DNA of 64,000 nt from the NCBI RefSeq assembly GCF_036237275.1, contig NZ_CP108352.1:7899501-7963500 (forward strand). Direction: 5' to 3'. This DNA is from Streptomyces sp. NBC_01353. GTDB taxonomy: Bacteria; Actinomycetota; Actinomycetes; Streptomycetales; Streptomycetaceae. Shown here piece by piece: positions 1-64,000 of the stretch (position 1 is its first letter; each line of letters begins with the position of its first letter). Below the pieces are notes generated by a model, which saw only the letters and a program-made list of their open reading frames with translations, ran no database searches and was not told the origin of the DNA. Both the position numbers and the translations under genes were made by a program.

Positions 1-1
1 G

Positions 2-1144
2 GGCATCGAGATCACGGACGAGGAGTGGAACAAGGCCACAGAGGTGTTCGCCGACCAGCCCTGGTACGCGGAGGCGCGGGCCGCCCTCGCGACGATCGGC
101 GCCGACACCCCCATGGCGCGGATCATGGAGCTCATCTCTCCCTTCGTCTACGGACGGTGGGACGAGGCTGCCCAGGCGCACGCGGCCGCCGTCACGGGGC
201 AGGCCCACTGGGAGGCCGCAGGGGCGTACTACGCGGCCGGTGCGTTCGACCCCGAGAGGACCCGGGTGGCGCTGGCCACCGTCACCGCCCCCGTGCTGAT
301 CCTGGCGGGGGAGTACGACGGAGGGCCGTCCCCGGCGCGGGCGGCCGAGCTCGCCGAGCTCTTCCCGCACGCCGAGCTCGCAGTCCAGCGCGGCGCCGGG
401 CACTTCCCGTGGGTGGACGACGCGGGCGCCTTCGTCCGTCCGCTCGCCGCGTTCCTCGACCCCGAGGTCCGTACGGTCACCGTGGACGGGGTCCGTCTCG
501 CGTACCGGGTGTGGGGCGAGGCCGACGCTCCGCCCGTGGTCCTCGTCCACGGAAGGGGCGGGAGCAGCGCCGACTGGGCACGGATCGCGGAGGAGCTGGC
601 CACCGACCGTCGGGTGTACGCCGTCGACCTGCGCGGGCACGGCCTGAGCGACTGGACCGGCACGTACGGATTCGATGTGTTCCGCGACGACCTGCGCGGG
701 TTCCTGAAGGAGCTGGACCTCGTCGGCGCCGATGTGATCGGCCACTCGATGGGCGGCGCCGCGTCCTACCTCCTCGCCATGGACGAACCGTGCCTGATCG
801 GCCGACTGGTCCTGGAGGAGGCGCCCGTCTTCTTCCCGCTGGACCCGCCGCGCGGCCATGTCGCCCGCCCCGAGGGGCCTCTCGGACTGGACTGGGACGT
901 CGTGCTCGCGACCAATGCCCAGCTGAACGAGCCGGATCCCGCCTGGCGCGAGGGCCTCGCGGCGCTCACGTCCCCGACCCTGATCCTGGCCGGCGGCCAG
1001 GACAGCCACCTTGCGCAGGAGCGGCTGTCCTGGATGGCGGCCCAGATCCAGGACGCCCGCCTCGTCACGATCGACACAGGGCACGAGATCCACACGTCCC
1101 GCCCCGACGCGTTCCTCGACGCCCTGCGCACGTTCGGGATCTGA
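2..1144 (+). CDS. Tandem alpha/beta-hydrolase (5' end outside window)
   Basis: The reading frame is open from base 2, so the start lies upstream of the window. The visible product holds two alpha/beta-hydrolase units. The first is only its C-terminal half, with an acid-loop candidate in LAGEYDGG and a His in GAGHFPW. It is followed at about residue 155 by a complete second unit with the oxyanion region HGRGGS, the nucleophile elbow GHSMGG (Ser near residue 249), the acid loop LAGGQDSH and the catalytic His in DTGHEIH. A full second triad suggests an active hydrolase or esterase. Substrate cannot be read from sequence. Duplication within one chain is less common than single-domain members. No signal peptide can be judged because the N-terminus is missing. 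Confidence 0.85.
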   Translation, partial: GIEITDEEWNKATEVFADQPWYAEARAALATIGADTPMARIMELISPFVYGRWDEAAQAHAAAVTGQAHWEAAGAYYAAGAFDPERTRVALATVTAPVLILAGEYDGGPSPARAAELAELFPHAELAVQRGAGHFPWVDDAGAFVRPLAAFLDPEVRTVTVDGVRLAYRVWGEADAPPVVLVHGRGGSSADWARIAEELATDRRVYAVDLRGHGLSDWTGTYGFDVFRDDLRGFLKELDLVGADVIGHSMGGAASYLLAMDEPCLIGRLVLEEAPVFFPLDPPRGHVARPEGPLGLDWDVVLATNAQLNEPDPAWREGLAALTSPTLILAGGQDSHLAQERLSWMAAQIQDARLVTIDTGHEIHTSRPDAFLDALRTFGI

Positions 1145-1380
1145 GAGTCGGGTTCGTCCCCCGGGCGCGGGCCGTGATGACCCGGCTGTTCCTCCTGGTC
1201 AGTGGCGCTCATTGGACTTTCTGCCGATGGTCTTCAGCGTCCATGGTCGGGAAAGTGCATTGTGCGTAGGGGTGTTGACGGATTGGGATGCCGAGGAGAA
1301 GACGGCGGGGTTGCTCCCTGTCGGGCGGGCCGGCGCCCCTGGGCCGCGGAACTCTCTGAAACCGGCACCGAAGGACGCGT

Positions 1381-2769
1381 ATGACATCCATGCTCGACGG
1401 CTGCACGCCCTGGCCCCAGGAGTTCGTCGACCGCTACTGGGCGGCAGGGCACTGGCGTGGCAATACGCTGGACAACCTGCTGCGCGCCTGGGCGCTGCAG
1501 TACGGACCTCGGACCGCGCTCGTACACGGTGACACCCGTGTCACGTACGCGAACCTGAACCGGCGCGTGGACCGCATGGCCGCCGGATTCACGCTGCTCG
1601 GTCTCCGGCGCGGGCACCGGGTCGTCGTCCAGCTGCCGAACGTTCCCGAGTTCGTCGTCACCGTGTTCGCGCTGTTGCGGGCCGGCGCGGTCCCCGTGTT
1701 CTGCCCGCTGTCGCACCGCGCCGCCGAAATGTTCCCCCTCGTGCAGGTCACCGAGGCCGTCGGCTACGTCGGCCCTTCGACGTACCAGGGTTTCGACCAC
1801 AAGGCGATGGCCGCGGACATCGCGGCCCGAAGCTCCTTCCTGCGACGGGTGTTCACGCATGAGGCGGAAGGTGCCGCGTCCCCGTACGGCGGCTATACGA
1901 CCGACCCGACGGGCTGCCACTACTTCCCGCTGGCCTCCGCCGATGCCCCGCCCGGGCCGCAACTGAGGCAGAGCGCCGATCAGGTGGCTCTGCTCCTGCT
2001 CTCCGGCGGTACCGCCGAGGCGCCCCAGCTCGTTCCGCGCACCCACAACGACTACGCCTACCAGGCACGGGCCGCCGCCGAGCTGGTGTCGCTCACCGAG
2101 AACGACGTGTATCTCGCCGCTCTGCCCGTCGAGTTCAACTTCACCTTCGGCTGCCCGGGTATCGTCGGCACCCTCTCCGTCGGCGGCACGGTCGTCCTGG
2201 CCGAGGACCCGGAACCCGCCGCATGTCTTCCGGTCGTCGAACGAGAACGCGTCACGGTCACGTCGGTGACGCCAGCCGTGGCCGAGCTCTGGCTCGACGG
2301 CCTTCCCACGGTCGGGGCCGACGTGAGCAGTCTGCGTCTCGTGCAGATCGGCGGCGCGCCCCTGCACCGGGCGCTCGCCGAACGGATGGGCCCCGAACTG
2401 GGCTGCCGCATGCAGCAGGTCTTCGACAGGGCCGAGGGGCTGCTCACGCTCACCCGGCCGGCCGATCCGGACGAGACCGTGCTCACCACGCAGGGCCGTC
2501 CGCTCTCGCCCGACGACGAGATCCGCGTCGTCGACGTCGACGGCAAGGACGTCCCCGACGGGGAGTGCGGCGAACTCCTGGCCCGCGGTCCGTCCACCCT
2601 GCGCGGCTACTACCGGGCGCCCGACCGCGACCAACGATCCTTCACCCCCGACGGCTGGTTCCGCACCGGCGACCTCGCGCACCGCACCCCGGAAGGCAAC
2701 CTGGTGGTGACGGGCCGTCTCACGGGCGCCCCGTGGGGGGCCGGCCACGACCATCCCTCCGGCCTCTGA
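1381..2769 (+). CDS. Truncated, probably inactive 2,3-dihydroxybenzoate-AMP ligase-like protein (EntE/DhbE family)
   Basis: The first 30 residues (LDGCTPWPQEFVDRYWAAG) and the whole N-terminal domain match siderophore aryl-acid adenylating enzymes, which activate an aryl acid with ATP and load it on an aryl carrier protein. Family members are about 540 residues; this is 462. The chain diverges just after the A8 Gly-Arg and stops, so the C-terminal subdomain with the catalytic A10 lysine is absent. The ATP loop, normally SGGTTGTPK, reads SGGTAEAPQ near residue 210, losing Gly and Lys, and the A5 motif GMAEG reads DRAEG. No carrier protein, isochorismatase or siderophore NRPS lies nearby. I read it as a decaying remnant, although the frame is still open. 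The ATG at 1381 gives the conserved N-terminus. Confidence 0.75.
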   Translation: MTSMLDGCTPWPQEFVDRYWAAGHWRGNTLDNLLRAWALQYGPRTALVHGDTRVTYANLNRRVDRMAAGFTLLGLRRGHRVVVQLPNVPEFVVTVFALLRAGAVPVFCPLSHRAAEMFPLVQVTEAVGYVGPSTYQGFDHKAMAADIAARSSFLRRVFTHEAEGAASPYGGYTTDPTGCHYFPLASADAPPGPQLRQSADQVALLLLSGGTAEAPQLVPRTHNDYAYQARAAAELVSLTENDVYLAALPVEFNFTFGCPGIVGTLSVGGTVVLAEDPEPAACLPVVERERVTVTSVTPAVAELWLDGLPTVGADVSSLRLVQIGGAPLHRALAERMGPELGCRMQQVFDRAEGLLTLTRPADPDETVLTTQGRPLSPDDEIRVVDVDGKDVPDGECGELLARGPSTLRGYYRAPDRDQRSFTPDGWFRTGDLAHRTPEGNLVVTGRLTGAPWGAGHDHPSGL

Positions 2770-2782
2770 CGGGCGGGGTCTG

Positions 2783-3415
2783 CTAGGCCCCCGTGTAGAA
2801 CGCGATCGTCGCCGCGGTCGTGGCGGCCACGACGTCCGCCGCCGCGCCCGAGGCGGCGTAGGCGGCGCCCCACCGCTCGCCCGACAGCGTCATGTACTCC
2901 TTCGCCTGGGGCGACTCGCTCCAGGCGAGCGCTTCCTCCCTGCTGATCTCGCCGCCCTCCACGTGCCACGCCAGGCCCAGGAGCGCCAGGTCCCAGCCCA
3001 CGCCGACCGCGCCGGGGCCGAACTGCCCCGCGAACTCCTCGGGTACGACGGCCACGTGCTCCAGCTCGAACACGGTCCGCCCATCGCCCTCGGGTGTGAG
3101 CCGCACCTCGACCTCGCTGAAGCCGGGGTCGGGGCCGAAGAGCCAGGAGATGCGCAGCCGCTCCGGCGGGACGCACTCCAGGATCTCGCCGCCCGCGTTC
3201 CCCTCCAGCTGGTACGCCCCGCCGAGCTTGAGCTCGCCGCTCACCGGCAGGAACCAGCGACTGATCCGCTCGGGCGAGGTCACCGCGTCCCACACGTCGG
3301 AGGCGTCGGCGTCGTACGTACGCCGCAACAGCACCGTCGCGGCCTCGCCGGCCTCGACCCGGCGCGAGCCGACCTCCCGGTGGACCCGGTTGATCTCTTC
3401 GACGATCTCACTCAT
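2783..3415 (-). CDS. SRPBCC (AHSA1/START-fold) family protein
   Basis: This 210-residue protein has the Aha1 C-terminal/SRPBCC pattern: an N-terminal strand with RRTYDADASDVWDAVTSPE, then ISRWFLPVSGELKLGG and a long GWDLALLGLAWHV helix. The fold forms a hydrophobic cavity that binds lipid-like or aromatic ligands; the ligand is unknown. The ATG at 3415 is preferred over an ATG 18 bases upstream because the family starts MSEIVEEI. The start overlaps the end of the upstream ArsR gene by 8 bases, so translation is probably coupled. ArsR-SRPBCC pairs are common in actinobacteria, with the regulator controlling its own pair. Confidence 0.85.
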   Translation of the reverse strand: MSEIVEEINRVHREVGSRRVEAGEAATVLLRRTYDADASDVWDAVTSPERISRWFLPVSGELKLGGAYQLEGNAGGEILECVPPERLRISWLFGPDPGFSEVEVRLTPEGDGRTVFELEHVAVVPEEFAGQFGPGAVGVGWDLALLGLAWHVEGGEISREEALAWSESPQAKEYMTLSGERWGAAYAASGAAADVVAATTAATIAFYTGA

Positions 3416-3761
3416 GTCCGTTCCGTTCCTCACTCAGCCCGCGCTCGCGCTTCCCGCGCGCGAGCTCCGTGCCCAGCGCGTCGAGCCGCTGCTCCCAGAA
3501 GCCCCGGAACCGCTCCAGCCACGCGTCCACCTCCCGCAGAGGGCCGGTCTCGACGGCGTACAGCCGCCGGGTGCCCTCGGCGCGCACGGAGGTGAAGCCG
3601 CTCTCCCGCAGCACGCGAAGGTGCTGGGACACGGCGGGCTGGGAGATTCCGAACTCCTCCCGGATCACGGCACTGACCTCGCCCGATGTCTGCTCGCCCG
3701 TGGCGAGCAGCTCCAATATCCGGCGTCTTACCGGATCCCCAAGAACATCGAAGGCGTGCAC
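3408..3761 (-). CDS. ArsR-family winged-helix transcriptional repressor
   Basis: The 117-residue protein has the ArsR winged helix: VLGDPVRRRILELLATG, then the recognition helix in ISQPAVSQHLRVLRESG and the wing VRAEGTRRLYAV. The metal-binding ELCVCDL motif of ArsR/SmtB sensors is absent, so it is more like the metal-independent SdpR-type members found beside SRPBCC genes. The start is a GTG at 3761. An inverted repeat at 3787-3808 lies 26 bases upstream and is the probable operator. The gene overlaps the downstream SRPBCC gene. Confidence 0.88.
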   Translation of the reverse strand: MHAFDVLGDPVRRRILELLATGEQTSGEVSAVIREEFGISQPAVSQHLRVLRESGFTSVRAEGTRRLYAVETGPLREVDAWLERFRGFWEQRLDALGTELARGKRERGLSEERNGHE

Positions 3762-3786
3762 GGTCCCGACTATGCCACTGGGCGCT

Positions 3787-3808
3787 TATATAAGCAACAA
3801 CTTATATA
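3787..3808. promoter_or_regulatory. AT-rich inverted repeat, probable ArsR operator
   Basis: TATATAAG at 3787-3794 and CTTATATA at 3801-3808 form a perfect 8-base inverted repeat around CAACAA. The left arm is itself part of the palindrome CTTATATAAG. The element is very AT-rich for this genome and sits just upstream of the ArsR start. It overlaps the stop codon of the acyl-CoA ligase gene, which is transcribed the same way. Autoregulation by the ArsR protein is an inference from position and symmetry. Confidence 0.7.
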
Positions 3809-5433
3809 GAGGGGTGGGCGTCCTCGGCGGAGGCGACGGAGCGGGCCCAGCGGTAGTCCGCCTTGCCGCTCGGGGAGCGCTCGATGCGGTCGGTGATCAC
3901 CAGTTGGCGGGGGATCTTGTAGCCGGCGAGCCGGGTCCGGCAGTGGGTCTGGACGGTCTCCAGGTCGAGCGCCGGCGCCCCGGCGCGCAGCTGGACCACG
4001 GCCGCCACATGGTTGCCCCACTTCGCGTCCGGGACCCCGGCCACCAGCGCGTCGTACACATCCGGATGGGACTTGAGCGCCTGCTCGACCTCCTCCGGAT
4101 AGACCTTCTCGCCGCCCGTGTTGATGCACTGGGAGCCGCGTCCGAGGACGGTGACGATGCCGTCCTCGTCGACGGTGGCCATGTCGCCGAGGAGCACCCA
4201 GCGCTCGTCGCCCTTCTGGAAGAAGGTCTCGGCCGTCTTCGCCGGGTCGTTGTAGTAGCCGAGCGGCACATGGCCGCGCTGGGCGAGGCGCCCCACCTCG
4301 CCGACCGGCACCTCCGCGTACGTCACCGGGTCCACCACCCGCGTCCGCTCGTTGACCTCCAGACGGAAGCCCTTCTCCGGGCCCGAGTCGTCCGTCGCCT
4401 TGCCGTTGGACCCGGATTCGGAGGAACCGAAGTTGTTCAGGAGCAGCACGTTCGGGACGAGCGCCTGGAACTGCGCGCGTACCGTCTCCGACATGATCGC
4501 CCCGGAGGAGGACACGCTGAACAGGGAGGAGAGGTCCGTACCCTTGAGCGGGCCGCGGAGCGCGTCGATCAGCGGCCTCAGCATGGCGTCGCCCACGAGC
4601 GACACGCTGGAGACCTTCTCCTTCTCGATCGTGCGGAGCACGTCCTCGGGCGCGTACTTGCGGTGGATGACCACCCGCTGCCCGTAGTTGAAGGCGATGA
4701 ACGAGGTCAGCGTCGAGGTCCCGTGCATCAGTGGGGGAGCGGGGAAGAAGGTGATCCCCGATCCGCCCGCCGCGACCCGCTCGGCCAGCTCGTCGGGCCG
4801 CTTGACCGGCTCGCCCGCCGGGTCGCCGCCGAAGAGGCCGGCGAAGAACAGGTCCTCCTGGCGCCACATGACACCCTTCGGCATCCCCGTCGTACCGCCC
4901 GTGTAGATGATGAAGAGGTCGTCCGCCGAGCGCGGACCGAAGCCGCGTTCCGGCGAGCCGGCCGCCTCCGCCTCGGTGAAGGCGGTGGAGTCGAGCGCCG
5001 GCGCGTCCTGGGGAGGGGTCCCCACCCGCACGAGGTGCCGCAGCTTCTCCGTCTGTGGCAGTGCGGCCGCGACCCGTCCGGTGAACTCGGCGTCGAAGAC
5101 GAGGGCGGCCAGATCGGCGTCCCGGTAGAGGTAGACCAGCTCCTCCTCCACGTAGCGGTAGTTCACGTTGACCGGGACGATCCGAGCCTTCAGGCAGGCC
5201 AGGACGGTCTGCAGATACTCGATGCCGTTGTACAGGTGCAGGCCCAGATGTTCGCCCGGCCGGATGCCGGAGTCGATCAGGTGGTGGGCGAGCCGGTTGG
5301 CGGCGGCGTCGAGCTCCGCGTACGTGAGCCGGCGCTCGGCGCCCGTACCCGGGTGGTCGACGTACACGAGCGCCTCGCGGTCCGGGACCACGTCGACGAC
5401 CGACTCGAACAGGTCGGCAAGGTTGTACTCCAC
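3802..5433 (-). CDS. Acyl-CoA synthetase (FadD, steroid/branched side-chain type)
   Basis: This complete 543-residue ANL-superfamily ligase activates a carboxylic acid with ATP and transfers it to CoA. Visible motifs are the ATP loop YTGGTTGMPKG near residue 173, the FGSSESGS adenine motif, LLGDMATVDEDG, GRGSQCINTGGEKVYPEEVE, and the C-terminal catalytic Lys in SPSGKADY. The NTGGEKVYPEEVE form and N-terminal ADLFESVVDVVPDREAL are typical of FadD19/FadD17-like enzymes linked to steroid side-chain activation. It diverges from a crotonase/OB-fold/thiolase operon starting at 5612, which supports shared catabolism. The ATG at 5433 follows AGGA-type ribosome-binding sequence. The true substrate is not determinable here. 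Confidence 0.85.
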   Translation of the reverse strand: MEYNLADLFESVVDVVPDREALVYVDHPGTGAERRLTYAELDAAANRLAHHLIDSGIRPGEHLGLHLYNGIEYLQTVLACLKARIVPVNVNYRYVEEELVYLYRDADLAALVFDAEFTGRVAAALPQTEKLRHLVRVGTPPQDAPALDSTAFTEAEAAGSPERGFGPRSADDLFIIYTGGTTGMPKGVMWRQEDLFFAGLFGGDPAGEPVKRPDELAERVAAGGSGITFFPAPPLMHGTSTLTSFIAFNYGQRVVIHRKYAPEDVLRTIEKEKVSSVSLVGDAMLRPLIDALRGPLKGTDLSSLFSVSSSGAIMSETVRAQFQALVPNVLLLNNFGSSESGSNGKATDDSGPEKGFRLEVNERTRVVDPVTYAEVPVGEVGRLAQRGHVPLGYYNDPAKTAETFFQKGDERWVLLGDMATVDEDGIVTVLGRGSQCINTGGEKVYPEEVEQALKSHPDVYDALVAGVPDAKWGNHVAAVVQLRAGAPALDLETVQTHCRTRLAGYKIPRQLVITDRIERSPSGKADYRWARSVASAEDAHPSI

Positions 5434-5611
5434 CGTTCCTCCTGACTCCGCTGGTCGTCCTGGCCTGCACCGGCCGAGGCGGTCATTAGAGCGCCGACGG
5501 GCGATGGTGGGAAGGGGGTGCGCAGAAGAATCTGACTGAGTGTCAGAAAACTATTGAACTGGACGCGCACCTACTGCAACCTGTTCCAGGTCTGGAGACG
5601 GGAGGACGTCC

Positions 5612-6412
5612 ATGGGTGGGACCGAACACCTCACCGTGCAGCGCGAAGGCGCCACACTCGTGCTCACACTCAACCGGCCGGAGGCCAAGAACGCGCTCTC
5701 GCTGCCCATGCTGGTGGGGCTCTACGACGGCTGGCTGGAGGCCGATGCCGACGACACGATCCGCTCCGTCGTCCTGACCGGGGCGGGTGGCTCCTTCTGC
5801 GCCGGGATGGACCTCAAGGCCCTGGCGGGCAAGGGGATGGAGGGCGAGCAGTACCGCGACCGCATGACGGCCGACCCCGATCTGCACTGGAAGGCGATGC
5901 TGCGCCACCACCGGCCGCGCAAACCGGTCATCGCGGCTGTCGAGGGCTACTGCGTCGCCGGTGGCACCGAGATCCTCCAGGGCACCGACATCAGGATCGC
6001 GGGCTCCTCCGCCACGTTCGGGCTCTTCGAGGTGAAACGCGGACTCTTCCCGATCGGAGGGTCGACCGTCCGGCTGCCTCGCCAGATCGCCCGGACCCAC
6101 GCCCTCGAAATGCTGCTGACCGGGCGCCCGTACAGCGCCGAGGAGGCTGCCCGCATCGGACTCGTCGGCCGGGTCGTCCCCGACGGCACGACGCTGGAGA
6201 CGGCCCTCGCCGTCGCCGAACAGATCAACACGTGCGGGCCGCTGGCGGTCGAGGCGGTGAAGGCGTCGGTCTACGAGACCGCCGAGATGACCGAGACGGA
6301 AGGGCTGGCGGCGGAGCTGAAGCGCGGCTGGCCGATCTTCGGAACGGCGGACGCGAAGGAGGGCGCGCGCGCGTTCGCGGAGAAGCGGAAGCCGGTGTAC
6401 CGCCGGGAGTGA
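5612..6412 (+). CDS. Enoyl-CoA hydratase/isomerase (crotonase fold)
   Basis: A 266-residue crotonase. The oxyanion-hole segment is GAGGSFCAGMDLKAL. Both catalytic glutamates of true hydratases appear to be kept: Glu140 in EVKRGLFPIGG and Glu166 in HALEMLLTG. It should hydrate a 2-enoyl-CoA, or isomerise a related CoA ester, in beta-oxidation. The ATG at 5612 follows GGGAGGA. It is the first gene of a rightward cluster with an OB-fold protein and two thiolase-fold proteins and diverges from an acyl-CoA ligase, so it probably acts after ligation and dehydrogenation. No acyl-CoA dehydrogenase is in the cluster. Confidence 0.88.
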   Translation: MGGTEHLTVQREGATLVLTLNRPEAKNALSLPMLVGLYDGWLEADADDTIRSVVLTGAGGSFCAGMDLKALAGKGMEGEQYRDRMTADPDLHWKAMLRHHRPRKPVIAAVEGYCVAGGTEILQGTDIRIAGSSATFGLFEVKRGLFPIGGSTVRLPRQIARTHALEMLLTGRPYSAEEAARIGLVGRVVPDGTTLETALAVAEQINTCGPLAVEAVKASVYETAEMTETEGLAAELKRGWPIFGTADAKEGARAFAEKRKPVYRRE

Positions 6413-6426
6413 CCTTTCCCCACCTG

Positions 6427-6457
6427 GCCCTCCCCCGGACGACGTCCGGGGGAGGGC
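6427..6457 (+). terminator. Strong GC hairpin between crotonase and OB-fold genes
   Basis: Bases 6427-6440 and 6444-6457 form a perfect 14-bp stem with a 3-base loop, 14 bases after the crotonase stop. There is no T tract, as is common in high-GC actinobacteria. It could end or attenuate transcription, or stabilise the crotonase mRNA end. Confidence 0.6.
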
Positions 6458-6526
6458 GGGCCGGGGAATCGCCCCGCAGCGGCCACCGCCCGTACCGCAC
6501 CCGACCCCAAAGGAGACCGCCCGCCC

Positions 6527-7489
6527 ATGACATCCGCCCCCGCGCCGGACACCCTGCGCGCACCGCTCGTCGTCGAGTTTCCCTTCACCCGGTCCCTCGG
6601 GCCCGTGCAGTCCGCGTTTCTGACCGGGCTGCGCGAGCGGACCGTGCTCGGGGTACGGACCGAGGGCGGGCGCGTGCTCGTGCCGCCCGTCGAGTACGAC
6701 CCCGAGACCGCCGCCGAACTCCGCGAACTCGTCGAGATCGGCGCCACCGGCACCGTCACCACCTGGGCCTGGAACCCCGAACCCCGCCCCGGGCAGCCGC
6801 TCTCGACCCCGTTCGCCTGGGTCCTCGTCCGGCTCGACGGCGCCGACACCGCACTGCTGCACGCCCTCGACGCCCCCGGACCCGACGCCGTCCGCACCGG
6901 GATGCGGGTCCGGATCCGCTGGGCCGCCGAACGGGCCGGCGCCATCACCGACATCGCCTGCTTCGAACCGTCCGAGAGCGGCGAGGCCGTCACCGACGTG
7001 CGCGAGCACGACGGCGCCTTCGACGACCCGGTGACCGGCATCGTCGCGGCCGCCCGGCTCGACTACACGTACAGCCCCGGCCGCGCTCAGACCCGCTATC
7101 TCCGGGCGCTCGCCGACAACAGGACCGTCGGGGAGCGCTGCCCGTCCTGCACGAAGGTCTACGTGCCGCCGCGCGGCGCCTGCCCCACCTGCGGCGTCGC
7201 CACGACCGAGCAGGTCGAGGTCGGCCCACGCGGCACCGTGACCACCTACTGCATCGTCAACATCAAGGCCCGCGGCCTCGACATCGAAGTCCCGTACGTC
7301 TACGCCCACATCGCCCTCGACGGCGCCGGGCTCGCGCTCCACGGCCGGATCGGCGGCATCCCGTACGACCAGGTCCGCATGGGGCTGCGCGTCGAACCCG
7401 TATGGAGCGAGGACGGCCGCTACCCCGACCACTACCGGCCCTGCGGCGAGCCCGACGCCGACTACGACACGTACAAGGAGCTGCTGTGA
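6527..7489 (+). CDS. Two-domain OB-fold protein with one zinc ribbon (DUF35/ChsH2-like)
   Basis: This 320-residue protein carries two DUF35-type OB folds. The N-terminal one (about 1-150) has no cysteine ribbon. The C-terminal one has a rubredoxin-like zinc ribbon with Cys205, Cys208, Cys219 and Cys222 (CPSC...CPTC), followed by an OB barrel ending near residue 300. DUF35 proteins act as obligate partners of thiolase-fold enzymes, for example ChsH2 with Ltp2 in steroid side-chain retro-aldol cleavage. Its stop overlaps the GTG of the first thiolase-fold gene by 4 bases, which fits a complex. The ATG follows AAAGGAGA. Which OB domain contacts which partner cannot be told. Confidence 0.85.
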   Translation: MTSAPAPDTLRAPLVVEFPFTRSLGPVQSAFLTGLRERTVLGVRTEGGRVLVPPVEYDPETAAELRELVEIGATGTVTTWAWNPEPRPGQPLSTPFAWVLVRLDGADTALLHALDAPGPDAVRTGMRVRIRWAAERAGAITDIACFEPSESGEAVTDVREHDGAFDDPVTGIVAAARLDYTYSPGRAQTRYLRALADNRTVGERCPSCTKVYVPPRGACPTCGVATTEQVEVGPRGTVTTYCIVNIKARGLDIEVPYVYAHIALDGAGLALHGRIGGIPYDQVRMGLRVEPVWSEDGRYPDHYRPCGEPDADYDTYKELL

Positions 7490-8544
7490 CGCCGGACCGA
7501 GAGGTGGCGATCGTCGCCTTCGCCCAGACCGACCATCTCCGGACCACGGACGAGTTCTCCGAGGTCGAAATGGTCATGCCCGTCCTCCACGAGGTGCTGC
7601 GGCAGACCGGTCTGAAGACCTCCGACATCGGCTTCACCTGCTCAGGCTCCTCCGACTACCTGGCCGGGCGGGCGTTCTCCTTCACCATGGCCCTCGACGG
7701 CGTCGGCGCCTGGCCCCCGATCTCCGAGTCCCACGTCGAGATGGACGGCGCCTGGGCCCTCTACGAGGCCTGGGTGAAGCTGCTGACCGGCGAGGCCGAC
7801 ACCGCGCTCGTCTACGCCTACGGAAAGTCCTCGCCCGGCTCCGTGCGCGACGTCCTCACCCGGCAGCTGGACCCCTACTACCTCGCTCCGCTCTGGCCCG
7901 ACTCCGTCGCCCTCGCCGCACTCCAGGCGCAGGCGCTCATCGACGCGGGCCACACCGACGAGCCGGCCCTGGCCACCATTGCCACCCGCAGCCGCGAGGA
8001 CGCGAGCGCCAATCCGCACGCCCAGCTTCCAGGCGCCCGCCCCCAGGGCGAGTACATCGTCGGTCCCCTGCGCACCGGCGACTGCCCGCCCGTCGGGGAC
8101 GGCGCCGCCGCCGTGATCCTCGCCGTCGGGGACAAGGCCCGGGAGCTGTGCGACCGGCCCGCCTGGATCCGCGGCATGGACCACCGGATCGAGCCCCACG
8201 CCCTCGGTGTGCGCGACCTCACCGACTCGCCCTCCACCCGGCTCGCCGCCGAACGCGCCGGCGCCTTCGAGCGGCCGGTCGACACGGCCGAACTGCACGC
8301 GCCCTTCAGCTCCCAGGAGGTCGTGCTCCGCCGAGCCCTCGACCTCGACGACAGGGTGAGGGTCAACCCGTCCGGCGGAGCGCTCGCCGCCAACCCGATG
8401 ATGGCCGCCGGCCTCGTCCGGCTCGGCGAGGCCGCCGCCCGCATCCACCGGGGCGCCTCCGACCGCGCCCTCGCCCACGCCACCTCCGGCCCCTGCCTGC
8501 AGCAGAACCTGGTCGCCGTCCTGGAAGGGGAGAACCGTGCCTAA
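7486..8544 (+). CDS. Thiolase-fold protein (Ltp-type), likely retro-aldolase subunit
   Basis: 352 residues with a thiolase-superfamily fold of the lipid-transfer-protein group. The canonical nucleophile segment (CASG in thiolases) reads EMDGAWAL, and the GHP histidine of NxSGGxxxxGHP reads ANP in NPSGGALAANPMMAAG. Both classical catalytic residues are therefore missing. A Cys remains near the C-terminus in SGPCLQQN. Ltp2 of mycobacteria uses tyrosines for retro-aldol cleavage, so an aldolase or structural role is more likely than thiolysis. The GTG at 7486 overlaps the previous stop; the 3' end overlaps the next gene by 8 bases. Confidence 0.82.
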   Translation: MTPDREVAIVAFAQTDHLRTTDEFSEVEMVMPVLHEVLRQTGLKTSDIGFTCSGSSDYLAGRAFSFTMALDGVGAWPPISESHVEMDGAWALYEAWVKLLTGEADTALVYAYGKSSPGSVRDVLTRQLDPYYLAPLWPDSVALAALQAQALIDAGHTDEPALATIATRSREDASANPHAQLPGARPQGEYIVGPLRTGDCPPVGDGAAAVILAVGDKARELCDRPAWIRGMDHRIEPHALGVRDLTDSPSTRLAAERAGAFERPVDTAELHAPFSSQEVVLRRALDLDDRVRVNPSGGALAANPMMAAGLVRLGEAAARIHRGASDRALAHATSGPCLQQNLVAVLEGENRA

Positions 8545-9703
8545 GGAGCCAGTCGCCGTCGTCGGGATCGGCCAGACCAAGCACGTCGCCGCCCGGCATG
8601 ACGTCTCCATCGCCGGACTCGTCCGCGAGGCCGCCCTGCGCGCGCTGGAGGACGCCGAGCTGACGTGGGCGGACATCGACGCCGTCGTCATCGGCAAGGC
8701 ACCCGACTTCTTCGAGGGCGTGATGATGCCGGAGCTGTACCTCGCCGACGCCCTCGGCGCGGTCGGCAAACCGATGCTCCGCGTCCACACCGCCGGTTCC
8801 GTCGGCGGCTCGACGGCGCTGGTCGCCGCGAACCTGGTGGCCGCCCGCGTCCATCGCACCGTCCTCACCCTCGCCTTCGAGAAGCAGTCCGAATCGAACG
8901 CCATGTGGGGCCTGTCCCTGCCCGTCCCGTTCCAGCAGCCGCTCCTCGCCGGGGCCGGCGGCTTCTTCGCCCCGCACGTCCGCGCCTACATGCGCCGCAC
9001 CGGAGCCCCCGACACCGTCGGCTCCCTGGTCGCGTACAAGGACCGGCGCAACGCGCTGAAGAACCCGTACGCCCACCTCCACGAGCACGACATCACCCTG
9101 GAGAAGGTCCAGGCGTCGCCGATGCTCTGGGACCCGATCCGCTACTCGGAGACCTGCCCGTCCTCCGACGGCGCCTGTGCGATGGTCCTCACCGACCGTG
9201 CGGGCGCGGAGCGTTCGCCCCGGCCGCCCGCGTGGGTGCACGGCGGCGCGATGCGCAGCGAGCCCACGCTCTTCGCGGGCAAGGACTTCGTCTCGCCGCA
9301 GGCCGGCAAGGACTGCGCCGCCGACGTCTACCGGCAGGCCGGCGTCACCGACCCGCGCCGCGAGATCGACGCCGTCGAGATGTACGTGCCGTTCTCCTGG
9401 TACGAGCCGATGTGGCTGGAGAACCTGGGCTTCGCCGAGGAGGGCGAGGGCTGGAAACTCACCGAGGCCGGGGTCACCGAACTCGACGGCGACCTGCCGG
9501 TGAATCCCTCCGGCGGTGTGCTCTCCACCAACCCCATCGGCGCCTCCGGAATGATCCGCTTCGCAGAGGCCGCGCTCCAGGTACGCGGGCAGGCCGGCGA
9601 ACACCAGGTGGACGGGGCGCGAAGGGCGCTCGGACACGCGTACGGAGGGGGCGCACAGTTCTTCTCCATGTGGCTCGTGGGGGACCGGCCACCGGCGGGC
9701 TGA
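8537..9703 (+). CDS. Thiolase-fold protein (Ltp-type), second subunit
   Basis: 388 residues, paralogous in fold to the upstream protein but not a close copy. The nucleophile region reads HTAGSVGGSTAL where thiolases have CASG, and the GHP motif reads TNP in NPSGGVLSTNPIGASG. It keeps the family's CPSSDGACAMVL loop and EMYVPFSWYEP segment. Together with the OB-fold partner and the first thiolase-fold protein it probably forms a hetero-oligomer that cleaves a beta-hydroxyacyl-CoA made by the crotonase. The GTG at 8537 is chosen because it lies inside the upstream 3' end and gives the conserved start PVAVVGIGQTKH. No further catabolic gene follows. Confidence 0.82.
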   Translation: MPKEPVAVVGIGQTKHVAARHDVSIAGLVREAALRALEDAELTWADIDAVVIGKAPDFFEGVMMPELYLADALGAVGKPMLRVHTAGSVGGSTALVAANLVAARVHRTVLTLAFEKQSESNAMWGLSLPVPFQQPLLAGAGGFFAPHVRAYMRRTGAPDTVGSLVAYKDRRNALKNPYAHLHEHDITLEKVQASPMLWDPIRYSETCPSSDGACAMVLTDRAGAERSPRPPAWVHGGAMRSEPTLFAGKDFVSPQAGKDCAADVYRQAGVTDPRREIDAVEMYVPFSWYEPMWLENLGFAEEGEGWKLTEAGVTELDGDLPVNPSGGVLSTNPIGASGMIRFAEAALQVRGQAGEHQVDGARRALGHAYGGGAQFFSMWLVGDRPPAG

Positions 9704-9781
9704 GGTCTGTCGGCACCGGGTGTCGCTCGCTACCCTGAGCCCTCGGACGACGATGTTGCGGGATGCGGGAGGAGCACGGAC

Positions 9782-10024
9782 GTGGCGGAGAGCACCACCA
9801 CCCAGCACGCCTTCGCGGGCTGGGACAAGCCGGAACTCGACCTCAGCGAGGCCGACTGGCGGTCGAGCAGCCAGGGAGCGGGAGACGTCCAGATCGCCTT
9901 CGTGGAGGGCTTCATCGCGATGCGCAACGGCGGACGGCCCGGAGCGCCGTCACTGATCTTCACCCCGGCCGAGTGGCGGGCGTTCGTGGTCAACGCCCGC
10001 GAAGGTGAGTTCGATCTGACCTGA
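9782..10024 (+). CDS. DUF397 domain protein
   Basis: An 80-residue protein with the DUF397 signature: a polar start, W-RSSSQG near residue 27, VQIAFVEGFIAMRNGG, and the closing motif LIFTPAEWRAFVVNAREGEFD. DUF397 proteins are small partners or antagonists of XRE-type regulators in Streptomyces, but no such regulator is adjacent, so this is an orphan. The GTG at 9782 follows GGAGGA. Function is unknown at the biochemical level. Confidence 0.8.
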   Translation: MAESTTTQHAFAGWDKPELDLSEADWRSSSQGAGDVQIAFVEGFIAMRNGGRPGAPSLIFTPAEWRAFVVNAREGEFDLT

Positions 10025-10059
10025 CGCGCTGTCATCGCTGCCCGTGGTCACGCCCGTCC

Positions 10060-10065
10060 TAGGGT
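10060..10065 (+). promoter_or_regulatory. Probable leaderless -10 element (TAGGGT)
   Basis: TAGGGT matches TANNNT and ends 7 bases before the ATG at 10073, which has no ribosome-binding sequence. This spacing fits a leaderless mRNA starting at the A of the start codon. Confidence 0.5.
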
Positions 10066-10072
10066 GGTGATC

Positions 10073-10483
10073 ATGAGTGCAGAGCGTGATCTGACCCGGC
10101 TCGTCGCCGGGATGCGGCCGGAGCTGAACCCCGGCCGCTATGTCTTCGTCACCGTGGACGGCCCCGCTCCGGCGGGCGTCGTCCCGGTCGCCACCATCGC
10201 CGAGCGCGAGGGACTCACCCTGGTCGTACGCCAGGAGGAGGCGGACGCGGCATCCCTGGCGTACGACTATGTGGCCGGCTGGATCACGCTGCGGGTCCAC
10301 TCCGCGCTCGACGCCGTCGGACTCACCGCCGCGGTCGCCCGCGAACTCGCCGACGCCGGGCTGAGCTGCAACGTCGTGGCCGGCTTCCACCACGACCACC
10401 TCTTCGTCGAACAGGCCCGCGCGGACGAGGCGTTGGCCGTTCTGCACCGCCTCGCGGAGCGGGCCGCCCGGTCTTCCGTCTAA
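10073..10483 (+). CDS. ACT domain-containing protein
   Basis: 136 residues matching the paired ACT-domain family (COG3602 type): MRPELNPGRYVFVTVD, then ATIAEREGLTLVVRQEEAD in the first unit, and the second unit WITLRVHSALDAVGLTAAVARELADAGLSCNVVAGFHHDHLFV. ACT domains bind amino acids or related small ligands. This family has no fused enzyme, and its target is unknown. Translation from ATG 10073 is preferred over the ATG nine bases upstream because of the leaderless-type -10. Confidence 0.8.
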   Translation: MSAERDLTRLVAGMRPELNPGRYVFVTVDGPAPAGVVPVATIAEREGLTLVVRQEEADAASLAYDYVAGWITLRVHSALDAVGLTAAVARELADAGLSCNVVAGFHHDHLFVEQARADEALAVLHRLAERAARSSV

Positions 10484-10589
10484 GGGGCACAGGCGGCCCC
10501 GACCGGCGTACGCTGGGATCTTCGCGGGGCCTCGGCCCGGCCGCACTCATCCGCGCGCCGGGTGTGCGCCCTCGGCGTGGGGGTGGAAC

Positions 10590-13500
10590 GTGACAGTGCG
10601 GAGCGACAGGACGGGCCCCCGGGGCTTCGGCCTCATCGAGCGCGAGGACGAACTCGCTGCGGCGGAAGAGGCGTTGAACCTGCTGACGGGTCTCGGCGAC
10701 GACGACGCGTGGCCGGCTCGGCCCGACCCGGCCGAGCGGGTCCCGCTCCCGCGCGAGGACACGGAGCAGGCGGCACCGGAGGGGCACCGGCTGCGCCTGC
10801 TGAGGGGCGCGGCCCAGCCCGTCGGCGCGCCACCCGAGGATCACGACCCCGTCGCACGGCGGGTGGCGCCGGTGGGTCTGGAGGCCGGGCCGCAGCGTGC
10901 GGGCCAGGACGCCTCAGGACGGCCGGTGGCGCCGCCGGGCCCGGTCACAGGGGCGTCGTACCCGCGGGGGATCCGTACCCCTCGCGGCGGCGTGCTCACC
11001 TACGCCGCGCCCGCCGGGCTCGGGAAGACCACACTGCTCGCCGAGATCCGGCGGCGCGCCGCAGGCAAGGGCTGTGCCGTGCTCTCCGCCCGGGGCGGGG
11101 ACCAGGAGCAGCAGGTGGCGTTCCATGTCGCCCGGCAACTGCTGCAGCCGCAGCTCGCCACCGCCTCCGACACCGAACTCCGTACGCAGCTCGGCAGTTG
11201 GTACGACATCGTCGGCCCCGCCCTCGGACTGTGCACCGCCGGCGAGGGCGCGCCCCCCGACCCGCAGGGACTGCGCGACGGACTCGACTGGGTCCTGACC
11301 CACCTCGCCGTCCGACGCGCCCCGCTCGTCGTCGTCCTCGACGACGCCCACTGGGCCGACCCCGAGTCCCTCGGCTGGCTCTCCGCCTTCGCGCCCCGAG
11401 CCGAAGAGCTGCCGATGCTCCTCGTCGTCGCCTACCGCCCGGACGAACTCCCCGCCACAGGAGAGGAGTTCACCGGCCGCCGGTCGGGGCAGCGGCCCCT
11501 CGGACTCGAACCGCTGACCTCCTCCGCCATCGCCCGCCTGGTGCGCGACCGGGTCGGCGCCCACGCCGACGACACCTTCTGCCAGGAGTGCTGGGCGGTC
11601 ACCTCCGGCAACCCCTTCGAAGCCGTCGAACTCGCAGCCAAGGTCCGCGACCGCGGACTCGAGCCCACCGCGGAGGGCGCCCACGAGCTCCGCGATCTCG
11701 CCGCCGCCGCCAAGGGGAGCGGACTCGCCGCGCGCCTCGAACGCCTCGGCACCGCCACCGTCCGCCTCGCCTGGGCCTGTGCCGTCCTCGGCACCGAGAT
11801 CTCCCCGCAGCTCGCCGGCGCGGTCGCAGGACTGGGCGGCGAGGCCGTCGCCGACTGCGCCGAGCGCCTGCGCGACGCCCGCATCCTCGCCGGCACCGAG
11901 ACCCTCGAGTTCGTGCACCCGCTGATCGCCACAGCCGTCTACAAGGCGATCCCCGCCGCCACCCGCGTCGCGCTGCACGGCCAGGCCGCCTGGTGCGTCA
12001 TCGACGCGGGGTTCGGCGCCGGCGCCGCCGCGCGGCACCTCCTGGAAACCCACCCCGAGGGCGACCCCTGGGTCGTCGAACAGCTTCGGGCCGCCGCCCA
12101 CGAGAACCTGCGTGCCGGCGCCCCCGATGCGGCCCGCCGCTTCCTCGCCCGCGCTCTGCGCGAACCGCCCGCCGACGACGACCGCGCCGCCGTCCTCTTC
12201 GAGCTCGGCAGCGCCTCCCTGCTCACCGAGCCCGCCACCACTGTCAACCATCTGCGCGCCGCCCTGGCGGAGCCGATCTCCGACCCGGCCCTGCGCCACG
12301 GCATCGTCTACCGGCTCTCCCAGGTCCTCGCCCACAGCGACCGGCTCGTGGAGGCCTCCGAGCTCCTCGGCCGCGAGTCCCGACTCACCACCGACGCCCG
12401 CAGCCGGCTCCGCATGCAGGCCGAGAAGTTCATGTGGGACGCCTTCCGTGCCGACGAACCCGACTCGCCCGCCCGCTCCCGCCGGCTGTCCCGGCTCGCC
12501 GACCGGCTCACCGGCCGCGACCTCACCGAGCGGTACGTCATCGGCCTGCGCGCCTGGGACGCCACCCTGCGCGCCGAAACGTCCGCCGTCGCCGTCGGCC
12601 ATGCCGAGCGCGCGCTGGAGGGCGGCCTGAGCTGGGCCGACGAGAGCCGTGGCTTCGAGGTGCCGGTCCTGGTGGCCCTCACCTTCCTCTACGCCGACCG
12701 GCCCGGCCGCGCCGAGGAGCTCTTCGCGGCCGGCACCGCCGAGTTCGAGCGCCAGGGCTGGCGCGGCGCGCACCTCTCCTTCGCGTACACGCTCCTCGGC
12801 TACATCCGCTACCGGCGCGGCCGGCTCGTCGAGGCCGAGGACTTCGTCCGCGCGGGACTGCGGCTCGCCGAACGCGTCGGCCCCCGCACCCCCGCCCAGT
12901 GGTACGCCGTCGGCGTCATGATCGAGGTGCTGCTCGCCCGCGGGCGGGTCGACGAGGCCGACCGGATCGCCCGGACCCACGACTTCGGCGAACCGTTCCC
13001 CGCCGCCGTCACCTTCCCCGATTCCCAGACCGTGTACGCCGAACTGCTTCTCGCCCGGGGACACGTCGAGGAGGCTGCGGCCGAGCTGGCCGCCGTCGGC
13101 CGCCGCCTCGACCCGCGGGGGATGCGCAACCCCGCCTGGTGCCCCTGGCAGCTCCACCTCGCCCTCGCCGAGGCGCGCGATACCCCCGAGCGGGCCCGCG
13201 AGACCGCCCTGGAGGCGGTCGCCCGCGCCCGCCAGTACGGTGCGCCGTCCGCGATCGGCCAGGCGCTGCGCGTGACCGCGGAGGTCGTCGGCGGCGACGA
13301 GCGGGTGAAGCTTCTGGAGGAGTCCGTCGACTGGCTGGAGCGGTCGCCCGCCGCGTACGAGCTGGCGCGTTCCCTTGTCGCCCTCGGCGCGGCCCTGCGC
13401 CGCACCGGCCGGACGGACGAGGCCGCCGACTACCTCTACCGAGGTCTGGAGGCGGCCCAGACCTGCGGCGCGGACGGCCTGGGGGAGGAGGCCCGCACCG

Positions 13501-13754
13501 AGCTCACCGCCGCCGGCCTCCGGCCCCGGACCCTCCACTCGGCCGGCACGGACACGCTCACGGCGCGTGAGCGCGCCGCCGCCGAGCTCACGGTCCGTGG
13601 CGAGGACGCGGAGGCCGCCCTGCACGCCGACGCGGCCGCCGTGACGCAGCTCCTGTCCGCCGTCTACCGCAAACTCGGCACCGACCGCGCGGGCCTGGCC
13701 CAGGCCCTCCGGAAGACCGGCCGTGAGCCCCAGGAGACCGTCCGGCCAGGCTGA
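10590..13754 (+). CDS. Large LuxR/LAL-type ATPase regulator with inserted linker and degenerate HTH
   Basis: 1054 residues arranged like LAL regulators: an AAA/STAND ATPase, a long helical TPR-like middle, and a short C-terminal HTH. The P-loop is APAGLGKTTLL near residue 150 and Walker B is LVVVLDDAHWAD. Normally the P-loop follows about 20 residues after the opening RE-ELA segment (here LIEREDELAAAEEAL). About 110 Pro/Arg-rich residues separate them here. The final HTH keeps LTARERAAAEL and VYRKLGTDRAGLAQAL but lacks a few residues in the turn and has DAAAVTQLL in place of the recognition helix, so DNA binding may be weak. The start is GTG 10590. No obvious target operon is adjacent. Confidence 0.8.
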   Translation: MTVRSDRTGPRGFGLIEREDELAAAEEALNLLTGLGDDDAWPARPDPAERVPLPREDTEQAAPEGHRLRLLRGAAQPVGAPPEDHDPVARRVAPVGLEAGPQRAGQDASGRPVAPPGPVTGASYPRGIRTPRGGVLTYAAPAGLGKTTLLAEIRRRAAGKGCAVLSARGGDQEQQVAFHVARQLLQPQLATASDTELRTQLGSWYDIVGPALGLCTAGEGAPPDPQGLRDGLDWVLTHLAVRRAPLVVVLDDAHWADPESLGWLSAFAPRAEELPMLLVVAYRPDELPATGEEFTGRRSGQRPLGLEPLTSSAIARLVRDRVGAHADDTFCQECWAVTSGNPFEAVELAAKVRDRGLEPTAEGAHELRDLAAAAKGSGLAARLERLGTATVRLAWACAVLGTEISPQLAGAVAGLGGEAVADCAERLRDARILAGTETLEFVHPLIATAVYKAIPAATRVALHGQAAWCVIDAGFGAGAAARHLLETHPEGDPWVVEQLRAAAHENLRAGAPDAARRFLARALREPPADDDRAAVLFELGSASLLTEPATTVNHLRAALAEPISDPALRHGIVYRLSQVLAHSDRLVEASELLGRESRLTTDARSRLRMQAEKFMWDAFRADEPDSPARSRRLSRLADRLTGRDLTERYVIGLRAWDATLRAETSAVAVGHAERALEGGLSWADESRGFEVPVLVALTFLYADRPGRAEELFAAGTAEFERQGWRGAHLSFAYTLLGYIRYRRGRLVEAEDFVRAGLRLAERVGPRTPAQWYAVGVMIEVLLARGRVDEADRIARTHDFGEPFPAAVTFPDSQTVYAELLLARGHVEEAAAELAAVGRRLDPRGMRNPAWCPWQLHLALAEARDTPERARETALEAVARARQYGAPSAIGQALRVTAEVVGGDERVKLLEESVDWLERSPAAYELARSLVALGAALRRTGRTDEAADYLYRGLEAAQTCGADGLGEEARTELTAAGLRPRTLHSAGTDTLTARERAAAELTVRGEDAEAALHADAAAVTQLLSAVYRKLGTDRAGLAQALRKTGREPQETVRPG

Positions 13755-13814
13755 GCCCGAGGGAGGGCGACCGCCGGTCCCGCCCGACGCGGGTGTCCGG
13801 GCCGGCCGTCGCAC

Positions 13815-13975
13815 CGCGCGCCGGGCGGTCCGGTCGTCGACCTGCCGTCGGGGTCGGTTCGAGGTGTGGGCCCGTCCCGTCCTCGCAACCCGCGAGCGGA
13901 CGTGCGGTCCGTTCGTCGACCTGCCGTCGGGAGCCGCTCGGGGTGTGGGTCCTGGCCCGTCCTCGCATCCGCGCG
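13815..13975. repeat. Two degenerate copies of a 79-bp tandem repeat in a 466-bp gene-free gap
   Basis: The stretch 13755-14220 has no convincing gene. Inside it a unit containing GTCGACCTGCCGTCGGG, then GGTGTGGG and CCCGTCCTCGCA, occurs at about 13826-13895 and again 79 bases later at about 13905-13974. Weaker echoes continue rightward. Apparent reading frames here follow the GC bias and carry no recognisable motif. Confidence 0.6.
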
Positions 13976-14208
13976 CCGGGCGCGCAGCGGGACGTGGGGA
14001 CCTCGTCGGATCTTCGGCGGACCCGTCCGGCGGGTGGATCCGGGGGCGTCGCCGGCTCCGCGCGCCGAGCCCGCGCGCGGACGTCCCGACCCGCCGTCGG
14101 ACCCCTCCGGTGCGTCTGTCCGGGCACAGCCTCGCGCACGCGCGGCAGGCCCGCGGAGGACCGGCCGTGAGACCCGCCCCGGGGCGTCGCAACGCGGTCC
14201 CGGACACG

Positions 14209-14214
14209 TACCAT
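14209..14214 (+). promoter_or_regulatory. Probable leaderless -10 element (TACCAT)
   Basis: TACCAT fits TANNNT and ends 6 bases before the ATG at 14221. No ribosome-binding sequence precedes that ATG, so a leaderless transcript is likely. Confidence 0.5.
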
Positions 14215-14220
14215 GGCCCT

Positions 14221-14721
14221 ATGTCCTTCCTCCGCCGCCGCAGCGCCGCCACACCCGCGGGTCCGGACTTCGATGTCCTGGCCATGGACCCGGGGGACTG
14301 GCCCGGCAACCTCGGCGCCGGTCTGCTGCCCGCCCCCGACGGCAGCTGCCAGGGTGTCTTCCTGCGCTACGACCTGTTCGGCGGCCGCGGCCCCGCGATG
14401 ATCATCGGCAATCTGCCGGAGGGCTCCCCGGCCCGCGAGCTCGCCGACGGCCAGATCCCCTTCGAGGTCGCGCAGCTCCTCGCGGCCCTGGAGAACGACG
14501 AGCCGGTGGAGGTCCTCGACACCGAGGACATGCCCGTGATGCAGGGCGACAACCTGCTGATCGTGCGCCGCATCAAGCTCTCCGAAAGCCGGATCTCCTG
14601 CGTGCAGTTCGACCGCAGCGACAACGTCCTGGTGACGATCGCCAGTTGGGACCGGCCCATCACCGACGACCTGTACGCGCTCCTCAAGCCGCTGCCCGCC
14701 GAGCTCTTCCAGCAGGGCTGA
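14221..14721 (+). CDS. Conserved Streptomyces hypothetical protein
   Basis: A 166-residue soluble protein. It has the segments FDVLAMDPGDWPGNLGAGLL, DGSCQGVFLRYDLFGGRGP and ASWDRPITDDLYALLKPLP. I recognise no enzymatic motif, signal peptide or membrane segment. The start is a leaderless-type ATG. It is followed 17 bases later by an S4-domain gene on the same strand, so the two may be cotranscribed. Confidence 0.7.
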   Translation: MSFLRRRSAATPAGPDFDVLAMDPGDWPGNLGAGLLPAPDGSCQGVFLRYDLFGGRGPAMIIGNLPEGSPARELADGQIPFEVAQLLAALENDEPVEVLDTEDMPVMQGDNLLIVRRIKLSESRISCVQFDRSDNVLVTIASWDRPITDDLYALLKPLPAELFQQG

Positions 14722-14738
14722 CGGGGAGGCGGGGGCCG

Positions 14739-15104
14739 ATGAGCGCACGCGTCGACAGCTGGATCTGGGCGGTCCGACTCACCAAGACCCGCTCCCAGGC
14801 CGCCGCGGCCTGCCGAGCCGGACACGTCAAGGTGAACGGCGAGCGCGCCAAGCCCGCCCAGCCGGTGAAGCCCGGCGACGAGGTCCGGCTCTTCCACGGC
14901 GGCCGGGAACGGATCGTCGAGGTCAAGCAGCTCCTGACCAAGCGGGTCGGCCCGCCGGTCGCCGCCGAGGCATACGTCGACAACAGCCCGCCGCCGCCTC
15001 CGCGCGAGCACGTGGCCCTCGCCGGCGTCCGCGAGCGCGGCGCCGGCCGCCCCACCAAGCGCGAGCGCCGCGAACTGGACGAGCTGCGCGGCCGCTCCTC
15101 CTGA
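14739..15104 (+). CDS. S4 RNA-binding domain protein (Hsp15/HslR-like)
   Basis: 121 residues. The S4 domain occupies roughly 1-60: MSARVDSWIWAVRLTKTRS, then the helix QAAAACRAGHVKVNGERAKP and PVKPGDEVRLFHGGRERIVEV. The basic C-terminal tail (RGAGRPTKRERRELDELRG) is typical of Hsp15, which rescues stalled 50S subunits carrying peptidyl-tRNA in E. coli. The size and tail fit that family; the exact role in actinobacteria is inferred. The ATG at 14739 follows GGGGAGGCGGGGG. Confidence 0.88.
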   Translation: MSARVDSWIWAVRLTKTRSQAAAACRAGHVKVNGERAKPAQPVKPGDEVRLFHGGRERIVEVKQLLTKRVGPPVAAEAYVDNSPPPPPREHVALAGVRERGAGRPTKRERRELDELRGRSS

Positions 15105-15130
15105 GAGCGGCCCCGCCCGCCGTCACGGCG

Positions 15131-17365
<2,235 letters not shown>

Positions 17366-17417
17366 TTACCCCGTCCACGTACGGCCCACGCGGCACCCGA
17401 GTTAGTCATACGAACGC

Positions 17418-17456
17418 GAGCGGTGCCGGCGCGCCCCCGGCGCGCCGGCACCGCTC
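17418..17456 (-). terminator. 18-bp perfect hairpin after the amidase gene
   Basis: Bases 17418-17435 and 17439-17456 are perfectly complementary around a CCC loop. It lies 22 bases past the amidase stop and before the geosmin synthase gene, so it should separate the two transcripts. Confidence 0.75.
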
Positions 17457-17477
17457 ACGCCCCGTCGGGCGCTCCGC

Positions 17478-19439
17478 TCAGGCGCGGGAAACCCGCACGT
17501 CGGAGGCCTTCACAAAGGCCACCCGATGCCCGAACTGGATCTCGTAGTACTCCTCCTGCCCCCGGACGACCTTGTGCCCGGTGGTGTCGAACACCGGCGC
17601 GAAGTAGTACTCGCCCGGGGTGCGATCGCCAACGACGTACGACTGGCCCGCGAGCAGCTTGTACGGCAGTGGCGACACCGCCTGGACCGGCACACCGGCC
17701 GGATACGCCGAGGCCTCCGGATAGGCGCGCCCGTACACCGGGACCTCCGTCGCGCCCTCCTTCGGGGTCAGCACAAGACCCCGCGAGTTCACCGCCGTCG
17801 GCCGCTTCTTCGGGTTGTGGAACCACGCCTTCTGCCCCAGGTACCAGATCGCCGTCCAGTCGCCGTTGCGCTCCGCCACCGCGTACTGCTGGCCTGTCGA
17901 AGCCCGCGCCCCGGTGTCGTTGACCCCGGTCGTCGAGTCCTCGCCGCCCGGCCGCAGACCGATGTCCTTCACCAGCGGGGCGTCGGCGCTCGGCGCCGAG
18001 TGCAGCCGGACCGCGCCGCTGCCGTGCGGCACGCACGCCTCTCCCGCCTTCACACACCCGGTGTACACCGGCTGGTGGGCGGTGTACTCGGGCCGGATCG
18101 TCACCACGCCCGCGTTCGGGCCGGCGGTCGGCGTGAACGGCCGACCGAGCAGCCGGAAGTAGTGGGCCCAGTCCCAGTACGGGCCCGGGTCGGTGTGCAT
18201 CCCGCGGATCGTCGAGGTGACCGTGCCGGGCACGTTGTCGTGGCCGAGGATGTGCTGCCGGTCGAGCGGGATGTCGTACCGCTGCGCCAGGTACCGCACC
18301 AGGCGCGCCGAGGTCCGGTACATCGCCTCCGTGTACCAGGAGTCCGGGGCCGTCAGAAAGCCCTCGTGTTCCAGGCCCACCGACTTGGCGTTCACGAACC
18401 AGTTGCCCGCGTGCCAGCCGACGTCCTTCAGCGGCAGATGCTGGGCGATGTGCCCGTCGGAGGAGCGCAGCGAGTACTGCCACGACACATACGTGGGGTC
18501 CTGCACCAGCTTGAGGGTGACGTCCCAGGTCGCCTCGGTGTCGTGGACGACGATGTACTCGATCGACTGGGAGGCGGGCCGGTTCGCCTTGTCGTGGTTG
18601 CCGTAGTCGCCGTCCCCGAACTCCTCGTACGGCGCCGGGATCCACTCGCACGCCACCGTGCGCGGGCACTCCGTCGGTCCGGTGCTCGGCTTCCGCAGCC
18701 CCAGCGACTCCACCTGACCGGTCGCGGGAGCGACATCCGGGTCGGCCGCGAGCCTCACGACCTGCCCGCTGTCGGTCGTACGGGTCTCCCCGCCTCGGAT
18801 CACGTCGTACACGTCGTCGGCGTACGTCGTCGCGGTCGCGGTGTCGTCGGCGCCGGAGTAGCGCGCCACCGCCCCGTACCAGTCGGCCGGGTCGGAGCTC
18901 AGCGGCCGGCCCGACGCACGCTGGGCTGCGGCGAGCAGCGCGGCACCGCCCTCGATGTTCGCCGCGGTACTGGTCCGCAGCTCCTCCGCCGGGATCCCGG
19001 ACAGCTCCGCGGCCCGATCCAGCGTCTTGAGGCGGCCCGGCAGCTCGGCCGCTGTCGGCAGCGCGGCCCTCTCCTGAGCCCCGTGGCGCGGCGCGCGAGA
19101 GTTGTCGCCCCGCGCGTCCTCCTCGCCGTGCGAGTGGTGCGGGGCCTCGGCGAGCGCTGTCACGGCATCCGTGAGATGCATCGGGCCGTAGCCACCGGTC
19201 ACACTCGGCGCCCCGCCGTGCGCGTCCCACCGCGACTGGAGGTACGACACGGCGAGCAGCACGCTCTGCGGAACACCCTGGCGCTCGGCGGCGGCGGCGA
19301 ACTGCCGCTGGAGCGAGCCGGACTCGAGCGAACCGGCGGTGGCCGACGGTGCGGCCGAGAGAAGCGGGAACAGCAGAACGGCGGACGCGACGGCGCCCGC
19401 CGTTCGGGCGACCCGTCTGTGCGACGCGGAACGGTGCAA
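17478..19439 (-). CDS. Secreted N-acetylmuramoyl-L-alanine amidase with PGRP/amidase_2 domain
   Basis: 653 residues from a TTG at 19439, chosen because GGAGG lies five bases upstream and the next residues form a signal peptide (RRVARTAGAVASAVLLFPLL, cleavage near ATAG). Residues about 45-110 resemble a transglycosylase-like helical region (LLAVSYLQSRWDAHGG). The central amidase_2/PGRP domain has IEYIVVHDTEATWDVT, DVGWHAGNWF, and the zinc His region ILGHDNVPG. The C-terminal part is beta-rich, SH3-like (MHTDPGPYWDW onward; VVGDRTPGEYYFAPVF). It should cleave the amide between MurNAc and the stem peptide outside the cell. Confidence 0.88.
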   Translation of the reverse strand: MHRSASHRRVARTAGAVASAVLLFPLLSAAPSATAGSLESGSLQRQFAAAAERQGVPQSVLLAVSYLQSRWDAHGGAPSVTGGYGPMHLTDAVTALAEAPHHSHGEEDARGDNSRAPRHGAQERAALPTAAELPGRLKTLDRAAELSGIPAEELRTSTAANIEGGAALLAAAQRASGRPLSSDPADWYGAVARYSGADDTATATTYADDVYDVIRGGETRTTDSGQVVRLAADPDVAPATGQVESLGLRKPSTGPTECPRTVACEWIPAPYEEFGDGDYGNHDKANRPASQSIEYIVVHDTEATWDVTLKLVQDPTYVSWQYSLRSSDGHIAQHLPLKDVGWHAGNWFVNAKSVGLEHEGFLTAPDSWYTEAMYRTSARLVRYLAQRYDIPLDRQHILGHDNVPGTVTSTIRGMHTDPGPYWDWAHYFRLLGRPFTPTAGPNAGVVTIRPEYTAHQPVYTGCVKAGEACVPHGSGAVRLHSAPSADAPLVKDIGLRPGGEDSTTGVNDTGARASTGQQYAVAERNGDWTAIWYLGQKAWFHNPKKRPTAVNSRGLVLTPKEGATEVPVYGRAYPEASAYPAGVPVQAVSPLPYKLLAGQSYVVGDRTPGEYYFAPVFDTTGHKVVRGQEEYYEIQFGHRVAFVKASDVRVSRA

Positions 19440-19720
19440 GGCAGCCTCCGGATACGTGGGGTGATGAGGGGGCGTGCGGGGCCGAACCCGTACAGGGGTA
19501 TCGGCTCCCGGACGATCCGTCAATCACCCTCCGCCACACGGGATTTCCCATGTCAGGCGGCCTATCGCGGAGTTTCGCCGCGGAGGTGCGCGGGCCTGCG
19601 GCGCGTCAGTGGAGTGGACCAATGAGGCGCGCAGGAGCGAGGGAGAACGAACACCGCGCGCCCGGTGTGTCGGCACCGGGTGCGCGGTGTATCACCCCCG
19701 CGAGAACGGCCGTCGCGGCT

Positions 19721-20845
19721 TCACCGCGTACCGACCGCGGCGCGCACGGCCCGCCGTGCCATGGCGCAGTCGTCGTGCAGCCGCCGCAACAGCAGCCGCT
19801 GTTCCTCACCGGGCGAGACCGCGCCGGAGGGAACCGGGACCGAACCGGCGGGCGGTGCCTCCTTGATGGTGCGCTGCACCGCCGTCTCGTACGTACGGAT
19901 CTCCCGTGTCAGCACGATCATCAGGTTCACCAGGAAGGCGTCCCGGGACGCCGCCCCCGCCTGCTGGGCGAGCTGACTGATCTGCCGCCGCGCCAGCGGC
20001 GCGTCACCGAGCACCGCCCACATCGTCGCCAGGTCGTACCCGGGCAGGTACCAGCCCGCGTGCTCCCAGTCCACCAGGACCGGGCCCGTGGGGGAGAGCA
20101 GAATGTTGGAGAGCAGGGCGTCGCCGTGACAGAACTGGCCCATGCCCTGACGTCCGCCGGCCTGCGCCAGACCGTGCAGCAGCTTCTGCAGGTCGTCCCG
20201 GTCCCGGTCGGTGAACAGGCCCAGCTCGTGGTAGCGCGGGATCCGCGAACCGTAGTCGAGCGGCGCGTCGAAGGTCCCGGCCGGCGGCCGCCAGGCGTTG
20301 AGCCTGGCGATCGCCCCGAGCGCCGCGCGCAGATCCGCGCGGGGCGGGGCCTCCACGGGGTGGCGCGTCAGTGCCGCCGCCCGTCCGGGCATCCGCTCGA
20401 TCACCAGCGTGCAGTTGTCGGGGTCCGCGGCGATCAACCGCGGGGCACGCACCGGCGGGCGGTGTCGGACGAACGAGCGGTAAGCAGCTATTTCGTGCTG
20501 GAACCGCTCGACCCACGCGGGGGAGTGGTCCAGTAAACACTTCGCGACCGCGGTGGTTCGTCCGGTCGTCCCGACGATCAGTACGGAACGGCCGCTGCGC
20601 CGCAGCACCTGCACCGGGTTGAACTCCGGGCAGATCCGGTGGACGGAGGCGATCGCCATCCGCACCTGGGCCCCCTGGGGGCCCGACAGGTCGATTCTTC
20701 CGCTGGGAGCCTGAGTGGCACTGCCCGGCCAGCGCCTCGCGCGGCCCGCCGGGGGGACGGGGGCGAGATACGGTCCGCTGCCGGCCGGCACGGAACGGTG
20801 CTGCGGCCGGGGCGGGGCGGACACGGAGGACGATGCTGTGTACAT
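19721..20845 (-). CDS. APH-fold phosphotransferase
   Basis: 374 residues of the aminoglycoside/choline kinase fold. Visible are the catalytic loop [12 protein letters not shown], the metal-binding [18 protein letters not shown], and an upstream [25 protein letters not shown] Lys-Glu region. The first 65 residues are Pro/Arg-rich and possibly disordered, so the real start could be downstream. In Streptomyces such proteins near developmental genes are usually of unknown substrate; antibiotic resistance should not be assumed. Confidence 0.82.
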
Positions 20846-21078
20846 GGGGAGACAGATCCCTTCGTGTGCCGACGAGTTGCATGCGTCGCCCCGCCCGGCC
20901 TCCGGTCCACACCCTGGGGAATGAGGGCCGGTTACCGGGGCGGGGTGGCGCGTTCCTACCTGACACCCGGGCGCGGGTGGCGGAACATCGGGCGCACCCT
21001 GGCGAAGCCTGGCGAATAGTCGCCAGCCCTATGACAGGGGGTTACTGTCAACTCAGCCGAGAACCTGGGGGCTTAGAC

Positions 21079-22575
21079 GTGACCGGACAGACCAACACCC
21101 GCCTGGCAGACCTCTTCGGCCTCGCCGGCTGGTCCAAGGGAGAGCTCGCGAGGCTCGTCAACCGGCAGGCGGCGGCCATGGGCCACCCGCAACTGTCGAC
21201 CGACACCTCACGGGTGAGGCGATGGATCGACATGGGGGAGACCCCGCGCGACCCCGTACCCCGGGTGCTGGCAGCTCTGTTCACCGAGCGACTCGGCCGT
21301 GTCGTGACCATCGAGGACCTCGGGTTCGTACGACACGGGCGTGCCGGGAAACGGCAGAACGTCAGGAACACCGACAACCCTGACGGGCTGCCCTGGGCGC
21401 CCGAGCGTACGGCAGCGGTCCTCACCGAATTCACGGGAATGGACCTCATGCTCAACCGACGCGGCCTGATGGGCGCGGGCGCCGTGCTCGCCGCCGGCTC
21501 CGCACTCACCAGCGCCATGCACGACTGGCTCCACACCGACCCCGCACGCGCCGCCGCGCAAGCCCCCCGCGCCACCGATCCCCTCCACGCCGACCCCGCT
21601 GGGTTCGACCGCTACGAGGCCGCCCCCATCGGGTCGGAGGAGATCGAGGCACTGGAGCGCTCGGTGGAGGTGTTCCGCGCATGGGACGCCTCCCGTGGCG
21701 GCGGACTCCAACGCAAAGCGGTCGTGGGCCAGTTGAACGAAGTGGGCGGAATGCTCGCCTACCACCACCCCGACCATCTCCAGCGACGTCTGTGGGGCGT
21801 GGCCGCCAACTTGGCTGTCCTCGCCGGATGGATGTCCCACGACGTGGGCCTCGAACCCACCGCCCAGAAGTACTTCGTCATCGCAGCCCACGCGGCCCGC
21901 GAGGGCGGCGACCGGCCACGCGCAGGGGAGGCTCTGTCCCGCGCCGCGCGCCAGATGGTCCATCTCGGCCGGCCGGACGACGCCCTCGACCTCATGAAGC
22001 TCGCCAAGTCCGGCTCGGGTGAGGAGGTTCTGCCGCGCACCCAGGCGATGCTGCACACCATCGAGGCCTGGGCCCAGGCGTCCATGGGCAAGGGCCAGGC
22101 CATGCGCCGCACCCTGGGCGAGGCCGAGGACCTCTTCGTCTCCGACCGCTCGGACGTGCCACCGCCGAGCTGGATGCAGAACTTCGACGACGCCGACATG
22201 CACGGGATGCAGGCCCTCGCCTTCCGCACGCTCGCAGAGCACGACCCCTCGGCCGCCGTCCCGGCGCAGCGCCACGCCAAGCTGGCGCTCGAACTGCGCC
22301 GCAACGGACACAACCGCTCCAAGCTCTTCGACTACATCTCCCTCGCCTCGGCCTGCTTCATCGCCGACGACCCGGAGCAGGCCGACCGGTACGCCAGGCT
22401 CGCCCTGGTCTCCATGGGCGAGACCTCCTCGCACCGCACCTGGGACCGGCTGCGCGAGATGTACCGGCTGACCGGGCAGTACGCGGGCTACGCCAAGATC
22501 GAGGACCTGCGCGAGGAGATCGAGCTCGCGCTGCCCAAGCCCGCCGCGAAGCGGCCGAGGTCCGGCTCGATCTGA
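21079..22575 (+). CDS. NsdA/NsdB-family developmental regulator
   Basis: 498 residues from GTG 21079. The N-terminal block TRLADLFGLAGWSKGELARL, VNRQAAAMGHPQLSTDTSRV and RRWIDMGETPRDPVPRVLAAL is the hallmark of NsdA-type proteins, which repress sporulation and antibiotic production in S. coelicolor. A hydrophobic stretch NRRGLMGAGAVLAAGSALTS follows near residue 135. The rest is a helical TPR-like array (GLQRKAVVGQLNEVGGMLAYHH; AARQMVHLGRPDDALDLMKLA). Streptomyces genomes hold several paralogs, so I do not assign NsdA itself. An in-frame ATG at 21031 is an alternative start, but the family start fits GTG 21079. Confidence 0.85.
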   Translation: MTGQTNTRLADLFGLAGWSKGELARLVNRQAAAMGHPQLSTDTSRVRRWIDMGETPRDPVPRVLAALFTERLGRVVTIEDLGFVRHGRAGKRQNVRNTDNPDGLPWAPERTAAVLTEFTGMDLMLNRRGLMGAGAVLAAGSALTSAMHDWLHTDPARAAAQAPRATDPLHADPAGFDRYEAAPIGSEEIEALERSVEVFRAWDASRGGGLQRKAVVGQLNEVGGMLAYHHPDHLQRRLWGVAANLAVLAGWMSHDVGLEPTAQKYFVIAAHAAREGGDRPRAGEALSRAARQMVHLGRPDDALDLMKLAKSGSGEEVLPRTQAMLHTIEAWAQASMGKGQAMRRTLGEAEDLFVSDRSDVPPPSWMQNFDDADMHGMQALAFRTLAEHDPSAAVPAQRHAKLALELRRNGHNRSKLFDYISLASACFIADDPEQADRYARLALVSMGETSSHRTWDRLREMYRLTGQYAGYAKIEDLREEIELALPKPAAKRPRSGSI

Positions 22576-22635
22576 GGCGGTCCGGCGCGGCCGGCCCTCG
22601 GCAGCACCCGCCACCCCACCCCGTACGTACGAGAA

Positions 22636-22664
22636 AGGGCACACCGGCTCTGCCGGTATGCCCT
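22636..22664. terminator. Bidirectional hairpin between convergent genes
   Basis: AGGGCACACCGGC at 22636-22648 pairs with GCCGGTATGCCCT at 22652-22664 with one mismatch and a TCT loop. It lies between the NsdA-like gene and the oppositely transcribed phosphatase gene and can serve both. Confidence 0.65.
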
Positions 22665-22738
22665 CCTGAGCGGCGCAGTCGCTTCCACCTGCCGTCGCTC
22701 GCTCCCTGTGACCGAGCTCCGTCCTGCTGAACTTCCGC

Positions 22739-24205
22739 CTACCGACCGACCCGGACCACCATCACGCAGGCGTCGTCCTCACGCGGTGCCTGGCCGAACT
22801 CCTCGACCACGGACCGCACACATTCCTGCGCGTCCCGTGCCCCGGCCAGGCGTGGCGCCAGCGCGAGCAGGCGCTGCGTGCCCGTGTCGTCCATGCCGCC
22901 GCGCCGGGTGAGCCCGTCCGTGTGCAGCATCAGCAGGTCGCCGGGGAGCAGCCGGATCTCCGACTCCTCGTACGCGGCCGCGGGCGTCGCTCCCAGGAGC
23001 ACACCGTCGGGTCGCTTCAGAGCGCGCCCCGTTCCGTTGCGGAAGAGCAGCGGGGCGGGGTGACCTGCCTGCGCCCAGGAGAGCGTCTGGCTGGCCGGGT
23101 CGTAACGGCAGCACATCGCGCTGCCCAGGGCCGGCTGCACCGAGGTCTCGAGCAGCTGGTTGAGATGGCCCATCAGGGCTCCGGGGCGAATTCCGGCCAC
23201 GGCCATCCCGCGCAGCGCGCCGAGGAGCATGGCCATCGAGGAGGTGGCGGAGACACCGTGTCCGGTGAGGTCGCCGACCGTCAGCAGCGCGTCCCCGTCG
23301 GGGAGCGCGAGCGCGTCGTACCAGTCGCCGCCGATCAGGCCGGTCGTCGCGGCCGGTAGATAGTGGCCCGCGACGTCGAGCGGGGCGCCCGGGCCGCCAT
23401 GGGCGAAGCTCAGGGAGCCGCGCCATGGAGGCAGTACAGCCTCTTGCAGTTCGACGGCGACCCGCCGTTCGGTGCGCTCGATGTGGCGGCGGCGCTGCAG
23501 GCTGTCACGTGACTCGCGGACCGCCCGCTCGCTGCGGCGCAGTTCGCTGACGTCCCGTAGAACGGCCCACATGGAGGCGGTGCAGCCGTCGGCGTCGAGG
23601 ACCGGCTCGCCCATCATGTGGAGCGTGCGGACCCGGCCGTCGGTGCGGACGATCCGGAACTCTCCGTCGATCGGCTTTCCGTCGATCAGACAGTCCGTCA
23701 CCATCGCCTGGAGCACGGACTGGTCCTCGGCGAAGACCATCGAGGGGAGCTCGTCGAGCGACATCGGGCCGCTCTCCGTGGTGCGTCCGAAGATCTGGTA
23801 CAGCTCCTCCGACCAACTGACCTCGTCGGTGAGGAGATTCCACTCGGCGCTGCCGACACGGCTCAGCAGGGAGCCGGTGCGCGCGGGGGCGGGGCCGCCG
23901 TAGGCGGCGCCGGGGTCCGACGCGGCCGCGACCTCGATCGTGTCGGCACCGGGTACGACGGGGAGCTCGTCCGGGAGGCCGGCCTTGAGCTGGCCCAAGT
24001 GGGCGCCCAGGTCGTCGAGTTGGTGCACGGCGAGGTCGCACAGGGCGCGCTGCCAGCGGTTCTTCGGGTCGTCCTCGTCCAGCACTGCGTCCCGGCGCAC
24101 GGCGTCCACGTCACCGCGCAGACGGCGGGTCTGCGAGATCAACGCGTCCACCATGCCGGGCTCCGGCGGCTGAGCGGGACGGTCCGCGAACAGATGGGAC
24201 GGCAT
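22739..24205 (-). CDS. PAS-SpoIIE/PP2C-type serine phosphatase
   Basis: 488 residues. The first 80 are helical (LISQTRRLRGDVDAVRRDAV), then a PAS domain spans about 125-240 (GSAEWNLLTDEVSWSEELYQIFGRT; EFRIVRTDGRVRTLHMMGEP; DVSELRRSERAVRESRDSL). The C-terminal SpoIIE phosphatase has the metal motifs GGDWYDALALPDG and VGDLTGHGVSAT, then GHPAPLL, MLHTDGLTR and EDDACVMVVR. It should dephosphorylate an anti-anti-sigma factor in a partner-switching circuit controlled by the PAS sensor. No anti-sigma partner is adjacent. The ATG at 24205 removes a low-complexity extension. Confidence 0.88.
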   Translation of the reverse strand: MPSHLFADRPAQPPEPGMVDALISQTRRLRGDVDAVRRDAVLDEDDPKNRWQRALCDLAVHQLDDLGAHLGQLKAGLPDELPVVPGADTIEVAAASDPGAAYGGPAPARTGSLLSRVGSAEWNLLTDEVSWSEELYQIFGRTTESGPMSLDELPSMVFAEDQSVLQAMVTDCLIDGKPIDGEFRIVRTDGRVRTLHMMGEPVLDADGCTASMWAVLRDVSELRRSERAVRESRDSLQRRRHIERTERRVAVELQEAVLPPWRGSLSFAHGGPGAPLDVAGHYLPAATTGLIGGDWYDALALPDGDALLTVGDLTGHGVSATSSMAMLLGALRGMAVAGIRPGALMGHLNQLLETSVQPALGSAMCCRYDPASQTLSWAQAGHPAPLLFRNGTGRALKRPDGVLLGATPAAAYEESEIRLLPGDLLMLHTDGLTRRGGMDDTGTQRLLALAPRLAGARDAQECVRSVVEEFGQAPREDDACVMVVRVGR

Positions 24206-24403
24206 GTCGTACTCCGATACAGGCGCGGCGCGGGCGATCTGTGGAACAAGGCCCGGATACGACTGTTGCACAGGCAAGGACAGCCCGTAAGGGATTTGGC
24301 AACACTCGATACGGTGGTGCTTCTGACATATGCCAAAGGCCCGCCGATTATCGGCCATCGGGGTGATAACGAGAAGGGGCGGTGGGAAGGTTACGGTGCT
24401 GGT

Positions 24404-26074
24404 GTGGTGAACGACGAGGTGGACACGGTGGGTACGGCGGTGCTGCTGGCGGCGGCGCCGGCGGGGCGGGGACGAGCGGTGGACGCGGCGTCGGTGCTGC
24501 CCGCGTTGGCGGCGGTGCCGCCGAGCGCGCTGACCGGCACGCCGGTGGCGACGGTCGTCGAACTGGCCGACCCCCTGGACCCGCAGACCGTACTGACGCG
24601 CCTGCGGGCGGCTGCGGCCACGGCGGGGCCGCTGGCGGTCTACCTCGCGGGCCAGCTCCAACTGGACCGGCGCCAGCACCTGCCGCACCTGGCGCTCGCG
24701 CGCAGCACGCCGACGACGCTGCGGTACACGGGGCTGCCATGGCACTGGCTGGCGGCGGAACTCGCCACGCGGCGGCCGGGGACGACGACGGTGGTGGCGG
24801 ACCTGGTCGCGGACCCGGAGCTGTGGCAACGCCTGCGCAGCACCCCCGGCCTCCTCTCCCTGGGCCCGGGCCCGCTCCTGTACGGCAGGATCGCCCCGGC
24901 CCCGCGCCGGGGCGACCCGGCGACCCCGGAGTACCTTCGCCACTTCGCTACGGTCTGGCGCACGGGCGCCCGCCCACCCCTGCCCCACCTCCACGCGGAG
25001 GCGGCGACCCAGCAGGGCGGGCTGGAGTCCCTGCTTCTGAGCCCGACGGCGGGCGCCGACGCGCCCGGCGGGCTGCCCCTGCCGGGGCACGGCCTGGCGC
25101 CGGCGTTCGCCGGCGTACCGCAGGCGCCGAGGCCGGGTGGCGGCGCGGCGGCGGGCGCGCAGGGACCAGGTTCACAGGGTGGGCCGGTCGCGGCGTCGGC
25201 TCCGCACGGGGCGTCCGCGCCCGTCGGGGTGGCGGCTTCGGACGGGGCGCCTACGCCCGTCGCGGTGCCCGGCCCCGGGCCGGTCCCGGTGGCCGCTCCG
25301 CGCGAGGCTTCCGCCCCGATCGCGGTGCCCGTTTCGCAGAGTGGCCTCGGGCCGGTTCCGGGGTCTGCTCCGCACGGAGCACCCGTGAGTGTCCCGGGGA
25401 ACGCCCCTCATCGGGTATCGGGGTCGGTCGCGGCGCCCGCTCCCCTCGTGGGCCCGGCGCCCGTCCCGGTGCCCGGCCATCGCGGAGCGCCGGTCCCGGT
25501 GCCTGCTCCCCACACGGCACCCGTGCCCGTACCGGTGTCCGCTCCTTACGGGGCACCCGTGCCCGTCCCGGCCGGCACGATGGCGGCCGCTTCGCCCGTC
25601 GGGGCTCCCGCCCACTCCGGGAATCCCCCTGCCCCGCCGACGCCCGGGCCCGTTCCCGTCGGCGTGCCCGATCCGCACCCTGCCATCCTCGCCGCCGCGC
25701 AGGCCGGGCGGCATGGGGAGGCCGTGGCCGTGGCCGTTGCGTGGGAGCAGGAGGCGTTGCGGCGGTACGGGCCTCGGTCGCAGCAGGCCGTGCACTGGAT
25801 GGAGGTGCGGGCCGATCTCGCGCGGCTCGCCGGGGAGCCCGCACGCAGCTGCGAGTTGTGGATCGCGGCTGCCCAGGCCCGGCTCGGGCTGAGCCAGGAG
25901 CCCGGGGAGCCCGATGTCGAGGGCGCCGTCGACCGGGCGCACCACCAGTGGGAGCAGATCGAGGACCCCGGACGGGCCCGCGAGCTGGGTCCCGCGCTCG
26001 TCGCACTGCGGGAGCGCGTCCCTGGCCGCAAGGCCGGCGCCCTGGCCGCTGTACAGCGCCGGATGCGCCCCTGA
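24404..26074 (+). CDS. Pro/Ala/Val-rich protein with TPR-like C-terminus
   Basis: 556 residues from tandem GTG codons at 24404/24407. Residues 1-210 form a conserved globular N-domain (ELADPLDPQTVLTRLRAAA; LAVYLAGQLQLDRRQHLPH; LRYTGLPWHWLAAELA) without an obvious catalytic motif. Residues about 220-420 are a low-complexity spacer of repeating APHGAPVPVP-type units. The last 130 residues are helical and TPR-like (ILAAAQAGRHGEAVAVAVAW; RCELWIAAAQ-type segment). The layout suggests a scaffold. It diverges from the PAS-SpoIIE phosphatase gene across 198 bases that include a TTTGGCA/TGCCAAA inverted repeat at 24296-24338. Confidence 0.7.
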   Translation: MVNDEVDTVGTAVLLAAAPAGRGRAVDAASVLPALAAVPPSALTGTPVATVVELADPLDPQTVLTRLRAAAATAGPLAVYLAGQLQLDRRQHLPHLALARSTPTTLRYTGLPWHWLAAELATRRPGTTTVVADLVADPELWQRLRSTPGLLSLGPGPLLYGRIAPAPRRGDPATPEYLRHFATVWRTGARPPLPHLHAEAATQQGGLESLLLSPTAGADAPGGLPLPGHGLAPAFAGVPQAPRPGGGAAAGAQGPGSQGGPVAASAPHGASAPVGVAASDGAPTPVAVPGPGPVPVAAPREASAPIAVPVSQSGLGPVPGSAPHGAPVSVPGNAPHRVSGSVAAPAPLVGPAPVPVPGHRGAPVPVPAPHTAPVPVPVSAPYGAPVPVPAGTMAAASPVGAPAHSGNPPAPPTPGPVPVGVPDPHPAILAAAQAGRHGEAVAVAVAWEQEALRRYGPRSQQAVHWMEVRADLARLAGEPARSCELWIAAAQARLGLSQEPGEPDVEGAVDRAHHQWEQIEDPGRARELGPALVALRERVPGRKAGALAAVQRRMRP

Positions 26075-26113
26075 CGCGCCGGTACAGCGCGACGAGCTGA
26101 GATGATCGTACGT

Positions 26114-26614
26114 ATGAACACGTCCTCAGCCCCGCCCGCCGACGTCGGCCTCGCCACCGAGCGACTGCTGCTGCGCCCTGTGCGGGCGAGTGACGTGCCG
26201 GCCGTCACGCGGCTGTGGACCGACCCCGATGTCCGGTTCCACCTGGGCGGTCCGGTCATCGACCAGGTCGTACGGATCCGGCAGCAACGGATCGCCGGAG
26301 CGCCCGGCGTCCACGCGGTCGTCCGGGCCTCCGACGGGACGCTGCTCGGCCTCGTCACCGTGGAGCCGGCGTCGCGGGACGGGGAGACCGAGGTCTCGTA
26401 CCAGTTCCTGCCCGAGCACTGGGGGCAGGGCTATGCGCGCGAGGCCGTCGCCGCGGCCGTCGACCGTGCACTGGAGAGCACCCGGAGCGTGGTCGCGGTG
26501 ACCCAGGAGGCGAACGACCGGTCGCGGCGGCTCCTGGAGGCCATCGGGATGGTCCACGCGGCCTCCTTCGTGGAGTTCGAGGCCCCCCAGGTGCTCTACC
26601 GCCGGACGGCGTGA
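26114..26614 (+). CDS. GNAT N-acetyltransferase (RimJ/RimL type)
   Basis: 166 residues beginning LATERLLLRPVRASDVPAV, the usual opening of RimJ/RimL-like GNATs. The acetyl-CoA-binding motif is EHWGQGYAREAVAAAVDRAL, followed by VTQEANDRSRRLLEAIGM. It probably acetylates a protein N-terminus or small amine. The ATG at 26114 is preferred; a longer frame adds only four residues. It converges with the YdeI-like gene with a 4-base gap. Confidence 0.85.
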   Translation: MNTSSAPPADVGLATERLLLRPVRASDVPAVTRLWTDPDVRFHLGGPVIDQVVRIRQQRIAGAPGVHAVVRASDGTLLGLVTVEPASRDGETEVSYQFLPEHWGQGYAREAVAAAVDRALESTRSVVAVTQEANDRSRRLLEAIGMVHAASFVEFEAPQVLYRRTA

Positions 26615-26618
26615 CCGG

Positions 26619-27197
26619 TCAGGTGACCTTCTCGCCGGCCGCCAGCTTCGCCATCATCCGCTCGAGCCGCTCGCCCCGGTTCTTCGGCGTGCGCGCCTGC
26701 CACAGCCGCAGGATCACCATGTACTGATCGGTCTTCCCGAGCTGCTCGTAGAAGGTCCGCGCCTGCTCGTCGGCCGCCAGCGCCGCCGCCAGATCGTCGG
26801 GCACGGTCGCCTCCGCCTGGGAGGGGTACGCGGACTCCCACCGGCCGTCCGCCTGCGCCGCCCGCACCTCCGCGAGCCCCGGCTCGCGCATCCGTCCCGC
26901 GGCCACCAGCGCGTCGACCTTGCGGACGTTCACCAGCGACCAGAGGCTGCGCGCCCGGCGCGGGGTGTACTTCTGGAAGTAGTACGCCCCGTCCCCGCCC
27001 TTGCGCTGCCCGTCGATCCAGCCGAAGCAGAGCATGCAGTCGAGCACCTCCGGAATCGTCAGCGACTCGCCCCCCTTGCCCTTCTTGGCGATTCTCAGCC
27101 AGATCCCGGGGGTGTCGGCGTGGTGCTGTTCCAGCCAGGACTCCAGCTCCTCGGTCTTCGTGACGGTCATGAGCTCGAGCCCCTCGTACTGCTCCAT
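26619..27197 (-). CDS. YdeI/OmpD-associated family protein
   Basis: 192 residues with the YdeI family signature: WLEQHHADTPGIWLRIAKKG, EVLDCMLCFGWIDGQRKGGD, YYFQKYTPRRARSLWSLVN and the C-terminal QARTPKNRGERLERMMAKLAAG. E. coli YdeI is linked to bacteriocin protection and stress; the biochemical activity is unknown. The ATG at 27197 is preceded by a GGGGGA stretch. It stands alone. Confidence 0.85.
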   Translation of the reverse strand: MEQYEGLELMTVTKTEELESWLEQHHADTPGIWLRIAKKGKGGESLTIPEVLDCMLCFGWIDGQRKGGDGAYYFQKYTPRRARSLWSLVNVRKVDALVAAGRMREPGLAEVRAAQADGRWESAYPSQAEATVPDDLAAALAADEQARTFYEQLGKTDQYMVILRLWQARTPKNRGERLERMMAKLAAGEKVT

Positions 27198-27341
27198 GGG
27201 ACCAGTCCCCCTCTGTTCGTCTGTCGTCGCGGAATCCGCTCGTGACCAAGATATTCGGGCCGCGATCGACGTGGTCGGATACCGGCCGAACGCCGGTACC
27301 CGACCGGGAGGGACGGCGCACCGCCCGGAGGCGAAACCCCG

Positions 27342-28634
27342 TCAGAACCGGGCGTGCGTGGTGATGTCCGACTCGAACTGGGTGATCATCTCCGGCGTCA
27401 CCGTCGGACGGCACTGGCCGATCGCCTTCAGATAGTCCGCCGTACTCGCTCCCGGCAGCCGTTCCTCGGCGCCCGTCCGTCCACCGACGGAGACCAGATC
27501 GCGCTCGAAGGAGTTCTGGGCGGCGATCCGGGCTGCGTGCTCGATGTCGGCGGGCGTGAACAGGTCGCTCGCCGCCACCAGTTCGTCGATGTCCACGTCC
27601 GGCCGGCCGTCGGTGTAGCGCGCCCAGATCGCGGCCCGGGCCGCCTTGTCCGGCGTACCGATCGGGATGAGGTAGTCGAAACGGCCGGGGCGCAGGAAGG
27701 CCGGGTCGAGGGAGCGGATCGAGTTCGTCGCACAGACCAGGAGCCGCTCGTCCCGCTCCCGGAAACCCGGTATCAGTTTGAGCAGTTCGTTCGTCACCCC
27801 GTGCATCCCGCCGGGCTGCGCCGGTTCCTGACGGACCGGGGCGATCTCCTCGACCTCGTCGATGAAGACCAGGACCCGTTCCAACTCCGCGATCCGAGCG
27901 AACGCCGAGCGCAGCGCCGCCGCCAGGTTGCCCTCGTCCGCGAGCCGGGAGGGCAGGATCTCCACGAACGGCCAGCCGAGCCGGGAGGCGATTCCGCGGG
28001 CGAACGTCGTCTTTCCGGTACCCGGCGGGCCGAACAGGCCCACGGCGCGCGGCGGTCGGACACCGTGCCGCGCCGCGCGCTCCGGCTCGGCGAGCGGCAG
28101 CACGACCCGTCGTTCGATCAGATCCTTCTCGCGCTCCATGCCGGCGACCTTCGCCCACAGGTCCCCGGGCAGCAGCCGGCCGCCGAGGTCGTCGAGGAGG
28201 TTGGCTGCGGGTCCGTGCAGCGGCTCGACCTTCTCGAAGTAGGCGACGGCCGGCCGGCGGGTGTAACCCGCGTTGAGAAGGCCTTCGCCGAGCAGGTCCT
28301 CCTCGGGCAGGACGTACGCGATCCGGCCGACCCTGGCCGCGACCAGGCGTCGCTCCAGCTCGACCAGGAGCGCACTGGCAAGGCCGCGGCCTCGCCAGGC
28401 TGAGGCGATCGCGATCCGCATCACCCAGGCCCGCTCCCCGGTCACACAGGCGAGCGCCGTCCCGATGGGCACGCCCTGGTGGACGGCGACGACCGCCGGC
28501 TGGCGGGAGGTCAGGGCGCCGATGCATTCGGCCAGGGAGAAGACGGATTCCTGGCCGAGCTCGGCCGTGGTGTCGATCAGGTGGACCACTGCGGCGAGAT
28601 CGCTCTCGCGGTAGTCGTGGATGAGCCAGTTCAC
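27342..28634 (-). CDS. GNAT-AAA+ ATPase fusion protein
   Basis: 430 residues. An N-terminal GNAT domain (about 1-135) has the acetyl-CoA motif MRIAIASAWRGRGLASALL. It is joined to an AAA+ module: Walker A GPPGTGKTT at 202-210, Walker B VLVFIDEVEE at 254-263, sensor-1 LLVCATN, and the arginine-finger region FLRPGRFDYLIPIG. The AAA+ part resembles FtsH/Cdc48-type unfoldase modules, but no protease or N-domain is present. Fusion suggests acetylation coupled to remodelling of a protein target, which is inference. It reads as one uninterrupted frame from ATG 28634. Confidence 0.85.
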   Translation of the reverse strand: MNWLIHDYRESDLAAVVHLIDTTAELGQESVFSLAECIGALTSRQPAVVAVHQGVPIGTALACVTGERAWVMRIAIASAWRGRGLASALLVELERRLVAARVGRIAYVLPEEDLLGEGLLNAGYTRRPAVAYFEKVEPLHGPAANLLDDLGGRLLPGDLWAKVAGMEREKDLIERRVVLPLAEPERAARHGVRPPRAVGLFGPPGTGKTTFARGIASRLGWPFVEILPSRLADEGNLAAALRSAFARIAELERVLVFIDEVEEIAPVRQEPAQPGGMHGVTNELLKLIPGFRERDERLLVCATNSIRSLDPAFLRPGRFDYLIPIGTPDKAARAAIWARYTDGRPDVDIDELVAASDLFTPADIEHAARIAAQNSFERDLVSVGGRTGAEERLPGASTADYLKAIGQCRPTVTPEMITQFESDITTHARF

Positions 28635-28778
28635 CGGTACCGCCCCTCGTTCGTTCCATTGCGCGCCGCTGCGGCGAGGCTAGGGGCGGGCGAGGAGGCG
28701 GGTCGTGCTCCACCGTGCACAAGGTGCGAGCGGCAAATGCTACGAACCGTCACTGGGCGTACGGCGTCGGAAATGCGG

Positions 28779-28811
28779 GAAGCCCCCGGAAGGGAGCCTT
28801 CCGGGGGCTTC
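28779..28811 (-). terminator. 15-bp hairpin after the DUF805 gene
   Basis: GAAGCCCCCGGAAGG at 28779-28793 pairs perfectly with CCTTCCGGGGGCTTC at 28797-28811 around a GAG loop. It follows the DUF805 stop by 12 bases and should end that transcript before the GNAT-AAA+ gene. Confidence 0.75.
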
Positions 28812-28823
28812 GCGCAGTACTTC

Positions 28824-29183
28824 TTAGTACGCGGTGACGGCCTTCGGGTTCGGGCCGTAGGCGTTCTGCTGGCCTTCACCTTCGAGAAGGGTGAAGACGA
28901 AGAGGATGATGCCGCCGACGAGCGGGACGAGGGCGATGAAGTACCACCAGCCCGAGCGGCCCGTGTCGTGCAGACGTCGCACCGTGACGGCCAGAGTCGG
29001 GAGCAGCACGCCGAGGATGTAGATGCCGGTCAGCGCGGGGTAGACCCCCAGCACCGCGTTGTCGATTATCGCGAGGATGACCACCGCGATCGTGTTGAAC
29101 AGCGTGAACATCCAGTATTCCTGGCGTCGCGCGCGGCCGCTGAATACGGCGTACTTCTTGAGAACGTCGAGGTACCAGTTCAC
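28824..29183 (-). CDS. DUF805 inner-membrane protein
   Basis: 119 residues with the DUF805 pattern: MNWYLDVLKKYAVFSGRARR, QEYWMFTLFNTIAVVILAII, LPTLAVTVRRLHDTGRSGWW and YFIALVPLVGGIILFVFTLL. Three to four hydrophobic helices place it in the membrane. The conserved RRLHD-GRSGWW motif is the family hallmark; its function is unknown. The GTG/ATG region at 29183 follows GGGGGGA. It is flanked by terminator-like hairpins, so it is monocistronic. Confidence 0.88.
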   Translation of the reverse strand: MNWYLDVLKKYAVFSGRARRQEYWMFTLFNTIAVVILAIIDNAVLGVYPALTGIYILGVLLPTLAVTVRRLHDTGRSGWWYFIALVPLVGGIILFVFTLLEGEGQQNAYGPNPKAVTAY

Positions 29184-29335
29184 TTAGTCCCCCCAAGGAC
29201 TGGGAATGCGAGCGGGAGCCTGTCCCTGTGGAGCAAGCTTACGCAGAACTTATGTGGCCGAAACGCCGTCGGTCAATTCGTTACCTGGCGTGGGGCGTTG
29301 GGGGGTGATGTGTCTGGTTTGCCCAGTGGGACGAC

Positions 29336-29375
29336 AACGGCGCCGCATCCTGATGGAGAGGATGTGACGCCGTTT
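29336..29375 (-). terminator. Imperfect hairpin after the SPW gene
   Basis: AACGGCGCCGCATCCT and AGGATGTGACGCCGTT form a mostly paired stem around GATGGAG. It lies 20 bases past the SPW-protein stop and has a short T run on the other strand, so it may also work in that direction. Confidence 0.6.
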
Positions 29376-29394
29376 TGGGGAGAGAATCAGAACT

Positions 29395-29838
29395 TCATCC
29401 CGTTTTCCTCGTCTTACTCATGAGGAGCCCGCCCGCCGTGAGCGCGAAGAGGCAGACGCATGCGCCGGTGATGACGTTGCTCACGATCGCGCCGGTGTCT
29501 GCGTTCCGTGCGACCACCCAGGGGGAGATGATCAGCCACACGCCACCTACCAGGGCGACGAAGTTGAGGTCCTGCGACCGTTCCGGCGCCATCGACATAC
29601 AGAGCCCGAGACCGGCGAGAGCGATGCCGACGATCAGGTTGCTGAGGGCGAGGTCCGGGTGGGCTGCCGCGAAGTGGACCGTGTAAGCGGACACGGCGGC
29701 CCAGATGCCGGCCAGGATGACCAGTTCCTCGACCGCAGTGACACCACGGGTCTGGAGCATCCGTGAGTAGCGGTCACGCATTTCCGGTGCGTCGGGGTGT
29801 CCCCTGATATCACCAGGACGGTGAGAGACGTCAGACAT
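29395..29838 (-). CDS. SPW-repeat membrane protein
   Basis: 147 residues with an N-terminal hydrophilic part (RDRYSRMLQTRGVTAVEELV) and four predicted membrane helices arranged as two SPW-type halves. The diagnostic motif is GGVWLIISPWVV near residue 105; the first half has GIWAAVSAYTV at the matching place. Proteins of this class occur in many actinobacteria without known function. The ATG at 29838 has a good AAGGAGG nine bases upstream and is better than the upstream in-frame start at 29904. Confidence 0.82.
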   Translation of the reverse strand: MSDVSHRPGDIRGHPDAPEMRDRYSRMLQTRGVTAVEELVILAGIWAAVSAYTVHFAAAHPDLALSNLIVGIALAGLGLCMSMAPERSQDLNFVALVGGVWLIISPWVVARNADTGAIVSNVITGACVCLFALTAGGLLMSKTRKTG

Positions 29839-30309
29839 ACGACTCGCCTCCTTCTGGCGTCTTGCACGTCTGACCGTGCTTGCGACGTGATGCCGCGGTT
29901 TCATTGTGCTCTTATCTGGCCTTTATGTGTAGATCTGTCCGATAAGGGATCCATACAGAAATTGCGTGACGGATTAGCGGAGAACTGCCAAAGAAGGCGA
30001 CTGCTCAATGAACGGTCGGTGAAAGGCCAAGCGCGAGCGTGTATCGATATGCGCCGCCCCGTCGGCGGTGTCGTGGGAGCGTTGCCCGGTTGCCGGCGGT
30101 CACAGGAACGAACGGGCCGATCGGCGTGCCGACGTTCAGGCCGCGGATCTGGACGTGGGGAGGTCCGTGGACGCGGAAGGCCACCGAGGCGGGCCCGTCC
30201 CGCGGCGGTGTTGCGCCAGCGGCAACAAGACGTCCCGCGCGGGCCCTTCGGCGTAACCTGGAAGAGGACTCGGGGGCTGGCACGTCTCACCGCCTGGAGG
30301 CGGACGAAC
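29839..30309. other. 471-bp gene-free divergent region
   Basis: No convincing gene is present. The left part (about 29900-30010) is clearly richer in A+T than its surroundings and probably holds promoters for the divergent SPW and cupin genes. The right part (30190-30245) has two CGTCCCGCG copies 34 bases apart, flanked by GGGCCC. The cupin ribosome-binding site GGAGG is at the right end. Confidence 0.5.
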
Positions 30310-30675
30310 ATGACCGGAATCGCGTCCCGGAGTTTCGACTCCGCAGATGAGACCCGTCCCTTCGAGGGCGGCAAGGGCAGGCTGGACCTGGTCAACACGG
30401 ACCGCGGCGCGGTCGGCCGGGCCGTCTTCGAGCCGGGCTGGCAGTGGTCCAAGCACATCAAGCCCATCGCCGGTACGGACAGCTGCCAGGCGGACCACGT
30501 CGGCTATGTCGTCAGCGGCCGGATGAAGATCGTCATGGACGACGGCGAATCGCTCGAGGTGGGCCCCGGCGACTTCTTCACCGTCGCACCGGGTCACGAC
30601 GCCTGGGTGGTCGGCGACGAGCCCTGCGTGGCCCTGGACTGGGTCGGCTTCGGCAACTACGCCCAACGCGCCTGA
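30310..30675 (+). CDS. Cupin domain protein
   Basis: 121 residues forming a single cupin barrel: WQWSKHIKPIAGTDSCQADH, VGYVVSGRMKIVMDDGESLE and VGPGDFFTVAPGHDAWVVGD. Conserved His residues in the KHIKP and CQADHVGY segments and in PGHDAWV could bind metal. The reaction is unknown; many such small cupins are dioxygenases or sensors. ATG 30310 has GGAGG ten bases upstream. It is followed by a DinB-like gene on the same strand. Confidence 0.82.
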   Translation: MTGIASRSFDSADETRPFEGGKGRLDLVNTDRGAVGRAVFEPGWQWSKHIKPIAGTDSCQADHVGYVVSGRMKIVMDDGESLEVGPGDFFTVAPGHDAWVVGDEPCVALDWVGFGNYAQRA

Positions 30676-30780
30676 AGGAGGCCGCGGCCGCGTTCGACCG
30701 ACGTCCGTGAGGAAGGCCGCGCCGGCGAACCCCGGGAAAATGCCGGGACCGCCGTCGACGCCGGCCGGCACGATGACCCG

Positions 30781-31296
30781 ATGAACGAAGATCGCCGGAC
30801 GCCACCGCCCCATACTGCCGACGAGCGCGCCACCCTCACCTCGATGCTCCAGTTCCAGCGCGACACCCTGGAGATGAAGTGCGAGGGGCTGACCGTCGAG
30901 CAGCTCAAGCGGCGCGCGATCGCGCCCTCGGGACTCTCCCTCGTGGGCCTGGTGCGACACGCGGCCGAGGTCGAACGCGGCTGGTTCCGGAATGTGGTCA
31001 ACGGTGAGCAGAGCCGCAGCCCTTGGACCCCGCCCGGCTCGACGGAGTGGGCGGACTTCGAAGTCGACGACCTCGACGAGACCGGGGTCGCCGAGGCGTT
31101 CGCGGTGTGGCGGGACGAGTGCGCCCGGGCCCGTGCCGTCGTGGCCGCGGCGGACTCCCTCGACGACCGCGGACACCTTGGCGAGGAGGCGTACTCCCTG
31201 CGCTACGTCCTGGCCCACATGATCGAGGAGTACGCCCGTCACAACGGCCACGCGGACCTGCTCCGCGAACGCATCGACGGGTTCACCGGGGAGTAG
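30781..31296 (+). CDS. DinB/DUF664 family protein
   Basis: 171 residues. The four-helix DinB fold is signalled by ERATLTSMLQFQRDTLEMKC, LSLVGLVRHAAEVERGWFRN, and the closing metal-site helix YVLAHMIEEYARHNGHADLL. The three candidate metal histidines lie in LVRHAAEVE and YARHNGHAD. Such proteins are often mycothiol- or thiol-dependent enzymes in actinobacteria; this specific activity is unproven. ATG 30781 gives the usual N-terminus. Confidence 0.85.
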   Translation: MNEDRRTPPPHTADERATLTSMLQFQRDTLEMKCEGLTVEQLKRRAIAPSGLSLVGLVRHAAEVERGWFRNVVNGEQSRSPWTPPGSTEWADFEVDDLDETGVAEAFAVWRDECARARAVVAAADSLDDRGHLGEEAYSLRYVLAHMIEEYARHNGHADLLRERIDGFTGE

Positions 31297-31364
31297 CGCG
31301 GGCGCCCGACGGGCAGCGTGAATGCCCTGATCCAGAGGCGCGTTGGCCTGTTATCGTCCCCCGT

Positions 31365-31895
31365 ATGCCCGAACTGGTCGCCCCCACCTCGCGTCTTCAC
31401 TCCTCCTGGCTCGAAGCACACGCCGAATGGAGCCCCGGTGCCCACCAGGACGGCGCCGGGATGAGGCTGGCGGAGGGGGACGCCCTCGCCCATCCCGAGG
31501 TCTTCGCCGCCTGGGTGGGGAGACTGCGCGCGCAGTCCGACGCGATGCGCCCGCTCGCGGAGGGCTGGGTGCACGCCACGCACTGGTGGATCGTCGAGGA
31601 CGGCGGGTACGCGGGCGCGATCGACCTGCGCCACGACCTCAACGACTTCCTCCTGCGGGCCGGCGGGCACATCGGCTACAGCATCCGGCCCTCCGCGCGC
31701 CGCCGCGGTCTCGCCACCTGGGCGCTGGGCGCTGTCCTCCCCGAGGCCCGCGCCCGCGGCCTCGACCGAGTCCTTGTGACCTGCGACGACGGCAACATCG
31801 CCTCCGCGCGCACGATCGAGCGCAACGGCGGCGTCCTGGAGGACATCCGCGAGACGGAGCTCGGCCGGAAGCGGCGCTACTGGATCGCCCTGTGA
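31365..31895 (+). CDS. GNAT N-acetyltransferase
   Basis: 176 residues. The acetyl-CoA-binding region is GYSIRPSARRRGLATWALGA followed by VLVTCDDGNIASARTIERNG, with the typical C-terminal strand RKRRYWIAL. It is closest to small-molecule GNATs of the GCN5 group. The ATG lacks a ribosome-binding site and follows TATCGT at a leaderless-type distance. Its stop overlaps the next start by 4 bases. Confidence 0.85.
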   Translation: MPELVAPTSRLHSSWLEAHAEWSPGAHQDGAGMRLAEGDALAHPEVFAAWVGRLRAQSDAMRPLAEGWVHATHWWIVEDGGYAGAIDLRHDLNDFLLRAGGHIGYSIRPSARRRGLATWALGAVLPEARARGLDRVLVTCDDGNIASARTIERNGGVLEDIRETELGRKRRYWIAL

Positions 31896-32293
31896 GCGCG
31901 CCGGACGAAGCCGCCTCGGCCGACGAGATCGGTGAAGCCGTCGCGGCGGAACTTCGGCTGATGGAGCCCTCCGTGCGTACGTCCCGTGCGCTCGCCCGGG
32001 AACTGCTCGACCCCGACTTCGTCGAGGTCGGTGCCTCCGGCCGCCGCTGGACGTACGACCAGATGCTCGCCGCACTGCCCGACCTGCCCGGCGGCACGGA
32101 CGACGGCCCGCGCTACGAACCCTCGGCGATGAGCGGCACGCTCCTGGCCCCCGGCCTGGTCCACCTGACCTACGAAACGGTCATCGACGGCCTGCGCGCC
32201 CGCCGCAGCTCCCTCTGGCGTCGGGCCGGCGACGGCACGGGCTGGCGGATGTATTACCACCAGGCGACGCCGGTCCCGCCGAAGATGGAATAG
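31892..32293 (+). CDS. NTF2-like/DUF4440 protein
   Basis: 133 residues: AVAAELRLMEPSVRTSRALA, RELLDPDFVEVGASGRRWTY, then alternating strands LVHLTYETVIDGLRARRSSL and WRMYYHQATPV. This is the SnoaL/NTF2-like cone fold used by many small hydrolases, isomerases and binding proteins. No catalytic motif decides the reaction. The GTG at 31892 overlaps the GNAT stop (GTGA), so translation is probably coupled. Confidence 0.8.
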   Translation: MSAPDEAASADEIGEAVAAELRLMEPSVRTSRALARELLDPDFVEVGASGRRWTYDQMLAALPDLPGGTDDGPRYEPSAMSGTLLAPGLVHLTYETVIDGLRARRSSLWRRAGDGTGWRMYYHQATPVPPKME

Positions 32294-32374
32294 CGCGGGT
32301 ACATGGGTGTTCCAGGACGGCGCGGTGCGGCGATCATGGACCGCACGTGGACCCGCTAGCGATGAGGAAGTCCC

Positions 32375-33025
32375 ATGCCCGTGCCTGCCGACCCCACGGT
32401 CCTCCATCCGATGCCCGAGCAGCCGCGGGTGGTGCTGCTCAAGCCGCTGGTGAAGTCTCCGCTGATCGAGGTCGGGGAGTACTCCTACTACGACGATCCG
32501 GACGACGCGACCCTCTTCGAGACGCGCAACGTGCTCTACCACTACGGGCCGGAGAAGCTGATCATCGGCAGGTTCTGCGCGCTGGGCACGGGCGTGCGGT
32601 TCATCATGAACGGCGCCAACCACCGTATGGACGGCCCGTCGACCTTTCCGTTCCCCACCATGGGCGGCTCGTGGGCCGACCACTTCGACCTGCTCACCGG
32701 CCTGCCGAACCGAGGGGACACCGTCGTCGGCAACGATGTCTGGTTCGGCCACGGTGCCACGGTGTTGCCCGGCGTCCGGATCGGACACGGCGCGATCATC
32801 GCCTCCGGCGCCGTGGTCACCGCAGACGTGCCCGACTACGGCATCGTCGGCGGCAACCCGGCCCGCCTCATCCGCACCCGCTACAACGCCCAGGACGTCG
32901 ACCGGCTGCTGGCGGTGGCGTGGTGGGACTGGCCCGCGGAGCTCATCACCACGCACGTGCGGACGATCATGTCGGGGAGCATCGCCGAACTCGAGGCCGT
33001 CGTCCCCGGCGCGCCGCACATGTGA
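32375..33025 (+). CDS. CatB/Vat-type xenobiotic O-acetyltransferase
   Basis: 216 residues with left-handed beta-helix hexapeptide repeats ([51 protein letters not shown]). The catalytic His is in [12 protein letters not shown] and [10 protein letters not shown] near residue 40 matches the XAT family, which includes chloramphenicol and streptogramin acetyltransferases. Chromosomal members without resistance genes around them often act on unknown substrates, so I do not call it a resistance gene. ATG 32375 follows GAGGAAG. Confidence 0.87.
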
Positions 33026-33067
33026 CGCGTCCCTGTGCGCGCCACAGCCGTCCCAGGACCCCGGGCG

Positions 33068-33427
33068 TCAGCCGAACGCGTCGGTTACGCAGTCCGTGGC
33101 GCAGGCGGCGCGTTCGTACTGGAGACGGAGGGCCGCCGCCGCTTGCTCGCGGGGGACCTCGGTGCGGCCGAAGTGTTCGACCGCCAGGCGCATCACGTCC
33201 TCGACGGTGACGATGGCCGGCTCGCCGTGGCCTGCCGCGTCGCGTGCCGACGCGATCGCCATCCCCGCCGCGCGCAGCAGGACACGGGAGTCCGCGCGCT
33301 CCGCGGCGGCCCGTGCCCGGGCCGGGCGCAGCGGACGTACCGCCCGCCCCTTCCGGGCGGCACCCGTCGCCATCAGGGCCGCCCCGCCGGCCACCACCAG
33401 GACCCCGACCACCGTCGACGCGTCCAC
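33068..33427 (-). CDS. Small single-span membrane protein of unknown function
   Basis: 119 residues from GTG 33427 (an upstream GTG at 33448 is possible). One hydrophobic helix occupies residues about 4-24 (VVGVLVVAGGAALMATGAA), followed by a basic stretch and a cytoplasmic helical domain (ADSRVLLRAAGMAIASARDA; EDVMRLAVEHFGRTEVP). I recognise no catalytic motif. It lies convergent to the acetyltransferase gene and divergent from the carboxylesterase promoter region. Confidence 0.6.
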   Translation of the reverse strand: MDASTVVGVLVVAGGAALMATGAARKGRAVRPLRPARARAAAERADSRVLLRAAGMAIASARDAAGHGEPAIVTVEDVMRLAVEHFGRTEVPREQAAAALRLQYERAACATDCVTDAFG

Positions 33428-33568
33428 GCCGCCACCCCCTGCCGCCACGCCGTCCCCACCGGTCCTACCCGCGCTCGGGAGGGCGACACCATGGACGGAT
33501 CGTCAAGAGGCCTGTTCCGTACGAGAGTCAGCGCGCCGCCCCTGGGTGACGTCTCGGCGAAGGCGATG

Positions 33569-33635
33569 GATGACACGTGATGGTGACACGTGTTACCTTT
33601 CTCTCGTCCTCATCGGCGCGCCCGCGTCACGTGAC
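33569..33635 (+). promoter_or_regulatory. Three CACGTG-centred palindromes before the carboxylesterase gene
   Basis: GTGACACGTGTTAC at 33583-33596 is an almost perfect palindrome. A partial copy, TGACACGTGA, lies just upstream at 33571-33580, and the perfect palindrome GTCACGTGAC is at 33626-33635, 14 bases before the ATG. The cluster looks like an operator, but no regulator gene is next to it. Confidence 0.55.
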
Positions 33636-33649
33636 CCCCAGGAGCCCCC

Positions 33650-35104
33650 ATGACGCCCGTCGCCGTGCCCCTCGTGACCACCACCCGCGGTCCCGTCCGC
33701 GGCGAGCGGCGCGCCGACGGCAGCGTCCGCTTCCTCGGCATCCCCTACGCGCAGCCGCCCGTCGGCGACCTCCGCTTCGCCGCGCCCGTGCCGCCGGAGC
33801 CCTGGACCGAGCCCCTCGACGCCACCGCGTACGGGCCGACCGCCCAGCGGCGCCCCTTCGCCGAGGTGACCACCATCCCCGAGCCCTCCGTCCCCGGCGC
33901 CGGAGTGCTCAACCTCAACGTCTTCACGCCCGAGCCCGACCCGGAGGCGGGCCTGCCCGTCCTGGTCTGGATCCACGGCGGCGGCTACGTCGCCGGATCG
34001 GCGGCCAGCCCCTGGTACGACGGCTCGGCCTTCAACCGCGACGGCGTGGTCCTGGTCTCCCTCGGCTACCGGCTCGGCATCGAGGGCTTCCTGCACCTGG
34101 ACGACGCGCCCGACAACCGTGGCGTCCTGGACTGGATCGCCGCCCTGGAATGGGTCAGCGACAACATCGCCCGCTTCGGCGGCGACCCGGCCAAGGTCAC
34201 CGTCGCCGGCCAGTCGGCGGGCGGGGGCGCCGTCCAGACCCTGCTCGCGGTCCCCGCCGCCCGCGACCTGTTCCGCGGCGCGCTCTCCGTCTCCGGGGCG
34301 GTCATGCGTCCGGACGGACCCGAGGTCGCCCGCGCCGCCGCCCGCCTCTTCACCGCCCGCACCGGCGTCCCCGCCACCGCCGCCGCCCTGCGCGACCTGA
34401 GCGACGACGCGCTGCTCGACCTCCAGGACCGGCTCGGCGAGCCTGGACCCGACCGCGAGGGGCTGCCTCCGATGCTGGCGCTCGCGCCCTTCGCGGACGG
34501 CAAGCTGATCCCGGAACCGGTCTTCGACGCGCTGACGGACGGCGACGCGGGCGCCGACGTCCCGCTGATGCTGGGCTTCACGGCGCACGAGTTCAACGCC
34601 ATCCCCGCCCCGGGACCCGACGGCCCGCCCGTGCCCGGCCTCCTCGGCGCCGTCGGCCTGGCGCCGGACCGGGTGGAGTCCTTCATCGCCGCCTACGCGG
34701 CGGACGATCCCGACCGCCTCTTCGGGCAGGCGCTGACCGACGCCACGTTCCGCGCACCGTCCCTGGCCGTGGCCGACGCCCGCGCCGCGCGCGAACGACC
34801 CACCTGGCTCTACGAGTTCGCGTGGGAGTCGCCGGTCAACGCGATGGCGTTCCACTGCCTCGACCTGCCGTACGCCTTCGACCTCCTGGACGCCGAGGGC
34901 GTCACGGCGGCGGCGGGCGACGCGTCGCCGCGCGCCCTTGCCGACGCGATGCACCGCGCATGGGTCTCCTTCGTACGGGACCAGGACCCGGGCGAGTCCT
35001 GGCCGCGCTACACGGCCGGCGACCGCGCCACGATGGTCTGGGACACCGAGCCGCGCGTCGAGCGGGACCCGCTGCGCCGGGTCCGCGAGATCTGGCTCGC
35101 CTGA
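33650..35104 (+). CDS. Type B carboxylesterase/lipase
   Basis: 484 residues of the cholinesterase-like family: VRFLGIPYAQPPVGDLRFAA, VWIHGGGYVAGSAAS (oxyanion hole), the nucleophile elbow VTVAGQSAGGGA with Ser near residue 190, the acidic region GFTAHEFNAIPAPG, and the catalytic His segment MAFHCLDLPYAFD. No signal peptide is seen, so it acts in the cytoplasm on carboxylic esters. ATG 33650 follows AGGAG. The upstream CACGTG palindromes suggest specific control. Confidence 0.92.
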   Translation: MTPVAVPLVTTTRGPVRGERRADGSVRFLGIPYAQPPVGDLRFAAPVPPEPWTEPLDATAYGPTAQRRPFAEVTTIPEPSVPGAGVLNLNVFTPEPDPEAGLPVLVWIHGGGYVAGSAASPWYDGSAFNRDGVVLVSLGYRLGIEGFLHLDDAPDNRGVLDWIAALEWVSDNIARFGGDPAKVTVAGQSAGGGAVQTLLAVPAARDLFRGALSVSGAVMRPDGPEVARAAARLFTARTGVPATAAALRDLSDDALLDLQDRLGEPGPDREGLPPMLALAPFADGKLIPEPVFDALTDGDAGADVPLMLGFTAHEFNAIPAPGPDGPPVPGLLGAVGLAPDRVESFIAAYAADDPDRLFGQALTDATFRAPSLAVADARAARERPTWLYEFAWESPVNAMAFHCLDLPYAFDLLDAEGVTAAAGDASPRALADAMHRAWVSFVRDQDPGESWPRYTAGDRATMVWDTEPRVERDPLRRVREIWLA

Positions 35105-35153
35105 CCGGGCGCCGCGCGGCGGCCTCGGGCACCACGCGGCTGAGAGCGGCGTC

Positions 35154-35717
35154 TCACGGCGACGGGGCCCCGCCGAGGGCCTCGACGATCGCCTGCGAGA
35201 AGCGCTCGGCGTCGGCGGGCCTGCGCGAGGTGATCAGCCGGAACCCGCCGGACGTGTCGACCACGACCTCGCGGTCCACCCACGTCCCGCCCGCGTTCAC
35301 CAGATCCGTGCGGATCGAGGGGTACGAGGTCACTTCCTTGCCCGGTACGAGCCCGCACTCGACGAGCAGCCACGGACCGTGGCAGATCGCGGCCACGGTC
35401 TTCCCGGTCTTGGCGAACGCCGACAGCAGCCGTTGGGCCGCCGGGTCGACCCGTAGTCGGTCGGCGTTGACGGTGCCACCCGGCACGACCACCGCGTCGA
35501 ACCCGTCCGCCGACAGCTCGCCGTACGTAGCATCGGGCCGTACGACGTCACCCGGCCGCCGGTCCGACACCAGCGTGTGGACGGGCTCGGCCTTCCGCGC
35601 CGCCACGGTGACCCGGGCGCCCGCCTCGCGCAGCGCCGCCACGGGCTTCTTCAGCTCGTCCTGCTCCGTGCCGTAGTTCGTCGTGAGGACGAGGACGCGC
35701 TTTCCGTCGAGGGACAC
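35154..35717 (-). CDS. DJ-1/PfpI family protein
   Basis: 187 residues from a GTG at 35717 with GGAGG six bases upstream; longer in-frame extensions lack homology. It has KRVLVLTTNYGTEQDELKKP, FDAVVVPGGTVNADRLRVD, and the nucleophile elbow VAAICHGPWLLVECG with the conserved Cys and His. PfpI members are proteases, glyoxalases or chaperone-like deglycases; which activity applies cannot be read here. It probably acts in stress protection. Confidence 0.88.
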   Translation of the reverse strand: MSLDGKRVLVLTTNYGTEQDELKKPVAALREAGARVTVAARKAEPVHTLVSDRRPGDVVRPDATYGELSADGFDAVVVPGGTVNADRLRVDPAAQRLLSAFAKTGKTVAAICHGPWLLVECGLVPGKEVTSYPSIRTDLVNAGGTWVDREVVVDTSGGFRLITSRRPADAERFSQAIVEALGGAPSP

Positions 35718-35794
35718 GGCAGCCTCCTGCCTGTCGGCCGCCCATCGGCCACACTCCCGCGAGTCTCCGCGCACCGCGCCGCTAAACGGGGACG

Positions 35795-36556
35795 CTAGAC
35801 GGGGACGCTCCGGTAGTGGGTGGTGATCCGGCCCCCCTCGTCGAGGACGTGGAAGGCCAGCGACGGCGCCATCTCGTCCCGGTAGACATGAACACCGGGG
35901 CCGTACGACTCCCAGGGAAGTTTCGACGTCGAGATCACCCCCGGCGCGACAAGCAGCGGCAGTCCCGCGAAGGTGGTCGCGGCCGCCGTGTGCGCGTGCC
36001 CGCACAGGAAGGCGACGATGCCGGGCCGCCGCGCCGCCAGCTCGGCGAGCCGGTGCTCCCCGAACTGGCGGATGCCGTCCACGAACGGGATGTGCAGCGC
36101 GGTCGGCGGGTGATGGAAGCCGACCAGGACGGGCACCTCCTCAGGCGTCTCGTCCAGTACGGACTCCAGCCAGGCGAGGGTCTCCTCCTCCAGGAACCCC
36201 TCGTCCTTCCCCGGCACCGACGAGTCGCCGAGCGCCAGCACGAACCCGGCTCCGCGCAGCACCTGGTTCACCGGGGCGCCGGTCCGTGTCACGGGCTCGC
36301 CGAGGAGCACGCGGCGGAACGCGTCCCGCACGTCGTGGTTGCCCGGACAGACGAGCAGCGGGTGCCGGGTCTGCAGCAACTCCCGTACATGGAGGTACTC
36401 CGACTCCAGACCGTGGTCGGCGATGTCACCGGTCACCACGACCGCGTCGAGGTCGATGTCGAGCGATTCCAGATAGGCCATCACGGACCTGGTGCGCTCC
36501 GCGCTGCGCGGTGAGCTGTCGATGTGGATGTCGCTGAGATGCGCGATCACGATCAC
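35795..36556 (-). CDS. Metallophosphoesterase (CpdA-like phosphodiesterase)
   Basis: 253 residues starting at GTG 36556. All calcineurin-type metal motifs are present: HLSDIHID, VVTGDIADHG, CPGNHDVRDAF, VGFHHPP and LCGHAHTAAAT. The set and size match class III cyclic nucleotide phosphodiesterases such as CpdA and Rv0805, which hydrolyse cAMP or related phosphodiesters with two metal ions. No signal peptide is seen. The upstream in-frame part (to 36619) is Pro/Arg-rich and unlikely to be translated. Confidence 0.9.
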   Translation of the reverse strand: MIVIAHLSDIHIDSSPRSAERTRSVMAYLESLDIDLDAVVVTGDIADHGLESEYLHVRELLQTRHPLLVCPGNHDVRDAFRRVLLGEPVTRTGAPVNQVLRGAGFVLALGDSSVPGKDEGFLEEETLAWLESVLDETPEEVPVLVGFHHPPTALHIPFVDGIRQFGEHRLAELAARRPGIVAFLCGHAHTAAATTFAGLPLLVAPGVISTSKLPWESYGPGVHVYRDEMAPSLAFHVLDEGGRITTHYRSVPV

Positions 36557-36597
36557 TGCGGTGAACCCCTCTCCGGCGCGAGGCCGCGAGGCCTCGT

Positions 36598-36644
36598 ACG
36601 GCCTCCGCGTCCCCGGCAACCACGGGACGGCCTCCGCGTCCCCG
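36598..36644. repeat. 18-bp direct repeat in an intergenic region
   Basis: ACGGCCTCCGCGTCCCCG occurs at 36598-36615 and 36627-36644, a 29-base period. It lies between the divergent phosphodiesterase and RraA-family genes, where regulatory sites would be expected. No function can be assigned. Confidence 0.5.
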
Positions 36645-36811
36645 CCGCGAAACTACTGCGGCCCGCCCGCCCGTCGCGCGGGCCACCTCGGCACAAGTGG
36701 CCCGGGACCGCACGGAATCCGGCGCATAGCATCGGGCGACAGCCGCCGCCCGCGCCGCCCGCAGCCCCGGTCGTCGGGCCCGGGCACCACGTCAGAGAAC
36801 GGACATCACCG

Positions 36812-37504
36812 ATGCTGAAGGACTTCGCCGAGCTCTCCACGCCCCTGATCGCCGACGCCTGCGTCCGGCTCGGTGAACCGCTGCGCGCCGCTCCCGCCGG
36901 AATCGCTCCCGTCGTGCCGGGGCAGCGCCTCGCCGGGCGCGTCCTGCCCGCCCGGCACTACGGAAGCGTCGACGTCTTCCTGGAGGCCTTCGGCGCGGCC
37001 GAGCCCGGCGACGTGCTCGTCGTCGACAACGCGGGCCGCCGCGACGAGGCGTGCGTCGGGGACCTCGCCGTGCTGGAGGCCGAGACGGCCGGCGTCGCGG
37101 GTCTTGTCGTTTGGGGGCTGCACCGCGACACGCCCGATCTCGTCGAGATCGGGCTGCCCGTCTTCTCCTACGGTCGCCACGCACCCGGACCCGTCCGCGT
37201 GGACGCACGGGAGCCGGAAGCCCTGCACACCGCACGGTGCGGCGAGCACCTGGTGAGCGCCGTCGACGTCGTCTTCGGTGACGACGACGGCGTGCTGTTC
37301 GTGGCCGCCGACCGGGTCGACGCCGTCCTCGAGACCGCCCACGGCATCCACCGGACCGAGCGCGAACAGGCGCGCAGGATCAGGGCCGGTGAGACGCTGC
37401 GCGCGCAGACGCGGTTCGAGGAGTTCCTCGCGCAGCGGGAGGCGGACCCGTCGTACACCTTCCGGACGCATCTGCGCCGGATCGGCGGCGCCATCGAGGA
37501 GTAG
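36812..37504 (+). CDS. RraA-family protein (HMG/CHA aldolase-like fold)
   Basis: 230 residues. The family motifs are ELSTPLIADACVRLGEPLRA, EPGDVLVVDNAGRRDEACVG, and VVWGLHRDTPDLVEIGLPVF with the conserved Gly-x-x-Arg-Asp metal/substrate loop. The fold covers RNase E inhibitors (RraA) and divalent-metal 4-hydroxy-4-methyl-2-oxoglutarate aldolases. RNase inhibition and aldol cleavage cannot be told apart here; the GxxRD aldolase signature is present. The C-terminal 30 residues (LRAQTRFEEFLAQREADPSY) form a helical extension. Start ATG 36812. Confidence 0.85.
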   Translation: MLKDFAELSTPLIADACVRLGEPLRAAPAGIAPVVPGQRLAGRVLPARHYGSVDVFLEAFGAAEPGDVLVVDNAGRRDEACVGDLAVLEAETAGVAGLVVWGLHRDTPDLVEIGLPVFSYGRHAPGPVRVDAREPEALHTARCGEHLVSAVDVVFGDDDGVLFVAADRVDAVLETAHGIHRTEREQARRIRAGETLRAQTRFEEFLAQREADPSYTFRTHLRRIGGAIEE

Positions 37505-37518
37505 GGGCCGTGGCGGGA

Positions 37519-37959
37519 TCAGCCGGCCCGGAAGCCGATCGTGCCGTCCGGCAGCACCGCCTCCACCGTCGCGCCGTGCTCGACGGTCCGGCTCACCGTG
37601 CAGAACTTCTCGTGCGTCAGCCGCACCCCGCGCGCGAAGACCTCCGCCGCCTTCGGGTTGCTCTCCGGCAGCTCGAACTCGTAACTGACCCTGATCCGGC
37701 CCAGCCTGCCGTCGTCCTCCGGCCCCGACACCGACTCGACCACGATCCGCAGATCGTCGTGGTCCACGGCGCGGGCCGTCCGGTCCACCACCATGCCGCC
37801 GCAGCCTCCCATGGCCGCGAGCAGCAGTTCGACCGGGGTGAACGAGGGCTGTGCGTCCGCGTCGTCGGCCGCGCCGATCCGCACCTCCGCGCCCCGGTCG
37901 TTGCGGGCGATCCAGGTCCGATAGCCGGTGCGGACGGTCTCGATGCGGTAGTCGGCCAT
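37519..37959 (-). CDS. OsmC family peroxide reductase
   Basis: 146 residues with the paired redox cysteines of OsmC/Ohr proteins: LLLAAMGGCGGMVVDRTARA and LTHEKFCTVSRTVEHGA. It should reduce organic hydroperoxides or fatty acid hydroperoxides. The ATG at 37959 is preceded by an AGGAG-type sequence. It converges closely with the RraA-family gene (14-base gap) and is not in an obvious operon. Confidence 0.9.
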   Translation of the reverse strand: MADYRIETVRTGYRTWIARNDRGAEVRIGAADDADAQPSFTPVELLLAAMGGCGGMVVDRTARAVDHDDLRIVVESVSGPEDDGRLGRIRVSYEFELPESNPKAAEVFARGVRLTHEKFCTVSRTVEHGATVEAVLPDGTIGFRAG

Positions 37960-38059
37960 GGTGTCGTGGACTCCTCGGTGTGTGTACGGGACGGTCGACG
38001 GCCCACGCAACCCCACGGGGACCGGCCCGCCAAGCGGACGCGCCGGGATACACCGGAGG

Positions 38060-38809
38060 TCAGGAAGCGGTCGGCGTGCGGGCGCGGACGAGGGCGCCCC
38101 ACGCGTCGGCCATCGCCTCCCAGACTGTACGGAGTTCGGGCTCCGCCGCGCGTACGGAGGCGACGGCGGCCTCCGGATCGGCACCGGCCGACCGGGCCTC
38201 CGCACCGTCGGTGAGGGCCCACCCGGCGAGCGAGTCGGCGAGCACTTCCGGGTGGAACTGCACACCCCAGGCCGCCGATCCGACCCGGAACGCCTGGATC
38301 GGGCAGTCGTCCCCGGTGAGCAACGGCACCGCCTCCGGCGGCAGTCGCACCACTTCGTCCCAGTGCCACTGCGCCGCCGGCGCGCCCTCGGGGACCGCGC
38401 CGAGAACGGGGTCCGCGTCGGCAGCGGGCAACCGGCGCAGGGGGACGACACCGATCTCCGGGCCTTGGGGGCGTGGGGCGACGGCGCCACCGAGCGTGTG
38501 GGCGAGGATCTGGCCGCCGAGACAGATGGCGAGCAGCGGGATCTCCTCGGCCACCGCCGCCCGGATCAACTCACGGACCCGCGGAAGCCACGGTACGGCC
38601 GTGACGTCCTCGCAGTCGGCGGCGCCGCCGAGGACGACAAGGCCCGCGTGCCCGCGCGGCGAGTCGGGCAGCGGGTCGCCGCGCCAGGGATGGACGACAT
38701 CGAGGTGGAGTCCGGTCCGCCGGAGACGATCGCCGACGAGACCGGGCCCCGTGCCGTCCTCGTGCTGGACCACGAGCACGGACGGCGCCGCGCCGGGTAT
38801 CGGGGTCAC
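38060..38809 (-). CDS. Class I glutamine amidotransferase
   Basis: 249 residues from GTG 38809, which has GGAGG ten bases upstream; longer starts at 38854 and 38875 are possible. The catalytic Cys is in LLAICLGGQILAH and the His/Glu pair in WGVQFHPEV. The arrangement matches stand-alone GATase1 proteins (GMP synthase glutaminase-like), which release ammonia from glutamine or hydrolyse gamma-glutamyl compounds. No synthetase partner is adjacent. Confidence 0.85.
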   Translation of the reverse strand: MTPIPGAAPSVLVVQHEDGTGPGLVGDRLRRTGLHLDVVHPWRGDPLPDSPRGHAGLVVLGGAADCEDVTAVPWLPRVRELIRAAVAEEIPLLAICLGGQILAHTLGGAVAPRPQGPEIGVVPLRRLPAADADPVLGAVPEGAPAAQWHWDEVVRLPPEAVPLLTGDDCPIQAFRVGSAAWGVQFHPEVLADSLAGWALTDGAEARSAGADPEAAVASVRAAEPELRTVWEAMADAWGALVRARTPTAS

Positions 38810-38958
38810 AGTCGTCGCGCCTCCGCTGTTCGATACTTGATCGCCAGGGTGCATCCCCACGGCGGCGGCCGACAACCCCCGAACTGAGTATGTGCGTACG
38901 GCCGGACTGAGTACGTCGGCCGATACCGGGGACCGGCCTCCGCTGGTCGAATAAGGTC

Positions 38959-39384
38959 ATGACCTCGGACGACCGGCGCAACCGCCGTATGCAGCACGTC
39001 ACCACCACCGGCTCGGCGCTGGCCGTGGCGCTGCTTCCGCTCGCCGTCGGCATGTTGCTGGCGCGGAGCGTGGGCGCCGATCCGATGACCCCGGTGAACG
39101 CGCTGATCGCGAGTGGCGGCCAGCGCGCCCGGCTGTCGCGCTGTCAGCTCCGCGCGGTACGACCTCTGCGGGACGGCCGTGGCGTGCGGGTGGACGGGCG
39201 TGCGCAGAGGGGCCGGGACGCGTCGGAGGGGCGAGGTGCGTCGGAGGGGCGAGGTGCGTCGGAGGGCCGCGGCGTGTCCGGGGGCCGCCGGGTCCCGGAG
39301 GGCATGAGCGCGCGGGTCGGTGGACTTGCGCAGGTGGGTCGGAAGCTCGCGCTGCCGTCACTGCCTGCCCTGCGGGGACGGTGA
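38959..39384 (+). CDS. Small membrane protein with a Ser-Glu-Gly-Arg repeat
   Basis: 141 residues. A hydrophobic helix (TTGSALAVALLPLAVGMLLA) lies at about 15-35, followed by a basic region and an ASEGRG repeat encoded by three 18-bp DNA copies. I do not recognise the family. Streptomyces genomes often carry short proteins of this kind, and the repeat suggests a disordered tail. It could also be a degenerate frame; confidence in the product is moderate. Confidence 0.5.
   Translation: MTSDDRRNRRMQHVTTTGSALAVALLPLAVGMLLARSVGADPMTPVNALIASGGQRARLSRCQLRAVRPLRDGRGVRVDGRAQRGRDASEGRGASEGRGASEGRGVSGGRRVPEGMSARVGGLAQVGRKLALPSLPALRGR
39221..39274 (+). repeat. Three tandem copies of an 18-bp unit
   Basis: CGTCGGAGGGGCGAGGTG at 39221-39238 and 39239-39256 is exact, and the third copy at 39257-39274 has three changes. 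It lies inside the small membrane-protein gene and encodes repeated ASEGRG. Confidence 0.8.
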
Positions 39385-39486
39385 AGGCTGTCCCAACATA
39401 CGGCCAACTCTCTGATCCTGCCCGCGTGTTGATGCTCGGCTGCGTAGCCTTGGGGCTCGGGAGTCGGCTGCGCGGGGGTGGGGCTT

Positions 39487-40476
39487 GTGACTGCTGGATC
39501 CGAGTCGGTACGCCGGAGGAGGTGGCCGCTGAGCAGCCGCTCCACGCTGTGGCTGCTGCTCACGGCGATGGTGCTGGCCGCGGCTCCGGCCGCCGCCGTG
39601 ACGCCCGGACCCTCCGCCGCATCCCGCGCGACCGCCGGGACCGCAGCCGCGCCGCCGGCCCGTGCCCCTGCGTGCGATCCGCGGCGGGCGAGTCCGCGGC
39701 CCTCACGCGTGGACGGCCCGGCCGTGCGGCGCATCCGCGAGCGCGGCCATCTCGTCGCGGGGGTGGACCTGAACAGCTACCTCTGGGGTTCACGGGATGC
39801 GCAGACCCGCGAACCCGTCGGCTTCGACATCGACCTCGTCCGGGCGATCGCCCGTGACATCCTCGGACCGAAGGCCACGGTCCGCTTCGTCAGTATGCCG
39901 CCGAGCCAGCGGATCTCCCGGCTCCAGGCGCGCCAGGTCGACGTCGTCGTCCGCACGATGAGCATCACCTGCGAGCGGCTGACCGAAATCGCCTTCTCCA
40001 GCGTCTACTTCGAGACCGGCCATCAACTGCTCGTACCGGAAGGCTCCGAGATCACGGGCTTCGACCCGAAACTGCGCGGCCGGCGTGTCTGTCTGAGCAA
40101 GGGAAGCTCGGCCGCCGACCTGCTGCGCGGCTCCAGGACCGGCGCCGTCGCCGTGGAGACGGCGAGCCACCTGGACTGCCTGGTCGAGCTCCAGCAGGGG
40201 AACGTCGACGCCATCCTCACCCACGCGACCCTCGCCGCAGGGCTCGTCGCACAGGACCCCAACCTCCAGCTGGTCGGCCCGCGTCTGGACACCTCCCTGT
40301 ACGGGGTGGCCATGAACAAGGACGACACGGACCTGGTGCGCCGGGTCAACGCGGTCCTGGAGGACTACCGCAGGGGCGGTGCCGCCAGCCCGTGGATGAC
40401 CTCGTACAACCACTGGCTGGCCCCGTCCCTGGGCGCCCATCCAGAGGGCCCGCCGCCGGCCGCCTACGTCGACTGA
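39487..40476 (+). CDS. Secreted amino-acid-type ABC solute-binding protein (orphan)
   Basis: About 329 residues from GTG 39487 (a GTG nine bases upstream is possible). A signal peptide (STLWLLLTAMVLAAAPAAAV) is followed by a periplasmic-binding-protein type 2 domain: IRERGHLVAGVDLNSYLWG, GFDIDLVRAIARDIL, QARQVDVVVRTMSITCERLT, and GVAMNKDDTDLVRRVNAVLE. The RTMSIT/GFDIDL motifs fit glutamate/glutamine binding proteins. No permease or ATPase gene is adjacent, so the protein may sense rather than transport. No lipobox is obvious at the signal peptide end. Confidence 0.85.
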   Translation: MTAGSESVRRRRWPLSSRSTLWLLLTAMVLAAAPAAAVTPGPSAASRATAGTAAAPPARAPACDPRRASPRPSRVDGPAVRRIRERGHLVAGVDLNSYLWGSRDAQTREPVGFDIDLVRAIARDILGPKATVRFVSMPPSQRISRLQARQVDVVVRTMSITCERLTEIAFSSVYFETGHQLLVPEGSEITGFDPKLRGRRVCLSKGSSAADLLRGSRTGAVAVETASHLDCLVELQQGNVDAILTHATLAAGLVAQDPNLQLVGPRLDTSLYGVAMNKDDTDLVRRVNAVLEDYRRGGAASPWMTSYNHWLAPSLGAHPEGPPPAAYVD

Positions 40477-40540
40477 CCCGCTTCGGCGGCTCGGTAGCCG
40501 GGGCCCTGGTCCGGGGGCGTGGGGCCACGCCCCTGCGGCG

Positions 40541-41200
40541 TCAGCCCCGGAAAGACGCCGGGCGCTCGGGTGACGCCTCGGTGAGGGCCTTGGTGACAGC
40601 CGCGACTCCGTCCCGGAGGCCGTAGACGGGCGTGTCGGGCTGCTGACGCCAGGAGTCGTCGATGCCGCCCGCGTCGACGGTGTCGAAGCCCAGCTGGTCG
40701 ATGAGGGCGCGGACCGTCTTCTTGGCGACCTCGTCATCGCCCGCGACGGGCAGCGCGATGCGCTCCGGGTCGCCGGCCGGGAGAGGCTTGTCCAGGATGT
40801 CCTGGGCGTAGGTGCCGTTGAAGGCCTTGATCACCGGGTGGCCGAGGTGCTGCTCGGTCCAGCGGCTCTCGGTGAGACCGTCCTCGATGGCCGCGATCCG
40901 GCCGTCACGCTGCTGCGGGTAGTAGTTGTTGGTGTCGATCACGGCGAAGCCCTCCGCCGCGCCGTCGAAGAGCCCTGCGGGCAGGTCCGGCACCGCCTTC
41001 AGCGGGACGGTCACCACGACGATCTCGGCGCCGCGCGCCGCCTCGCCCACGGTCACCGGCTTCGCGCCGGTCTCCTCAGCGAGCGCGGTGAGGGTCTCCG
41101 GGCCGCGGGAGTTGGCCACGGACACGTCGTGGCCGAGGGCCGTGAGGCGGCGGGTGAGGTTGCCGCCGATGTTGCCTGCGCCGATGATGCCGATCTTCAT
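40541..41200 (-). CDS. NADPH-dependent F420 reductase-like/NAD(P)-binding oxidoreductase
   Basis: 219 residues. The N-terminal Rossmann fold has GIIGAGNIGGNLTRRL (GxGxxG) and then VSVANSRGPETL, a Ser-Arg pair typical of NADP binding. Later parts DTNNYYPQQRDG, VIKAFNGTYAQDILDKPLPA and ALPVAGDDEVAKKTVRALID match the F420-dependent NADP oxidoreductase group. It likely moves hydride between NADPH and F420 or a related substrate. The ATG at 41200 follows GGAAGGAAC-type sequence. Confidence 0.87.
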   Translation of the reverse strand: MKIGIIGAGNIGGNLTRRLTALGHDVSVANSRGPETLTALAEETGAKPVTVGEAARGAEIVVVTVPLKAVPDLPAGLFDGAAEGFAVIDTNNYYPQQRDGRIAAIEDGLTESRWTEQHLGHPVIKAFNGTYAQDILDKPLPAGDPERIALPVAGDDEVAKKTVRALIDQLGFDTVDAGGIDDSWRQQPDTPVYGLRDGVAAVTKALTEASPERPASFRG

Positions 41201-41400
41201 GGAGGTTCCTTCCGAGCCGGTGCGGCCATGTGCCACGTGCGCTCACAACCGTCCGCCTCGGTCGCGCTATTCCCCGCTTCCGCCCGCAGTGTCGTGAGGG
41301 CTTGGCGCGCCCTGAGTGAAACCTGTGCCTTTCCGGTGCGCGCACGGCGCCGCGTGCGCGATGATCCGTCGGACTTCGTGGTTCGTCGAGAGGGCAGCCG

Positions 41401-43758
41401 ATGACAGCGCGCGACGATGCGCAGCAGCACCCGCGGGAGGAGTCCGCACCGAGCGGCCCGGACCGGCGACGGTTCCTCGGCTACGTGCTCGCGGCGCCGA
41501 CCCTGACCGTGGCCGCACAGCTGGGCGAGGCGGTCCTCGCGCCCGCCCCGGCCGCCGCCGCGGCGCCCTCCGTGGTGCCGTCCCTGCCCGGGCCCTCCGA
41601 GATCTACGACCTCAACGACATGCTCACCCATGCCGCCCTGCCGACCGCGAACCTGATCACCGTCCGGATCGACCCGGACGGCACCGCCTCCTTCGCCCTG
41701 CCCCGGGCCGAGGTCGGTCAGGGCATCACCACCTCCTCCGCGATGCTGCTCGCCGAGGAGCTCGATCTGCCGCTGGAGAAGGTGCGGGTCACCCTCGCCG
41801 ACGCCCGCCCCGAGCTGCTGTTCAACCAGCTCACCGGCGGCTCCAACACCACCATCTCCACCTTCACGCCCATCCGCGTCGCCGCGGCCGTCGCCCGGGG
41901 CCGGCTGCTGCGCGCCGCCGCCCTGGAGCTCGGGGAGCTGGTGGGCTCGCTCACCGCGAGGGCCGGGGCGATCGTCTCCTCGACGACCGGCCGAAGCCTC
42001 TCCTACGGCGAACTCGCCGTGAAGGCCGCCTCCTTCACCGACACCGCGGTCGGTGTCGCCCTCAAGAAGCCTTCCGAGTTCAAGGTCATCGGCACCGCGC
42101 AGCGGCGGATCGACGCCCTGGAGGCCGTGACGGGACGCAAGAAGTTCGCGATGGACGTCCAGGTGCCCGACGCGCTGCCCACGATGGTCTGCCGGCCGCC
42201 CACGATCAACGGCACGGTCCGCTCGGTGGAGAACCTGGACGAGGTGCGGTCCATGCCCGGCATCACCGACGTCGTACGGATCTCCACCGGCGTCGCCGTC
42301 CGCGGCCGCACCTTCGGCCAGTGCATCGACGCCGTCCGCGCCCTGAGGGTCACCTGGGGCCCCGGAACCGCCGAGGGCGCCTCGGACACGACCGTCCTGA
42401 AGAAGCTCCGGGCCGCCGAACTCCCGCTCGTCGTACCCCCGTTGCCGCTTCTGACCAAGGCCGTCGACGCCCGCTTCACCTTCCACTTCGCCAGCAACAG
42501 CGCCCTGGAGACCAACTGCGCCATCGCCGACGTGCGTTCGGACTCGGCCGAGATCTGGGCGAGCCTGAAGTCGCCGATCGTCGCCCAGGAACAGATCGCC
42601 CTGCGGCTCGGCCTCCCGATCGCCGCCGTCAAGGTCCATGTCACCGAGGGCGGCGGTTCGTTCGGCCGTAAGCTCTTCCACGACGCCGCCGGCGAGGCCG
42701 CCGAGATCTCCCGGGCCATGGGCAAGCCCGTGAAGCTGATGTGGCACAGGACCGACGACTTCCGCCAGGGCCGTACGCATCCCATGTCGACCTCCCGGGT
42801 CCGGGCCACGTACAGCCTCGGCGAGGTGCTGACGTACGAGCAGCGCCATACGTCCGTCGCCACGGACTTCGGCCACGGCCTCGGCGAGATCATCACCGCC
42901 GAGGCCGCCCAACTGCCCGTCGGCGACCTCACCTTCTCCGAGACGATCTTCCAGCTGACCCAGCAGAGCCCGTACCACTTCGGGGTCACCACGCAGCTGT
43001 TGAGCGAGACCGACAAGGGGTTCAACACGGGCTCCATGCGCAACATCTACTCGCCCAACGTCCGGTGCGCGCAGGAGCTTGTCGTGGACGAGCTGGCACG
43101 GCGGATGGGTAAGGACGCCTACGACTTCCGCCGCCGCCACCTCAAGGACGAGCGCGCGCGGGCCGTCCTGGACAAGGTCGCGGAGGTGGGGGAGTGGGGA
43201 CGGTCACTGCCCGCCGGCATGGCCCAGGGGATCGCGGTCCATCCCGAGTACCACGCCTTCGTCGCCGTCCTCGCCGAGATCGACTGCCGGCCCGAGACCA
43301 CCGGACGAAAGATCGAGGACGCGTACACGGGACCTCGCGTCACCAAGGTCGTCTGCGCCGTCGACGTCGGCCTCGCGGTCAACCCACGCGGTCTCCAGGC
43401 CCAGATGATGGGCGGCATCATCGACGGCATCGCCGTCACCCTCACCTCGGGACTGCACCTCCACAACGGGCACTTCCAGGAGGGGAGTTGGGACAACTAC
43501 TTCTACACCCGGCAGTGGAACACCCCGCCCGAGCTGGAGATCGTCGTGATGCCGCCGACCTCGGACCGGCCGGGTGGCGCGGGCGAGTTGGCCGTCGCGG
43601 GCGCGATGGCCGCGGTCGCCTGCGCGTACGGCCGGGCCACCGGCACGATGCCCACGACCTTCCCGGTCAACCACGCCGAGCCGCTCGGATTCGAGCCGCT
43701 GCCCACCACCCCGCCGATCCCCGCCTCGCCGGTCGACGGCCTCGACCGCGCCTTCTAG
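41401..43758 (+). CDS. Tat-exported molybdopterin subunit of an aldehyde/isoquinoline-type oxidoreductase
   Basis: 785 residues. The N-terminus has a Tat signal: GPDRRRFLGYVLAAPTLTVA. The body is the two-half molybdenum-cofactor domain of the isoquinoline 1-oxidoreductase beta group (LPRAEVGQGITTSSAMLLAE; VTEGGGSFGRKLFHDAAGEA), and the molybdenum-hydroxylase base segment is RPGGAGELAVAG near residue 730. It should oxidise an aldehyde or N-heterocycle outside the cytoplasm. The small iron-sulfur gene follows 14 bases later; no FAD subunit is present, so electrons go to a membrane or periplasmic acceptor. ATG 41401 gives the Tat leader. Confidence 0.9.
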   Translation: MTARDDAQQHPREESAPSGPDRRRFLGYVLAAPTLTVAAQLGEAVLAPAPAAAAAPSVVPSLPGPSEIYDLNDMLTHAALPTANLITVRIDPDGTASFALPRAEVGQGITTSSAMLLAEELDLPLEKVRVTLADARPELLFNQLTGGSNTTISTFTPIRVAAAVARGRLLRAAALELGELVGSLTARAGAIVSSTTGRSLSYGELAVKAASFTDTAVGVALKKPSEFKVIGTAQRRIDALEAVTGRKKFAMDVQVPDALPTMVCRPPTINGTVRSVENLDEVRSMPGITDVVRISTGVAVRGRTFGQCIDAVRALRVTWGPGTAEGASDTTVLKKLRAAELPLVVPPLPLLTKAVDARFTFHFASNSALETNCAIADVRSDSAEIWASLKSPIVAQEQIALRLGLPIAAVKVHVTEGGGSFGRKLFHDAAGEAAEISRAMGKPVKLMWHRTDDFRQGRTHPMSTSRVRATYSLGEVLTYEQRHTSVATDFGHGLGEIITAEAAQLPVGDLTFSETIFQLTQQSPYHFGVTTQLLSETDKGFNTGSMRNIYSPNVRCAQELVVDELARRMGKDAYDFRRRHLKDERARAVLDKVAEVGEWGRSLPAGMAQGIAVHPEYHAFVAVLAEIDCRPETTGRKIEDAYTGPRVTKVVCAVDVGLAVNPRGLQAQMMGGIIDGIAVTLTSGLHLHNGHFQEGSWDNYFYTRQWNTPPELEIVVMPPTSDRPGGAGELAVAGAMAAVACAYGRATGTMPTTFPVNHAEPLGFEPLPTTPPIPASPVDGLDRAF

Positions 43759-43772
43759 GAGCAGGAGCCACC

Positions 43773-44252
43773 GTGCCGCAACACACCTTCATCCTCAACG
43801 GCAAGGCCGTCACGGCCGACGTCGAGGACGACGTCCGGCTTCTGTGGGTGCTCCGGGACGTCCTGGGCGTCACCGGACCCAAGTACGGCTGCGGGCTCGG
43901 CGTCTGCCAGGCGTGCACCAGCCATATCAACGGCAAGGCGTTCAACCCCTGCTCCGTCCCGGTCAGGGACATCGCCGCCACCGACGAGATCACCACCATC
44001 GAGGGCCTGCCCGCGACCGTCGGACAGGAGCTCCACCCGATGCAGGAGGCCTGGCTCGAGCTCGACGTGGCCCAGTGCGGCTACTGCCAGCCCGGGCAGA
44101 TCATGACGGCGGTCGCCAAGGTCCGCAGGGCCCGTGAGGGCGGACGGGAGATCGACGAGGCCGACCTCGACGAAATCCGCAACATCTGCCGCTGCGGCAC
44201 ATATAACCGGATTCGTGAGGCGATCGTGGCGGGAGCCCGCCGCATGGCCTGA
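43773..44252 (+). CDS. [2Fe-2S] iron-sulfur subunit of the molybdenum hydroxylase
   Basis: 159 residues. The N-terminal plant-type cluster uses Cys40, Cys45, Cys48 and Cys60 (CGLGVCQACTSHINGKAFNPC). The C-terminal helical domain holds the second cluster with Cys102, Cys105, Cys139 and Cys141 (QCGYCQPGQ, ICRCGTY). It passes electrons from the molybdenum centre of the 785-residue subunit. It has no signal peptide, so it probably folds with the Tat-bearing partner and is exported with it. GTG 43773 follows GGAGCAGGAG. Confidence 0.93.
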   Translation: MPQHTFILNGKAVTADVEDDVRLLWVLRDVLGVTGPKYGCGLGVCQACTSHINGKAFNPCSVPVRDIAATDEITTIEGLPATVGQELHPMQEAWLELDVAQCGYCQPGQIMTAVAKVRRAREGGREIDEADLDEIRNICRCGTYNRIREAIVAGARRMA

Positions 44253-44285
44253 CACACACAGGACCCAGAACGAGGGAGACCGGCC

Positions 44286-44855
44286 ATGGCACGGAAGATC
44301 GTCCTGATGATGTCGATCTCCCTCGACGGCTACATCGAGGGCCCGGACCGGTCGATCGAATGGCACATGGTCGACGAGGAGCTGCACCGGTACTTCAACG
44401 AGAAGATCGCCGCGATGGGAGGCATCCTCAGCGGCCGTGTCACTCATGAGCTGATGGCCGAATTCTGGCCGACGGCGGACGCCGACCCGTCGAGCTCCCC
44501 GGAGATGGTGGAGTTCGCCGCTATCTGGCGCGACATTCCGAAGACGGTCTATTCCACGACGCTGGAGCGCGCCGACTGGAACACCACCGTCGCCCGTCGC
44601 GTCGACCCGGACGAGGTCCGAGCCCTCAAGGACCAGCCCGGGGAAGACCTGGCCCTCGGCGGCGCCGACCTCGCCGCCGCGTTCATGGAGCACGACCTGA
44701 TCGACGCGTTCCACATCCTTGTCCACCCCGTCCTCATCGGCCAGGGCAAGCCGCTCTTCCGATCCCGCGACGCGCTGACACCGCTCGACCTCGTCGGAAC
44801 CCGCACCTTCGGCAACGGAGTGGTGCTCCTGCACTACGAGCGCGCCACGCGCTGA
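44286..44855 (+). CDS. RibD C-terminal/dihydrofolate reductase-like protein
   Basis: 189 residues: RKIVLMMSISLDGYIEGPD, GGILSGRVTHELMAEFWPT, DLALGGADLAAAFMEHDLID, and the closing VLLHYERATR. This is the NADPH-dependent reductase fold of RibD and dihydrofolate reductase-like proteins common in actinobacteria. The substrate is not riboflavin by context. ATG 44286 follows GAGGGAG. It is close behind the molybdenum hydroxylase genes and may be cotranscribed. Confidence 0.87.
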   Translation: MARKIVLMMSISLDGYIEGPDRSIEWHMVDEELHRYFNEKIAAMGGILSGRVTHELMAEFWPTADADPSSSPEMVEFAAIWRDIPKTVYSTTLERADWNTTVARRVDPDEVRALKDQPGEDLALGGADLAAAFMEHDLIDAFHILVHPVLIGQGKPLFRSRDALTPLDLVGTRTFGNGVVLLHYERATR

Positions 44856-44903
44856 GCGGCCATGGGCGGTTCCGCGTCGCCGCGACTTCTGCGCACCGAC
44901 GTC

Positions 44904-44940
44904 TTGTCGTGGGCGCGACAACTCCTTACCGTCGGGTAAG
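44904..44940 (+). promoter_or_regulatory. Two adjacent inverted repeats before the beta-propeller gene
   Basis: TTGTCG/CGACAA (44904-44909 and 44916-44921) and CTTACC/GGTAAG (44925-44930 and 44935-44940) lie about 53-90 bases upstream of the ATG at 44994. The second pair resembles TetR-type half-sites. No regulator is adjacent. Confidence 0.45.
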
Positions 44941-44993
44941 TTGCCCCGACCGGCGGGGTGGTCGATGTCGCACGTCTCCCGGAAGGACCCCCC

Positions 44994-46265
44994 ATGCCTG
45001 CTGCCCGGACGCGTGGTGCGCGCCGTCTCCTGCTCGGCTCCCTCGCCACCGCCCTCGCACTCACCGTCACAGGGGGCGGCACCGTCGCCTCCTCCGCCGA
45101 GTCCGCGCGTCCCGCCGGGCTGCGCGAGGTGATGTTCGTGGGGAACAACTGGGACGGCACCGCCGATGTCATCGAGTCCACCGGCGATTTCGCCCGCGTC
45201 GGCCGCATCAACGTCATCCCCGACCGCGAAGCCCGGATGTGGGAGATCGGGCTCAACCCGGTCAAGCTGGCCTTCTTCCTGGGCATCCGGCAAGGGCCGG
45301 GCGAGGGGCACGACCAGTTCGTCGACGACATGTACGCCACGCCGGACGGCTCGGCGATGGTGGTGTCCCGGCCGAGCTTCGCCGACGTCGTCTCGATCGA
45401 CCTGCGTACGGGCCGGCTCAACTGGCGCTTCCCCGTGTCCGGTTTCCGCTCCGACCACATGGCCGTCTCGCCCGACGGCACCCGCGTCGCCGTCTCGGCC
45501 TCCACCTCCAACACGGTGCACGTCCTCGACATCACGACGGGTCGGCAGATCGGATCCTTCGCCACCGGTGACAAGCCGCACGAGAACGTCTTCTCGGCCG
45601 ACGGCCGCCACCTCTGGAACATGGCCATCGGCGAGGTCACCACCGCCCTCGACGACCCCTTCTGGGACTGGACCAAGGGCGACCGCCGCATCACCGTCGT
45701 CGACGCCCGCACCTTCGAGCAGGTACGCGTCATCGACATGCGCGCCCGGCTCGACGCCTTCGGCCGCAAGGACCTCTCCGACGCCGTACGGCCCGTCGCG
45801 TTCACCCCCGACGAGTCGAAGCTCTACTTCCAGGTCTCGTTCTTCAACGGCTTCCTCGAGTACGACCTCGCCACCGACCGGATCACCCGAGTGAAGACGC
45901 TCCCCCAGAACCCGGCGACCGATCCGGACCGCACCACCTGGGTCAACGACTCCCGCCACCACGGTATGTCCATGAGCCCCGACGGCAAGCGGCTCTGCAT
46001 CGCCGCCACGATGGACGACTACGCCACCGTCGTCGACCGCGAGACCCTGAAGGAGGGTCCGCTGGTGGAGGCGTCCAAGCCGTACTGGGCGACGGTCAGC
46101 GGCGACGGCCGCTCCTGCGTCATCTCGGAGAGCGGCACGGACCGTGTGACGGCGATCGACTTCGCCACCGGCCGCCGCGTCGCCTCGGTGGCCGTCGGCG
46201 ACCACCCGCAGCGGGTCCGCCTCGCACACGTGCCCGCCGACTGGACCGGCCCGGCGGCGCGCTGA
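44994..46265 (+). CDS. Secreted YVTN-type beta-propeller protein
   Basis: 423 residues. A signal peptide is clear (RGARRLLLGSLATALALTVT, cleavage near SSAESA). Repeated beta-propeller blades follow: MYATPDGSAMVVSRPSFADV, MAVSPDGTRVAVSASTSNTV, MSMSPDGKRLCIAATMDDY, and DRVTAIDFATGRRVASVAVG. Such proteins bind partners or substrates outside the cell; no catalytic residues are evident. ATG 44994 follows GGAAGGA. A second, unrelated-position beta-propeller lies at 60804-61991. Confidence 0.87.
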   Translation: MPAARTRGARRLLLGSLATALALTVTGGGTVASSAESARPAGLREVMFVGNNWDGTADVIESTGDFARVGRINVIPDREARMWEIGLNPVKLAFFLGIRQGPGEGHDQFVDDMYATPDGSAMVVSRPSFADVVSIDLRTGRLNWRFPVSGFRSDHMAVSPDGTRVAVSASTSNTVHVLDITTGRQIGSFATGDKPHENVFSADGRHLWNMAIGEVTTALDDPFWDWTKGDRRITVVDARTFEQVRVIDMRARLDAFGRKDLSDAVRPVAFTPDESKLYFQVSFFNGFLEYDLATDRITRVKTLPQNPATDPDRTTWVNDSRHHGMSMSPDGKRLCIAATMDDYATVVDRETLKEGPLVEASKPYWATVSGDGRSCVISESGTDRVTAIDFATGRRVASVAVGDHPQRVRLAHVPADWTGPAAR

Positions 46266-46292
46266 GGGCGCTCGCCCGGACGCCCTGAGCCG

Positions 46293-46679
46293 TCAGCCCG
46301 CCGCGACGGACCCGGTCGCCATCCTCTCGCGTACCGCGTCGAGATACTCGGCGACCGCGTCCCGGTTGCGGGTCAGGAAACGGATGCGCTCGGTCATCCG
46401 GTCGCGCTCGTTCTCGAGCGTAGCGAGCATCTCCGGTGTGGCGTCGGGGAAGTGGATGACGCGGGGCTTGTCGAGGCACGGCAGGATCTGCTTGATGATC
46501 CGCGTCGGCAGCCCCGCGTCCAACAGCCCGCGGATCTGCACGACCCGGTCCACGTTCGACTCGTCGTAGGCGCGGTAGCCGTTGGGCGTGCGATCGGCGA
46601 CGATGAGTCCCTGCTCCTCGTAGTAGCGCAGCAGCCTGCGCGGGGTGTCGGTGCGCTCCGACAGCTCTCCGATGCGCAT
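46293..46679 (-). CDS. MerR-family transcriptional regulator
   Basis: 128 residues with the MerR winged helix: MRIGELSERTDTPRRLLRYY, EEQGLIVADRTPNGYRAYDE, then IKQILPCLDKPRVIHFPDAT and a coiled-coil (ENERDRMTERIRFLTRNRDA). It lacks the cysteine set of metal sensors and is like small-molecule MerR repressors/activators of efflux genes. It diverges from an MFS exporter gene across an ATGTGAAGGT palindrome. ATG 46679 is preferred; 46688 adds three residues. Confidence 0.9.
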   Translation of the reverse strand: MRIGELSERTDTPRRLLRYYEEQGLIVADRTPNGYRAYDESNVDRVVQIRGLLDAGLPTRIIKQILPCLDKPRVIHFPDATPEMLATLENERDRMTERIRFLTRNRDAVAEYLDAVRERMATGSVAAG

Positions 46680-46706
46680 GTGGTCCACCTCACGGGATCT
46701 CGCTTG

Positions 46707-46728
46707 ACCTTCACATCAATGTGAAGGT
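46707..46728. promoter_or_regulatory. MerR-type operator palindrome
   Basis: ACCTTCACAT at 46707-46716 and ATGTGAAGGT at 46719-46728 form a perfect 10-bp palindrome around CA, between the divergent MerR and MFS genes and next to a TTGACC -35-like hexamer at 46704. This is the usual layout for a MerR site in the promoter of the gene it controls. Confidence 0.8.
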
Positions 46729-46743
46729 TTCAGCATACGAGGC

Positions 46744-47973
46744 ATGAGCAACCACACGGCATCGAAGGCCGGTTCGCCGGCACGCCTCATGAACCCCGAA
46801 CCCGCGGGAAGGCTGCCCATGGCCGCCCTCCTCGCCCTGGCCACCGCCGTCTTCATCACCAGCCTGACCGAGACCCTGCCCGCGGGCGTCCTTCCCGCGA
46901 TGAGCGCCGACCTCGGCGTCGGCGAGGCGGCCATGGGGCAGTCCGTCACCATCTACGCGATCGGGACCGCGCTCACCGCGATCCCGCTGACCGCGGCCAC
47001 CGCCGGCTGGCGGCGCAAGCGCCTGCTGCTCACGGCGGTCGCGGGCTTCGCCGTCGCCAACACGGTGACCGCCGTCTCCACCCACTACTCCCTCACCATG
47101 GCCGCCCGGTTCCTCGCGGGCGTCGCCGCCGGTCTCGCCTGGGCCCTGCTCGCCGGATACGCCCGCCGGATGGCGCCCGTCCACCTCCAGGGCAAGGCGA
47201 TCGCCGTCGTCATGACGGGCATTCCGCTCGCGCTCTCCCTCGGCGTGCCCGCCGGCACCTTCCTCGGCGCCGCGCTCGGCTGGCAGGTCACCTTCCTGGC
47301 CATGACCGCGCTCGCCGTCGTCCTCCTCGCCTGGATCGTGCTCACCGTCCCCGACCACCCCGGCCGGCCCAGGGGCGGCCGCGCGCCCATCCGGCGCACC
47401 CTCGCCGTCCCCGGCGTGGCCCCCGTCCTGTTCGTCACCCTCGTCCTCGTCCTCGCCCACACGATCCTCTACACCTACGTCGCCGCCTTCCTCGACCACC
47501 TCGGCATGGGCGGCTCCACCGGACTCGTCCTCCTCGTCTTCGGCGGAGCCTCCCTGCTGAGCATCTGGTTCACCGGTCTGCACATCGACCGCCGACTACG
47601 GACCCTGACCCTCGCCGGGATCGTGCTCTTCGCCGTCGCGGCCGGGGCCCTCGCCGTGGCCGCCGACAGCACCGCCCTCGTCCACGCCGCCGCCACGTTG
47701 TGGGGCCTCGGCTGGGGCGGCGCGCCGACCCTGCTGCAGACCGCCGTGGGCGATGCCGGCGGCGAGGTGGCGGACACCGCGCAGACCATGCTCGTCAGCC
47801 TCTGGAACGCCGCCATGGCGGGAGGAGGCGTCGTCGGCGGCCTCCTCCTCGATCTGTTCGGCGCCGCCGCACTGCCCTGGAGCGTCCTGCTGCTCCTCGT
47901 CCCCGTCCTGATCGTCGTGGCAACCGCCCGCACCCACGGATTCCCGGCGCGCCGAGGCCCCACCGGCGCATGA
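46744..47973 (+). CDS. MFS transporter (DHA1-like efflux family)
   Basis: 409 residues with 12 predicted membrane helices. Visible are LPMAALLALATAVFITSLTE in helix 1, the loop motif GWRRKRLLLTAVAGFAVANT, and the antiporter-like segment LAGVAAGLAWALLAGYARRM. It belongs with arabinose-efflux/chloramphenicol-type exporters that use the proton gradient. The MerR regulator and its palindrome suggest induction by the exported compound. The substrate is unknown. ATG 46744 gives a short N-terminus before the first helix. Confidence 0.9.
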   Translation: MSNHTASKAGSPARLMNPEPAGRLPMAALLALATAVFITSLTETLPAGVLPAMSADLGVGEAAMGQSVTIYAIGTALTAIPLTAATAGWRRKRLLLTAVAGFAVANTVTAVSTHYSLTMAARFLAGVAAGLAWALLAGYARRMAPVHLQGKAIAVVMTGIPLALSLGVPAGTFLGAALGWQVTFLAMTALAVVLLAWIVLTVPDHPGRPRGGRAPIRRTLAVPGVAPVLFVTLVLVLAHTILYTYVAAFLDHLGMGGSTGLVLLVFGGASLLSIWFTGLHIDRRLRTLTLAGIVLFAVAAGALAVAADSTALVHAAATLWGLGWGGAPTLLQTAVGDAGGEVADTAQTMLVSLWNAAMAGGGVVGGLLLDLFGAAALPWSVLLLLVPVLIVVATARTHGFPARRGPTGA

Positions 47974-48077
47974 GGGCCGCGGCTTCCAGGCCCACCCCTA
48001 CCCGTAGTACTTCAGAGCTACCCGCCGACTGTCCCCTCCGGCGGGACGCCGACTACAGGGCGTGATCCATACGTTCG

Positions 48078-48106
48078 GTACCGGAACGAGGCACCTCGTC
48101 CGGTAC
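48078..48106 (+). promoter_or_regulatory. Large imperfect dyad in the leader of the hydrolase-two-component operon
   Basis: GTACCGGAACGAGG at 48078-48091 and CCTCGTCCGGTAC at 48094-48106 are complementary apart from one bulged base. The dyad ends just before the ribosome-binding site of the gene at 48121. It could be an operator or a hairpin that limits ribosome access. Confidence 0.55.
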
Positions 48107-48120
48107 GGAAGGACCACACC

Positions 48121-49071
48121 ATGGCGTCCCGCCAGCGCAGCCGCCTGCGCCGCACGCTGCTCGCCGCACTCGTCACCGCATCGGTGGCGGTGCCGACGGC
48201 GGGCGCCGCCCGCCCGGCCGCCGTCCCGGCGCCCGCACCGGCCGAACTCGGCCCCCTCGCCCGGGTCACGGCCGCAGACCTCGACGCCCGCTACGCCGCC
48301 AACCGGGACGCCGTCCGCGCCGCCGAACGGACCGCGGCCGATTACGGCGACCGGAAGCGGGCCGCCGCCCTGCGCGCCATGGCGAGCCCGAACCGCCACT
48401 TCCTCTCCTTCGACGGCCGCGACGGCGGCCGCAGCGTCGAGGTCGTCGGCGACCTCGCGAGCGCCGAACACATCGCCGTGCTCGTCCCCGGCTCCGACAC
48501 CGCGCTCGGCAGCGAGCGCTTCCGGGCCGGCGCCGTCGCACTCCAGCGGCAGCTGGGGGAGCGAGCCGCCGTCCTCGCCTGGCTCGGCTACCCCACCCCC
48601 GCCACCGCGAGCGCGGCCGCGATCACCCCCGGGCGGGCCGAGGAGGCCGCCCCCGGACTGCGGGACTTCGTCGGGGAGTTGAGGGCCGCCAAGCCCGCCG
48701 CCCGCCTCACCCTCCTCTGCCACTCCTACGGCTCCGTCGTCTGCGCCAAGGCGGCGCCCGGGCTCCCCGTCGCCGGCATCGTCCTCTACGGAAGCCCGGG
48801 CACCGGCGCCGACAGCGCCGCGGACCTGCGGACCACGGCCACCGTCTGGGCCGGGCGCGGCGAGTCCGACTGGATCGACTGGGTGCCCCACCTCCGCGTG
48901 CCCCTGCCCTTCGGAGAGCTGGGATTCGGCACGGACCCCCTCGTACCGGAGTTCGGCGCCCGGGTCTTCGACGCCGGCGCCGGCGGACACAGCGACTACC
49001 TCGTCCCCGGCTCCGTACCGCTGAGGCAGCTTGCGAGCATCGTCATGGGACGGGAGCCGGCCGATGCGTGA
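48121..49071 (+). CDS. Secreted alpha/beta-hydrolase (DUF1023-like)
   Basis: 316 residues. A signal peptide (SRLRRTLLAALVTASVAVPT, cleavage near AGAARP) precedes the hydrolase fold. The nucleophile elbow is LLCHSYGSVVCAK, with an upstream strand HIAVLVPGSDTALG and a C-terminal His candidate in AGGHSDYLVPG. Substrate is unknown. Its 3' end overlaps the next gene by 8 bases, so it is the first member of a translationally coupled set with a membrane acyltransferase and a two-component system. ATG 48121 follows GGAAGGA. Confidence 0.82.
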   Translation: MASRQRSRLRRTLLAALVTASVAVPTAGAARPAAVPAPAPAELGPLARVTAADLDARYAANRDAVRAAERTAADYGDRKRAAALRAMASPNRHFLSFDGRDGGRSVEVVGDLASAEHIAVLVPGSDTALGSERFRAGAVALQRQLGERAAVLAWLGYPTPATASAAAITPGRAEEAAPGLRDFVGELRAAKPAARLTLLCHSYGSVVCAKAAPGLPVAGIVLYGSPGTGADSAADLRTTATVWAGRGESDWIDWVPHLRVPLPFGELGFGTDPLVPEFGARVFDAGAGGHSDYLVPGSVPLRQLASIVMGREPADA

Positions 49072-50230
49072 ACTCGTCCGCCGTATCGAGGCCGCCACCC
49101 CACCGGGCCGCGACCGCGCCCTCGACGCCCTGCGTGGCCTCGCCATCCTCGGTGTGGTCCTCGGCCACTGGCTCGTGACCGCCCTCATCGCCGACAGCGG
49201 CACGGTCCGCGTCGCCAGCCCCTTGCAGGAACTGCCCGAATTCACCCCCGTCTCCTGGGTGTTCCAGACCCTGGCCGTCTTCTTCCTGGTCGGCGGGCAG
49301 GTGGCCGCCAGGAGCCACGTCGCCTCCCGCGCCCGGCAGGAGGCCTACGGTCACTGGCTCGCGGCCCGGCTGGGACGGCTCTTCCGGCCCGTCGCCGCCG
49401 TGCTCTCGGTGTGGATCGTCGCGACGCTCGCCATGCTCGCCACCGGTGTGCCGTGGCCGACCGTGTACGCCCTGGGCAGGCTCGTGCTCTCCCCGCTCTG
49501 GTTCCTGCTCGTCTTCGCCGCGCTCACGGCGGCGACCCCGCTCGTCGCCCGCGTCCATCCGCTCTGGCCCCTCGCCGTCGTCCTCCACGTCGACGTCATC
49601 CGCTTCGGCCTCGACGGACCGGCCTGGCTCGGCTGGATCAACGTGGCCGCCGGCTGGCTCGTCCCGTACTGCCTGGGCACCGCCTGGTCCCGGCACGGGC
49701 TCAAGGAGCGGACGACCGGCTGGGTCCTGCTGCTCGGCGGAGCGGCGGCGACCGCCCTTCTCGTCCTCTGCGCCGACTACCCAGGCTCGATGGTCGGCGT
49801 GCCCGGCGCGCCGATATCCAACCTCAACCCGCCCACGCTCGCCGCCGTCACCTTCGGCCTCGCCCAGTGCGGCGGCGCACTGCTCCTGCTCGGCCCGCTG
49901 CGCCGGGCCCTGCGCCGGCCCGCCGCCTGGGCCGCGGTGGCACTGCTCAACCTCAGTGCGATGACCGTCTTCCTCTGGCACCAGACCGCGATGATCGCCG
50001 TCACCGCCACCGGGCTGATGGCCGGCGAACTCCTCGGCCACGGACCGCTCCCCGGCCTGCACACCGTGCCCGACGGGTACGGCTGGGTTTTGGCCCGACT
50101 CGCCTGGCTGCCGCTCTTCGCGCTCGCGCTGCTGGTGTGCGTCGCCGCGTTCCGTACGTACGAACAGGGCGGCCGTCGCCCCGCCCGCAAGAGGCGACCC
50201 GAGGCGAGAAAGGAGATACGACGTGCCTAG
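49064..50230 (+). CDS. Membrane acyltransferase 3 family protein
   Basis: 388 residues with about ten membrane helices. The opening RDRALDALRGLAILGVVLGH contains the acyltransferase-3 motif (R...DALRG with the conserved His at its end), and WLVPYCLGTAWSRHGLKERT and AMTVFLWHQTAMIAVTATGL fit the family, which moves acyl groups onto cell-surface sugars or lipids. ATG 49064 overlaps the hydrolase gene and its 3' end overlaps the kinase gene, so expression is coupled. Confidence 0.88.
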   Translation: MRELVRRIEAATPPGRDRALDALRGLAILGVVLGHWLVTALIADSGTVRVASPLQELPEFTPVSWVFQTLAVFFLVGGQVAARSHVASRARQEAYGHWLAARLGRLFRPVAAVLSVWIVATLAMLATGVPWPTVYALGRLVLSPLWFLLVFAALTAATPLVARVHPLWPLAVVLHVDVIRFGLDGPAWLGWINVAAGWLVPYCLGTAWSRHGLKERTTGWVLLLGGAAATALLVLCADYPGSMVGVPGAPISNLNPPTLAAVTFGLAQCGGALLLLGPLRRALRRPAAWAAVALLNLSAMTVFLWHQTAMIAVTATGLMAGELLGHGPLPGLHTVPDGYGWVLARLAWLPLFALALLVCVAAFRTYEQGGRRPARKRRPEARKEIRRA

Positions 50231-51554
50231 GGTGGACGCAGCGGACAAGGGGGAACAGGTGGGGGACGGTTATGGGCGGTCGCTGATCGCCGCCCTGGGG
50301 CGGGTACCGCGGGCCCTGCGCGAGGACCTCTGGACGATGGCCCGCGACCCGCTGCCCCGTCAGGCGTGGTTCGGCTGGCTGCCGCACGGACACCTCGTGC
50401 TGCTCGCCGTCGTCGCGGGCCTGGGGAAGATGGCCGAGTACAGCAGCGCGATGCCGGTCCTCACAGGGCCCGTACAGCTGCTCGTCGTCGTCCAGGCCGC
50501 GGCCCTGGTCCTCGCCCTGAGCCGCCCCGTGCCGGCCTGGTGGCTCTCCACGGTCACGCTGTTCCTGACCGCGGAGATCGGGGAGTCGACCGTCGGACCC
50601 GACCTGGTGTGGCCCTGGAGCGTCTGGGGCATCGTCGTCCACACCTTCGTCGTGCTGCTGCTCGCCCTGCGTGTCCCGCTGCGGGTCACGGTCGTCACTC
50701 TCGTGATCACCGTGTTGTCGGGAGTGGTGAACACCGTTGTTCCCACGGGCTTTCCCCGCAACGAGGACCTTGGCGGCGGCGCCATCGCCTTCGCGACCGC
50801 TGCGGTGGTGGGAGCCTCACTGCGAATGAGCCGAGTGGCGCGGACGCAGCTCGTCGCCCAGGAGGTCATCACCGCCGAGGAACGGTCCCGGCGCACCCTT
50901 CTGGAGGAGCGCGGCCGGATCGCTCGCGAGCTGCACGACGTCGTCGCCCATCACATGTCGGTCATCTCCATCCAGGCCCAGGTCGCCCCGCACCTGGTCG
51001 AGAACCCCTCCGACGAGCTGAGGGAGAACCTTGCCGGCATCCGCCAGAACGCCGTCGAGGCGCTGACCGAACTGCGTCGCGTCCTCGGTGTCCTACGGGC
51101 GGAGGACCCGGCCGCCGACGGCGTACGGCACACCCCCCAGCCCACCCTGGACCGGCTCGACGAGCTCCTCGACAACGTCCGTGCCGCCGGGCTCACCGTC
51201 GACGCGACCACCACGGGAGAACGCCGTCCGCTCTCGCCGGGCGTCGAACTCTCCGCGTACCGCATCGTCCAGGAGGCGCTGAGCAACGCGATGCGGCACG
51301 CACCGGGGGCGCGGGTGCGGGTGGAGACCGGCTATCTCGCGGCCGGGCTCACGCTGCGCATCGCCAACACCCCACCGAACCGACCCATCGATCCCGCCTC
51401 GGCCCCACTCTCGCCGGGACTGGGGCACGGGCTGCTCGGCATGCGCGAGCGCACCGCCATGCTGGGCGGCGAACTGACGGCCGGACCCACCCCGGACGGC
51501 GGCTACGAGGTGACCGCCACCCTCCCCATCGAGCCTTGCAAGGACGGAACATGA
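50223..51554 (+). CDS. NarL-type sensor histidine kinase
   Basis: 443 residues. Four to five membrane helices (about 60-215) precede a dimerisation helix (QEVITAEERSRRTLLEERGR) with the phosphorylated His in IARELHDVVAHHMSVISIQ. The ATPase domain ends with the G-box LGHGLLGMRERTAMLGGEL. It signals to the response regulator whose ATG overlaps its stop (ATGA at 51551). The ligand is unknown. GTG 50223 has AAGGAGA nine bases upstream. Confidence 0.92.
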   Translation: MPRVDAADKGEQVGDGYGRSLIAALGRVPRALREDLWTMARDPLPRQAWFGWLPHGHLVLLAVVAGLGKMAEYSSAMPVLTGPVQLLVVVQAAALVLALSRPVPAWWLSTVTLFLTAEIGESTVGPDLVWPWSVWGIVVHTFVVLLLALRVPLRVTVVTLVITVLSGVVNTVVPTGFPRNEDLGGGAIAFATAAVVGASLRMSRVARTQLVAQEVITAEERSRRTLLEERGRIARELHDVVAHHMSVISIQAQVAPHLVENPSDELRENLAGIRQNAVEALTELRRVLGVLRAEDPAADGVRHTPQPTLDRLDELLDNVRAAGLTVDATTTGERRPLSPGVELSAYRIVQEALSNAMRHAPGARVRVETGYLAAGLTLRIANTPPNRPIDPASAPLSPGLGHGLLGMRERTAMLGGELTAGPTPDGGYEVTATLPIEPCKDGT

Positions 51555-52228
51555 CGAGCAGTACGATCCGGGTCCTCATCGTCGACGACCAGATGATGGT
51601 CCGTCAGGGCTTCACGGTGCTGCTCAACGCCGAGCCCGACATCGAGGTCGTCGGACAGGCCGTGGACGGCGAGGACGCCGTCGCCAAGGTCGCCGAACTC
51701 GCCCCCGACGTCGTCCTGATGGACATCCGGATGCCCGGCATCGGCGGCATCGAGGCCACCCGCCTCATCACCGGGCCCGCCGACGCCACCGTGAAGGTGC
51801 TCGTCCTGACCACCTTCGACCTCGACGAGTACGTGTACGAGGCCCTGCGTGCCGGAGCCTCCGGGTTCCTCCTCAAGGACGCATCGGCCGACGAACTCGC
51901 CCACGCGGTGAGGGTGGTGGCGGGCGGCGAGGCGCTGCTCGCCCCGAATGTCACCAAGCGGCTCATCGCCGAGTTCTCCCGGCTCAGCGCCGCACCCCGC
52001 ACCCCGCACCTGGATCGCGTCGGTGGTCTGACGGAACGCGAGACCGAGGTCCTGAGCCTGATCGCCCATGGTCTGTCCAACGCCGAGATAGCGTCCCGCC
52101 TCGTCGTCGCCGAGCAGACCGTCAAGACCCATGTGAGCCGCATCCTGATCAAGCTCGGCCTGCGGGATCGCACCCAGGCGGCGGTGTACGCCTACGACAC
52201 CGGACTTGTCCGTCCGGCCGGCCACTGA
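51551..52228 (+). CDS. NarL/FixJ-family response regulator
   Basis: 225 residues: a receiver domain with IRVLIVDDQMMVRQGFTVLL, the phosphorylated Asp in VVLMDIRMPGIGGIEA, and the switch Thr and Lys (VLTTFDLDEYVY, GFLLKD). The C-terminal HTH has LTERETEVLSLIAHGLSNAE and VKTHVSRILIKLGLRDRTQA. It is the cognate partner of the upstream kinase. The dyad at 48078-48106 is a candidate target, which would be autoregulation. It ends at a strong bidirectional hairpin. Confidence 0.94.
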   Translation: MTSSTIRVLIVDDQMMVRQGFTVLLNAEPDIEVVGQAVDGEDAVAKVAELAPDVVLMDIRMPGIGGIEATRLITGPADATVKVLVLTTFDLDEYVYEALRAGASGFLLKDASADELAHAVRVVAGGEALLAPNVTKRLIAEFSRLSAAPRTPHLDRVGGLTERETEVLSLIAHGLSNAEIASRLVVAEQTVKTHVSRILIKLGLRDRTQAAVYAYDTGLVRPAGH

Positions 52229-52256
52229 CACGCGCGGCACGACGCTCCGGAACGGG

Positions 52257-52293
52257 GAGCGGCCGCGACTGTCGAGGACAGTCGCGGCCGCTC
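52257..52293. terminator. 17-bp perfect bidirectional hairpin
   Basis: GAGCGGCCGCGACTGTC at 52257-52273 and its exact complement at 52277-52293 enclose a GAG loop. It lies between the response-regulator gene and the convergent 273-residue secreted-protein gene, ending both transcripts. Confidence 0.85.
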
Positions 52294-52304
52294 GTATCGA
52301 GTTG

Positions 52305-53126
52305 TCAGACGGTCGGCGGTACCCGTGACGGGCGGCCGGAGCCGCGGGTCAGGGAGTAGCCCCCGATGCCGGCGAGCGCGCCGAGGACGCCGCCGACGGC
52401 GGTCCAGACCCAGCGGTCGGACCACCAGCCCGAGGACCAGCCGTCCTCGGGAGCCCGCGCCTCGACCGCCGACGGCGCGTCGGCCGCGGCCGCGTCCTCC
52501 GTCGTGGCACCCGGCACGAGCGGGGCGGCGAGCGTGCCGTCGCCCGCGTACGCGCCGCCCTTCTCGGCGGAGACCGCACCCACTCGGGCCGTGAACGGCT
52601 GACCGAGGTCGTCCTCCGGAATCCCGGTGACCGTCAGCCGGACGTAGTAGCTGCCGGGCAGCGCATCGTTGTCCCAGGTCTCGGCCCAGGGGCGGACCGT
52701 GCGCAGGGTGCAGGACAGTTCCACGGAGGTGGCGTCCTTCCCCGCGGCCCGGGACTGCATCCCGTACATGCACGGCTGCCGGCGGCGCAGTCCGTCGTAG
52801 ACGTCGATCCGCCAGGTCGAGGCACCGTGTCGGGCGGCGGCCTCGGGGAGCGCGACCGAGGCGGTCACGGTGGGCCGCTGCCCGGTGTCCGCGGGGAACA
52901 CCCAGTAGAGGTAGTCACCCGTGGAGGCCTCGGCCGTGGCCTGCTGGCCCTGCTTGAACGCGGCGGCGGTACGGAAGGTGGTGCCCGCCTCTGTCGGCCC
53001 TGCCGTCGCGGCGGCGCTCGCGCTGCCGCTCGGGGACGGGGTGTCCGCGAGGGCGGGCGCGACGGCCGGACCGAGGAGCCCGGCTCCCGCGAGGAGGACG
53101 GTGGTCAGCGTGCGTACGGTACGCAT
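52305..53126 (-). CDS. Secreted C-terminally anchored protein, partner of the VWA protein
   Basis: 273 residues. A signal peptide (TLTTVLLAGAGLLGPAVAPA) is followed by a beta-rich domain (GDYLYWVFPADTGQRPTVTA; GASTWRIDVYDGLRRRQPCM; LPGSYYVRLTVTGI), an Ala/Pro/Asp-rich linker and a C-terminal helix (WVWTAVGGVLGALAGIGGYS) with a basic tail. The domain looks like the non-VWA part of the upstream protein. ATG 53126 overlaps the upstream stop by one base. No catalytic motif is seen; a surface binding role is likely. Confidence 0.75.
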   Translation of the reverse strand: MRTVRTLTTVLLAGAGLLGPAVAPALADTPSPSGSASAAATAGPTEAGTTFRTAAAFKQGQQATAEASTGDYLYWVFPADTGQRPTVTASVALPEAAARHGASTWRIDVYDGLRRRQPCMYGMQSRAAGKDATSVELSCTLRTVRPWAETWDNDALPGSYYVRLTVTGIPEDDLGQPFTARVGAVSAEKGGAYAGDGTLAAPLVPGATTEDAAAADAPSAVEARAPEDGWSSGWWSDRWVWTAVGGVLGALAGIGGYSLTRGSGRPSRVPPTV

Positions 53127-54400
53127 CAGTTGGTCCTCCAGACGGCGACGCGCCAGCGGGACAGCCAGCCCCACAGCAGACCGCCCACGAAACCGGCCAG
53201 TACCAGCACGCCGAGCAGCCACCAGCCACGGCCGAGGCCGAAGGCGGCCACGTCGGACGCCTCGTGGGGCGCGTCGACCAGGTCGACGGTCAGCTCGATC
53301 GGCATACCGGGGGTCGTCTTCACCGACGGCGGCGCGGAGAAGGAGTTGCTGACCTGGAGGCAGACGGTCTCCGCCGCGGGCTTGGTGTCCGTGTCGACGT
53401 CTTCGAGCGGCGGCTTGGGATAGCGCAGACCGGTCGAGATGACGTCCGTACGTCCGTCGCCCGCCTCGGAGCCCCGCACGACCTCACGGCCGTGCACGGT
53501 CACCGCGCGCAGCAGGACGCCGTAGTCGTTGTTGACGGCGCGGTCGGCGGCAACGCTCACCGAGGCGCGCAGCTCCTGCCCGGGCAGCACGTCCACCCGG
53601 TACCAGCGGTGGCGGCCGAAGACCTGGCGGTCGGTGTAGAGCCCGGCCTTGAGCTGCGGGGCATCCGCACAACGCTCGGCGCCCTCGGCGGCCACCGGGG
53701 TGACCACCGGGTCCGCGGCGCGGTCGACCAGCTGGCGGACCCGCTTGGAGAGTTCCTCGGTGTGCCGGACCGAGGTGTACGTGCCGCCGGTCGCCTCGGC
53801 GATGCAGGTGAGCTGCTGCCGGATCTTGGCGTTCGGCACCAGACCCAGTGTGTCGATGGTCAGGTGGATGCCCTTGGCGGCGATGTCCCGCGCCACCTCG
53901 CACGGGTCGAGCGGGGCGCAGGTGTCCTCCCCGTCCGTGATGAGCACGATCCGGCGGGTGGCGTCACCGCCCTTGAGGTCCTCGGCCGCCCCGAGCAGGG
54001 CGGGGCCGATCGGGGTCCAGCCGGTGGGGGCCAGCGTGGCCACCGCCGTCTTCGCCTCGGTCCGGTCGAGCGGGCCGACGGGGTAGAGCTGCTTGGTGTC
54101 CTCGCAGCCCTTCTTCCGGTCCGGCCCCGGATAGTTGGCGCCGAGGGTGCGTATGCCGAGCTGCACCTCCTCGGGCACTGCGTCGAGCACCTCGTTGAAG
54201 GCCTGCTTGGCGGCGGCCATCCGGGACTGACCGTCGATGTCGCGGGCCCGCATCGAGCCGCTGACGTCGAGGACCAACTCGACCTTGGGGGGTTCTTTCG
54301 CCGCCGGTTCGTCGGCGGCGGCGCCGGTCGGGACGAGCCCGACGGCCAGGGCGGCGAGCAGCGCGCAGGCTCCGGTCGCCAGCCGTTTTCTCGTGATCAT
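53126..54400 (-). CDS. VWA-domain surface protein with C-terminal membrane anchor
   Basis: 424 residues. After a signal peptide (RLATGACALLAALAVGLVPT), the VWA domain has the MIDAS motif VLDVSGSMRARDIDG, a Thr in LAPTGWTPIGPALLG and the Asp in VLITDGEDTCAP, so metal-dependent binding is likely. A beta-rich second domain (ADRQ-type strand LYTDRQVFGRHRWYRVDVLPG is near 255) and a C-terminal helix (WWLLGVLVLAGFVGGLLWG) complete it. It is translationally coupled to the 273-residue protein. ATG 54400 gives the signal peptide. Confidence 0.88.
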   Translation of the reverse strand: MITRKRLATGACALLAALAVGLVPTGAAADEPAAKEPPKVELVLDVSGSMRARDIDGQSRMAAAKQAFNEVLDAVPEEVQLGIRTLGANYPGPDRKKGCEDTKQLYPVGPLDRTEAKTAVATLAPTGWTPIGPALLGAAEDLKGGDATRRIVLITDGEDTCAPLDPCEVARDIAAKGIHLTIDTLGLVPNAKIRQQLTCIAEATGGTYTSVRHTEELSKRVRQLVDRAADPVVTPVAAEGAERCADAPQLKAGLYTDRQVFGRHRWYRVDVLPGQELRASVSVAADRAVNNDYGVLLRAVTVHGREVVRGSEAGDGRTDVISTGLRYPKPPLEDVDTDTKPAAETVCLQVSNSFSAPPSVKTTPGMPIELTVDLVDAPHEASDVAAFGLGRGWWLLGVLVLAGFVGGLLWGWLSRWRVAVWRTN

Positions 54401-54443
54401 CTGCCGGATCGTAGGGATGATCGTCCGACAATCCAAAACGACG

Positions 54444-54479
54444 CCGTGCGCGGACTCCTGAGGGGGTGTCCGCGCACGG
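54444..54479 (-). terminator. 12-bp hairpin after the deacetylase operon
   Basis: CCGTGCGCGGAC at 54444-54455 pairs with GTCCGCGCACGG at 54468-54479. It follows the deacetylase stop at 54504 by 25 bases and lies before the VWA gene. Confidence 0.6.
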
Positions 54480-54503
54480 TCGGCCTGCGCGTTCCGATCG
54501 CGC

Positions 54504-55418
54504 TCAGCGCATGTCGGCGGGGCGCTCGGCGCCCTGGAACGGGAAACGGCGGCGGAAGTCGTCGGCCGCGTCCTCGAGGGTGCAGAAGCTGACGCCCTCG
54601 TGGCCCGACACGTACTCGATGAACCGCTCCAGCATCAGCAGCACCTGGGGGCGCCCGCTCACATCGGGGTGCAGGGTGACCGGGACGACCGCATAGTCCA
54701 GCTCGCGGTGGACCCAGTCGAACTGGTCACGCCAGTCCTGCTCCAGGGCGCGCGGACTCACGTACCCGTGGCTGTTGTGCGCGTGCTTGTTGAACATCAT
54801 GGGCGGAAGGTCGTCGACGTACCAGTTGCCGCAGAACTCGACCAGGTCCACCTCGTGGCCGTGGACCAGCGGCTTCATCCAGTCCTTGGCCTCCTTCGTG
54901 TAGTCGATCTTCGTCCAGCTGTCGCCGACCCGGGCGTAGAACGGGGTGAAGTCCCGGTAGTTCTGGCTGTGGTCGTACGAGAAGCCGTACTTGTGCAGCA
55001 GCGCCGCCGTGTGCGCCGACATCTCCCACCACGGCGCCACATAGCCGCGCGGCCTACGGCCGGTGTACTCCTCGATCAACTCGACCGAGCGGGCGAGGAC
55101 GTCCTCCTCCTGTTGCGGGCTCATCGCGATCGGATTCTCGTGGGAGTAGCCGTGCGCACCGACCTCGTGGCCCGCCTCAACGACCATGCGGGTCTGCTCG
55201 GGGAAGGTCTCTATGGAATGGCCGGGGATGAACCAGCTGGTGCGGATCCCGTACCGCTCGAAGAGCTTCAGGAGCCGGGGCGTGCCGATCTCGCCGGCGA
55301 ACACACCGCGCTGGATGTCGTTGGGGGAGTCCTCGCCGCCGTAGCTGCCGAGCCAGCCGGCGACGGCGTCCACGTCGACGCCGAGGGCGATCTTGATGTC
55401 CTTGGTGGGGTGCGTCAT
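54504..55418 (-). CDS. NodB/PuuE-type polysaccharide deacetylase
   Basis: 304 residues. NodB-fold motifs are the metal Asp region [15 protein letters not shown] and the His pair in [11 protein letters not shown], with [10 protein letters not shown] and [15 protein letters not shown]. It is closer to PuuE-like amidohydrolases (allantoinase, N-carbamoyl-type) than to peptidoglycan deacetylases, and no signal peptide is present, so the substrate is probably a small cytoplasmic amide. ATG 55418 overlaps the stop of the racemase-fold gene (ATGA), placing both in one catabolic operon. Confidence 0.88.
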
Positions 55419-56581
55419 GCGGTGTGGGCCTTTCCGTACGTGTCGAGAAGGTGGTGCACGCGATCGATCGCGGTCGTCATGACCGCCTGGTCGGCGGCGC
55501 TCCAGGGGCGCTCGGCGAGACTGTGGGCGGAGATCCAGCCCGTCATCTCCGTGTCGCGGACGACCGGCGAGAGCAGCTGGGCACGGACTCCGTAGACGTC
55601 GATCAGAGCCTGCGGGGGTCGCGGGTCGCCGACGAAGCGCGGCTGTACGAGCGGGACCCGGTGGCGCTCCAGCCACTCCACGGTGTTCAGCCGACGCTGG
55701 TCGAGCGAGGCGTCGCGACGGATGGACCGGACGCCCGCGCCCAGCGCCTCGGCCGCGGTGAGATCCACGTGCAGACCGTGGCCCGGCAGGTCGAGGCGGA
55801 GCGTGGTGCGGTCGGCGCCGATCGCCTCCCGCAGCTCGCCGAGGACCTGTTGGAGACGGGTGCGCAGGCTGCCGGAGCGCAGCAGTTCACCGTGTCCCTC
55901 GAGGACCGGGTGCGCCCCGGCGAGGTCGAGCGCCTTCCAGAGCGTGGCGGCGACGCTGTCGAAGACCGGGACGCCGAGCGCCCCTTCGAGACCGGCGGCC
56001 GCCCGCGCCCCGTACACGTTGGTGCAGACGACGGCGACGGCGTGCGCTTCGCTGCCGGCGGCGTCCTCGATCTGCCGGGCGACATCACTCTCGGGGATCC
56101 GGGCGAAGGCCTCGTTGTCGCTGACGCCGAACGGCTCGGCGAGAAGGCACTCCAACCCCTCGGAGGCGTATGTCGTGACGATCCGCTCGGCGACGTCCCG
56201 GGTGTACGGCACGGCGAGACCGAGCCTGGTCACCCCGTAGGCGGCGCAGGCGTCGAGCAGGGCGAGCGTGGAGGTGGTGGCGGGGATTCCGGTCGCTTCG
56301 GTGAGGACGGCGCAGAGCGAGCGGTCGCGCTCGACGCCGAGCCAGGAGCCGGACGTGCCGTTCCAGACCAGGACGTCCACGGCCGCGTCGGCGAGCTGCC
56401 GGGCGGCGGCGATCATCGGCGCCGGGTCGAACTGGGCGTCGGAGCCTCCGTCGAGGGCGATCCGGGTGACGGGGACCCGCGCGAAGTGCGCGGTGTGCTC
56501 GGTTGCACCGTGCAGGAGGCGGTAGGTGACCGGCTCCAGGCAGGTGTTGGAGGACGGAGTGATCATGCCGATACGGGTCAT
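55415..56581 (-). CDS. Asp/Glu-racemase-fold enzyme (AMDase/maleate isomerase group) fused to a GAF domain
   Basis: 388 residues. The N-terminal part (1-230) has the maleate isomerase/arylmalonate decarboxylase opening [11 protein letters not shown]. Where maleate isomerase has the first catalytic Cys (CTS) this protein has Gly75-Thr76-Ser77 (WNGTSGSW); the second Cys is kept as Cys186 ([10 protein letters not shown]). Gly-Thr-Ser with one Cys is the pattern of arylmalonate decarboxylase (Gly74, Cys188). Residues 240-388 form a GAF domain ([40 protein letters not shown]). It overlaps both neighbours, with ATGA at each end. The substrate is unknown. Confidence 0.85.
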
Positions 56582-57903
56582 CGGACGGCCAGCCTCCGGC
56601 TGTAGTCGAGGACGAGTGACGAGACGGTGAACAGGACCCCGGCGCCGACGAAGTAGAGCAGCGCCCAGGTGTACGAACCGGTGCCGCCGACGATGTAGCC
56701 GACCGCGATCGGGGTGACGATTCCGGCGATGTTGCCGGACAGGTTCATGGCCCCGCCGACGACGCCGGCGTTGGCCCGGCCGGCCAGGACGGAGGGCAGC
56801 GACCAGTACAGGCCCGCCCAGCGCAGGAAGAACATGACGACGGAGAGCAGGGTCACGGCGGTCGTCGCGTCGGGCACCAGGACCACACCGAGGAGGCCCG
56901 CCACGACGGCCGTTCCGGCCACACCCATCATCGAGCGCATGACCTTGTTGGCGCCGGCGCCCGCGGCCTTCCAGCGGTCGGAGAGCCAGCCGCCGGTCAG
57001 CTCTCCGACGAAGCCCGCCCCGAAGATGACCAGCGTCGACCAGCCGATGGTCTTGATGTCGAAGCCCTTGGTCTCGGAGAGATAGAGCGGGCCCCAGGTG
57101 AGCAGTCCGTAGAAGACGCCGTTGAAGCCCATCCAGCCCAGGCACATGGCCCAGAACGAGCGGTGGCCGAGATACGGGCGCAGTCCGGTGCGCACGTCAG
57201 GGGGCCCGGCGGCGTCCTCCTCGGCATGCGCACGCTCGATGTACGAGGCCTCGGCGTCGTTGACCCCCGGGTGCTCGCGCGGGGTGTCGCGGATGTACCA
57301 GGCGGCGTACAGGCCGATGGCGACCGTCAGGATGCCGGCGATAACGAAGCTCAGACGCCAGCTGCCGGTCCAGGCGATCAGCGCGGAGATGATGACACCG
57401 CCGAGCGCCGCGCCGAGCGGGGCCCCGCCGTCGAGCAGCACGGCGCCGCGACCGCGCTCCTTGGCGGGCAGCCACTGGGCGTTGAGCTTGCCGCCCGCGG
57501 GCATGACGGGGGCTTCGACGGCGCCGAGGAGGAGTCGGTAGCCGAGCAGGGAGCCCGCGCCGGTGGCGGCGGCGGTGACGGCCTGGGCGGCGCCCCAGCC
57601 GACGCAGGCTCCGGAGACCATCCGACGCGGGCCGAAGCGGTCGGCCAGCCAGCCGCTGGGGATCTGCATCAGAGCGTACGTCCAGAAGAACGCGCTCAGG
57701 ACGAAGCCGGTGGTCTCCTTGGAGAGCCCGAGGTCCTCGGTGATCAGGGGCAGCGCGACGGAGACGGAACCCCGGTCGATGTAGTTGAGGGCGACGACAC
57801 CGAGCAGCAGGACGAACATCTTCCAGCGCACCCGGCTGTGGCGTCCTCCGCGGGCGGCGGCGGTGGTTTCCTCGGCGGTCGTGCCGACCGATGGGGTACT
57901 CAT
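56578..57903 (-). CDS. MFS transporter (ACS/tartrate-hexuronate family)
   Basis: 441 residues with 12 helices. The first is FVLLLGVVALNYIDRGSVSV, followed by the family loop MQIPSGWLADRFGPRRMVSG, and the ACS hallmarks LNYIDRG and GWLSDRWK. ACS carriers import organic acids such as tartrate, hexuronates or phthalate-like anions. As first gene of the operon with the racemase-fold and deacetylase enzymes, it probably brings in the substrate. ATG 57903 is preferred over the TTG at 57909. Confidence 0.9.
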   Translation of the reverse strand: MSTPSVGTTAEETTAAARGGRHSRVRWKMFVLLLGVVALNYIDRGSVSVALPLITEDLGLSKETTGFVLSAFFWTYALMQIPSGWLADRFGPRRMVSGACVGWGAAQAVTAAATGAGSLLGYRLLLGAVEAPVMPAGGKLNAQWLPAKERGRGAVLLDGGAPLGAALGGVIISALIAWTGSWRLSFVIAGILTVAIGLYAAWYIRDTPREHPGVNDAEASYIERAHAEEDAAGPPDVRTGLRPYLGHRSFWAMCLGWMGFNGVFYGLLTWGPLYLSETKGFDIKTIGWSTLVIFGAGFVGELTGGWLSDRWKAAGAGANKVMRSMMGVAGTAVVAGLLGVVLVPDATTAVTLLSVVMFFLRWAGLYWSLPSVLAGRANAGVVGGAMNLSGNIAGIVTPIAVGYIVGGTGSYTWALLYFVGAGVLFTVSSLVLDYSRRLAVR

Positions 57904-57975
57904 GGGCAAACCCTCGATTCACGGATCGCACAGGGTGAGACGTGAGAGACGCGGCCGGACTGCTCCGTTCCGCGT

Positions 57976-57989
57976 TTTGGTATACCAAA
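57976..57989. promoter_or_regulatory. GntR operator, perfect palindrome
   Basis: TTTGGTATACCAAA is a perfect 14-bp palindrome between the divergent MFS and GntR genes. It resembles FadR/VanR-type GntR sites with a GGTATACC core and should control both directions. Confidence 0.8.
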
Positions 57990-58020
57990 GAATGAGGATG
58001 CTCCCGGCCGCCGTCAAGCG

Positions 58021-58034
58021 TTTGGTATACCGTG
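58021..58034. promoter_or_regulatory. Second GntR site (partial palindrome)
   Basis: TTTGGTATACCGTG repeats the GGTATACC core 45 bases from the first site and 24 bases upstream of the GntR start at 58059. Two sites suggest cooperative binding or separate control of each promoter. Confidence 0.7.
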
Positions 58035-58058
58035 ATGACTTCGATACGGGGAGGACGC

Positions 58059-58796
58059 ATGACCGGGACCCAGGCGGCGGACGACACGGCGCCGGCCGGC
58101 GCGGAGGCAGGCGCGGGGGGAGGTGCGGGGGAAGGCGACGCGGCGCCGGCGGTCGGCGGTGGATGGCTCCGCGACCAGGTCTGCGAGGGGCTGCGGGACC
58201 GCATCATCACCGGGCGCCTCAAGCCCGGCGACCGGCTGGTCGAACGCGACGTCGCCGAGGAGTTCGGGGTCTCCCGGGTCCCCGTGCGCGAAGCGATCCG
58301 CATCCTCATGAGCGAGGGATTCCTGCAGGCCCTCTCGCCGCGTCGGATCGTCGTCAAGGAGCTGTCGCGACAGGATGTCGAGAACCTCTTCGACATGCGC
58401 GAGGCCCTCGAGGTCCTCGCGGTCCGGCGCGCCGCCGAACGCCGGACCCAGGGTCAATTGGACGACCTGCACGCGCTGTTGGAAGAGGCCCGCAGGGCGA
58501 CGCTGTCCGGCAGGCCGGACCGCATCTCGCGCGCCAACACGGCCTTCCACCACTTCATCGTGGAGCTCTCGCGCAACGATCTGCTCGCCGCGACCCTGGA
58601 ATCGCTGGAGGGCAGGCTGCGCTGGCTCTTCCAGCAGATCGACGACCCGGGCTCGCTGTGGGACGAGCACCGGGTGCTGTACGAGGCGATCGCCGCCGCC
58701 GACGCCGACGCGGCGGCGGAGTGCTCACTGCACCACGTGCGCCACTACCGCGACGTGGCGATCCGCCTCCTCTTCGAACAGGGGGAATCGGCCTGA
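58059..58796 (+). CDS. GntR-family (FadR/FCD) transcriptional regulator
   Basis: 245 residues from ATG 58059 with GGGGAGG upstream. The first 35 residues are Gly/Ala-rich. The winged helix is WLRDQVCEGLRDRIITGRLK, PGDRLVERDVAEEFGVSRVP and VREAIRILMSEGFLQALSPR. The C-terminal FCD effector domain has NLFDMREALEVLAVRRAAER, NTAFHHFIVELSRNDLLAAT and HHVRHYRDVAIRLLF, with the metal-site His residues typical of FCD. It most likely represses the divergent MFS operon. Confidence 0.9.
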   Translation: MTGTQAADDTAPAGAEAGAGGGAGEGDAAPAVGGGWLRDQVCEGLRDRIITGRLKPGDRLVERDVAEEFGVSRVPVREAIRILMSEGFLQALSPRRIVVKELSRQDVENLFDMREALEVLAVRRAAERRTQGQLDDLHALLEEARRATLSGRPDRISRANTAFHHFIVELSRNDLLAATLESLEGRLRWLFQQIDDPGSLWDEHRVLYEAIAAADADAAAECSLHHVRHYRDVAIRLLFEQGESA

Positions 58797-58826
58797 TTCT
58801 CGCGGCGTGCAGCGGCTGCGGCGGCG

Positions 58827-59543
58827 CTAGCGGTGCTCGGGGTTCGGGAAGTCCGCCCGGCAGCCCGCGTCCCAGGCCGTGCGCTGGTTGCCGTGCGCCG
58901 GGATGCCGCCGGCACGCTTGAGCATCCCCGCCAGGTGCATCAGGTTCCACGCCATGAACGAGGTGTTGCGATTGGTGAAGTCGTTCTCGGGGCCGCCCGA
59001 GCCCGGGTCCAGATACGACGGCCCGGGGCCCGCCTCACCGATCCAGCCGGCGTCCGCCTGCGGCGGGATCACATAGCCCAGGTGCTGGAGGCTGTAGAGC
59101 ACGTTCATCGCGCAGTGCTTGACCCCGTCCTCGTTCCCCGTGATCAGACAGCCGCCCACCCTGCCGTAATAGGCGTACTGGCCCTCGCTGTTGAGGAGGC
59201 TGGAGCAGGCGTACAGTCGCTCGATCACCTGCTTCATCACCGAGCTGTTGTCGCCGAGCCAGATGGGACCGCACAGCACGAGGATGTCCGCCTGCATGAC
59301 GCGCTCGTACAGCTCGGGCCAGGCGTCCGACTCCCATCCGTGCTCGGTCATGTCGGGCCACACCCCGGTCGCGATGTCGTGGTCGACGGCCCGCACGAGG
59401 TCGGTCGCCACGCCCTGCCGCTCCATCACGGCCCTGCTGCGGTCGATCAGCCCCTCGGTGTTGCTGGCCTCGGGGGAACGCTTGAGCGTGCAGTTGACGT
59501 ACAGGGCGCGCAGATCGTCGTAGCGGTGCGGAGTCGCGGACAT
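58827..59543 (-). CDS. Flavodoxin/NADPH-dependent FMN reductase-like protein
   Basis: 238 residues: LYVNCTLKRSPEASNTEGLI (FMN phosphate loop), ADILVLCGPIWLGDNSSVMK, RVGGCLITGNEDGVKHCAMN, VLYSLQHLGYVIPPQADAGW. The fold is flavodoxin-like and may reduce quinones or azo compounds. ATG 59543 starts MSATPHRYDDL. It converges with the GntR gene (30-base gap) and is not clearly part of the GntR operon. Confidence 0.85.
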   Translation of the reverse strand: MSATPHRYDDLRALYVNCTLKRSPEASNTEGLIDRSRAVMERQGVATDLVRAVDHDIATGVWPDMTEHGWESDAWPELYERVMQADILVLCGPIWLGDNSSVMKQVIERLYACSSLLNSEGQYAYYGRVGGCLITGNEDGVKHCAMNVLYSLQHLGYVIPPQADAGWIGEAGPGPSYLDPGSGGPENDFTNRNTSFMAWNLMHLAGMLKRAGGIPAHGNQRTAWDAGCRADFPNPEHR

Positions 59544-59712
59544 CGGCCGTCTCCTCGTGGGGCGTGAGGGCTGAGGGCACCGCCGTGGCGCGACACCCTC
59601 ACCAGCCTCTCCACCCGGGGCCGGACCGGCCATCCTGGGGCGACCGACCGGATGACGGACGAGGCCGGCATAGGTCCATCTCCGTCGTCCTCGTGGAAGG
59701 TGAGCCGGGGCG

Positions 59713-60648
59713 TCAGAACCGCACGCGTGCGGCCACCGGCAGATGGTCGCTGCCGGTGTCGGGCAGTGTCCACGTCGTGGTGACCTCGGCGCCCCTGGCC
59801 AGCACGTGATCGATCCGCGCGAGGGGCACGGCGGCGGGCCAGCTGAAGGCGAACTCGCCGCGGCTGCCGCGCACCTGGTCCGTGACCGGACCGAGTCCCC
59901 GGTCGGTGGTGGTGCCGTTGAGGTCGCCGAGGACCAGCACCGCGGAGGCCCGCTCCGAGGCGAGTGCGCGGCCGAGCCGCCCCGCGCTCTCGTCGCGCCA
60001 CTCCGTGGCGTATCCCTCGGTGGGCCGCACCCTGACGGACGGCAGGTGGGCCACGTACGTCGCCACCTTCCCGTGCGGGCCGTTCACGACGGCACGGAGC
60101 CCGCGGTCCCAACCGTCGCCCACCTCACGCGGTTTGATGTCGACCCGGGCGATGTCCGTCAGCGGATACTTCGACCACAGCCCGACCGTCCCCACCGTCG
60201 CGTGATGCGGATGCGTCCGGCCGAGGGCGATGCGGTACGCGGGGAGGCTGGACTCCGTCAGCTCCTCGAGCGCGACGACATCGGGGTCCGGGCCGAGCAG
60301 GATCCTCGCGACGCGGGACGGGCTGGTGTTCTCGTCGCTCACGTTGTGCTGGACCACGGTCATGTCGTGGGCGCCGGGCGCCGATGTCGGCGGCAGCGCC
60401 GACCGGAACACGACCAGCCAGACGGCGGCGACCACCAGGGACGCCACCGCCGCGACGACCGACCGGCGGACGACGGCCACGACCAGCCCCACTGGCACGG
60501 CGAGGCCCAGCCAGGGCAGGAAGGTCTCCACCAGGCTCATCACGTTCCCCGGCAGGCGGGGCACGGAGGAGGCGAACAGCAGCAGTCCGCCGACGACGGC
60601 CAGCACCGCACCGGTGACCAGCCCCCGCGTCCTTCTGGTCGCTTCCAT
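59713..60648 (-). CDS. Membrane-anchored endonuclease/exonuclease/phosphatase-family protein
   Basis: 311 residues from ATG 60648 (GGGAGG six bases upstream). Three membrane helices span about 8-85 (GAVLAVVGGLLLFASSVPRL; LPWLGLAVPVGLVVAVVRRS; ASLVVAAVWLVVFRSAL). The EEP domain follows with VVQHNVSDEN, VVALEELTESSLPAYR, VLVLGDLNGTTTD, RIDHVLARG and GSDHLPVAARVRF. It likely hydrolyses phosphodiesters or phosphomonoesters at the outer face of the membrane. Target unknown. Confidence 0.88.
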   Translation of the reverse strand: MEATRRTRGLVTGAVLAVVGGLLLFASSVPRLPGNVMSLVETFLPWLGLAVPVGLVVAVVRRSVVAAVASLVVAAVWLVVFRSALPPTSAPGAHDMTVVQHNVSDENTSPSRVARILLGPDPDVVALEELTESSLPAYRIALGRTHPHHATVGTVGLWSKYPLTDIARVDIKPREVGDGWDRGLRAVVNGPHGKVATYVAHLPSVRVRPTEGYATEWRDESAGRLGRALASERASAVLVLGDLNGTTTDRGLGPVTDQVRGSRGEFAFSWPAAVPLARIDHVLARGAEVTTTWTLPDTGSDHLPVAARVRF

Positions 60649-60803
60649 CACATGCCTCCCGGGGTGAGGACGTGGCTCGGGCGGAACCAGTTCCCGAGCC
60701 GGGGGAATTCTCCGTGGTCAGGGACCGTGCGTGGGCCGGGGGCGGGGCCGGGGACGGCGCGCGTCGTGGGGCCGGGTGCACATGGCGGGGGTCGGATTCC
60801 GTG

Positions 60804-61991
60804 TCAGGGACCGGCGGACGGCCCGCCCGGCCGCAGGACCGCGATGCCGAGCGGCCGCTCCCCGACGGTGAGGCGCCGGGTGTCCCCGGTCTCCAGGTCG
60901 ACCACGGTGATGCCGTTCCAGTAGCCGTCCCGGGTGAAGCCGCCCGTGACGTACGCGGTGCGGCCGTCCCCCGACACGGTGACGTTCTCGTGGGGGCCGT
61001 CGAGCGGGTGGACCTTCTCGATGCCGTCGGGAGCCCGGACCGTGAGCGAGGGGCCCTCGTCCTCGTCGGGGTCGATGGGGCCCGTGCCGACGACGAGGAG
61101 GGTGCCGTCGGGGGTGGTCGCGGCGCCGTGCTGGTGGGTGTCGGCGGTCATCGTCTCGATCTCCGTGCGGCCGGTCCGTGGGTCGACCACTGCGAGCCGC
61201 TCGCCCTCGAAGGGGAGCAGCAGCCTGCCGTCCGAGGGGCGTACGGCGGTGTAGTGCGGCTTGAGCCAGGAGCCGAGACCGCCTTCCGTGCCGTACGGGG
61301 CGGCCTCGATGCGGCGCGGATCGAGCGTGTCCGCCCGGACGGCCGTCACATCGAACGAGTCGTGGTTCGTCGCGTACACCTCGGAGCCGTCCCGCGAGAC
61401 GTCGACGTCGAAGGGCCGTCGGCCGACGGGGACGGTGGCGGTCACCTCGCGGCTCGCGGTGTCGATGACCTCCAGGGTGCCGTTCCCGCCGGGGACGTTG
61501 ACGCCGACGTAGACCCGCTTGCCGTCGGGGGAGAGCGCGATGCCCATGCCGCCGCCGCGGTACTCGCCGGTGGTGACGGGGCCGGTGTCGGTCTCGTACG
61601 GGATGAGGGCGAGCCGTTCGCGGGTGCGGGTGTCGACGAGGGCGACGCCCTCGGCGGTGGCCACCCACGCGCGCCCGTCCGCGCCGACTGCCAGGCCGTA
61701 CGGCGCGGTCCCCACCTCGACGGAGCCGAGCGAGCCGCGCTTCGGGTCGACGAAGGTGACGGTGTCGGAGCCGAAGTCGGCGACGAGGAGAGTGCCGTCG
61801 GGGGTGGGCGTGGGAGCCACGCCGGGAGACGTCGTGGGTGAGGAAGCGGAGGAGGAGGCGGGGGCGGGGGCAGAGGTGCCACCGGCCGGGGCGTCGGCAC
61901 CCTGGCTCGGTGCGCAGCCGGCCAGGACGGCCGCGACCGCGGCGGCGGGTACGAGGGCGCGCGCGGCGCGCCGCGGGCGGAGGGGGCTCAT
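60804..61991 (-). CDS. Lipoprotein YncE-like beta-propeller
   Basis: 395 residues with a lipobox VLAGC at the end of its signal peptide (RAARALVPAAAVAAVLAGCA). After an Ala/Ser/Pro linker it has propeller blades: DGTLLVADFGSDTVTFVDPK, YGLAVGADGRAWVATAEGVA, GIALSPDGKRVYVGVNVPGG, DVDVSRDGSEVYATNHDSFD. Such proteins bind ligands or partners on the membrane surface. ATG 61991 overlaps the stop of the upstream ankyrin gene, so the two are coupled. Confidence 0.9.
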   Translation of the reverse strand: MSPLRPRRAARALVPAAAVAAVLAGCAPSQGADAPAGGTSAPAPASSSASSPTTSPGVAPTPTPDGTLLVADFGSDTVTFVDPKRGSLGSVEVGTAPYGLAVGADGRAWVATAEGVALVDTRTRERLALIPYETDTGPVTTGEYRGGGMGIALSPDGKRVYVGVNVPGGNGTLEVIDTASREVTATVPVGRRPFDVDVSRDGSEVYATNHDSFDVTAVRADTLDPRRIEAAPYGTEGGLGSWLKPHYTAVRPSDGRLLLPFEGERLAVVDPRTGRTEIETMTADTHQHGAATTPDGTLLVVGTGPIDPDEDEGPSLTVRAPDGIEKVHPLDGPHENVTVSGDGRTAYVTGGFTRDGYWNGITVVDLETGDTRRLTVGERPLGIAVLRPGGPSAGP

Positions 61992-62611
61992 CGGGCGGCC
62001 TTCCGTCCGGCGCGTGCCGACGCTGCCTCGAGGAGACCGCTGATGCCGGCGAAACCGCGCCGCCGCGCGTGCGCGAGCGGAGTCGTACCGTCGTGGTCCG
62101 CCAGCAGGGGATCCGCCCCGGCGGTGATCAGCAGCTCGACGATCTCCTCGTGCCGGCGACAGCCGTCGCCGAGGATGACCGCCTCCAGCAGTGCGGTCCA
62201 GCCGAGCCGGTTGACGTGGTCGACGTCCATCTCGGTCTCGCGCAGGACGGCCCGCACGTACGCGACATGGCCGCACTCCGCGGCGGGGATGAGCGAGGTC
62301 CCGCCGAAGCGGTTGGTGAGCGTCAGATCAGGGTTCGCGCGGAGCAGTACGCGCATCATCGCCACGCTGCCCGTCACCCCGGTGACCAGCCACGGCGTGT
62401 CCGCCCGGCTGTCGGGCGCGTCGGGATCGGCGCCCGCATCGACCAGCAGAGAGGCGGCGTCGACCTGGTCCGCCCGCGCGGCCACCAGCAAGGGGGTGCG
62501 ACGCTCCGCGTCACGGCACTCGACGTCCGCTCCGGCACCGAGCGCTGCAGCGACCCCGGCGGTGTCCCCGCGGTGGGCGGCCGCGAGCAGCAGCCGGTCG
62601 TTCGGATCCAT
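61988..62611 (-). CDS. Ankyrin-repeat protein
   Basis: 207 residues with about five ankyrin repeats: LLLAAAHRGDTAGVAAALGA, RRTPLLVAARADQVDAASLL, TSLIPAAECGHVAYVRAVLR, TALLEAVILGDG and TTPLAHARRRGFAGISGLLE. It has no signal peptide. Ankyrin proteins bind partners, and the 4-base overlap (ATGA) with the lipoprotein gene makes that lipoprotein a candidate, although the two are on opposite sides of the membrane. ATG 62611. Confidence 0.9.
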   Translation of the reverse strand: MDPNDRLLLAAAHRGDTAGVAAALGAGADVECRDAERRTPLLVAARADQVDAASLLVDAGADPDAPDSRADTPWLVTGVTGSVAMMRVLLRANPDLTLTNRFGGTSLIPAAECGHVAYVRAVLRETEMDVDHVNRLGWTALLEAVILGDGCRRHEEIVELLITAGADPLLADHDGTTPLAHARRRGFAGISGLLEAASARAGRKAAR

Positions 62612-62807
62612 GGACGTTCTCCTTCTCGCGGCTGTCGGCAGCACGGGCGTCGTCTCTTCCCGGTGGACGGCGGAGGCGGGTCGGTCCGCTCTCCTCACCA
62701 TCGTGTGCCCGCCGACACCCACCGCCGGTCGACCCGGTGGATCTCTGTGGAGCACCGTCCGGTGGACGGCAGGGTCATCCGATCGGACGACCCCCTATGT
62801 GCCGCTA

Positions 62808-62819
62808 AAGTGATCACTT
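62808..62819. promoter_or_regulatory. 12-bp palindrome upstream of the small secreted-protein gene
   Basis: AAGTGATCACTT is a perfect palindrome 33 bases before GTG 62853. It is AT-rich for this genome and may be an operator or part of the promoter. Confidence 0.5.
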
Positions 62820-62852
62820 ACGACCAACTCTGTTCATTCTTTTGGGGGATTC

Positions 62853-63317
62853 GTGCGTTTCAAGCACACTCTGGCCGGCGCCTGCGCGACGGCCGTGGCC
62901 GCCCTGATCGTGCCGCTCGCCGCCACGCCCGCCGCGGCCGCCGTCCCGACCACGGGGGACTCCGTGGAGGCGACGGACTTCTCGTTCTCCGGCAGCTTCG
63001 AGATCGGGTGGCGGGCGGACAAGCTGGACCCCGTCAAGATCACGATTCGGGACCAGGCGACCGACGGCTACGCGGTCGGCGCGCGGCTGGTCACCGGCGG
63101 CACGAGCGGCAAGATCACGTGGCGGATGCGGACCATCCCGTCCGGCCAGGACACCGCCTCGTGGACGACGTACGCGGCCCCCGGCGGCTGGATCAGCTAC
63201 GCCTACTTCGAGGTCTGCAAGGTCAAGGTGAGCAACGGCGCCGTGTCGTACTGCCACACCACGCGGGTGATGAACAACCCGATCTCGGACGAGGACAACG
63301 TTCCTTTCCCGGGCTGA
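62853..63317 (+). CDS. Small secreted protein of unknown function
   Basis: 154 residues. A signal peptide is clear (FKHTLAGACATAVAALIVPL, cleavage near AAAAVP). The mature part is beta-rich with SFEIGWRADKLDPVKITIRD, GYAVGARLVTGGTSGKITWR and two Cys (YFEVCKVKV and VSYCHTTRV) that could form a disulfide. I do not recognise the family. The start is GTG 62853 after GGGGGA. It is followed by a repeat cluster and a strong hairpin. Confidence 0.75.
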   Translation: MRFKHTLAGACATAVAALIVPLAATPAAAAVPTTGDSVEATDFSFSGSFEIGWRADKLDPVKITIRDQATDGYAVGARLVTGGTSGKITWRMRTIPSGQDTASWTTYAAPGGWISYAYFEVCKVKVSNGAVSYCHTTRVMNNPISDEDNVPFPG

Positions 63318-63337
63318 CCGCGACTGCTCGCACGAGC

Positions 63338-63427
63338 CGAGAGTTCGCATGATCGAGAGGTCACGTGAGCCCGAGAGTTCGTGTGAGTCGATGGCTCACG
63401 CCAGTCGAGAGCTCACGCGAGTCGAGA
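63338..63427. repeat. Five degenerate 17-18-bp repeats
   Basis: Units of the form CGAGAGNTCACGNGAGT follow one another from 63338 to about 63427 (for example CGAGAGGTCACGTGAGC and CGAGAGCTCACGCGAGT). Inner parts such as TCACGTGA are palindromic. The cluster lies between the secreted-protein gene and the terminator. Confidence 0.7.
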
Positions 63428-63461
63428 GGAGGGGCGCCCCGTGACGGGCGCCCCTCCTCTC
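63424..63461 (+). terminator. 16-bp perfect hairpin
   Basis: GAGAGGAGGGGCGCCC at 63424-63439 pairs exactly with GGGCGCCCCTCCTCTC at 63446-63461 around CGTGAC. It follows the secreted-protein gene by about 105 bases and separates it from the RNA ligase gene. Confidence 0.85.
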
Positions 63462-63538
63462 CCGCACCACCACGAAAAGCAGTGTCCGACCAGGGTCTTC
63501 GCAGGTGAGAATGGACCATCACCGACCAGGAGGAACCC

Positions 63539-64000
63539 ATGAGCCAGGCATACCTGACTCTCCAGGAGCTGCTGCCGCCGCAGGAGTTGACCGCGGCCAT
63601 CGACGCCGGGCACGTCACCCGCAAGGCGCACCCCGAGCTGCCGCTGTCGATCTACACGTACACCCGCGCCTGCCAGTACGAGCGGATCTGGAACCGGGTG
63701 ACCACGCGCTGCCGTGGACTGGTCGCCGACGACACCACGGGCGAGATCGTCGCGCTGCCCCTGCCGAAGTTCTTCAACATCGGTGAACACGAGAGCGGTC
63801 AGCCCTATGCGCCCGCGCTGCCCGACGAGCCCTTCGACGTCTACGACAAGGTCGACGGCAGCCTCGCGGTGATCTTCCACTACGCGGGCCGTTGGCAGGT
63901 GGCCTCCAAGGGCTCCTTCATCAGCACGCAGGCGACCTGGGCGCAGCGCCGGCTCGACGCCCGGGACACCGGCGCGCTGACTCCCGGAGTCACGTACCTC
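63539..64000 (+). CDS. T4 Rnl1-like RNA ligase (3' end outside window)
   Basis: Only the first 154 residues are in the window. They match the T4 RNA ligase 1-like group: YTRACQYERIWNRVTTRCRG, LVADDTTGEIVALPLPKFFN and the nucleotidyl-transfer motif I YDKVDGSLAVIFHY, whose Lys takes AMP, followed by VASKGSFISTQA. It should seal RNA ends with ATP. Genomic partners such as a kinase-phosphatase may lie beyond the edge. ATG 63539 follows AGGAGGAA. Confidence 0.88.
   Translation, partial: MSQAYLTLQELLPPQELTAAIDAGHVTRKAHPELPLSIYTYTRACQYERIWNRVTTRCRGLVADDTTGEIVALPLPKFFNIGEHESGQPYAPALPDEPFDVYDKVDGSLAVIFHYAGRWQVASKGSFISTQATWAQRRLDARDTGALTPGVTYL

Follow-up and report, generated by a model that had tools for sequence, protein, structure and literature searches.

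A protein of 388 residues encoded at positions 55415-56581 (minus strand) of the window, the whole stretch of 64,000 nucleotides analysed here, fuses an Amdase-type domain of the Asp/Glu-racemase fold to a GAF domain, and together with its relatives, termed AMDx, it forms a distinct branch of that fold, with glycine at the first catalytic cysteine position and cysteine at the second. This is a second Gly/Cys clade, and the genes that recur beside it suggest a role in breaking down cyclic imides or ureides, which makes its reaction testable on a short, defined set of substrates. Both the fold and the Pfam family are known ones; the subfamily is without an assignment and includes a GAF-fused form. 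AMDx-GAF is probably a degradation enzyme.

The fused protein and its catalytic pair

The N-terminal Asp/Glu-racemase-fold domain (residues 1-236; 55874-56581, minus strand) matches PF17645, Amdase, with 82.5 bits against a Pfam gathering cut-off of 25.9, and the GAF domain (residues 239-373; 55463-55867, minus strand) matches PF01590 with 33.9 bits against 22.4. The match to PF01177, at 23.3 bits, is under its Pfam cut-off of 31. The AlphaFold model of the protein has a mean pLDDT of 93.9. Within the GAF part 22 residues are invariant across 31 rows, and mean identity to AMDx-GAF over 30 pairs is 63.5% for the GAF part versus 68.2% for the N domain. The nearest relative from a named species is that of a Streptomyces, 83% identical; in another Streptomyces relative (L050) the frame stops at 258 amino acids, without the GAF part. 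When 396 genomes of the phylum, the protein's own among them, were searched with a profile, two had it at E ≤ 1e-40, and the protein is therefore rare in the phylum. A literature search, mainly of open-access journals, returned no paper dedicated to the clade.

The first-pass annotation had placed Gly75 in WNGTSGSW and Cys186 in VVCTN in this reading frame, and both are read there. The Gly75 codon (56357-56359, minus strand) falls at the place of the first catalytic cysteine of two-Cys relatives, and the Cys186 codon (56024-56026, minus strand) specifies the retained catalytic cysteine, the counterpart of Cys188 in arylmalonate decarboxylase (AMDase). The equivalence that had been drawn with AMDase is borne out by HMMER, which pairs Gly75-Thr76-Ser77 with Gly74-Thr75-Ser76 and Cys186 with Cys188, and the description of the protein as a one-cysteine enzyme is accurate for the two catalytic positions but not for the protein as a whole, which has other cysteines such as Cys14. 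In an alignment of AMDx-GAF with the best 80 of 183 relatives from a search of genome contigs, all 81 rows have glycine at the first catalytic place. With glycine there AMDx-GAF is, as had been proposed, no racemase or isomerase of the two-Cys type. Asn12, Thr76, Tyr126, Asn156, Cys186, Thr187 and Asn188 are likewise identical in 81/81 rows, position 77 is serine in 73 and alanine in eight, and Asp208 is aspartate in 80. The Gly75/Cys186 pattern, being identical in every aligned row, is more than chance, keeping in mind that the search for relatives was biased, with WNGTSGSW held by one of its six search patterns. A tblastn search of plasmids without that bias gave 111 records, from which 16 AMDx loci were taken; all 14 plasmid rows used in the tree have glycine and cysteine at the two places, and two further loci reached without the pattern (L132 and L188) are likewise Gly/Cys. 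AMDx coordinates in the loci are those of the tblastn match, ORF calling having preferred an antisense reading at some AMDx genes.

Over 196 matches, overlapping loci included, the catalytic pair is Gly/Cys in 106, Cys/Cys in 53, Cys/Asp in 27, Cys/Gly in four and something else in six. As an observation in its own right, PF17645-like genes also occur as tandem pairs, in which one member is Cys/Cys and its neighbor has cysteine first and aspartate second (WACTSGSF...DTA), the mirror image of the Gly/Cys arrangement of AMDx; both members are present in 27 of 27 such loci, overlaps counted (L005-L010, L012-L018, L103-L105, L110-L112, L115, L116, L119, L124, L125, L128-L130).

In a tree of 54 rows, 28 Gly/Cys rows, from Actinobacteria, Proteobacteria and one cyanobacterium, lie on one side of a branch with support 100/100. 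The AMDases (3dg9 and two plasmid genes) separate with 100/99 and the maleate isomerases with 100/100, and AMDx-GAF itself lies outside the AMDase clade. A second tree, from which four long rows (L004, L137, L019 and L123) were omitted, puts the Gly/Cys clade and the AMDases on the same side with weak support, 79/51; the residue table of 28 AMDx rows is without L004, L019 and L123. In the first tree one protein of the window's genus (L004, from genome G023) comes out together with the Gly/Cys rows and has neither cysteine (WSGSSSDL and GTE at the two places); its branch is long and its placement unsure.

Gene neighborhood and recurrent partners

AMDx-GAF is, as read from the gene order, the middle gene of a small predicted operon on the minus strand. 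Upstream is an MFS importer (56578-57909; PF07690, 194.6 bits) nearest to the D-galactonate transporter subfamily, though its 276.3 bits to TIGR00893 are under the cut-off of 395, and downstream is a hydrolase of the polysaccharide-deacetylase fold, of the HpPgdA/cyclic-imide-hydrolase kind (54504-55418; 468.8 bits to 3qbu). ATGA overlaps occur at both joints, the TGA of the MFS gene with the ATG of AMDx-GAF and the TGA of AMDx-GAF with the ATG of the hydrolase. The accessible text of PMC9304392 relates HpPgdA to cyclic imidases and describes HxnM, an HpPgdA relative proposed from mutant metabolites to open a cyclic imide in Aspergillus and 64.2% identical to a cyclic imide hydrolase homologue of Pseudomonas putida. 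The kinship of the window's hydrolase with imidases would thus run through the HpPgdA group.

Divergent from the operon is a GntR/FCD regulator gene (58032-58796, plus strand; PF00392 and PF07729), the true start of which is probably downstream of 58032. Between it and the MFS gene are two TGGTATACCR palindromes, TGGTATACCA at 57978-57987 and, 45 bp from it, TGGTATACCG at 58023-58032, both putative operators. With at most one mismatch the window has two sites of this pattern against a mean of 0.11 expected, and none of 100 shuffles reaches two. In 15 of 17 GAF-form loci of named Streptomyces the MFS gene is again preceded by two sites, spaced 40-46 bp, and at least one site is present anywhere in the locus in 25 of 30 GAF-type and six of 50 GAF-less loci. 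Genome-wide, YGGTATACCR has four places, two of them in the MFS-operon promoter, and a reversed control pattern has three; on our reading the other two places are at unrelated genes, so no further regulon member emerged from this search. Beside the GntR gene lies an NADPH-dependent FMN reductase-like gene (58827-59543, minus strand; PF03358) with no sign of operon membership.

The wider neighborhood was followed in 96 loci, comprising 30 GAF-type and 50 GAF-less genome loci and 16 plasmid loci, with flanks of up to 8-9 kb, some shorter; the loci share descent and their counts are not independent. The GAF fusion is thus present in 30 of the 80 genome loci. A cyclic amidohydrolase lies within the flanks in 85/96 (25/30 GAF-type, 48/50 GAF-less and 12/16 plasmid loci, the match in L178 being partial) and in 11 none was found there. 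Its kind varies: an imidase occurs in 22/30 GAF-type, 0/50 GAF-less and 1/16 plasmid loci, and a hydA-like enzyme in 6/30, 48/50 and 11/16, respectively. Counted over the 80 genome loci, 22 have an imidase, 54 a hydA- or AllB-like enzyme, three both (the best match there being AllB) and seven neither; the two kinds largely replace each other. AllB is the best match at four GAF-type loci (L036, L042, L043 and L051). In 21 of 22 loci the distance from the AMDx stop to the start of the imidase match is 0-100 bp. Among 246 genomes of the window's genus, searched at E ≤ 1e-60, AMDx-GAF is found in five and the imidase in 11, with both in all five, where the five are close GAF-type relatives only, as at least one GAF-less AMDx (that of L188, genome G443) lies beyond the threshold. 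The Fisher value for this co-occurrence, 6.4e-8, ignores the kinship of related species and serves as a guide only.

Other genes of ureide and nucleobase metabolism are met less regularly. UraD matches are present in 11/50 GAF-less and 1/30 GAF-type loci, and UraH matches in 10/50 and 1/30; the same queries matched none of the 16 plasmid loci, one of which (L173) has uraD and hydroxyisourate hydrolase by annotation. An NCS1 permease occurs in four of 30 GAF-type loci. At L188 there are AllG, an NCS2 permease and an amidase near AMDx, and its GAF-less AMDx and imidase (L188:4000-9836) adjoin the NCS2 permease and a gene that we read from its sequence as a Rieske-type oxygenase. A literature search on the gene combination yielded background only, and the main text of the paper on the reductive urate pathway (PMC12507026), as far as accessible, has neither ‘racemase’ nor ‘dihydropyrimidinase’.

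A second gene of the Asp/Glu-racemase kind is present in 47/50 GAF-less, 7/16 plasmid and 0/30 GAF-type loci. Racemases carry CFGDPG and a cysteine before the second turn. In 53 of the 54 matches here the motifs are AFGDPG and (A/G)GAPL(A/S)G, one match being without them, and a protein seemingly without both catalytic cysteines (AAFGDPG, AGAPLAG) accompanies hydA and the GAF-less AMDx, for example at L054:5722-6510 and in L163, L167, L168, L170, L171, L172 and L176.

Imidases also occur apart from AMDx. Four others of the genus (L189-L192), 63-69% identical to the window's imidase homologue, lie near asparaginase-like and short-chain dehydrogenase-like genes (the asparaginase and MFS genes of L189 were checked against Pfam and the remaining neighbors read from sequence), and within these four loci there is no AMDx at E ≤ 1e-3; these imidases would belong to a different imide pathway. 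In a further genome (G342; locus L193) an imidase match of 94% identity covers residues 127-304 only, with no AMDx at E ≤ 1e-3 within the locus, and is possibly a remnant.

Candidate reactions

The reading that we favor, tentatively and with less than even confidence, is that AMDx-GAF works through a carbanion with a single thiol, most probably as a decarboxylase, in cyclic imide or ureide catabolism, with its GAF domain as a ligand sensor. The N domain would form a carbanion or enediolate, with a carboxylate held in a dioxyanion hole made up of Thr76, Ser77, Tyr126 and the backbone around Cys186-Thr187, and Cys186 would protonate the intermediate from one face; the opposite face has no thiol and decarboxylation therefore fits better than racemization. 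The polar conserved residues Asn12, Arg35, Asn156 and Asp208, with Arg35 and Asp208 presumed to lie in the site, suggest that the substrate would be hydrophilic, for example a ring imide or ureide bearing a carboxylate, or the diacid formed when such a ring is opened, rather than an arylmalonate, and the partner hydrolase may act on the same ring. The GAF domain would sense a small molecule and tune the enzyme. Against this reading stand Asn156, which breaks the AMDase hydrophobic pocket that is held to drive carboxylate loss (PMC12576825 and the accessible text of PMC4996985), the 11 loci with no cyclic amidohydrolase in view, the lack of UraD or UraH query matches in the 16 plasmid loci, and the presence already, in some of the loci, of UraD, which is a decarboxylase of ureide breakdown. 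Neighbors also vary from clade to clade, and the substrates may vary with them.

For assignment as AMDase the accessible text of PMC4996985 demands all 12 criteria, with identical or similar residues, and considers action on arylmalonates very unlikely for proteins without the hydrophobic pocket. The Gly/Cys pair is there, and so are the dioxyanion residues, Thr76, Ser77 (alanine in 8/81) and Tyr126 standing for Thr75, Ser76 and Tyr126. Leu40, Val43 and Met159 have only similar hydrophobic counterparts (Val38, Ile41 and Phe159), in a part where the N-terminal alignment is less sure. Pro14-Pro15 is replaced by Pro9-Ser10, with Ser10 at the place of Pro15, Tyr48 by Asp48 (a variable column, where the alignment is less sure), Val156 by the invariant Asn156 and Gly189 by Thr187 in 28/28 AMDx rows; the long motifs 11 and 12, LMGTSLSF and ILLSCGGL, give way to VWNGTSGSW and AVVCTNV. 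The NCBIfam AMDase model NF052327 scores 72.7 bits against a curated cut-off of 225. The decarboxylase reading of the first-pass annotation thus keeps the Gly/Cys pair, Thr76, Ser77 and Tyr126 and loses its AMDase part, and an arylmalonate decarboxylase is unlikely, indeed hardly probable at all, despite the Pfam Amdase match; a decarboxylase of another substrate is possible. TRAP and ABC transporter genes do recur beside plasmid relatives, and the accessible text of PMC4996985 names transporter genes (TRAP, ABC and tripartite tricarboxylate) and mandelate racemase as AMDase neighbors, but a mandelate-racemase product is annotated in none of the 15 annotated plasmid loci, going by annotation only.

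Comparison with maleate isomerase supports a rather different possibility, somewhat unlikely in our estimate, of a one-thiol maleate-isomerase-like or epimerase-like enzyme in which Cys186 would add to or deprotonate a half-amide or diacid delivered by the imidase, and water or another residue would complete the reaction. PSSN, the tyrosine, the asparagine and the second cysteine are functional residues of maleate cis-trans isomerase, and AMDx-GAF has Asn12, Tyr126, Asn156 and Cys186 at these places; together with Arg35 these residues are common to it and the isomerase 4fq7. The opening PSSNT, earlier described as typical of decarboxylases and isomerases alike, is indeed a maleate-isomerase opening but not that of AMDase, which has PPAxG there. 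In the structural comparison that had been proposed, the best match is maleate isomerase but in a tie with AMDase, which lends the isomerase-like enzyme some support and gives no choice between it and the decarboxylase. Among the relatives of the partner hydrolase are enzymes that open cyclic imides (PMC9304392, accessible text). Against such an enzyme are the glycine in place of the first cysteine in every aligned row, a clade apart from the isomerases, and the presence in the same genome of two isomerase-like paralogues with both cysteines (L002 and L003). The AMDx site would best be described, from its residues, as a mix of isomerase-type polar residues with AMDase-type glycine and dioxyanion residues.

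Less probable again, and unlikely, is some other single-thiol reaction on a ureide intermediate, such as a retro-aldol, lyase or hydrolytic one. Ureide and amide hydrolases recur as partners, and the paralogue seemingly without both catalytic cysteines that accompanies the GAF-less form makes it seem that the fold is put to other uses here; yet the residues point to no specific reaction, and the catalytic cysteine and dioxyanion residues are kept. That AMDx-GAF is a sensor or regulatory protein without catalysis, with GAF as its main part, is very unlikely: the frequency of the fusion speaks for it, and the fixed active-site residues, the 50 of 80 genome loci without GAF and the GntR gene with adjoining palindromes already serving the operon speak against it. 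The decarboxylase reading has also a specific form, decidedly unlikely as it stands, in which AMDx would be a cofactor-free ureide decarboxylase acting on a 5-carboxy-hydantoin-type ring (e.g. alloxanate to 5-hydroxyhydantoin) or on the ureidomalonate that results from opening it, while ring opening by the imidase or hydantoinase partner would give a ureido acid (e.g. ureidoglycolate) to be finished by the allantoin pathway. Were this form true, AMDx with its ring hydrolase would parallel UraD with allantoinase in a different fold and with a GAF-regulated form, and would be a possible clue to the natural use of AMDase-like chemistry; the natural substrate of AMDase is stated to be unknown in the accessible text of PMC4996985.

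Comparison with known systems

Having glycine in the first catalytic position does not by itself identify an arylmalonate decarboxylase, and this matters because PF17645, though named Amdase, also takes in, above its cut-off, maleate-isomerase-like proteins and the tandem pairs. AMDase of Bordetella bronchiseptica (3dg9; NF052327) is alike in fold, in the Gly/Cys pair and in the Thr-Ser-Tyr dioxyanion residues. It differs in that AMDx has Asn156, Asp208 and Arg35, the last at the place of AMDase Gly37 where the N-terminal alignment is less sure, in the GAF domain added in AMDx-GAF, in clade, and in the imidase or hydantoinase neighbors of AMDx. Beside one of the two plasmid AMDases (L180) lie a gene of the mandelate-racemase family and genes for a tripartite tricarboxylate transporter, as published for AMDases. 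Among class-mates of a Burkholderia, 0/229 genomes exceed the NF052327 cut-off, and 0/143 that of TIGR02990, the model of the ectoine-utilization protein EutA. The latter is the top NCBIfam match of AMDx-GAF, with 96 bits and short of its cut-off of 318; the likeness is in the CT- at the second site, and an annotated EutA (L174) lacks PSSN and has cysteine as its first catalytic residue, in contrast to the PSSN and glycine of AMDx. From maleate cis-trans isomerase (4fq7, 2xec) AMDx is distinguished by glycine for the first catalytic cysteine, by Thr76-Ser77 where the isomerases have Leu-Val, and by a clade of its own. Allantoin and hydantoin racemases (3qvj, 5lg5) use two cysteines according to the accessible text of PMC12661438, and the first of these is glycine in AMDx.
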